NCBI GenBank assembly: GCA_014237975.1
Contig: JABACA010000012.1
Span: 1-32,379, forward strand
Reading direction: 5' to 3'
Source: Mariniblastus sp.
GTDB lineage: Bacteria; Planctomycetota; Planctomycetia; Pirellulales; Pirellulaceae
DNA: 32,379 nucleotides
Below, piece after piece: positions 1 to 32,379 of this stretch. Position 1 is the first letter of the stretch; the number at the start of each line of letters is the position of its first letter. The notes beneath the pieces are model-generated. The model did not search any database. It was given only the letters and a program-made list of their open reading frames with translations, and was not told where the DNA came from. The position numbers were made by a program, and so were the translations under genes.

Positions 1-912
1 ATGCTGCAACGGTTCGACTTTGTCATCAACCGGGATGACAGCATCATGACGGTCGGAGTCAATAATGGCTCTGACAAAGTTACGCCCGATTTATTGGCCC
101 ATAGTTACAATGCCATTTCCGTTGGGCGCAGCAACGGTAACCATTCGCGAGGGGCGACCACGTTTTATGGTGCCGGTCGTTTTAAACCGGATATCGTCGC
201 CGGTGATTCGGCCACCAGTTATACGACTCCCCGGGTAGCGGGCGCGGCAGCCATTTTGCGGCAAGCGGCCGAAGGTACCAATGGTACCGATTCGATTACC
301 ATTCGTTCCGTGTTGTTTGCCGGTGCTACCAAAGACGAGTTCCAGGACTGGTCGCGGACGACCACCCAACCGATTGATGAAGTATTTGGATTTGGCGAAC
401 TGAACATCTATAACAGTTACCACATATTGCAGTCGGGGGAATTCAAAGGTTCGAAGAGTTTGTTCGGAAACGATGTTGCCTTACTCGGTTGGGATAGCGG
501 ACGGACCGACGGTATCAACGATTTATACTACGAATTCGAGATATCGGCCGCTTCGCCGTTGGAAGAATTGTCGGTTGCATTGACGTGGAATATTAATGTC
601 ATCGACAACGATCTATCGACCGATATATTTGAAGCATCCACGGAACTGGCAAATCTGGATTTGGCCCTGCTGGATTCGTTGGGCAATGTCATCGACCAAA
701 GCGTCAGTACCGTTAGTAATTCGGAGCATCTATTTCTGAAAGATCTCGACCCGGGTTCCTACCGCTTTCGTGTTTCAGGCGATTCCTCCACGAATTTTGG
801 TTTGGCTTGGCAGATTAATGCCATCCCGGAGCCGGGTGGCGGATTGCTGGCATCGGTGATGTTTGGTTTGTATTTGACCCGCCGGCGGAGAGCGATAGTA
901 CGGCAGAGTTGA
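1..912 (+). CDS. Subtilisin-like (S8) serine protease with PEP-CTERM tail, 5' end missing
   Basis: This is the C-terminal part of a secreted S8 peptidase. Around residues 75-90 it has ATSYTTPRVAGAAAIL, which matches the GTSxATPxVAG block that carries the catalytic Ser of subtilases. The preceding stretch (VGVNNG..., then AISVGRSNG) resembles the strands around the oxyanion-hole Asn. The catalytic Asp and His blocks are absent, so the ATG at base 1 is probably an internal Met and the gene starts outside the window. A beta-rich domain follows (about residues 170-270). The protein ends with IPEPGGG, a hydrophobic stretch and RRRR, a typical PEP-CTERM exosortase sorting signal. It is probably exported and then processed or anchored at the surface. 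Its substrate is unknown. Confidence 0.82.
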   Translation: MLQRFDFVINRDDSIMTVGVNNGSDKVTPDLLAHSYNAISVGRSNGNHSRGATTFYGAGRFKPDIVAGDSATSYTTPRVAGAAAILRQAAEGTNGTDSITIRSVLFAGATKDEFQDWSRTTTQPIDEVFGFGELNIYNSYHILQSGEFKGSKSLFGNDVALLGWDSGRTDGINDLYYEFEISAASPLEELSVALTWNINVIDNDLSTDIFEASTELANLDLALLDSLGNVIDQSVSTVSNSEHLFLKDLDPGSYRFRVSGDSSTNFGLAWQINAIPEPGGGLLASVMFGLYLTRRRRAIVRQS

Positions 913-986
913 TAAAAGAAGGAACTTTTTTGATTGCCGATCGTCTGAACGGTACAATGTGATGGGTATCCAGTTACGGAGAAACG

Positions 987-2264
987 ATGAAACCATCCTC
1001 CTCAATGAAACTGCTGGGCAGCGTAATATTGAGCGCGCTGATCATGACTGCGGCAGGCGTTTGTCAGGATCCCAGCGACGACGGCGATCCTCCCTCCTAT
1101 GCGTTGGATAAATTGCTCTTGAAATCGGGAGCTGAAATACGTGGTCAAATCCTGCAGGAAGTCATCCAGGAAGGGCGGACCTACGTACTCTTCAGAACGG
1201 AAAACGGCGGCGTGCTTAAATTGGAGCGCGGTAAAGTGGTTCAGCGTTCTTACCCTGCCGAACCGATCGAAAAGGAATACCATGCCAAGGTCACGGATCT
1301 TCCGGATAATACAGACAGTCATTGGACCATGTACCAATGGTTGAGTCGCCAGAAGGGCGGAGCTGTCCGGTTCAAGCACGAGAGGGATTTTCACCTGCGG
1401 CGGATCATTGAACTGGATCCCACGGATGAGCGGGCTTTGAACCTGTTGGATTTCCAAAACCTGGATGGTCAATGGGTCGACAAGGACCTGTTGCATGCCT
1501 ATCACGGTTACGTTTCAGACGGTGGCAAATGGATGCCGCAGCTGCAGTTACAGGTGAACCAGCGGGCCGAGCAAAAGAAACAGGCTAAAGGTGATCGCAA
1601 TGGAGAGCTTAAGCGCTGGAACAGGTACGTTTTGGGAAACGAGAATCCGAGTGTCGTTGAGAAGCAGCTTTATGCCCTGGTCGATGCCGATTCGCTCGAC
1701 TTGGTTGCCAAAATGATGGCCGAGGAAAAACGTCCCGATGTTCGGCGGCTGTTCGTAGAAGCGATCGGTCGATTGCCAACGAGTTACGCTCAGAGCCTGC
1801 TGGTCAAATATGCAATTGTGGATGGTGAGGCCAAGGTTCGTGACCGGGCCATTACCATGCTACAGCAGCCGCATTACGAACCCTTCCAGTCAACCACAAT
1901 TGCGGCGGCCTACCTGGCCAGTCCGGAAAATCTGGTGGTTCGTCGGACGGCCCGCTTGATCGGAATACTGGGCGCTGACAATGGTCCGTTTTATTTAAAA
2001 CAGGTGCTGGTTACCAAACACAAGACGGCAACCGGGAATCAGCCGGGGCGAACCCAGGGCTCGTTTTCCAATTCGGGTGACCTGCAGAGTTTTGGGGCGG
2101 GGGGTGGTCCAACCCACAAGTTGGTCGAGGTTCAGAACCATGAAGCACTGGATGCCTTGCGAATTTACTCGGGTCAGGATTTTGGATTCGACGTAAATCG
2201 TTGGAAAAAGTGGTTCATTGAAAATCATATGACCACCGAAGAAGATATTCGACGGGACCATTGA
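987..2264 (+). CDS. Secreted hypothetical protein with HEAT-like helical repeats
   Basis: This 425-residue protein has an N-terminal signal peptide (hydrophobic stretch at about residues 8-25) and no convincing lipobox. The first third (about 40-95) reads as a small beta domain of the kind that begins many planctomycete periplasmic proteins (LLLKSGAEIRGQIL, then RTENGGVLKLERGKVV). The middle is charged. Residues about 215-345 look like HEAT-type helical pairs (VRRLFVEAIGRLP, VRDRAITML, VVRRTARLIGILG). GGAG lies 6 nt before the ATG. The gene converges on the large minus-strand gene, leaving 24 nt between the two stops. No enzymatic motif is visible. It is probably a periplasmic scaffold or binding protein; the function is unknown. 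Confidence 0.75.
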   Translation: MKPSSSMKLLGSVILSALIMTAAGVCQDPSDDGDPPSYALDKLLLKSGAEIRGQILQEVIQEGRTYVLFRTENGGVLKLERGKVVQRSYPAEPIEKEYHAKVTDLPDNTDSHWTMYQWLSRQKGGAVRFKHERDFHLRRIIELDPTDERALNLLDFQNLDGQWVDKDLLHAYHGYVSDGGKWMPQLQLQVNQRAEQKKQAKGDRNGELKRWNRYVLGNENPSVVEKQLYALVDADSLDLVAKMMAEEKRPDVRRLFVEAIGRLPTSYAQSLLVKYAIVDGEAKVRDRAITMLQQPHYEPFQSTTIAAAYLASPENLVVRRTARLIGILGADNGPFYLKQVLVTKHKTATGNQPGRTQGSFSNSGDLQSFGAGGGPTHKLVEVQNHEALDALRIYSGQDFGFDVNRWKKWFIENHMTTEEDIRRDH

Positions 2265-2288
2265 CCGCCGAAACAGCCTGACGGGTCG

Positions 2289-4583
2289 TTACATCGGTGT
2301 CTGTAGCAAGGATTGTGCGAACGGATTATCCTGGGCACCTTTTTGACGAGCGGGCTTCTTGTTTTGGTAATCCGTGAGTCGTTTTTGGGCTGCCTGGGCA
2401 TCGGCGGTTCCTGGTCGGTAAAGGCGTAGCGCGGACGTCTGAATTCGCGATGCCATTTCGAAATCCCCTAACTGGGCCAGAGCCGCAGCAACCACCTGTC
2501 GCGACAAGGGATCATTGGCCCGGTTCGATTGCAGCATGTCTTTAACGAACGGTCGGAGCGCGTCCTTCTTTTGCAGTGCAGGAACGCTCGAAGTGGAGTA
2601 GATCCACATCGTTTTTAGCGCAAGCAAGGGCGACGGTTGGACCTGTTGGTAGAGGGAGACTGCCTCTTCCGGTTTGCCGGCAAAGAAATGCGTATCCGCC
2701 AGGCGGGTTTGGATCAACGGATTGGAGCGGTTCTTGAGAAATGCCTCGCAAAGCACCTTGGATTCATCGTAGCGCCCGCTGTGGATTAATAGTCCGGAAA
2801 GTTCCGCCACCAGCGTTTCATCGTCGGGAGATTGTGAGACGGCAGTTTGCAAACGCTGGATCGCGGGGGCCAGCTTGCCTTGGCTGGCCAACAGTTTGGC
2901 CGCGGCTAACTGGGATTCCCATTTAGTGGGAGCGAGTTTACTGGCAAAATCGAACCATTTAATGGCGTTATCAACCTCGCCTTGGCGTGCCAATACGAAA
3001 CCGAGACCGAAATTGGCATCGAAATTATCCGGTTCATATTTGACCGCCTGGCGATAATGGTGTTCCGCCAGTTTAAAGTATTGAACTGCGTTGGGGCCAC
3101 GGTCCTGTTGGGCCGCCTTGCTGATGATATCGGCCAAATTCAAATGGGCGGGAGCATAGGTCGGGTCGTACTTAATCGCCGCCAACAGCGAACCGTTAGC
3201 GGAATTGAAATCGTTGGCCATGATGCTCTTGACCGCATTGGCGTATTCAAGTCTTGCTTTTTCAGGACCCGCATGTCCGTCGTAAAAGGCGGCATCCGCT
3301 GGGTAGCCTTGATCGGCGAACAAGCTTTTTAAACGGAGGTCATTGGCGGTTCTCGGTTTGGATGTCCAACTCTGGCTGAAGGGCGTGATCAGATTTCGCA
3401 ATTCGTCTTGGGGCGACGCCAGTCGTTGAATATCCTGCCGTAGTTGCTCAAGCCCTACTTTTCCCTGGTAAACCACCCGGAGCTGGCCTGCGGAATCGAT
3501 CAGGAAACTGGTGGGAATGGGGTAAGGTTGTTGCACATCGTAAAAGGCGCCCCGCAGAATGGACATTTTCTCAATCCAGTCCTGGTCGGCCGTTCCCCAC
3601 TCGAACGGGAACTTCAATTTGTCGGCCACCCATTTAGCGTCTTCCAACGTGGTGTCCTGGTTGGGCAACCCGTCCGTCGTGAGGGCAATCACGCGGATCC
3701 CCAGCTCGGTAAACTGATTGTAATTTTCCGAAAACTCTTTCAATTCAACCTTGCACGGCTCGCACCAACTAGCCCATAAATTCAGCAATGTGAATTGGGT
3801 TGCATCGTTTGCCGTCGCCAGGTCAATCCGGGAATGGGTGCCATCATGGTTTTTCATTTCCGTGATCGGCATCCTGATAGGCGGTACGACATAAGTCGCA
3901 ACGGCGGTGCGCTCCGGAAAAGCCAGCGGGCCCGCCTGTAAATCCGTTTGTTCGGGGCGAACCAACGTTTTGACCAAAGGTGCTTCGTCGGTTTGTTCAA
4001 TGGAGTAGTGTTGGTCCATTGCCAGATTGGCCAGGTTGCTCTGAGAACCATCCGGCCAGTTGATCTCAACCTTCTCAATTTGTTCGGCTTGGCCCAGGCC
4101 AAACGTGATCCGTTTACTCGATTGACTCAGAAAACCGGAGCCGGCCGCCACGGTCTTGGTTAACCAGTCACCGTCCTTGATTTTGACGCGAATGCGGGCG
4201 CCAATCGCGTCTCGGTTACATAAGGTGCCGGCTAATTTAAACGACACAAAATGGTTTCCCGATTGGATGTCGTTTCGCAAGAAACGAAACATCGGGGCGT
4301 TCCGGTTGGTCAACAGGAAGTCGACGTCACCATCGAGGTCCCAGTCGGACAGCGCCAAACCGCGACCATCTTCGAGATAGTCCAAGCCGGTAATGGACGA
4401 AACATTGGCAAACGACAGTTGGCCCAGATTGAGAAAAGCGCAATTCCGTTCCTGTCCACTGAAGGAACGGCCAACCCGCATCTCGTGGTCAAACAACTCG
4501 TGTTGTTCCCGCATCCGGTCAATGTCTGATTGCTTGTTGGAGTCACCCGTTGAATTCGGCAAAACTTGCCGCCAGAAAAGACT
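2289..4583 (-). other. Segment after the UGA: UnbV/ASPIC, TlpA-like thioredoxin and TPR domains
   Basis: The part after the TGA begins SLFWRQVLPNS and continues with ERNCAFLNLG, a further FG-GAP-like loop (LSDWDLDGDVD) and the UnbV/ASPIC domain (NHFVSFKLAGTLCNRDAIGA, then VEINWPDGSQSN). A TlpA/ResA-like thioredoxin domain follows, with LNLWASWCEPC and the cis-Pro element YPIPTSFLID. The C-terminal 300 residues are TPRs (ANFGLGFVLARQGEVDNAIKWF and similar). An isolated protein starting here would lack a signal peptide, although every domain in it is of a kind expected outside the cytoplasm. That supports translation as one chain with the anchored N-terminal segment. Confidence 0.8.
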
Positions 4584-6485
4584 TCATAAATCATCGGCAA
4601 TTTTGCGGGTCAGAAATCCGTTAGGAACAACGATGTCGTCCCATCCGTCATTATTCATGTCGACAAACTTGGATCCCCACGCCCAGCGTCCCATGAACAC
4701 ATTGGCCGATCCTCCAATATCGTCAAACCCGTTTTCCGCGCCAAGGAAAAGCGAATTTCCACGGGCCATGTATTGCATCCGGTTCTGTAGCTCCGGTCGG
4801 CGGCTCAGGTAGTTGTCCTGGAAACTGACCCGATTGCCAGCTGTCGAATACATGTTGGAGATATAAAGATCCATCCGGCCGTCGTGGTTGATATCAGCCC
4901 AGTCGACTGACATTCCAAACGACTGGTCTTCGATTTCCAATTCTGCCGCTCGATTGCGAAATTTGCCATTTTCAAACTCGTAGAAACAATTTCGACCATA
5001 ATCATTGGCAACGTACAAATCCTGATCACCATCGTTATCAAAATCCTGCCAGCCGGCGGCATAGCTGTATTTTTGGTTGTCGGCATTCAAACCGACTTGT
5101 TCCGTCGCATCGACAAACTGGAAATTTCCATCGTTTCGCAACAACGTATTGGGACCACCGCTGTTTGAGTCATGCATGGGAAAGGCGAAGGGAAATCGGC
5201 GACCTTCGGCACGTTTGTCATAGTACCCACATACATAGACGTCCAGGTCTCCGTCATTGTCGAAATCCGCGCTGCACATCGAGTAGGGATCCTGGATGTC
5301 CGGATATTTTGATTTAAGCACAAAACGGGACCCGTTGTTTTCGTATACCAACAATCCATTGGCTGCACCCACCACCAGGTCCTGTTTTGAATCGTTGTTG
5401 AGGTCAATCAACAACGAGCTGCGGGTGTGGTCCGATAGGTCGATATTCCATTCGGCTGAGGAATCCTTGGTGGTCCCATTTGGTTGTTGGATTAATAATC
5501 GGTTAGGTAAACCAAATGGTTGGCAAAGATAAATGTCATCCAGCCCGTCGCTGTTGACATCACCCACGCAAATCCCGTTGTATCCAAAGACGCCGTGGTC
5601 GGCGATTTTTGCGGCCCACTGGTCGGCGCCCTGGCCAAACTGCTCGATCAACTGGGGGTCATGGTCAAACAGACTGGCGGTATAATCTTCGAACCCAACC
5701 GGGTTACTGCCGGTATACGTTGCGCATTCATAATCAGTAATCCTGATGGACTCGATCAAGGGATAACGGGAGTCAGCCTGTGGCGCCCAGGTGATGTCCA
5801 GGGTGGCATTGAACTCGCCGCTTTGCAGGTTTGAATTCAATGCGAAAAAACTGGCCAATACACCCGTGTGGATTTTGTCCTGGTCCCTTTCAATTCGAAA
5901 AATCTTGAATTTCGACCTCAATCTGGATTCACCCGAGTCTCCCACGATCGGGTCGAAAACGGATTTCATAAAGGCTGTAAAATCAACCTTCGGTGATGCG
6001 TCGTCATTCGGGTCGATGGTTGCTGCAGTACCAGCCACATCATCCATCTCCACCAAGCGACGGGCGGTGATCTTCGATGCGGCTTCTGCTGGAGAGCGGA
6101 ACACTGTTTCGAGGTGCGTTGCGTCCAAGGGGGCTGCCGAGAAACCTGACACGGCGAATTGACCGACCTGGTCCGGTTTCAAACCGGTCGCGTTCGCGTA
6201 TTTTTCACTCAGTTTTTTCAGTCGTCCCGTCAGAGTCGCCTGAACCTCTTCAATATCTGCCAACTGATCAAAATCGGTGTCACTGGTGTCCGGATCCGTT
6301 TCACCGACAGGTTCCTTCTTGACGTTTTCGACATTTTTTCCCGGACCTTGGCCGTCATCTCTTGTCACCGGTTTCCAGAAGAAATAGCTGGCACACGCGA
6401 TGATCAGCACCGCCGCGACAAGTAGTGTGACCGGCCAAAACGAAGAGGATTCCGGTTGGTGCGGTCTAGATGAATTGGCAGCCAT
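2289..6485 (-). CDS. Probable selenoprotein: membrane-anchored CRTAC1/UnbV-thioredoxin-TPR protein with in-frame UGA
   Basis: Two adjacent open stretches on the minus strand lie in the same frame and are separated by a single TGA at 4586-4584. Read through, they give 1398 residues with residue 634 at the TGA, in the context DDL-U-SLFWRQV. The order is: TM anchor (about 17-40), N-terminal domain, FG-GAP/VCBS propeller (about 290-620), residue 634, UnbV/ASPIC domain (about 740-830), TlpA-like thioredoxin domain with WCEPC (Cys908 and Cys911), and TPRs (about 1070-1380). The downstream part has no Shine-Dalgarno and no ATG near its beginning; its first possible start is a TTG seven codons after the TGA. 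A GUU-loop hairpin lies 12 nt after the TGA, as in a bacterial SECIS. The start chosen is the ATG at 6485, 5 nt after AGGGA. The rest of the frame is open. Alternatives are a recent nonsense mutation, a sequencing error, or two polypeptides. No sel genes lie in the window. Confidence 0.74.
4557..4571 (-). promoter_or_regulatory. SECIS-like stem-loop just after the in-frame UGA
   Basis: On the mRNA strand, 12 nt after the UGA, CGGCAA pairs perfectly with UUGCCG across a GUU triloop. The first loop G is 19 nt after the UGA. Bacterial SECIS elements recognised by SelB are small hairpins inside the coding region, with a loop G (usually followed by U) roughly 16-37 nt downstream of the UGA, so both position and loop fit. 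I see no bulged U and no extended lower stem as in E. coli fdhF. A 6-bp stem can occur by chance, so its support comes from location. Confidence 0.6.
4584..6485 (-). other. Segment before the UGA: TM anchor and FG-GAP/VCBS propeller
   Basis: This 633-codon part would be annotated as a separate CRTAC1-family gene if the TGA were taken as a stop. It starts with a single membrane helix (FWPVTLLVAAVLIIACASYFF), so the rest should face the periplasm. Repeated Ca-binding-like DxDxDGxxD loops occur at VGDVNSDGLDD, DLNNDSKQD, ADFDNDGDLD, QDFDNDGDQD, ADINHDGRMD and VDMNNDGWDD, giving at least six blades. The sequence ends NGFLTRKIADDL immediately before the TGA. That is mid-domain, because CRTAC1 proteins normally continue from the last FG-GAP repeat into the UnbV domain. 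Confidence 0.8.
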
Positions 6486-6488
6486 CAA

Positions 6489-6923
6489 AATCCCTGGGCC
6501 GAAACGAAAAACTTGGGGAAAACGAATCTATTACTACGTATTCTACACCCATCCTTGTTCATTCAAATAGGCGGCCCATTATAGACGCTCCCATATTGAA
6601 AGGCGAACGAACAACATGGACAGCCAGCGACGGCCGATGATCGATTGCTGCAGGGGCGAACTCTTTTCAGCTTTTCGCGAATCCAAGACTCGGTGTGGCA
6701 GCAGGGCAGGGCGTCGGAAACCTCGCTAAGATTGTTTGACAGTTTTGCCGGAGTGGCAGGCGAGGGGTGCAGCGCCGATGGTCAATGGGTCTCCCGGAAG
6801 CACGTCCTGGTTGCCAGCGGAAAGCAGTTGGCTTCCATCGTCGACCCGGTCGATGACCGAGGCATTGATCCGAAAGAACAGGCCGGTCGAAATCCTTTGG
6901 CTGCCCGGCCGCTGCGAAATCAT
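6489..6923. other. Intergenic region between endonuclease IV and the CRTAC1-like gene
   Basis: This stretch of about 430 bp should hold the minus-strand promoter of the CRTAC1-like gene; its part next to 6489 is AT-rich. An ATG immediately after the endonuclease IV stop opens a 65-codon minus-strand frame (6923-6726), but it has no ribosome binding site and no recognisable domain. I see no RNA gene. Confidence 0.4.
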
Positions 6924-7778
6924 CTAACTGACCAGGCTGCGCAGTTTTTCCAGGTTCATTTCATCCATGTCTTTACCGTCGATCTCACCCTTCTCCGTTT
7001 CCAGGTACATCGGTATGTGGGAGAAACGCGGATCATTTAACAACAATCGAAACGGCTCGTCACCCATTTCGCCCTGTCCAATATGCTCATGACGGTCTTT
7101 CTTGGACGCGAAAGGTCTTTTGCTGTCGTTCAGGTGGATCGCTTTTATGTTATTAATACCAAACGTCGATTCCATTTGGTGAATCGTTGTTTCGTAGTCT
7201 TGCTCATTTGCCAAAGAATAACCGGCCGCAAACGTGTGGCAGGTATCAATACAGACGCCCAGCCGTTCCGGTTGGTTGACCTGCTCGATAATGTAACTTA
7301 GTTGTCCGAATTCGAAGCCCAGATTCGATCCTTGACCAGCGGTATTTTCAAGTAACGGGAAAGTTGTCAAATCGGATGTTCGCTGCAAAACAATGGCCAG
7401 TGAGTTGGCAATGGTAGCCAGCCCTTCCTCGGGCGTGCTTGTCGTATGGCTGCCCGGATGGAAAACGACATAGGGAATCCCCAGCCGATCTGCCCGCTGC
7501 AATTCATCCACCAGTGCATCGATGCTTTTTTCTAACAACTCGTCTTTGTTGCTTGCCAGATTAATCAGATAGGATGCATGGGACAGCGTGTGTTGTATAT
7601 CGCGTTGGTCTAGAGACGATTGAAACTTGTCACAGTCCTCGTCCGTCAAAACAGTGCCTTTCCAGCGGTTGTTGTTCTTGGTAAATACCTGGACGCAATC
7701 GCAATCGACCTTGCTCGCCGCTTCCACTGCTTTCCAGTAGCCGCCCGCGACGGACATGTGAGCTCCGAGAATTGGCAA
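6924..7778 (-). CDS. nfo: Endonuclease IV (deoxyribonuclease IV, AP endonuclease)
   Basis: This Zn-dependent TIM-barrel enzyme cleaves 5' to abasic sites in base excision repair. Visible family blocks are ILGAHMSVAGG at the start, VFHPGSH, LLENTAGQG, CIDTCHTFAAGYS, HLNDSKRPFASKKDRHEHIG and the terminal YLETEKGE; together these carry the metal-binding His, Glu and Asp residues. The reading frame extends to a TTG at 7859. I chose the TTG at 7778 because AGGAG lies 9 nt upstream, the product then has 284 residues (E. coli Nfo has 285), and the N-terminus aligns with the family. The gene stands alone, with large gaps on both sides. Confidence 0.93.
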   Translation of the reverse strand: MPILGAHMSVAGGYWKAVEAASKVDCDCVQVFTKNNNRWKGTVLTDEDCDKFQSSLDQRDIQHTLSHASYLINLASNKDELLEKSIDALVDELQRADRLGIPYVVFHPGSHTTSTPEEGLATIANSLAIVLQRTSDLTTFPLLENTAGQGSNLGFEFGQLSYIIEQVNQPERLGVCIDTCHTFAAGYSLANEQDYETTIHQMESTFGINNIKAIHLNDSKRPFASKKDRHEHIGQGEMGDEPFRLLLNDPRFSHIPMYLETEKGEIDGKDMDEMNLEKLRSLVS

Positions 7779-8271
7779 GGGACCGTTCTCCTGTTTCCGA
7801 GTTCTCGCCAACCGTGTGTTACTGGCCAGTCGAGGGGGATGGAAATCTGCAGGAATCAACCCCGCAGGAAAAAACAGAAAACATAATAACGCGATGAGAA
7901 GGATTTAGACAGTCGGCACGGGCGTTTCGGGTTGAAGTGCCAGTTCATAGCGCGTGATGCGAAACGGCTCGAGGTGACCATCTGTTGGTAAGTGAGGGGA
8001 ATGGAAAAGGCGGCTGGTAAATAGTAGGATAATTTTTCGATTGCTGGAGGGTCCATGTCAGATGAGTTTGCAGGACCTGGAACTAGAGGCTGGCCAAGAC
8101 CTGGTCATCTTCATTCTGGAAGGCAATCGGAACACCGAGCGGGCACACAGATGTTACCGAGTGGAAATTTTGGGTGCCGTTGAACCGTTAACTTTTGGAC
8201 TATTATTGTGTGATCGGAAGTGTCGGGCCTGTTAGCCTGCACACGACCCTTCAAAACCAGGATAGATACTT
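7779..8271. other. Intergenic region between nfo and the HlyD-like gene (divergent)
   Basis: This region of about 490 bp between divergent genes must hold both promoters. A plus-strand frame from the ATG at 8062 to 8235 (57 codons, MSLQDLELEAGQ...) has GGAGG 11 nt upstream, and an overlapping frame from 8055 has the same GGAGG 4 nt upstream. Neither resembles a known protein, so I leave them uncalled. No RNA gene is recognised. Confidence 0.4.
8180..8206 (+). promoter_or_regulatory. Possible sigma-70 promoter of the HlyD-like gene
   Basis: TTGAAC (8180-8185) and TATTAT (8201-8206) are separated by 15 bp, which is shorter than the ideal 17. They lie about 65 bp before the ATG at 8272. Similarity is the only support. 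Confidence 0.25.
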
Positions 8272-9708
8272 ATGAAATTGATGATTTGCCTCGTTGTAAC
8301 ATCGCTAACCGCACCTCTGTTTGCCTGTCCGCAAGAAAATGATGAGGCCAAACCGGCCGCACCGGAAACCGTGACGGCGGAGGCCAGGCCGTTAGTCGTT
8401 TTTGAGAAAATACAGGGTGTGATCGAATCACCCAACTATGCGGAAATAGAGCTCGATTCCAATGGTTGGGCAGATTTTGAAATATCCTACGTCATCCCAC
8501 AGGGTGTACCGGTGGAAAAGGGTGAACAGCTGGTCGCGTTTGATACCGAAGGCATTGAAAAGGCGTTGCGCGATATGCAGCTGTCCCACCAGGATTTGGT
8601 GATGGACCTGGCTGCCAAAAAATTGTCTGCCGAACAGGCGGTTAAGCGATTTGACCTTGGCCGTTCCATTGCCGAACGGTCGATGAAAAATGCCCGAGAC
8701 GATTACCAGTATTACCTGGACGTGGAACGGCCACAGCGGCTGAAAGATCTTGATTACAGTCTCAAGATGGCAGAGTACAGCTTGGAATATTCCAGGGAAG
8801 AACTGGACCAGTTAATGCAGATGTATAACGAGGATGAGCTGACCGAAGAATCCGAACAGATTGTCCTGAAACGAGCCCAACGAAGCGTCGAATCGGCAGA
8901 ACGCAGTCTGGAAAGGCGTGTCGAATCGACCAACCAATCCAGGAATGTTGAGATTCCCCGAGAGGACTTTGATCAAAAGAATGCGTTGGACCAGCAGGCG
9001 CTTGATTTTGCCAAAACGATGCTTGAACTGCCGAATGAAAAAGAGAAGGCTGCGACGGCCTTGCAGAAAGCCGAGATTGCCCTGAAGGAAGGCAGCCAGA
9101 AATTGCAGGAGCTTACCGAGGATAAAGAGTTGATGGTGATTTCCGCGCCGATGGCAGGCATTATTTATTACGGCCGATGTGTCGATGGCAAATGGTCAGG
9201 GGTGAGTGGAACGGCCGCCCGAACGCTGGAAATGGGCAAGAAAATACCAGCCAAAAAGATAGTGATGACGATTATCGACCCCAGTAGCCTGGTCATTCGG
9301 GCTTCCTTGTCGGAGGAGAAGTTGTCGCGGGTCAATGTGGGCGACGTTGGCAGGGCCGTCATGAAATCCGACAACAAGATCGTGGTACCTTTGAAACTGG
9401 TTTGGATCGACAAGGTCCCCAGTGGAGCCGGGACGTTCGGTTGTCTGTTTTCACCGGTTGACTTCGATAATAAAGAGGAGAAAGTCCTGCCAGGCATGAA
9501 CTGCACCGTTTCGCTTAAACTTCACGCTACCGAGACTGCGTTGATGGTCCCCAAAGCGAGTCTGTTTTCGGATGACGGTATCCGCCACTATGTCTATAAA
9601 CTGGATGGCCAACAACAGGATGTCGAATTGGGTTTTACCGACGGCGATGACGTCGAAGTGGTTGCCGGGCTGAAGGCCGGCGAAAAAATCCGCAAAACCA
9701 AACCTTGA
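8272..9708 (+). CDS. HlyD/RND-type periplasmic adaptor (membrane fusion) protein
   Basis: This 478-residue exported protein has the layout of efflux adaptors. The order is signal peptide (LFAC at residues 16-19 could be a weak lipobox), a first half-lipoyl strand pair (about 50-95, including VPVEKGEQLVAFD), a long coiled-coil hairpin (about 100-290) rich in Glu, Lys and Gln, a returning half-lipoyl (VISAPMAGIIYYG) and a beta-barrel (IIDPSSLVIRASLSEEKLSRVNVGD). The last part reads ALMVPKASLFSDDG...YVYKL, a membrane-proximal domain. Such proteins bridge an inner-membrane pump and an outer-membrane channel. No pump or TolC-like gene lies in the window, so the partner is unknown. An AGGA lies 9 nt before the ATG. 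The next gene begins 34 nt downstream on the same strand. Confidence 0.82.
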   Translation: MKLMICLVVTSLTAPLFACPQENDEAKPAAPETVTAEARPLVVFEKIQGVIESPNYAEIELDSNGWADFEISYVIPQGVPVEKGEQLVAFDTEGIEKALRDMQLSHQDLVMDLAAKKLSAEQAVKRFDLGRSIAERSMKNARDDYQYYLDVERPQRLKDLDYSLKMAEYSLEYSREELDQLMQMYNEDELTEESEQIVLKRAQRSVESAERSLERRVESTNQSRNVEIPREDFDQKNALDQQALDFAKTMLELPNEKEKAATALQKAEIALKEGSQKLQELTEDKELMVISAPMAGIIYYGRCVDGKWSGVSGTAARTLEMGKKIPAKKIVMTIIDPSSLVIRASLSEEKLSRVNVGDVGRAVMKSDNKIVVPLKLVWIDKVPSGAGTFGCLFSPVDFDNKEEKVLPGMNCTVSLKLHATETALMVPKASLFSDDGIRHYVYKLDGQQQDVELGFTDGDDVEVVAGLKAGEKIRKTKP

Positions 9709-9742
9709 TTGATCGATCCAACTTTATCCGCGGAGTTTCTTG

Positions 9743-11023
9743 ATGCAGTTCTACCCTTTTTTTATGTTGGCTCGTCGACCAGATGGCTGGGCTTTGCTGC
9801 TGTCGCTGGTGATGGCCTGGTCGGTGTTGGGTCAACAGGATCCACCCGCTGCGCAAGATGACTCCCCTGCAACCGGCCGTCCCGGGATTCTTGAAAAACC
9901 GATGGATTTCAGTCGGCCACCGATCATTGTCAAACCGCCCAACGGTCCATCGCCCAGTCAGATAGAGAGGTCGATCGATCGCGGCGTCAAGTTCCTGATG
10001 ATGACGCAGAACAAGGACGGTTCGTTCGGCACGCACGAGACGAATCGGATCACGGAGGTCTATGCCCCGATTCCCGGTTCTCATCAAGCGTTTCAGGCTG
10101 CCACCACCGCATTGTCGGTTTCGGCCATTCTGGAGGCCAAGGGGAACGACCCGGAAGTGCAAGTTTCGATCGAGGCCGCCCGCCAGTGGATGTTGGAAAA
10201 TTTCCGCCATATTAAACGGGCCACCGGGGATGCCATCTACAATGTCTGGAGCCACGCCTATGGATTGCAGGCCTTGGTTCGATTGAGGGAATACAGTGCC
10301 GATTCACCAGAAATGGTCGCCAAGATTGATGACTTGATGCGACACCAGGTCGATATGTTGCGCCGATATGAAACGATCGACGGTGGCTGGGGATATTACG
10401 ACTTCAACGCTCAGGGACGCAAGCCGACCGGCAGCTCGATCAGTTTTGTAAACGCAACGGTCCTGATCGCTCTTTACGAAGCTTCCGAAGTGGGGATTGA
10501 GATCCCTGAAAAGATTGTGACCCGGGCTATCAAGGCGATCAAACGTCAGCAGAAGCCGGATTTCTCATACCTGTACGGTGAATACCTGAAAAACCGACCG
10601 ATGATGGGGATTAACCGACCGGGGGGTAGCCTGGGTCGGTCGCAGGCTTGCAACCTGGCCCTGCGGCTGTGGGGTGACACGGAGATTACGGACAACGTGT
10701 TGAAGGCCTGGCTCTACCGACTCTACCTCCGTAACGGATGGTTGGGGATTGGCAGGAAACGTCCCATACCGCATGAATCGTGGATGCAGGTTGCCGGCTA
10801 CTTTTATTATTACGGCCACTATTATGCCGGGCTGTGCATCGACCAGTTGGAACCAGAAGATCGGGCCGAGTACCAGCAGATGTTAAGTGAAATCCTCTCC
10901 AAGTATCAGGAGCCGAACGGGTGTTGGTGGGATTACACCTTGTATTCGTATCATCAACAATACGGCACTGCGTTTGCCATTATGGCGATGCAACGATGTT
11001 TGCCAGCTGAGGACGATCGTTGA
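9743..11023 (+). CDS. Secreted prenyltransferase/squalene-oxidase repeat protein
   Basis: This 426-residue protein has an N-terminal hydrophobic signal (about residues 15-30, ending near VLGQ) followed by repeats of the alpha-alpha toroid fold shared by squalene cyclases, prenyltransferases and alpha-2-macroglobulin/complement domains. Typical blocks are TQNKDGSFG, VWSHAYGLQAL, IDGGWGYYDF, SISFVNATVLIALYEA and PNGCWWDYTLYSY. The DxDD catalytic motif of squalene-hopene cyclase is not visible, and the exported location also argues against a cyclase. It is more likely a structural or binding toroid, as is common in planctomycetes. The frame includes a TTG at 9740, but the ATG at 9743 has GGAG 7 nt upstream and is the likelier start. 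It may be co-transcribed with the adaptor gene before it. Confidence 0.8.
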   Translation: MQFYPFFMLARRPDGWALLLSLVMAWSVLGQQDPPAAQDDSPATGRPGILEKPMDFSRPPIIVKPPNGPSPSQIERSIDRGVKFLMMTQNKDGSFGTHETNRITEVYAPIPGSHQAFQAATTALSVSAILEAKGNDPEVQVSIEAARQWMLENFRHIKRATGDAIYNVWSHAYGLQALVRLREYSADSPEMVAKIDDLMRHQVDMLRRYETIDGGWGYYDFNAQGRKPTGSSISFVNATVLIALYEASEVGIEIPEKIVTRAIKAIKRQQKPDFSYLYGEYLKNRPMMGINRPGGSLGRSQACNLALRLWGDTEITDNVLKAWLYRLYLRNGWLGIGRKRPIPHESWMQVAGYFYYYGHYYAGLCIDQLEPEDRAEYQQMLSEILSKYQEPNGCWWDYTLYSYHQQYGTAFAIMAMQRCLPAEDDR

Positions 11024-11092
11024 CGTCGGAGAGAACTGGTACAGGGGCGATTGCAAACGGGCCATCCATGCGGTAGTTCCATCGACAAAAAA

Positions 11093-11134
11093 ACACGGGA
11101 CCGTAAACGATTGCCCGTGTGAATTCGTTTTTTT
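11093..11134. terminator. Bidirectional rho-independent terminator
   Basis: ACACGGG (11093-11099) and CCCGTGT (11114-11120) form a 7-bp stem with a 14-nt loop. On the minus strand the stem is followed at once by a run of T, which suits the end of rplS. On the plus strand a T7 run lies at 11128-11134, 7 nt after the stem, which could serve the toroid-protein gene ending at 11023. Confidence 0.7.
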
Positions 11135-11196
11135 ACTGGCGACTGAACCAGGCCCCTGGGACCCGCCCGTCAGACAGGAAACGGTTGGCCGCTGAT

Positions 11197-11547
11197 TTAT
11201 CGTCGACGTTCTTTGAGTCGAACCGCCTTGCCGACACGATCGCGCAAAAAGTACAGCTTGGCGCGTTTAACCACCGCCGACCGTTTGACATCGATTTTCG
11301 CAATTCGTGGAGAATGAACCGGGAATTTTCTTTCCACACCTTGGCCAGCCACGATACGCCGAACGGAAAACATCTCCCTGGTTCCACTGCCACTCCGCGC
11401 GATTACCGTACCGGAAAAAATTTGGGTGCGTGTTTTTTCACCTTCATGGATCAAACAGTGGACATCCACGGTGTCACCGATTTCAAATTCGGGCGGGTCG
11501 GCTTTCATACACGACTGCTCGACACGGTTCATTATATCCTGGCTCAT
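11197..11547 (-). CDS. rplS: 50S ribosomal protein L19
   Basis: The 116 residues match bL19 over the full length: FEIGDTVDVHCLIHEGEKTRTQIFSGTVIARSGSG, then FSVRRIVAGQGVERKFPVHSPRIAKIDV and AKLYFLRDRVGKAVRLKERR. L19 sits at the 30S-50S interface. It is the last gene of the ffh-rpsP-trmD-rplS block and lies 60 nt after trmD, with a terminator downstream. It was probably co-transcribed with trmD. Confidence 0.97.
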   Translation of the reverse strand: MSQDIMNRVEQSCMKADPPEFEIGDTVDVHCLIHEGEKTRTQIFSGTVIARSGSGTREMFSVRRIVAGQGVERKFPVHSPRIAKIDVKRSAVVKRAKLYFLRDRVGKAVRLKERRR

Positions 11548-11607
11548 GGGTTTTCCTGTTTGTTTATGGTTTCAACGTGCGTTGAAAAATGTTGTAAAGG
11601 TTGTCAT

Positions 11608-12324
11608 TCAAGGGTCCATTGACTTCCGATCGGCCAACAGGTCACTTCGACGGCTACGTGTATTCTCCAAACTTTTCTGTTGGCGCCAACGCTCAATTTC
11701 CTGATGGTTACCCCCCAGCAGTACAGGAGGAACCGCCCTCCCCTCAAATTCCCGCGGACGGGTGTACTGAGGGTATTCGAGTAATCGGTTTCCCCGTGAA
11801 AACGAGTCATCCCAGTTACTCATGTCGTCTCCAAGGACTCCCGGAACCATCCTGACCAGCGAATCGACCAGCACCATGGCTGCCACTTCGCCGCCGTTTA
11901 ATATGAAATCGCCAACGGAGATTTCTAACGGTTCCAAAATATCGATGACCCGTTGGTCAAAGCCCTCGTAGCGACCACAAAGCAGAATATATCTTTTTTG
12001 CGCCTCGACAAGGCCTTCAACGCTTTGCTGGTTCCACGTCTGCCCCTGGGGCGTCAGTAAAATCAACTGCCCGGAATCTTCGGACATTGCCCGAACTTCC
12101 CGAACGCATCTAACGACCGGTTCGACCATCAAGATCATACCGGGCCCGCCACCAAACGGTCGATCGTCCATTTTTTGATGCCGATCGGTCGTCCAGTCGC
12201 GCAAGTCGTGAACTTGTATATCGACAAGTCCACGGTTGATTGACTTGCTCAAGATGCTTTGACTCAGGTAACCCGGAAACATTTCGGGAAACAGCGTTAA
12301 AATGTCAAAACGCATCTTGTTCAC
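11608..12324 (-). CDS. trmD: tRNA (guanine-N1-)-methyltransferase TrmD
   Basis: TrmD uses AdoMet to make m1G37 in tRNAs that read CNN and some GGN codons, which prevents +1 frameshifting. The SPOUT knot-fold blocks are all present: FDILTLFPEMF, DRPFGGGPGMILMVEPV, LCGRYEGFDQRV, SVGDFILNGGEVAAM and YPQYTRPREFEG. The length of 235-238 residues is normal. The frame starts at a GTG (12324), with an ATG three codons later (12315) that fits the family N-terminus MRFDILT equally well. Neither has a clear ribosome binding site. rimM, which usually lies upstream, is missing. Confidence 0.96.
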   Translation of the reverse strand: MNKMRFDILTLFPEMFPGYLSQSILSKSINRGLVDIQVHDLRDWTTDRHQKMDDRPFGGGPGMILMVEPVVRCVREVRAMSEDSGQLILLTPQGQTWNQQSVEGLVEAQKRYILLCGRYEGFDQRVIDILEPLEISVGDFILNGGEVAAMVLVDSLVRMVPGVLGDDMSNWDDSFSRGNRLLEYPQYTRPREFEGRAVPPVLLGGNHQEIERWRQQKSLENTRSRRSDLLADRKSMDP

Positions 12325-12382
12325 GGTGAGTCACGAATAAAACCCGTGTCTCTCCATTTGGTTATTAATCATTTAAAAAACA

Positions 12383-12406
12383 AACATGCCGATGAATCGG
12401 CATGTT
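12383..12406 (-). terminator. Terminator or attenuator hairpin between rpsP and trmD
   Basis: A perfect 11-bp inverted repeat (AACATGCCGAT, 2-nt centre, ATCGGCATGTT) lies 22 nt after the rpsP stop. On the minus strand it is followed by TGTTTTTT. It looks like an intrinsic terminator, so it would reduce or stop read-through into trmD-rplS. Confidence 0.65.
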
Positions 12407-12428
12407 GAATTGGCATTCTTGATGATTG

Positions 12429-12980
12429 TTATTCGGAACTTTCCGACTTTTCTTCCTTGGCTGGTTCTTCCTCAGCGGCTGGTGCTTCTTCGGCTGGTGC
12501 TTCAGCAGCAGGCGTTTCAGCAGCTGGCGCTTCGGCAGCGGCTTCGTCGTTAGCTACTGCGGCCGTTTCTTCCGTGGCAGCTTCGTCGGTAGCTTCTTCA
12601 GCCGTTTCCTCCGGATCGGGTTCCAATTTTGGTTTTGGAGCCGCTGCGGCAGCTGCCTTGGCTGCATCAATCGAAGCGGCCCGTCGTCCGCCCAGTCGCT
12701 CAATGGCCTCGGTCTGCTGTGCCAAGTGAGAACCGTCGGTGCCGTACTTCCGAATCAACACACCCACTTTCTGTGTAGGTTTGGCGCCGACGCTCAGCCA
12801 GTAATCAATCCGTTCACCCTTCAGGATTGCTCGAGCATCCGTTTCGGGAACCATTGGATCGTAGGTACCAAGCTCTTCGATCACCCGTCCGTCTCGTGGC
12901 GATCGGGAATCCATCGCGCATAGTCGGAAAAATGGTCGGTGTTTCCTCCCCATCTTTTTTAATCGAATCCGTACTGCCAC
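12429..12980 (-). CDS. rpsP: 30S ribosomal protein S16 with long Ala/Glu-rich C-terminal extension
   Basis: Residues 1-85 are a normal bS16: MAVRIRLKKMGRKHRPFFRL, DSRSPRDGRVIEELGTYDP and GERIDYWLSVGAKPTQKV. S16 helps assemble the central and 5' domains of the 30S subunit. The family is usually 80-100 residues, but this protein has 183. After about residue 105 comes a low-complexity tail of Ala, Glu and Pro (repeats like AAEAPAAE), strongly acidic and probably disordered. The tail is in frame and not a frameshift artefact, because it runs to a clean stop. It lies 83 nt after ffh on the same strand. Confidence 0.95.
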   Translation of the reverse strand: MAVRIRLKKMGRKHRPFFRLCAMDSRSPRDGRVIEELGTYDPMVPETDARAILKGERIDYWLSVGAKPTQKVGVLIRKYGTDGSHLAQQTEAIERLGGRRAASIDAAKAAAAAAPKPKLEPDPEETAEEATDEAATEETAAVANDEAAAEAPAAETPAAEAPAEEAPAAEEEPAKEEKSESSE

Positions 12981-13063
12981 TACTTTATGTCCTTGAGAAT
13001 TTTGGTTTAGATAGAATGTCGCATTTTATGGGTTGAAGCACGGGTTTGTCAGGCCCAATCCGG

Positions 13064-14545
13064 TTAATTTTGCTTCTTTTCCCGCCGTTTTTGCTTGAGC
13101 AATTTGTCTCGCCGTTTCTTTTCTTTGGCTCTTTGTTTGGGAGAAAGTCGTTTACCGGTCGATTTCTTGGTTTTTGGCATTCGACTGGTAGGATCCAGCA
13201 TCTTTTGTTGCAAATCCTGCATCATTTGCATCCGGTCACCCATCCCCTTGCCGGCCATACCGGTCAAAAGGGGTTTCATCGTGTCGTATTGTTTGATTAG
13301 CTCATTGACCTGTTGCGGCTTGACGCCAGCTCCCTGGGCGATTCGCTGGCGGCGACTTACCTCGATCACTTTCGGGTCTTGCCGCTCGTTGGGGGTCATG
13401 GAATCAATGATCCCCACCATCCGACGAATCTCTCCCGAAGTGTCTCCTTCGTTCATCATTTTGTTGATATCCGAGGAGCTGGGCATTCCAGGCATCAGGC
13501 CCATCATTTTTTGCATCAAACCAGGTTTGGCCATTTTTTGCATATGATTGCGGAAATCGTCCAGCGTAAACTGTCCTTTTTCCAGCTGTTCCTGCATCCG
13601 TTCCTGTTCTTTTTGATCGACAATTCCCTGTACCTGGTCGACCAATGCCAGCACGTCCCCCATCCCCAGGATGCGATTGGACATACCTTCCGGGCGAAAA
13701 AATTCGAGATCCTCGAGATGTTCGCCGGTACCGATGAACCGAATCGGCACACCCGTCACATGCTTTACCGACAGCAATGCACCGCCACGGGCGTCGCCAT
13801 CGAGTTTGGTCATCACGACACCATTAAGTTCCAGCGATTCGTGGAAGGACTTGGCGCTGTTAACGGCGTCTTGTCCCGTCATCCCATCGACGACCAGGAA
13901 CACCTGGTCGGGACTGACTTGGCGATCGATCGTTTGCAGCTGACCCATCAATTCTTCGTCGATTGCTAATCGACCGGCCGTATCGAGGATAACGACCTTG
14001 CATTCTTCCTTGCGGGCTTTGGCCACAGCGTTGTTGCAAACCTTGACGGGATCCTGTTCACCCGGCTCGCTATAGACGGGTACGCCGACGGATTCTCCAA
14101 TGATGTGCAATTGTTCAATGGCAGCCGGTCGCTGCAAATCGGCGGCGACAAGCATGGGTGAAATATCCCGTTGCTTCAGAAGCTTGGCCAGTTTTCCGCA
14201 GGTGGTGGTTTTACCGGAACCCTGCAGACCACACATCATGAAGATGTTAACGCCTTCTTTCAGCTGTAGCCCTTCTTCGACGGGTCCCAAAAGGTTGATT
14301 AATTCCTGGTGAACGATGCCAACCAGTTGTTCACTTGGCCGCAAAGAAAGAAGGACTTTTTCACCGAGCGCCTGCTGGCTTACCTGGTTCATAAAGTCCT
14401 TGACTGCGTCATAGCTGACGTCCGCGTCGAGTAACGATTTTTCCACCAAATCCAAACCGTCGCGCATATTGCGCTCGGTTAATTTCCCTTTACCCCGTAT
14501 CGATTTAAATGCGGACTGGAGGCCGTCCTGCAGTGAACCAAACAT
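13064..14545 (-). CDS. ffh: Signal recognition particle protein Ffh (SRP54)
   Basis: Ffh binds 4.5S RNA and nascent signal peptides and delivers ribosomes to FtsY. Visible are the N domain (about 1-90), the G domain with GLQGSGKTTTCGKLA (P-loop), DTAGRLAIDEELM, TKLDGDARGGA and the FIGTGEHLEDLEFF closing block, and a Met-rich M domain (MQKMAKPGLMQKMMGLMPGMP, MGDRMQMMQDLQQKM). The last 30 residues are a Lys/Arg-rich tail. At 493 residues it is slightly longer than the 453 of E. coli. The first gene of the conserved ffh-rpsP-trmD-rplS order, it lies 227 nt after the thioredoxin gene. The SRP RNA gene is not in the window. Confidence 0.97.
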   Translation of the reverse strand: MFGSLQDGLQSAFKSIRGKGKLTERNMRDGLDLVEKSLLDADVSYDAVKDFMNQVSQQALGEKVLLSLRPSEQLVGIVHQELINLLGPVEEGLQLKEGVNIFMMCGLQGSGKTTTCGKLAKLLKQRDISPMLVAADLQRPAAIEQLHIIGESVGVPVYSEPGEQDPVKVCNNAVAKARKEECKVVILDTAGRLAIDEELMGQLQTIDRQVSPDQVFLVVDGMTGQDAVNSAKSFHESLELNGVVMTKLDGDARGGALLSVKHVTGVPIRFIGTGEHLEDLEFFRPEGMSNRILGMGDVLALVDQVQGIVDQKEQERMQEQLEKGQFTLDDFRNHMQKMAKPGLMQKMMGLMPGMPSSSDINKMMNEGDTSGEIRRMVGIIDSMTPNERQDPKVIEVSRRQRIAQGAGVKPQQVNELIKQYDTMKPLLTGMAGKGMGDRMQMMQDLQQKMLDPTSRMPKTKKSTGKRLSPKQRAKEKKRRDKLLKQKRREKKQN

Positions 14546-14772
14546 GAACTAGAATTCCACTCTTGATTATGGTGTGCGGTTTGTTACCGATCCGTTTTCG
14601 GAGTCGCCGGGCCGAATGCGGCTGGGCGTTGCATACCGAAGCGACGCAAATTGGAAAGGGACAAGTTTACACGAGATTTATGAAATTTGTAAACGTGATT
14701 AATGGTCTGATTAGCTGCGAATCCGATTAGAATTCCCAATGCAGAATGAAGGAAAACCAACGGGTCGGCCCC

Positions 14773-15339
14773 TTAATCGCCGTGGATTGTTCGGAGATGC
14801 GGGGAGGTTCTCAGGATCAATTGGACTCTCTCAAATTCGTCCAACCATTGTTGGACGACATGGTGTTGGGTCGTATCGGTATCGATGACCAGTCCCGTGG
14901 AACAGGCAGCGCCGGACGATTCACTGGCCATTTTTCGATAAGTGGCCAAGGTGCGATCGCCATAACGCCCCACCAGAGCACCCTCTTCGCTGAGAAACAC
15001 CAGCTGGGGCACTCGCGCGGCGCCACAGATTGTCAATTCTTCGGCCAATTCCAGATCGGTGTCCCGGTCAATAAACCGAAGGTCGATCGTGGACGTTTCC
15101 TGCTGGAAACGGCGAAAGATGGGGCATTGCTGAACGCAGTCACCGCACCAGGCGCCTGCCATGCATAGAACCTGCATTTCTCGCCGAAAACTGTGCAACA
15201 ACTGTCTCTGGTCTGCAGACAGAGCAAGGGATGCTTCTACCGAGCTCCATTTTTGACGATCTTTGGCAGAACCATGTTGTTGAAGATATTCTTGATAAGG
15301 CAGGGCCGAGGCAAATTTTTCAACAAAAGGAAACGCCAT
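14773..15339 (-). CDS. Thioredoxin-family protein
   Basis: This 188-residue protein without a signal peptide is probably cytoplasmic. Near residue 62 it has AGAWCGDCVQQCP, a WCxxC active site embedded as in thioredoxin-fold reductases, followed by the cis-Pro element AARVPQLVFLSEEG. The domain is preceded by about 50 helical residues and followed by a helical tail, as in the BACON-free thioredoxin-like family often annotated as 'thioredoxin family protein'. Its ATG shares one base with the stop of the small basic protein upstream (TAATG), so the two are probably translationally coupled. Its redox partner is unknown. Confidence 0.85.
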   Translation of the reverse strand: MAFPFVEKFASALPYQEYLQQHGSAKDRQKWSSVEASLALSADQRQLLHSFRREMQVLCMAGAWCGDCVQQCPIFRRFQQETSTIDLRFIDRDTDLELAEELTICGAARVPQLVFLSEEGALVGRYGDRTLATYRKMASESSGAACSTGLVIDTDTTQHHVVQQWLDEFERVQLILRTSPHLRTIHGD

Positions 15340-15497
15340 TATCGACGAGCCTTTTTCTTGCCCGACTTCTTGGTCGCTGTCTTTTTGGCTGATTTCTTGG
15401 AGGTCTTGGTGGTCTTGGCTTTCGATTTCTTACCGCCAAAAACGGCTGACCAGTTGTTGGCGTATTTATCGTTGGAACCGGTGCGCAAAATAGTCAT
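15339..15497 (-). CDS. Small basic protein (52 aa) of unknown function
   Basis: This short gene runs from the ATG at 15497 to the TAA at 15339. The protein begins MTILRTGSNDKYANNWSAVF, followed by GGKK and a tail of Lys, Ala, Thr and Ser ending KKKARR. The first 25 residues look like an ordered conserved core; the tail resembles nucleic-acid-binding tails. I believe that similar short proteins starting MTILRTG occur in other planctomycetes, but I cannot check this here. The 1-nt overlap with the thioredoxin gene (TAATG) supports that it is translated. It lies 145 nt after ettA. No function should be assigned; RNA or DNA binding is a guess from charge. Confidence 0.8.
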   Translation of the reverse strand: MTILRTGSNDKYANNWSAVFGGKKSKAKTTKTSKKSAKKTATKKSGKKKARR

Positions 15498-15642
15498 GAT
15501 TTACCTTGGTTAGGATGGTTTGAAAACAGGTTGATCGAAATAGAGATCGTACTTGATCTTGATAATGGTCAACAGATCGAAGTGGTTTTTACGGACCCAT
15601 CGAGTCGCCTAGCCGACGCGGTTTGGCGTCACAGGGCGTGCT

Positions 15643-17316
15643 TCAGGATATCAACTTCTTGTATCGGAATCGGGGAACCTCATCTTCGCGGATTCCCAGC
15701 CGTTCTCGTCGCTGCTGTTCATAGGTTTGGTAATTGCCTTCGCACCAATGCACGTATCCATCATTTTCAAAAGCGAGAATATGGGTGGCAATCCGGTCCA
15801 GGAACCAACGATCGTGACTGGTGACGACCACGCAGCCAACGTAATTTACAATCGCTTCCTCCAACGCCCGCAACGTGTCAACGTCCAGGTCGTTGGTTGG
15901 TTCGTCCAATAATAAAACGTTGCTACCCCTCCGCAACAGCTTGGCGAGATGCACCCGGTTGCGTTCTCCGCCGGACAGGTCGCCTACCTTTTTCTGTTGA
16001 TCGGGACCACGAAAATTGAAACGAGAGACGTAGGCCCGCGCATCGACTTTTCGTTTGCCCAGCTCCAACGTCTCGTGGCCGCCGGAGATTTCTTCAAAAA
16101 CGGTGCTTTCCGGGGTCAATGAATCGCGACTTTGGTCCACGTAACCGAGCTCGACGGTGGCGCCAATTTTCAACGTCCCGGCATCCGGCTGCTCCTCGCC
16201 GGTGATCATTCGAAACAAGGTTGTTTTGCCAGCTCCGTTGGGACCAATAATGCCAACAATTCCACCGGGGGGTAAACGAAATGTCATGTTATCCATCAGA
16301 ATGCGGTCGCCGAACCCTTTCCGCAAAGCATCCGCCTCGATGACCAAATCTCCTAAATGAGCTCCGGGCGGAATTTGGATTTCGAGTTCCTGTTCCTGTT
16401 CTCGGTCGGCTTGCGCCGCCATCTGTTCGTAGGAACTGATTCTCGCTTTGCTCTTGGCCTGCCGAGCGCGAGGAGCCATTCGAATCCATTCCATTTCGCG
16501 TTGTAATGTCTTTTGGCGAGATTCGCTCTGCTTTTTGTCGATCGCCAAACGAGCCTGTTTCTGTTCTAGCCAGGAAGTGTAATTCCCTTCGAAAGGGTAG
16601 CCCTCTCCACGATCAAGTTCCAGAATCCACCCTGCCACGTTGTCCAAAAAATAACGGTCGTGGGTTACCGCGACGACGGTCCCATGATACTGATGCAACG
16701 ATCGCTCGAGCCACTGAACGGAGTCCGCGTCCAAATGGTTGGTGGGTTCATCCAGCAGCAGCAAATCAGGTTTTTCGAGTAGCAACTGGCAGAGGGCGAT
16801 GCGTCGGCGTTCGCCACCGGATAATTGCTCGACCGAAGCTTCCTTGTCCGGCAGGTTCATGACCTGAAAGGCGACTTCAATTTCGCGGTCCAATTCCCAT
16901 GTATTGGTTGCTTCGATTTCATCCTGCACCCTGGCCATCTCGGCATATATTTTTTCCATCGCCGCATCATCCAGCGGCTCGGCACATTGAGCGGACAGCT
17001 CGTTGTACCGGTCCAGCAGCGCGCGGCGTGGCGCGACGGCCGTCATGACGTTGTCCCAGACGTTTTTACTGGGATCCAACTGGGGTTCCTGCGGCAGGTA
17101 GCCACACGTAAAACCGTCCGTCAAACGGGCTTCGCCATCATATTCCTGGTCCAAACCGGCCATGATCTTCAGCAAGGTGCTTTTGCCGGTGCCGTTTTTT
17201 CCCAGTACGCCAATCTTGGCACCCGGATAAAAAGACAACCATATTTCGTTCAAGATGGTTTTGGTTCCAAACTTTTTTGTAAGCTTGGCCATGGTGAAAA
17301 TGTATTGTTTGCTCAT
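15643..17316 (-). CDS. ettA: Energy-dependent translational throttle protein EttA (ABC-F)
   Basis: EttA binds the ribosomal E site and gates the first peptide bond according to ATP/ADP ratio. The 557 residues (E. coli 555) contain two ABC domains: [20 protein letters not shown] and [12 protein letters not shown] in the first, then [21 protein letters not shown] and [12 protein letters not shown] in the second. Between them is the PtIM linker with [20 protein letters not shown], typical of the EttA subgroup rather than Uup or YheS. There are no membrane segments. It leads the minus-strand translation/targeting block. A 7-bp hairpin (17425-17443) lies about 110 nt upstream. Confidence 0.95.
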
Positions 17317-17958
17317 TGGTTGATCAACAAAGTCGTAATGGATTCAAAGGGTCAAATAGCCAATGGGCAAACGTCCAAGCTTGCCCTCGGACGAGTCTGT
17401 CCGGGTAGATCGGTCAACGCCGACGACCGCCCGTTCGGCGGTCTTTCGAACATAAGATTCTAACAAACAAATACGAGCTACCAACCGCTAACGGGTGACG
17501 GTACTGGCAAAGATCGGGTTGGCGGCGGTCCTCCGGTTTCTTCTAGATGAAAATGCCTGGCGTTTGATCGAATGGTGTTACCGTGCCTTCCAGGTAGCGT
17601 CGTTTTCGGAATGCGGGGTAGAAATGGGCGTTACGGCTCACAGCTTGGTGTCAAAAACCGTCGGAGGAGCGGATCTGGCGTTGACGACGCCCTGCAGAAC
17701 AGCCTCCACGAAGGCAATTTCTATTCGGGGCGCCGCAGTATTAACCGGTTTTCAATGGCAGGTTTGTCAGCGCGAGGCGGTTTTCGTCCCCAGCGACGTA
17801 CGCTGCGGATCGGCAAACAGTAACGGTTTTACCGGTTATTACGAGCTTAAAGGTTTCAATTGTAGGGAATAGTGGATTTTTCAGAGCGGTTAATTAGACT
17901 GAACTCGTTAAACTATCGCGGCTTAATCCAACTCAATGATTTTTTCGGTGGTAAACCA
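17317..17958. other. Intergenic region between ettA and a PEP-CTERM gene (divergent)
   Basis: These 640 bp separate two divergent genes. A perfect hairpin (GACCGCC-CGTTC-GGCGGTC, 17425-17443) may lie in the ettA leader. A plus-strand frame of 125 codons (17495-17872) starts with GTG, has odd composition and no ribosome binding site, and I do not call it. No RNA gene is recognised. Confidence 0.4.
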
Positions 17959-18645
17959 GTGCAACGTTTCTTTTTGACACTACTCGTGCTGCTCCTACTT
18001 CCCTTGTCGGTGGGCCATGGTTCGATCGGCGTTGTGATTGACGACTTTGACGTTGGCAATTCGGGCGCGGTTCCCGAGAAATTTTCTTCAGTGGGAACGT
18101 ATGCCGTTTTCACGTCGACGGACGCGTCCATTTTCGGCGGTGTCCGCAAGTGGCAGGTCGACGTCACGGACCACAGTTTCACCGACACGAAGGTCTACGA
18201 TGGTGTCGGCGGCATCTTTGGTATTGCCAATGGCGTGGGACAGCATTCGATTGTCTCGATCCGCTGGGACGGCCAGGATAACGATATGATGTCGGGGCAA
18301 TTTCCAGACGTCGATCTGACCCAGGCGGGTGCTAACGATATGTTTACGTTGGCCATTGATTCGGTGGATTTGCCAACGAACTTTGCGCTGACCGTTTCCG
18401 ATTCTGTTTCCACCGTCGAAGTCAGCAAAACATTTTCAGTTGCTGCTGCCAGCCACTATTTCTTCAGCGAATTTGCCGGTATTGATTTTACCGATGTCCA
18501 GTCGATTGAATTGAATGTGCATGGCCAGAACGCCTATGACGTAGAAATCGACAGGTTGTCGGTCGGCAGTTTTGTGCCCGAGCCGATCACGGCTCTGATT
18601 TGGACGCCCGTTCTGGGGATGTTCCTGCTGCGGCGCAAAAGATAG
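17959..18645 (+). CDS. PEP-CTERM sorting-domain protein
   Basis: This exported protein of about 228 residues has a strong signal peptide (RFFLTLLVLLLLPLSVGHGS) directly after a GTG start at 17959, with GGTGG 7 nt upstream. The frame is open back to 17872, but that would place 29 charged residues before the signal. The body is beta-rich and Asp/Ser-rich (VVIDDFDVGNSG, then SIRWDGQDNDMM), as in surface jelly-roll proteins. It ends VPEPITALIWTPVLGMFLLRRKR, a PEP-CTERM signal of Pro-Glu-Pro, a TM helix and a basic end, so it is a probable exosortase substrate. The function is unknown. It converges on the small gene downstream of guaA. Confidence 0.8.
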   Translation: MQRFFLTLLVLLLLPLSVGHGSIGVVIDDFDVGNSGAVPEKFSSVGTYAVFTSTDASIFGGVRKWQVDVTDHSFTDTKVYDGVGGIFGIANGVGQHSIVSIRWDGQDNDMMSGQFPDVDLTQAGANDMFTLAIDSVDLPTNFALTVSDSVSTVEVSKTFSVAAASHYFFSEFAGIDFTDVQSIELNVHGQNAYDVEIDRLSVGSFVPEPITALIWTPVLGMFLLRRKR

Positions 18646-18737
18646 TTCGTGCCGCCGAGTAGGACGCCTGGGCGGTTTCCGTTATTAACGGTGACCTGCT
18701 GTTACGTCTTGTTGGCAGGTGGAGCAGGCGGTGCCCT

Positions 18738-18941
18738 TCATCGACTCGATTCGTAGAACGATTCGAAATGCTCGGTCCGGTCATCTTTTGACATTCCCGC
18801 CGTTTCGTCCATGAACCGGTTACGGTCCTCTCGGCTGCGGAAGACCCAGATGCAAACCGTATCGCGGCTGTGATAGATCGCTTTGAGTTCATCGTCAATC
18901 TGGCAGATTTCCCAAGGAATTTCCGCCTTGATGCAGATCAT
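18738..18941 (-). CDS. Small hypothetical protein downstream of guaA (67 aa)
   Basis: This frame starts at the ATG at 18941, 10 nt after the guaA stop, with AGGA 8 nt upstream. The product begins MICIKAEIPWEICQIDDEL and has CIWVFRSREDRNRF near residue 40, a mixed alpha/beta pattern. A longer frame starting at 19004 would overlap guaA and has no better site. I do not recognise the family. The tight spacing suggests co-transcription with guaA, but it need not act in GMP synthesis. Confidence 0.6.
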   Translation of the reverse strand: MICIKAEIPWEICQIDDELKAIYHSRDTVCIWVFRSREDRNRFMDETAGMSKDDRTEHFESFYESSR

Positions 18942-18951
18942 CCTGTTGGTC

Positions 18952-20535
18952 CTATTCCCATTCAATCGTGGCGGGCGGCTTGGAACTGATGTCGTAACAG
19001 ACACGGTTCACGCCGGCTACCTCGTTGATGATGCGGGTCGACATCCGGGCCAACACATCGTACGGCAGGCGCGTCCAGTCGGCCGTCATGAAATCGTCCG
19101 TGTCGACACAGCGAATGACCAGGGCGTTTTCATACGTGCGGGCATCTCCCATCACGCCCACACTCTGGATCGGCAGCAACACGGCGAACAATTGAGACGT
19201 TTTCCGGTACAGGTCGGCCGCGACAATCTCCTCGATGACGATGGCATCCGCTTCGCGGAGAATGTCCAAACGATCTTTCTTGATCTCACCCAGGCAGCGG
19301 ACGGCCAGTCCGGGTCCGGGGAATGGATGCCGCCAGATGATCGCCTCGGGCAATCCGAGTTCCAGTCCCAACTGCCGGACTTCATCCTTGAACAGGTCCC
19401 GCAATGGTTCGATCAATTCAAAACCGAGTTCGTCCGGCAGGCCGCCCACGTTGTGGTGCAATTTAATGGTGGCGGCGGGGCCGTCGACGGCCGCACCACT
19501 CTCGATCACATCGGGGTAGAGCGTGCCCTGGGCCAGGAATTGTACGTCTTCAATCGATTCGGCTGCCTGTTTGAAACAGTCGATGAATGTATGTCCGATG
19601 ACAGTCCGCTTTTGCTGGGGTTCGGTGACTCCAGCCAACGCGTCGAGAAACAGCGTTTCGGCCTCGACCACGTGCAGGTCGGTCTTAAAATGACGGGTAA
19701 ACTCATCGACGACCAAGCCGGTCTCTCCTTTTCGCAACAGGCCGTTGTCGACCAGGATGCAGGACAGCTGGTCACCCAGGGCGCGATACAACAGGGCCGC
19801 GACCACCGCCGAGTCGACACCCCCCGACAACCCGCAAATAACTCGGCCGTTGCCGACCCGCTGTTGGACTTGTCGAATTTGTTCTTCGGCAAAATCTCCC
19901 AACTGCCAATTGCCGGGGCAATGACAGACTTCGTAAAGAAAGTTTTTGAGCAACGTGTTGCCTTGCGGTGTGTGGGTCACCTCGGGGTTAAATTGCAGCC
20001 CGTACAACGGTCGGCTTTCGTGTTTGACGGCCGCAATCGGGCAGGTCCCGGTACTGGCCAGTGGTTGGAATCCGGCCGGGGCCTCCATCACCTGGTCGCC
20101 GTGACTCATCCAGACCTGGGCTTCTGCCGGGAATTCACTGAAGATCGAATCGCGACAGGTTACCGATACCTGGGTCGGACCATATTCCCGGGACGGCGTA
20201 CTAACCACCTGTCCTCCCATCGAGGTGCACACCAGTTGCATGCCGTAGCAAATACCGAGGATTGGCAAATCCAAATCAAAAATTGCCGGGTCCGGTTGAG
20301 GCGAACCGTCGTCGTAGACACTGTTGGGCCCCCCCGAAAAAATCAGTCCGCTCGGGTTATGCTTGCGAACCTGTTCCGCGGTGATGTCGTGCCGCACAAT
20401 TTCACAATACACGTGTTGTTCGCGGACGCGACGGGCGATGAGTTGTGCGTATTGGGACCCGAAATCCAACACCAGGACGCGGCCCTGTGTCGATTTAAGC
20501 GGAGTATCGGTTGTGGAAGAAGTCGCGACGGTCAT
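18952..20535 (-). CDS. guaA: GMP synthase (glutamine-hydrolysing)
   Basis: GuaA aminates XMP to GMP using ammonia from glutamine. The class-I amidotransferase domain (1-200) has GICYGMQ with Cys96. At the second triad position it reads QFNPEV: Asn183 in place of the usual His, with Glu185 kept. The synthetase domain has the PP-loop SGGVDS (237-242), and the dimerisation domain ends [14 protein letters not shown]. The ATG at 20535 has AGGAG 6 nt upstream and gives 527 residues (E. coli 525); the frame is open to 20565. The gene is divergent from surE. The substitution is discussed under findings. Reading-frame identity is certain, glutaminase activity less so. Confidence 0.96.
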
Positions 20536-20945
20536 TACCAGCTCCTGCTTGGGCGTATCAAACAACGACCAACAATGACAAAAGCCCCACTCGTTCTGGC
20601 TTACGGTGTGAGGCCTGATTTTGAATTGGTTAGACGTTCCTTTTACGGGAATCGAGGATTATACGACTAAAATGAGAGGCTTTCCAGCGACCCCCAACTC
20701 AATTTTCCGACGAATTCGGGATTTGTCCGGGCCGGCCAACGAGCCGAATCCGTAATTTCTCGATTAACCACGGACCGCCATGCGGCCAGCGAAAAGCGTG
20801 GTCATCCTGACAAATTATCTTTTTTGGGTTCTACTAAAAACAAGCAGATTGGCTGCTGTTTTTCGGGACGATCCGTCTTGGGATACAGGCCAAGTCAAAT
20901 TCTTACGAGTGGGCATCCCCAAGCAACAGAAATGAAATCAGCCCT
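20536..20945. other. Intergenic region between guaA and surE (divergent)
   Basis: These 410 bp must contain both promoters. Close to surE is a hairpin (20836-20863) listed separately. No protein-like frame and no RNA gene are evident. No guanine (purine) riboswitch is recognised upstream of guaA. Confidence 0.4.
20836..20863 (+). terminator. Possible terminator or attenuator upstream of surE
   Basis: AGCAG and CTGCT pair across ATTGG, flanked by AAAAAC and GTTTTT that can extend the stem past one bulged A. On the plus strand the GC part is followed by GTTTTT. It lies about 80 nt before surE. The T run is short, so this is tentative. Confidence 0.35.
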
Positions 20946-21779
20946 ATGAAAATTCTTTTGACCAATGATGACGGCATCCATTCCGGCGGCATTATCGAAC
21001 TGGCCCGCAAGCTGACATCGGTGGGAAACGAAGTATTTGTGGTGGCACCGCGGACCGAGCAGAGTGGTATCAGTTCGGCCATCACTTTTTTAAGACCCTT
21101 GTTCCCGGTGACGTTGGGAAGTTCGACCGAGTCGGGCGATGAAATGCAGGGGTTCTCGGTTGATGGGACGCCGGCCGACTGCACCAAGTTGGCGCTGTTT
21201 GAGTTGTGTCCGTTCCAGCCGGACCTGGTCATCAGTGGTATCAACGGTGGTTTGAACGCGGGCACCAACGTCGGTTATTCAGGAACGGTTGGCGGTGCAT
21301 TGGTGGCGGCCACTTTCAACATTCCCGCGATGGCGATCAGCCTCGAATTTTCATCGGAAATGGATTTCCGCGGCGCGTCCGAGATTGCCTGTCCACTGGT
21401 TGAGCAATATCACATGGTCGACTGGCCGGACCGGACTGTTCTGAACATCAATCTTCCCACCAGAGCGTTGAAAGGGGGGGCGGAAGTTGCCGTTGTTCCA
21501 GTCGAAGTGAATCCATTGGGTTACACCTTTGACCGCGGGCATGATCCTAAAGGCAGGCCCTATTTCTGGTCCAATAATAAACCGGATCCACAACCGTCTC
21601 CTTTTGAAACGGATACGCAAGCGTTGAAGGCGGGTAAAATTACGATTTCGCCCGTCAGTTTCGATTTGAACGTCGCTTCCGCCATGCCTCGACTGCGGGA
21701 GATCAATCGCCTGGCGGCTGTCAATCGTCTGGCGGCTGTCGAAACCGAGGGGGAACCGATCGAGGGCACGGCAGAATGA
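20946..21779 (+). CDS. surE: 5'/3'-nucleotidase SurE
   Basis: SurE is a metal-dependent phosphatase that removes phosphate from nucleoside 5'- and 3'-monophosphates and some polyphosphates. The metal site is visible as TNDDG (residues 6-10) and SGINGG with a following SGTVGGA loop; VVAPRTEQSGISSAI is the other conserved block. The 277 residues are slightly long because of a C-terminal tail with an 18-bp tandem duplication (see repeat). The stop overlaps the next start as ATGA, so translation is probably coupled to the MogA/MoaB-type gene. Confidence 0.95.
   Translation: MKILLTNDDGIHSGGIIELARKLTSVGNEVFVVAPRTEQSGISSAITFLRPLFPVTLGSSTESGDEMQGFSVDGTPADCTKLALFELCPFQPDLVISGINGGLNAGTNVGYSGTVGGALVAATFNIPAMAISLEFSSEMDFRGASEIACPLVEQYHMVDWPDRTVLNINLPTRALKGGAEVAVVPVEVNPLGYTFDRGHDPKGRPYFWSNNKPDPQPSPFETDTQALKAGKITISPVSFDLNVASAMPRLREINRLAAVNRLAAVETEGEPIEGTAE
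21703..21738 (+). repeat. 18-bp tandem duplication inside surE
   Basis: TCAATCGCCTGGCGGCTG (21703-21720) is followed directly by the same 18 bp with one C-to-T change (21721-21738). It encodes the doubled NRLAAV near the SurE C-terminus and keeps the frame. Confidence 0.85.
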
Positions 21780-22318
21780 GCGCATCTTCGGTGGCAAAGT
21801 TTGGTGTGATTACTGTCTCGGATCGGGCCAGTGCGGGCGTCTACACGGATCGCGGGGGACCGGCCATCGAGGCCTACCTGTCAGAGGTGGTTACCACCAA
21901 TTTCCAGATGGAAAGTCGAGTGATTCCGGATGAGATGGAGACGATCCGGGATACGATCATCGAGTTGGCGGATATTCACCAATGTTGTTTGATCGTGACG
22001 ACCGGTGGCACGGGCCCCGCCGAGCGCGACGTGACGCCGGAGGCGACCGAGATGGCTTGTCAAAAAATGATGCCCGGATTTGGGGAACAGATGCGGGCCG
22101 TTTCCCTGCAACATGTGCCGACCGCCATTCTCTCGCGGCAAACGGCCGGGATTCGCAATGGCAGCCTGGTGATCAACCTGCCCGGCAACCCGAAGGCGAT
22201 CGCCGAGTGCCTGGACGCCGTTTTCCCTGCGATTCCCTATTGTATAGATTTGATCGAGGGACCTTTCGTGGAAACGAATGAAACCCGGTTCAAGGTATTC
22301 CGGCCGAAACAGAAATGA
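21776..22318 (+). CDS. mog: MogA/MoaB-type molybdopterin adenylyltransferase
   Basis: This 180-residue protein belongs to the family that adenylylates molybdopterin before molybdenum insertion. It has FGVITVSDRASAGVYTDRGG at the N-terminus, LIVTTGGTGPAERDVTPEAT (the MPT-binding GGTG loop and the conserved Asp), and GSLVINLPGNPKAIAECL. MogA and MoaB cannot be separated safely here; the start VSDRASxGxYxDxxGP fits MogA. It overlaps surE by 4 nt and the following membrane-protein gene by 4 nt. No molybdoenzyme is in the window. Confidence 0.88.
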   Translation: MSASSVAKFGVITVSDRASAGVYTDRGGPAIEAYLSEVVTTNFQMESRVIPDEMETIRDTIIELADIHQCCLIVTTGGTGPAERDVTPEATEMACQKMMPGFGEQMRAVSLQHVPTAILSRQTAGIRNGSLVINLPGNPKAIAECLDAVFPAIPYCIDLIEGPFVETNETRFKVFRPKQK

Positions 22319-23277
22319 TGCTGAGTCAATCGAATCGCTACCGACACCTGGCCTGGATTGTGTTGGTGTTTCTGGTCGTTTGGTCGGCCGTTTATACGGG
22401 CAGTTGTTTTTATCCACTCGATATTTACGCCAATCAATCGATTTATCTCGGCCCGGTTTTGTTTGTCACCATGATCGGCCTGGTGATGAGTTTTCTCCAG
22501 TTGGTCGGCCTCTGGCTGGTGTTCGGTCCGGGAACATACCTGGTTCGTATCCTGTTTACCGTGTTGGCCTGCCTGGCCGGGATGGGAGTGATGTGGATCG
22601 CCATGCACCTGTCCAACTTGGGCGCCTATAATAATTCAGCTTTCAGCCCTGCCGTGAACGGGTTATTCAAGGATGTCGTGTTATGGTTCCCGTTCTTTTT
22701 CCTGCTGCTGCAGCTGCCCAGTGCTCTGGTTCGGTTTATGTTCAGGTGGCAAATCAATTGGGGTGATACACCGCCCCCAAAACGGCCGTTGGCGATATCC
22801 GATTTGCTGACGATCACCACCTTGATTGCCGCAGCAACGGCCAGCCGTTCGTGGATCAATTTCGACGATCTTGAAAGTATTAATTCAGTTATGGCGACAG
22901 GAATTTTTTGGTTGCCGGTGTTGATCCTGTTCGTACTCCCGATCGTTTATTTCACAATGACGCCCTGGTCAGGGACCTGGGGGATTCCGGGGTGGAAAGG
23001 TACAGGTCTGGCGGTTTATGTAGGACTGGTGCTGCTGAGCCTGTTCATTTTTGCCGCGGGTTTTATCGGTTGGTCGCAGTCCATTTACGTTGCCAGCCTG
23101 GTGTTCCCATTCGTGTTTAGTTTGTGGCTTAGCCTGTGGATCAGCCGGCGGACCGGGTTTCGCCTCTGGACCCGTTGGTCGAGGCGGGCGTTTGAGTGGG
23201 AGCATGAAGCAGAAAACAGCGACGCCCAGGAGAAGGTCTCGCCGGTCGACCCACTCGAACTGGGTGACCTGGCCTGA
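22315..23277 (+). CDS. Polytopic membrane protein of unknown function
   Basis: This 320-residue protein has about seven hydrophobic helices: around residues 11-30, 45-70, 77-100, 120-145, 195-215, 225-250 and 255-280. Before the fifth lies a soluble loop containing WGDTPPPKRPLAISDLL. The C-terminal 35 residues are charged. No transporter motif is recognised. The ATG overlaps the mog stop as ATGA, so it is likely translated with it. It may be linked functionally to its neighbours, but nothing in the sequence shows how. Confidence 0.75.
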   Translation: MMLSQSNRYRHLAWIVLVFLVVWSAVYTGSCFYPLDIYANQSIYLGPVLFVTMIGLVMSFLQLVGLWLVFGPGTYLVRILFTVLACLAGMGVMWIAMHLSNLGAYNNSAFSPAVNGLFKDVVLWFPFFFLLLQLPSALVRFMFRWQINWGDTPPPKRPLAISDLLTITTLIAAATASRSWINFDDLESINSVMATGIFWLPVLILFVLPIVYFTMTPWSGTWGIPGWKGTGLAVYVGLVLLSLFIFAAGFIGWSQSIYVASLVFPFVFSLWLSLWISRRTGFRLWTRWSRRAFEWEHEAENSDAQEKVSPVDPLELGDLA

Positions 23278-23313
23278 TACGTTGGGTGGGCGAATTGCAA
23301 TCAGGGAGATCCG

Positions 23314-23838
23314 ATGGGACGGAATGTAGAAATCAAGGCCCGCTTGAGGGAAGCTGATTGGAAACGGGTCTGGCAATGGGCGGAACAAAATACGACCGAG
23401 CCACATGCGGTCCTGGTCCAGACCGATACGTTTTTCAATACGGAGACGGATCGATTGAAGCTGCGGCAGTTTGCCGATGGTTCGGCCGAGCTGATCGGCT
23501 ACACCCGCAGCGATCAACAGCGACCGACCGAATCGGACTACGTCCGGACCCCAATCCCGCAACCTGACGAGTTTCTCCAGGCGATGCGGTCGACCGTCGG
23601 CATCCGTGGAGTGGTTAGCAAACAGCGTGACCTGTTCATGGTCGGGCCGACCAGGATTCACCTCGACCAGGTTGCCGACCTCGGTTCCTTCCTGGAACTG
23701 GAAGTCGTGTTGCAGCCGGAGCAAACCTTTGAACAGGGCCAGGAGGTCGCCGATATGTTGATGGCCGAATTGGGAATCGGAGCCGAGCATTTGGTATCCC
23801 ACGCTTACATCGATTTGCTGGAAGCAAGGGAAGCTTGA
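23314..23838 (+). CDS. CYTH-domain protein (class IV adenylate cyclase / thiamine triphosphatase-like)
   Basis: The 174-residue protein starts NVEIKARL, the metal-binding ExExK-like first strand of the CYTH tunnel fold. It continues with QTDTFFNTETDRLKLRQF, the basic strand, and RDLFMVGPTRIHLDQVADLGSFLELEVVL, the acidic return strand typical of class IV adenylate cyclases (CyaB). These enzymes bind triphosphates within a beta tunnel, and the actual substrate (ATP, thiamine triphosphate, inorganic triphosphate) cannot be told from sequence. GGGAG lies 5 nt before the ATG. It follows the membrane gene by 36 nt on the same strand. Confidence 0.82.
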   Translation: MGRNVEIKARLREADWKRVWQWAEQNTTEPHAVLVQTDTFFNTETDRLKLRQFADGSAELIGYTRSDQQRPTESDYVRTPIPQPDEFLQAMRSTVGIRGVVSKQRDLFMVGPTRIHLDQVADLGSFLELEVVLQPEQTFEQGQEVADMLMAELGIGAEHLVSHAYIDLLEAREA

Positions 23839-23942
23839 AAATCATTGGGCAATTTCAAGTCCTTGATGTTTGGTCCCGGCAACGCTAGGCTGGGTTCCCG
23901 CCGTGAAATCAATTAGGCCTTTTAAACTACAAAGGAGCAGGT

Positions 23943-24698
23943 GTGGCGTTTGGAGAACGGGACGAAAATCGCGGATTGTTCATCACGATCGATGCAAACA
24001 TTGGTGCCGGCAAGACGAATGCCTGCCATGCGATCGCCTCGGCAGCAACCGCTTCCGGTTGGCCCGCGCAAGTCCTCGAGGAACCGACCCACCATCCCCA
24101 GTTCAACCATTTCCTGGAGCGCTACTACCAGGATCTGCAAACCGGCAATAACACGGGTGGCGGGTTTGCCATGCAGATGTTCATGTTGACCCAGCGGTAT
24201 GAGCAGCACCGCTTGGCCGTCGAAATGGCCTGGGGCGCGCAAGGCAAGATTGTGGTACAGGATCGTCCCATCTACGGTGACACGGTTTTCGCAACCACCG
24301 CCATGGAGCGTGGTTTCATGACGGCCGAGGAATACCAGCTGTACGTCGATGTCTACCGAAACATGAGCCGGGACGTGATGCCGCCTGATATTTTTGTCTA
24401 CCTCGATGTTTCCCCCGAGGAATGCCACGACCGGATGAACTCCCGCGGCCGGTCCCAGGAAGATGGTGTACCGCTGGACTACCTGCAGCAGTTGTACGGC
24501 AATTACCAGAAGCTGCTTGGCGAGATGCGTCGTCGGGGCGTCCGTGTCTTGACGGTTGACTGGAGTGGTTTTGGGCCGCCGGTTGAAATCTGGAATAACA
24601 TTCGCGAGATGGTCAATTCGCACGATTCGTGGTACGAGGAATTGACGTTCGGTCTAACCAAGGAACCCCGCGTTCCGCTGATGCCCCGAGAATCGTGA
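23943..24698 (+). CDS. Deoxynucleoside kinase family protein
   Basis: Deoxynucleoside kinases phosphorylate deoxynucleosides for salvage. Residues 13-25 read LFITIDANIGAGKT, a P-loop close to the family's IxGNIGAGKS. The VVQDRPIYGDTVFATTAM block is equivalent to ERSxYxDxxxFA, and RMNSRGRSQEDGVPLDYLQQLY is equivalent to the LID region R-x-R-x-E. In this family the P-loop is often followed by Ser/Thr, here Thr. Substrate preference is not readable. The GTG at 23943 has AGGAG 5 nt upstream. It is the last gene of the surE group, with a terminator 180 nt later. Confidence 0.85.
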   Translation: MAFGERDENRGLFITIDANIGAGKTNACHAIASAATASGWPAQVLEEPTHHPQFNHFLERYYQDLQTGNNTGGGFAMQMFMLTQRYEQHRLAVEMAWGAQGKIVVQDRPIYGDTVFATTAMERGFMTAEEYQLYVDVYRNMSRDVMPPDIFVYLDVSPEECHDRMNSRGRSQEDGVPLDYLQQLYGNYQKLLGEMRRRGVRVLTVDWSGFGPPVEIWNNIREMVNSHDSWYEELTFGLTKEPRVPLMPRES

Positions 24699-25000
24699 GC
24701 GGCCGACCAGCGGATGCCCAATTGACGGTTTTTTAGGCTGGATAGCCGTTGCCCACCACCTGCTCTGTCGACTACTCGCATGAACGGAAAGCGGTTTGCC
24801 CGTTAATCGAGTGATCGGAAAATCGGCTGGGTGGATGAAAATTGCCGTGAGGCGACCGTTTCAGCCTGGCCTCAACGGTTTCCAGGCCGTTTTTTTGGTC
24901 AATCGCCGACTGATCGACCAGATGTGTCATGGCAACCTCGTATTCTTTTCAAGTCGCCACCTGTTGACGTGGTGATCGAATAGGAAAAGAGGAGTAGAAA
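24699..25000. other. Intergenic region after the deoxynucleoside kinase gene
   Basis: These 300 bp contain the terminator at 24864-24896 and, at the right end, the GGAG ribosome binding site of the small gene at 25001. Nothing else is recognised. Confidence 0.45.
24864..24896 (+). terminator. Rho-independent terminator of the surE group
   Basis: GCCTGG (24864-24869) pairs with CCAGGC (24882-24887) across 12 nt, followed by CG and T7. It lies about 165 nt after the deoxynucleoside kinase stop and just before the next plus-strand gene. Confidence 0.65.
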
Positions 25001-25255
25001 ATGGTGAAAAACGCGCGACCGGTTGAACTGGATCCGAGGGACGGGACGGTCAAAAAACAGTTTCACGCCTTTTTGGTCGAACCATCACCCGGTTTTTCCC
25101 CCAACGATTGGCGGGAGCAACCGCGTGGTTATAAAATAGTGTCCTACGAAGGCCCCAAGACTTATCGTGGACGTGCCGATGCTTGGTTATTCATGCAAAA
25201 CAAGTTTGCGATTGAAGACGGTGCAACCGAGCGATGGGCGATTTGCGTCAATTAA
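25001..25255 (+). CDS. Small hypothetical protein (84 aa)
   Basis: The ATG has GGAG 6 nt upstream, after a likely terminator. The product is hydrophilic: residues 1-20 are charged, followed by FHAFLVEPSPGFSPNDW and then YKIVSYEGPKTYRGRADAWLF, an alpha/beta pattern. It lacks a signal peptide and known motifs. Its stop lies 6 nt from the carA stop on the other strand (convergent). I do not recognise the family. The ribosome binding site and low-bias composition make it a plausible real gene. Confidence 0.6.
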   Translation: MVKNARPVELDPRDGTVKKQFHAFLVEPSPGFSPNDWREQPRGYKIVSYEGPKTYRGRADAWLFMQNKFAIEDGATERWAICVN

Positions 25256-25261
25256 ACCGGT

Positions 25262-26428
25262 TCAAACAGGTTGTGAATCGACCATCGCCATGAAAATCTT
25301 GAACAGGTATTGACTGTCATGCGGCCCGGCGGATGCTTCCGGGTGATATTGAACACTGAACGCCGGCAAGCGAGTGTGTCGCAAACCGGCAATCGTGTTG
25401 TCATTCAGGTTGCGATGCGTGACGACCAGGTCCTCTGGCAAGCCTTCGTCGGCAACGGCAAAGCCATGGTTTTGAGAGGTGATTTCAACACGCCCCGTCT
25501 CTTCGTTCAAGACCGGGTGGTTGGCTCCGCGGTGGCCAAATTTGAGCTTGAAAGTCGTGGCACCACATGCTTGAGCAAACAGTTGATGGCCAAGACAGAT
25601 GCCGAAAATAGGAGCCTTTCCCAACAACGCTTGAATGGTCTGAATCGCGTAGGTTAGCGGTTCGGGATCGCCCGGTCCGTTGGACAGGAAAATGCCATCG
25701 GGCTGTTCGGCCAAAACCTCGTCGGCCGTTGCCGTACCGGGAAGAATGGTGACTCGACATCCGAGATTGTATAGATGGCGAGCAATGTTACGTTTCATGC
25801 CGTAATCCAAAGCCACCAGGTGGATTTCATCGGCGGAACTTGACGGGCGATCGACCGGGCCCTTGATGTCCCACCAACGACTCAGATTCTCACACCAATC
25901 GACAGGCTGATCGGGGAGCACTCGTCGAACCAGATCGGTACCTACCAGCGACTCACTTTGTCGCGCTTTTTCAACCAGGCTGGTATCGTCCAGATCTTCT
26001 GTTGAAATAACCCCTCGCATCGCTCCGCGATCGCGAATACGGCGAACCAGTTTTCGAGTGTCGATGTTAGAGATGCCAATGATGTTGTGCTTGATCAGGT
26101 ATTGATCGAGACTACCTGAAGATCTGAAATTGCTGGCGACTGGACTTGGGTTTCGGACGATGAATCCGGCCAAATGGGGACGAATACTTTCGATGTCTTC
26201 CTCGTTGACTCCGTAATTCCCAATTTCGGGATAAGTCATTGTAACGATTTGGCCGCAGTAACTTGGGTCAGTCAGGATCTCCTGATACCCGGTCATCGAA
26301 GTATTAAAGACGACTTCGCCAAAAGTGGTTCCGCTGGCCCCAAAAGCTTGACCAGTAAAAACCGTTCCATCTTCCAGTGCCAATTTGGCCAATCGCTGTT
26401 GAGTTTCGTCGAACATCGTTTTTTCCAT
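25262..26428 (-). CDS. carA: Carbamoyl-phosphate synthase small subunit (glutaminase)
   Basis: CarA hydrolyses glutamine and passes ammonia to CarB to make carbamoyl phosphate for pyrimidine and arginine synthesis. The N-terminal domain starts ALEDGTVFTGQAFG and has VFNTSMTGYQEILTDPSY. The class-I amidotransferase has FGICLGHQLFAQACG with the catalytic Cys, and the triad His and Glu in SVQYHPEAS. The frame is open to 26551, but the 41 extra residues do not match the family. I chose the ATG at 26428 (388 residues; E. coli 382); an ATG at 26416 is also possible. carB is not adjacent in the window. A strong hairpin lies about 260 nt upstream. Confidence 0.95.
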   Translation of the reverse strand: MEKTMFDETQQRLAKLALEDGTVFTGQAFGASGTTFGEVVFNTSMTGYQEILTDPSYCGQIVTMTYPEIGNYGVNEEDIESIRPHLAGFIVRNPSPVASNFRSSGSLDQYLIKHNIIGISNIDTRKLVRRIRDRGAMRGVISTEDLDDTSLVEKARQSESLVGTDLVRRVLPDQPVDWCENLSRWWDIKGPVDRPSSSADEIHLVALDYGMKRNIARHLYNLGCRVTILPGTATADEVLAEQPDGIFLSNGPGDPEPLTYAIQTIQALLGKAPIFGICLGHQLFAQACGATTFKLKFGHRGANHPVLNEETGRVEITSQNHGFAVADEGLPEDLVVTHRNLNDNTIAGLRHTRLPAFSVQYHPEASAGPHDSQYLFKIFMAMVDSQPV

Positions 26429-27112
26429 GGAAATGGGCCTGCCTGTGGATTGATCAACGGTTTTAGCGGGGGAGATCGCTGTGAACCCCCATAAAATATC
26501 TATCCGACCCATAAATTCAAGTGGCTCTGCGGGCCCAAATTGTCGCCCCAACGACTTTGCCAGTTATAACGCCTAGTCCCATAATTAATAGCTGCTAAAG
26601 CAATCGCGTTAACGGGTCGATACGTTCCAATGGCTGTGGGTCTCCGAAACTGGGATTTTGTCCCTTATCGGACAGCCAACGAATGAAGGGTTTTTGCCGC
26701 GGCGAGCAAGAACCCTTCCCTTTTGCGCTGAACGAAACAAATTGATTTCCAACCCTTGTCGTTTTTCTTGATGTTGCCTGGTTTTACCCAATCGTTGCAG
26801 GCGATTAACGATCGCAGCGCGGTGCGTCCAGTTACATCTTCCACGACCGGTGAACGGCCATTTCCGCCGGGTCGGGGATGCTCTGGTTGAGTCCCCGGGT
26901 AGGATCGGCAAACGCACCAATTCCCCCCCATAAACGATCTTTTACTGTGAGATAGGTGACTCTGGCATGGTGGTGGAAGGATTTGTGAGATTCTAATGGA
27001 TTGACTTTCAACCGGTAACTAATCACCCTTAAGATGGACGGGTTACCAAGCGGTTCAGAGCAACCGGTATCTCGGTGGAATCGAGCAATCAGTTTTGGTC
27101 AAGTTGAGTTGA
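26429..27112. other. Intergenic region between carA and a PEP-CTERM gene (divergent)
   Basis: These 680 bp hold both promoters and the hairpin at 26686-26717. CAACCGGTA occurs twice (27009 and 27061), 52 bp apart, upstream of the plus-strand gene. A 103-codon minus frame (26920-26609) is Arg-rich and without a start signal, and I do not call it. Confidence 0.4.
26686..26717. promoter_or_regulatory. Strong hairpin in the carA upstream region
   Basis: AAGGGTT-TTTGC (26686-26697) pairs with GCAAG-AACCCTT (26706-26717) across an 8-nt loop, giving 12 pairs with one wobble. It lies about 260 nt before carA. It may be a leader structure or a terminator of an unseen transcript; CCCTTTT follows on the plus strand. 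Confidence 0.45.
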
Positions 27113-27811
27113 ATGAAGAGCAACCAGGCAACGCGGCAACGTTCGATGATTGGTGAGAAGCGTTGGGCTACTTACGCCGCCGCGGGTGCGGCTGCCATGA
27201 CGGCCGGCGCACAAACGGCCGAAGCGGACATCACGCATATCGTCGTCAATGGGGGTGCTGGTGAGCGCATCGAAGTGGGTGGCTCTCAATATTTTTCGCT
27301 GGTTGGTAACGCGGCCATCAACCTGTTCAATTATTCCGCCTTTCAACAGAATGGCGAAACGTACGCCGGTGCTAACGTTGGCGTTTATAATCAATCAAAC
27401 TTCTATGGTCAGATTGCAGGGTTCCAAACCAATGGTTGGCTCTACGCATCCAACCTGCCGCTAGCGGTCGATGTTTCCGCAGGTCCGTTCTTGCCCAACT
27501 CGGCCTTTGGGACTTTGGCCTACGGTGCCGCAGGTTCTAATACCAACGCTCAATTCAAAAATCCTGGCGACGGGTTTGTCGGGTTTGCCTTTGACGCCGG
27601 TACGGGCACCCAGTATGGCTGGATGCGTGTCACGATGGATGGAGGTCCGAGCAATACGTTGACAGCACAGGAATACGCGTTTGCCGATGTGGGAGAATCG
27701 ATCAAGGTGGGGCAGATTGACGCGATTCCAGAACCTTCTTCACTCGGTGTGTTGGCGTTGGGAGCGATCGGGCTGGTCGCCATGCGGCGTCGAAGGTCCC
27801 TGCAACGCTAA
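27113..27811 (+). CDS. PEP-CTERM sorting-domain protein
   Basis: This 232-residue exported protein has a long N-region followed by a signal peptide rich in Ala (ATYAAAGAAAMTAGAQTAEA). The body is a Gly/Asn/Ala-rich beta domain (SQYFSLVGNAAINLFNYSAF, FVGFAFDAGTGTQYGWMRV). It ends IPEPSSLGVLALGAIGLVAMRRRR, a textbook PEP-CTERM signal. The GTGTQYGWMRV stretch resembles secreted beta-sandwich proteins common in planctomycetes. No enzyme motif is seen. It is probably a surface or matrix protein sorted by an exosortase that is not in the window. Confidence 0.85.
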   Translation: MKSNQATRQRSMIGEKRWATYAAAGAAAMTAGAQTAEADITHIVVNGGAGERIEVGGSQYFSLVGNAAINLFNYSAFQQNGETYAGANVGVYNQSNFYGQIAGFQTNGWLYASNLPLAVDVSAGPFLPNSAFGTLAYGAAGSNTNAQFKNPGDGFVGFAFDAGTGTQYGWMRVTMDGGPSNTLTAQEYAFADVGESIKVGQIDAIPEPSSLGVLALGAIGLVAMRRRRSLQR

Positions 27812-28198
27812 CGTATTCTTTAAAGACCAAAGGCATCCAGGCGGAATGATTCCTTAAGGACACCAGGCCAAGTCGTACAAGTCGTTGGCATGGATTTCAA
27901 CGCGGGCGGTTCAATCCCTGAGCGAATCCGATCTATCTGGCCAAGGTGATTAACGGGGTGCCAGCCTATTGCCCGTTTCGCAAGCAGTGGCATTTTAAAT
28001 GGAGGCCGTCAACCGAAGGTACAGAATCTGCGAATGACCAAAACGATCCGCCGTTTCGGGCGGGGCAACCGAATTGACCGTTGGCGGGATGGACAGGGCC
28101 GCTGCCTCTTGAAGCAGCAGCGAAATGCGTTTGAACGGTCCCCGTCAAACTGTCGTTTCCGGAACGGGTTAATCTTGCGAGGTTGGTGCCCTTCCATT
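27812..28198. other. Intergenic region between PEP-CTERM gene and greA (convergent)
   Basis: These 390 bp lie between two gene ends. GCTGCCTC and GAAGCAGC (28101-28118) form a tight hairpin, but no T run follows in either direction. Nothing else is recognised. Confidence 0.4.
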
Positions 28199-28684
28199 TT
28201 ATTGCTGGTAGGAAATCTCGAGCACCTTGAACTTGATGACCCCTTTGGGAACCTCGATTTCCGCGGTTTCCCCAACTTTTTTTCCGAGAAGGCCTTGGCC
28301 AATCGGGCTGGTGATCAAGTACTTGCCCGCGTCGTAGTCTTCGTCTCCATCGCCGACCAGCGTGATTTCTTCTTCGTCGTCCAGATCCACATCCAGCACC
28401 TTGACCGTCGCGTTGAAGGCGACTTCGTCTTTTGGAATTTTTGATTGGTCGACGATCGCGGCATGGGCCAAACGGGATTTAAGATCGTTGATTTTCGCTT
28501 GCAACATGCCCTGCGCTTCTCGCTGCGCGTGATATTCAGCATTCTCTTTCAGATCGCCTTCTGCCCGCGCCTCAGCAATTTTCTCGGCAATCTTGGGCAT
28601 GTCGACATTTTCCATATGCTCAATCTCAACTTTGCGCTTGTTATACGCTTCCTGAGTCATGGGTACACGATCGGACAACTTCAT
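28199..28684 (-). CDS. greA: Transcription elongation factor GreA
   Basis: GreA enters the RNA polymerase secondary channel and stimulates cleavage of backtracked RNA. The coiled-coil N-terminal domain carries the tip sequence [16 protein letters not shown] with the essential acidic pair, and the C-terminal domain includes [16 protein letters not shown] (FKBP-like). The 161 residues from the ATG at 28684 match E. coli (158). The frame also offers a TTG at 28696 and an ATG at 28660. It is divergent from the HD-GYP gene. Confidence 0.95.
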
Positions 28685-29181
28685 CTCCGCAATCAAAGTA
28701 GATAAATTTTGGTAGAGTCAAAAAAATTACGACCTGCACTTAGGGCGACAGGCCGTGCCTAAATTTTGCAACATTCCTCGACGAAAATCAACAACCATTT
28801 GCCAGCACCTGCCGGCCAAGCAGCAAGAACCCGTGATTTGGGCGGTTGTACGATAAACTGCCGGTCGTCACCCCGGCCAAACTGGGTGATTCCGCTCCTT
28901 GTCGGTGGGTAAAGTGGCCCTTACCGAAGGTTTGTGCTGCGGTTCAAGGGATGCCCGGAGGGCGGTGGGTTGTTTCCCGTTGAACCCTAGGATTGGGTTA
29001 AAACGATCGTATCGTCTGTCCCGTTAAGTATTGAAAAAACCAAACGGGTGAACCTCGACCCAATGCGAAAAGGAGTCTTTAGGGAACGGAAAAAGCTATT
29101 CTTTGTAAGATGAATGACATTCCCGCCAAAAGCCATTTTACCTGCCTGACACCAATCACCTTGACGCACCCAAGGAACGAG
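28685..29181. other. Intergenic region between greA and the HD-GYP gene (divergent)
   Basis: These 500 bp contain the nested hairpin at 28941-28986 and a smaller GGTAA/TTACC hairpin near 28907-28925. TTGACT on the minus strand near 28720 may be a -35 element of greA. The features do not match a c-di-GMP riboswitch that I know. Confidence 0.4.
28941..28986. promoter_or_regulatory. Nested inverted repeat upstream of the HD-GYP gene
   Basis: GGTTCAAGGGA (28941-28951) pairs with TCCC-G-TTGAACC (28975-28986), 11 pairs with one bulged G, enclosing a GCCC-GGA-GGGC hairpin (28953-28963). It lies about 195 nt before the likely start of the HD-GYP gene. It may be a leader RNA structure or a protein-binding site. 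Confidence 0.4.
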
Positions 29182-30423
29182 ATGGATACGATTTCCAATC
29201 AGCCCACGATGCATCCAGTATTCGCCAGCCTGGCCCCCAAGAACTTGATTCATCACCGCCAAGGTCACCCGGCGAGGTGCCTGGCCGAGAATCACCCGGT
29301 CCAAACGGAAATCACATCCGCCAAGATCGTAATCATCGACGACGAGCCATTAAATATTGAAGTCGTAAAAACCTATTTGCATAATGCCGGTTTTGAAGAC
29401 TTAAGATGGACCAGTCACTCAATTGATGCAATGGATCTGATCCACAGTTTTAAGCCAGACGTGGTGTTACTCGATTTAGTGATGCCAGAAATCAGCGGGT
29501 TAGAGCTCCTTTCGCAACTAAGAAGTCAGCCGCAATTTGCGCAACTTCCCATCATCGTTTTGACGGCATGTTCGGAATCCGAAACAAAATTGCAGACATT
29601 GAAACTTGGTATTTCCGATTTTTTGGCAAAGCCAGTCGACGACAGCGAATTAATTCTCAGGATCCGAAACGTTTTGCTGGCCAAGAGATACCAGGATCAA
29701 CTCGAAGTGTATTCCGAACAACTGCAAGAGGACGTAGCGGCTCGAACGGCGGAATTAAAGGCTTCACGGCAGCAGTTGGTACACTGCCTGGCGATGGCTG
29801 CGGAGTTTCGCGACGACGATACAGGGCATCACGTGGCGCGGGTGGGGAAATATTCGTCAATCATTGCGGAAGAACTTGGCTTTCACGAAAATAATGTGGC
29901 GCTGATTTTTGAAGCGGCACAGCTTCACGATGTGGGCAAAATTGGTGTGCCCGATTCGATATTGCTTAAAGAGGGCAAGCTCAACCAACTGGAATTCGAG
30001 AGAATCAAGAATCACTGTTGCATGGGAAAGGATATTCTCAAGCCACTGTCCAGCGAGCAGATTCAAAAATACCGGGACCATACGCTGTTGGGTGAGCGAT
30101 TATTGCGAGAATCCTCGTTTCCGGTAATGAAACTGGCGGCCGTAATCGCCCAGACCCATCACGAGAAATTCGATGGGTCGGGTTACCCGCTAGGTCTGGA
30201 GGGCGAAGACATTCCGATCGAGGGGCGTATTGTTGCGGTGGCTGATGTGTTTGACGCACTTAGCTCCAAGCGACCGTACAAGTCGGCGTTTCCCAGAGAG
30301 AAGTGTTTCAAAATCCTGCAGGAAGGTCGCGGCAGCCATTTTGATCCCAACGTCCTGGACGCTTTTTTCCGAAGGGTCTCCCAAATCATCCAGACCCAAA
30401 TTGAATTCGCCGATCTCGGCTGA
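29182..30423 (+). CDS. Response regulator with HD-GYP domain (probable c-di-GMP phosphodiesterase)
   Basis: The protein has an N-terminal receiver (IVIIDDEP, phospho-acceptor Asp in PDVVLLDLVMP, and the conserved Thr and Lys in VLTACS and LAKP), a short coiled-coil linker (about 180-210) and a full HD-GYP domain: HHVARVGKYS, AAQLHDVGKIGVPD, and THHEKFDGSGYPLGL followed by RIVAVADVFDAL. The HD and GYP signatures are both intact, so c-di-GMP hydrolysis to pGpG/GMP is likely, controlled by phosphorylation. No histidine kinase is adjacent. I start at the ATG at 29182 (AAGGA 5 nt upstream, 413 residues) rather than 29110, which has no ribosome binding site and adds an unlikely leader. Confidence 0.9.
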   Translation: MDTISNQPTMHPVFASLAPKNLIHHRQGHPARCLAENHPVQTEITSAKIVIIDDEPLNIEVVKTYLHNAGFEDLRWTSHSIDAMDLIHSFKPDVVLLDLVMPEISGLELLSQLRSQPQFAQLPIIVLTACSESETKLQTLKLGISDFLAKPVDDSELILRIRNVLLAKRYQDQLEVYSEQLQEDVAARTAELKASRQQLVHCLAMAAEFRDDDTGHHVARVGKYSSIIAEELGFHENNVALIFEAAQLHDVGKIGVPDSILLKEGKLNQLEFERIKNHCCMGKDILKPLSSEQIQKYRDHTLLGERLLRESSFPVMKLAAVIAQTHHEKFDGSGYPLGLEGEDIPIEGRIVAVADVFDALSSKRPYKSAFPREKCFKILQEGRGSHFDPNVLDAFFRRVSQIIQTQIEFADLG

Positions 30424-30441
30424 TCGGGTTACCGCGCTCAG

Positions 30442-31164
30442 CTAACTGGGGAGCGCCGTATTTTCCTTGATGTACAGGATGCTTCCGCAGGATTTGCAGA
30501 GAACGGACTGCTTCATTAACAGTTCGCTCTGGGTCTGCGGCGTAATCAGCGTAAAGCAACGACCGCAAGTATTCAGATCCGTTTCGGCAAACGTCTCTTC
30601 ACCCCGTTTTTCAACGACTCGGTGATATTCAACTTTGATTTCACCAGGCAGGCAACTCTCGTTTTCCGCCAGTTCTTGACCGACGCGTTCACATTCCGAT
30701 TCGAGACTTGCCATTTCCGCGTTGATCCGCTCCTCGACCTTTTTGGTTTCCTGCTGAGCTTTGTCGAGGTTGGTTTCGCTTTGAACCACGGCGGCATCGA
30801 GATTCTCGATTTTTTCGAGCAGCTCGAGGATTTCATCCGACAGGACGGCATTGGCTTGTTGGTCCGCCGAGATCTGTTCGTTTAGTAGTTGGTATTCCCG
30901 GTTGGAGGCAACGCCATTGCGTTTCGATTTGAGTTCCTCGATCCGCGCTTCGCGTTCCCTGAGTTGCAGTTGTTTTTCGTCGGCGGCCATTCTGGACTTG
31001 AGGCGCGTCTCCTTGACGTCTTGCAAGTCCTTGACAAATGCGTCTTCCGCTCGCTCGGCAATGGCAATTTGCCGTGGCCCTTTTTCCAGACGATCGTTCA
31101 AATCGTTTAGCTGGCGGAGGATCCGGTGGATCGTTCGGAGCAAGGCGTAATCAACTTCCATCAA
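30442..31164 (-). CDS. Coiled-coil protein with C-terminal C4 zinc ribbon
   Basis: This 240-residue protein is a long helical hairpin (about residues 15-180, rich in Glu, Lys, Gln) followed by a zinc ribbon with CGRC and CKSCG pairs (four Cys). The layout and the end motif CKSCGSILY are those of the CT398/HP0958-like zinc-ribbon family (PF02591), seen in many bacteria. In some bacteria a member affects flagella and RpoN, but here no such role can be inferred. It converges on the HD-GYP gene (19 nt between stops) and lies upstream of nothing on its strand except that gene's end. It is probably cytoplasmic. Confidence 0.85.
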   Translation of the reverse strand: MMEVDYALLRTIHRILRQLNDLNDRLEKGPRQIAIAERAEDAFVKDLQDVKETRLKSRMAADEKQLQLREREARIEELKSKRNGVASNREYQLLNEQISADQQANAVLSDEILELLEKIENLDAAVVQSETNLDKAQQETKKVEERINAEMASLESECERVGQELAENESCLPGEIKVEYHRVVEKRGEETFAETDLNTCGRCFTLITPQTQSELLMKQSVLCKSCGSILYIKENTALPS

Positions 31165-31293
31165 GATACCAACACGGAATTAGAGAAAGAAACGGGTGCT
31201 GCCCAGATGCGGCTGCGAAAAACTGCATGTTAGCTGAAATTTCCGCCATTCGATAGCGTTAATGAAAAGTTAGCGGTTGGATGTTGGATCAAT

Positions 31294-31322
31294 AAAAAAA
31301 AAGCCCCGTCGGGAAACGGGGC
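31294..31322 (-). terminator. Rho-independent terminator of the sigma factor gene
   Basis: On the minus strand, GCCCCGT and ACGGGGC form a 7-bp GC-rich stem with a 6-nt loop, followed directly by T9. It starts 21 nt after the sigma factor stop at 31343. It is the clearest terminator in the window. Confidence 0.9.
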
Positions 31323-31342
31323 GGATGCGTTATCAAACAGGA

Positions 31343-32379
31343 CTAATAGGCAGAAGGACACACTTCAGTGGAAGCCACTGCATTAATCTGGACCGTGCCC
31401 TGAAGAAATCCCTCCAGGTGCTGGCTGCGAACAGGGTTCTGCAGTTTCCGGACTGCTTTGGCTTCTATCTGACGGACTCTTTCTCTTGTTACTCGGAAAA
31501 TACGCCCGACTTCTTCCAGCGTGTAGGTATAGCCGTCACCCAATCCGTATCGCAGTTTGATGATTTCCCTCTCCCGATAAGTCAACGTTTTCAGCAGACC
31601 TTCGATTTTTCCTCGCAGGATCTCGTTGGTCGCTTTGCGTACCGGGTTGTCACTGGCCGAATCCTCGATGAATTCGCCGAAACTGCAATCTTCACCATCC
31701 CCGATCGGGCGATCAAGGCTGACGGGATGCCTGCCGATGTCCATCACCCGACGGACGGCTTCGACACTCATATTGGCCAGCGAAGCGATATCCTCGGTCG
31801 ATGGCTCACACCGTCTTTCTTGCAAAAGTTGTTTGTGGATATTACGCAACTTCGACAGGACGTCGATCATGTGAACAGGAATGCGAATGGTTCGGGCTTG
31901 ATCGGCAATCGCCCGAGTGATCGCCTGGCGTATCCACCAGGTAGCATAGGTCGAAAATTTGAACCCGCGGCGATATTCATATTTATCAACGGCCCTCATC
32001 AGTCCCGTGTTGCCTTCCTGGATCAAATCCAGGAATCCCATGCCGCGATTGCGATACTTCTTGGCAATGGAAACTACCAGTCGCAAATTACAACTGGACA
32101 GGGCTCGTTTGGCGTTTTCAAATTCCTTAAAGAATTTTTCACATTTCTCAACTCGGTTTGCCAAACTACATGGACTTTCCTGACACATCACCATCAGGCG
32201 ATGCAGTTCGGATTTTAAACGTCGTCGTTCAGACGCATTAGCATTTACGTCGGGTAAATCCCTTAAACAATTCCGTAAGCCAGTCATGCGTTCAGAAAAA
32301 CTGCGCAGCTGTTTGATCAGCGGGCTGATACGCCGTGATCGCAGGCTCAATTCTTCGACCAATTGAACCAGCTTTCCTC
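31343..32379 (-). CDS. RpoD-type sigma-70 factor, 5' end outside the window
   Basis: This sigma factor of the primary/group 2 type has region 2 ([21 protein letters not shown], then [20 protein letters not shown] and [20 protein letters not shown]), region 3 ([19 protein letters not shown]) and region 4 with [20 protein letters not shown], the -35-binding helix-turn-helix. It continues past region 4 with about 30 residues ending EVCPSAY. The frame remains open through the window end ([10 protein letters not shown] before the first TTG at 32362), so the start lies outside. Whether this is the single housekeeping RpoD or a paralogue cannot be decided without the N-terminus. Confidence 0.9.

What the first reader, a model, noticed from the sequence alone, without database searches (positions are those of the whole stretch)
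2289..6485. Probable new selenoprotein: in-frame UGA in a CRTAC1/UnbV-thioredoxin-TPR protein
Seen: two stretches of 633 and 764 codons share one frame, separated only by a TGA at 4586-4584, in the context DDL-U-SLFWRQV. The downstream half has no ribosome binding site, no nearby ATG and no signal peptide, although its domains suit the periplasm. The upstream half ends within the normal course of a CRTAC1 protein. Known: UGA-Sec recoding splits such genes in automatic annotation. Inference: residue 634 is selenocysteine. My recollection that relatives have a DLxSFFWRQV-like segment here is unverified.
Basis: partly seen in the sequence, partly recalled or inferred. Interest (0 to 1): 0.86.

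Follow-up and report, generated by a model that had tools for sequence, protein, structure and literature searches.

The report
New selenoprotein family in planctomycetes
A gene that looks broken by a stop signal is almost certainly read straight through with the rare selenium-containing amino acid selenocysteine, and it belongs to a large, apparently undescribed family of such proteins in planctomycete bacteria.

Summary
Confirmed and extended. One minus-strand frame of 1398 residues (2289-6485) is interrupted only by TGA at 4586-4584. Reading it as selenocysteine rests on: (1) tRNA-Sec, selA, selB and selD in the window's genome; (2) TGA at the same column in four own-genome paralogues, two Mariniblastus orthologues and 129 of the 150 listed phylum matches, never TAA or TAG, with selB or tRNA-Sec in 68 of 68 TGA genomes identified there (37 of 39 in a family sample); (3) Cys at that column in 14 homologues; (4) a SECIS-type hairpin whose stem is complete in 99 of 107 TGA genes, 0 of 14 Cys genes and 0 of 23 genes with another residue; (5) purifying selection on both halves. 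The protein is a CRTAC1/UnbV beta-propeller with a fused thioredoxin-like domain (CxxC) and TPRs, probably membrane-anchored. Long-tailed relatives that lost Sec also lack the CxxC, suggesting that this domain serves the Sec, though only 3 independent pairs support it. I found no such family in the held literature, a 119-family inventory or NCBIfam. Two relatives carry at least 24 TGA copies. Selenium incorporation is untested and the reaction unknown.

The parts
2289..6485 (-). Selenoprotein gene read as 1398 residues with Sec at residue 634; TAA at 2291-2289
   Evidence: orthologues L021 and L022; purifying selection on both sides of the TGA
4584..4586 (-). In-frame TGA, Sec codon 634, motif DL-U-SLFWRQV
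   Evidence: TGA at the same column in four own-genome paralogues, two Mariniblastus MAGs and 129 of 150 listed matches over the phylum
4557..4571 (-). SECIS-type hairpin CGGCAA-GTT-TTGCCG; apical loop begins 18 nt after the UGA with G-U
4566..5588 (-). FG-GAP-type beta-propeller repeats (residues about 300-640)
   Evidence: Pfam; AlphaFold model and PDB match to CRTAC1 9etn
4830..4859 (-). SNMYSTAGNR segment; Ser547 is kept in 77/77 Sec and 5/5 Cys homologues but 14/23 others
4005..4208 (-). UnbV_ASPIC (PF07593) domain, residues 760-827
3474..3866 (-). AhpC-TSA / TlpA-ResA-like thioredoxin-like domain, residues 874-1004
3753..3767 (-). WCEPC motif (CxxC, residues 907-911)
2637..3260 (-). TPR repeats, residues about 1076-1283
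6375..6440 (-). Hydrophobic N-terminal segment FWPVTLLVAAVLIIACASYFFW, taken as a signal anchor
   Evidence: anchoring inferred from sequence, no localisation tool used

Best explanation
The gene encodes a selenoprotein. SelB with Sec-tRNA(UCA), directed by a SECIS hairpin that starts 15 nt after the first base of the UGA, inserts selenocysteine at residue 634 and gives one 1398-residue protein, probably membrane-anchored and exported. It is a CRTAC1/UnbV beta-propeller carrying a DL-U-S-x-x-W-R-x-V loop, followed by a TlpA/ResA-like thioredoxin domain and TPRs. Supported by sequence: Sec decoding and family conservation. Inferred: the selenol is a redox-active (or metal-binding) centre on the propeller, and it is reduced or resolved by the CxxC of the protein's own thioredoxin-like domain, because the window protein has no UxxC or CxxU partner and because Sec and that CxxC disappear together. 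The substrate is unknown.
For: Sec machinery in the own genome: tRNA-Sec 70.2 bits with anticodon tca, selB 271 bits, selA 576 bits, selD 266.5 bits. TGA at one column in the window and four paralogues and in L021 and L022. In 392 phylum genomes, 129 of the 150 listed matches have TGA, 21 have no stop, none has TAA or TAG (counted by hand; weaker matches are not listed). Of 66 TGA genomes among those rows 61 have selB at E <= 1e-60; the other 5, plus G061 and G146 found, have tRNA-Sec over cut-off: 68 of 68, against selB in 236 of 392 overall. In the window's family 37 of 39 TGA-listed genomes have tRNA-Sec, 116 of 241 overall. Cys at the column in 14 fetched homologues (5, 9). Hairpin stem complete in the main register in 62/73 and 31/34 TGA genes, plus 6 of the 73 shifted by one base, against 0/14 Cys and 0/23 other genes in either register; 1000 synonymous shuffles of the first set give a mean of 6.4 and a maximum of 14 of 73. 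CxxC in 68 of 69 Sec proteins with long tails against none at the homologous site in 15 long-tailed proteins with another residue; 34 of 35 in a later set; the 102 CxxC lie 229-298 residues after the Sec. Non-synonymous change is well below synonymous change on both sides.
Against: No peptide or 75Se evidence. The window's own hairpin is modest: -6.2 kcal/mol alone, -7.5 in a 40-nt fold, no better than dinucleotide shuffles of that stretch. 29 of 107 TGA genes miss the full published criteria as I coded them. The close non-Sec relatives fetched never have Cys: E 6, A 5, N 4, Q 3, R 2, D 1, H 1. Nine of the 14 Cys copies are in genomes that also hold TGA copies, so Cys is not confined to genomes without Sec. 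Two TGA genomes in the family sample lack a detected tRNA-Sec (G507, 88%, and G510, 83% complete). The Sec/CxxC link rests on only 3 independent pairs on supported branches, concordant in nearly all pairings, p = 0.25, with one Sec protein lacking CxxC (L116), and several Sec proteins and all 14 Cys proteins without the domain. Pfam sees the domain in 4 of 6 Sec proteins tested. The modelled Sec loop has pLDDT near 40, so no geometry is claimed.
Confidence: 0.95

Rival explanations
1. The TGA is a real stop: a pseudogene, a sequencing error, or two separately translated proteins.
For: The frame contains a stop; another same-frame ORF pair across a TGA occurs in the window.
Against: The same TGA column in 78 fetched distinct genes and 129 of 150 listed phylum matches; intact frames on both sides under purifying selection; the downstream half begins inside the family's aligned region and has no clear start site by eye.
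Confidence: 0.02
2. UGA is read as something other than Sec: Trp or Cys reassignment, or programmed read-through by a near-cognate tRNA.
For: No direct identification of residue 634.
Against: TGA ends 10 of 16 hand-picked window ORFs, so it serves as an ordinary stop. TGA genes occur with selB or tRNA-Sec in 68 of 68 phylum genomes. The hairpin is specific to TGA genes. Cys stands there in 14 homologues and no fetched homologue has Trp there.
Confidence: 0.03
3. It is a selenoprotein, but the Sec is structural or a metal ligand and works without the fused thioredoxin domain.
For: Several Sec proteins and all 14 Cys proteins lack the fused domain. Asp-rich repeats, of a kind that binds calcium elsewhere (recalled), are conserved. 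Among the structure hits is a propeller-containing enzyme whose title names an active-site metal (4a7y).
Against: All 15 long-tailed non-Sec proteins lack the CxxC at its site, and the independent pairs agree, though they are few.
Confidence: 0.3

Closest known systems
CRTAC1 / ASPIC-UnbV family (PF07593; murine CRTAC1, PDB 9etn)
   Same: FG-GAP repeats plus UnbV_ASPIC domain; top fold match, TM 0.66/0.72, E 7e-27; sequence match E 2.7e-18
   Different: Adds the DLUSxxWRxV loop with Sec, a hairpin in the mRNA, and a C-terminal thioredoxin-like domain and TPRs. The Bacteroidetes relatives fetched lack the motif.
Bacterial SelB/SECIS-dependent selenoproteins (119 families listed in PMC13188914)
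   Same: UGA, Sec machinery, Cys homologues, hairpin with G-U in a loop 16-37 nt after the UGA
   Different: No listed family is named for or assigned to CRTAC1, UnbV or FG-GAP (table read). The common UxxC or CxxU motif is absent: a Cys within three residues of the Sec occurs in 2 of 113 Sec proteins, neither as UxxC or CxxU.
TlpA/ResA-like thiol-disulfide oxidoreductases, including Sec forms such as NF041054 WAxxUGC
   Same: The C-terminal part has WCEPC and hits to the ResA model, under cut-off
   Different: Here the Sec is in the propeller part and the thioredoxin-like domain has an ordinary CxxC. The NF041054 hit lies in the TPRs, not in this domain.

Membership tests
Bacterial selenoprotein | In-frame UGA at a column conserved in homologues | tested here: met
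Bacterial selenoprotein | Cys homologues at the same column | tested here: met
   14 Cys homologues; the five in the tree form a remote clade with one Asp form; close non-Sec relatives have other residues
[quoted passage not shown]
   Stem, loop and spacing met in the window; energy borderline (-6.2 alone, -7.5 in context). Family: 78 of 107 meet all criteria as coded against a maximum of 18 in 60 synonymous shuffles; 6 of 23 other-residue genes also pass, at scattered positions
Bacterial selenoprotein | selA, selB, selC and selD in the genome | tested here: met
Bacterial selenoprotein | Se incorporation shown experimentally | not testable with these tools
   needs mass spectrometry or 75Se
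CRTAC1 / UnbV-ASPIC | FG-GAP repeats and PF07593 domain over the curated cut-off | tested here: met
   (PF13517 111.6 bits, PF07593 73.5 bits)
CRTAC1 / UnbV-ASPIC | CRTAC1-like propeller fold | tested here: met
   (predicted model)
TlpA/ResA thioredoxin-like domain | AhpC-TSA/Redoxin domain with CxxC | tested here: met
   PF00578 55 bits; WCEPC; not over the cut-off of any NCBIfam ResA, DsbE or TlpA model
Organism with UGA read as a sense codon | UGA not used as stop | tested here: not met
   10 of 16 hand-picked window ORFs end in TGA

The most novel reading that the evidence does not exclude
The CRTAC1/UnbV propeller of planctomycetes is a new selenoenzyme scaffold. A Sec on a propeller loop, not in a thioredoxin-fold motif, forms the active site and is served by a thioredoxin-like domain in the same exported chain. 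The family has expanded to about two dozen Sec-containing paralogues in single genomes (at least 24 TGA copies each in G438 and G453), so that one family may carry much of the selenium demand of these bacteria.
Probability: 0.55. Interest if true: 0.88.

Novelty: new variant of a known kind. Interest (0 to 1): 0.8.

Why it matters
It adds an apparently unlisted, widespread selenoprotein family, built on a propeller scaffold that the 119-family inventory does not name, in a phylum for which my searches found one paper with a selenoprotein section (PMC4807772). Standard gene calling would be expected to split these genes at the TGA, so bacterial CRTAC1/UnbV proteins would be mis-annotated (inference; annotation was not checked). 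The joint loss of Sec and CxxC gives a concrete handle on what these proteins do.

Tried and rejected
Pseudogene or two genes: rejected by the conserved TGA and by purifying selection. UGA reassignment: rejected, TGA is an ordinary stop in the window. Energy of the window hairpin alone: not decisive, which is why the covariation and synonymous-shuffle tests were made. Viral contigs: 42 stretches matched a pattern, none encodes a relative. The AlphaFold model was too uncertain at the Sec loop to place catalytic residues; the second structure job was not used. Outside Planctomycetota only the Bacteroidetes and related loci were seen. Literature: selenoprotein+UnbV 0 papers, selenocysteine+FG-GAP 0, selenocysteine+CRTAC1 2 off topic, selenoprotein+VCBS 1 off topic; the listings show no such family in titles and abstract openings. 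For PMC4807772 I saw passages only; its table of selenoprotein candidates is in a supplement that I could not open, so a member of this family may be listed there. PMC1242214: one passage.
Full report
Observation. The window's minus strand holds one frame from ATG 6485 to TAA 2291-2289, broken only by TGA at 4586-4584. Read through, it is 1398 residues: a hydrophobic N-terminal segment, FG-GAP repeats, a UnbV_ASPIC domain, an AhpC-TSA/thioredoxin-like domain with WCEPC, and TPRs; the named domains pass Pfam cut-offs. The TGA (residue 634) lies before the UnbV domain (760-827).

Machinery. The window lies in a 5.0-Mb planctomycete assembly (404 contigs, 94.8% complete). It has tRNA-Sec at 70.2 bits, confirmed by ARAGORN with anticodon tca, and selB (at a contig end), selA and selD, each over its curated cut-off.

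Conservation of the TGA. A search of the own genome found four paralogues with one TGA each at the aligned column: KDL*TVFWRQV, GDL*SFWWRQV, VDL*SDFWRMV and TDL*SCLWRAV. Further own-genome relatives of the wider family have no such motif (L014, L015, L018). Two Mariniblastus MAGs hold TGA orthologues. A 145-residue profile (alignment A1) over 392 genomes of the phylum matched 142 genomes at E <= 1e-8; the 150 best matches are listed (my count): 129 with TGA (one with three), 21 with no stop, none with TAA or TAG. In 241 genomes of the window's family 68 matched at E <= 1e-15, and every row of the capped list carries TGA; these rows come from 39 genomes, so the state in the other 29 was not seen.

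Link to the Sec machinery. selB (E <= 1e-60) is in 236 of the same 392 genomes. Of 66 genomes with a listed TGA match 61 have selB; the other five are assemblies 55-89% complete. I re-searched the 32 profile-positive, selB-negative genomes: TGA matches occur in those five and in G061 and G146, and all seven have tRNA-Sec over cut-off; of the 25 without a TGA match 3 have it. In the family sample tRNA-Sec is in 62 of 68 profile-positive and 54 of 173 other genomes (Fisher p = 4e-18, not corrected for kinship). Two TGA genomes, G507 and G510, lack a detected tRNA-Sec; both are under 90% complete.

Cys homologues. All 21 no-stop rows listed were read (20 fetched, one as L067): Glu 6, Ala 4, Asn 4, Gln 3, Arg 2, Asp 1, His 1, no Cys; the named MAG locus L023 also has Ala. 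On the tree they lie among Sec sequences. A remoter clade has Cys: five loci from genomes without detected selB or tRNA-Sec (DYC[TS]x[FY]W) and nine from five genomes that also hold TGA copies (DYC or DHC). One member of that clade, L156, has Asp.

SECIS. Aligned without gaps from the TGA, bases 15-31 form a stem whose sides change together (for example CGACA/TGTCG, CGCCA/TGGCG, CGACG/CGTCG, CGTCA/TGACG, CGAGA/TCTCG), with G-U in the loop. The G-U may be kept for the conserved Val: 19 of 22 non-TGA genes have G there too, and all 22 the U. The first set is 73 of the 76 TGA genes; L013, L064 and L073 were dropped by the filter on length and N. The five core pairs are complete in 62 of 73; 1000 synonymous shuffles gave a mean of 6.4 and a maximum of 14; 0 of 22 non-TGA genes have them; sliding the partner by 1-3 bases gives at most 8. 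In a second set (34 of the 35 TGA genes) they are complete in 31, and 6 of the first set fit with the 3' side shifted by one base; Cys genes 0 of 14, others 0 of 23, L156 included. By the full published criteria as I coded them, energy included, 78 of 107 TGA genes pass against a mean of 11.6 and a maximum of 18 in 60 shuffles; 6 of 23 other-residue genes pass at scattered positions, and 0 of 14 Cys genes. The window fits in register but with modest energy.

Selection. Against L022, dN is 0.21 before and 0.18 after the TGA with dS about 2.7 and 3.1, near saturation; against L021, pN is 0.22 and 0.25 with pS 0.83 and 0.80.

What it may do. The window has no Cys within three residues of the Sec; 2 of 113 Sec proteins do (L013, L153). 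Of 78 Sec proteins in the first set 69 have long tails and 68 of these a CxxC; of 15 long-tailed proteins with another residue one, L096, has a CxxC by regular expression, 345 residues after the column, whereas the 102 CxxC of Sec proteins lie 229-298 after it; by eye none of the 15 has it at the site. The later set has CxxC in 34 of 35, the exception ending 188 residues after the Sec. Pfam finds the AhpC-TSA domain in 4 of 6 Sec proteins tested and in neither of two non-Sec proteins. On a quick tree of 103 sequences, with the residues next to the Sec left out, the Sec label needs 6 changes; three independent pairs on supported branches differ in Sec and in CxxC the same way in nearly all pairings (sign test p 0.25-0.5; L096 scored as lacking CxxC). 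The direction is consistent, the number small. Ser547 (77/77 Sec, 5/5 Cys, 14/23 others) and Gln788 (67/75, 5/5, 7/23) follow the Sec and are candidates for its site. I infer a redox selenoenzyme whose selenol is reset by its own thioredoxin-like domain on the outer side of the membrane; the substrate is unknown.

Fold. The model of residues 240-840 (mean pLDDT 73.3, pTM 0.79, 12 sequences) matches murine CRTAC1 9etn first (E 7e-27). The Sec loop is poorly modelled.

Expansion. Five relatives were searched again with 135 to 150 candidates scored in each, so the counts are lower bounds for four of them: TGA copies are 24 of 26 matches in G438, 24 of 25 in G453 (82% complete, 7% contaminated), 15 of 17 in G437, 10 of 12 in G456 and 8 of 10 in G452. 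All nine no-stop copies are Cys forms.

Novelty. The 2026 review's table of 119 prokaryotic selenoprotein families (PMC13188914; sections 5 and 7 read; passages) has no entry named for or assigned to CRTAC1, UnbV or FG-GAP. NCBIfam gives no model over cut-off. The deep-Sep paper (PMC12013277) has none of the five terms planctomycet, CRTAC, FG-GAP, VCBS and propeller (term search and one passage). Only open-licence papers are held, one 2025 paper on new selenoproteins was not, and RefSeq was not searched.

Noticed in passing
window 22315-23838 (+): A second pair of long ORFs shares a frame across a TGA at 23275; the second has its own ATG at 23314, so two ordinary genes are likelier.
   Followed up: partly
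G438, G453, G437 (relatives in the window's family): At least 24, 24 and 15 TGA-bearing copies of this one family per genome, a large expansion of a selenoprotein family.
   Followed up: partly
L121 (from G020:C78:23300-26800): The profile match contains three in-frame TGAs, and the frame ends 20 codons after the Sec column: possibly several Sec residues or a decayed copy.
   Followed up: no
L087-L098, L101, L023, L067: Relatives with Glu, Ala, Gln or Asp at the Sec column keep the propeller motif around it; their long tails lack the CxxC at its site: apparent pseudo-enzymes, many in genomes that also hold Sec copies.
   Followed up: partly
G305: Three tRNA-Sec-like genes over cut-off in one 64%-complete genome.
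   Followed up: no
window 13064-14545 (-), 15643-17316 (-), 20946-21779 (+), 25262-26551 (-), 6924-7859 (-): Ordinary neighbours by Pfam: SRP54, an ABC transporter-type ATPase, SurE, carbamoyl-phosphate synthase small chain, a xylose-isomerase-like TIM barrel. The other five of the ten ORFs tested had no Pfam hit at 1e-5.
   Followed up: no
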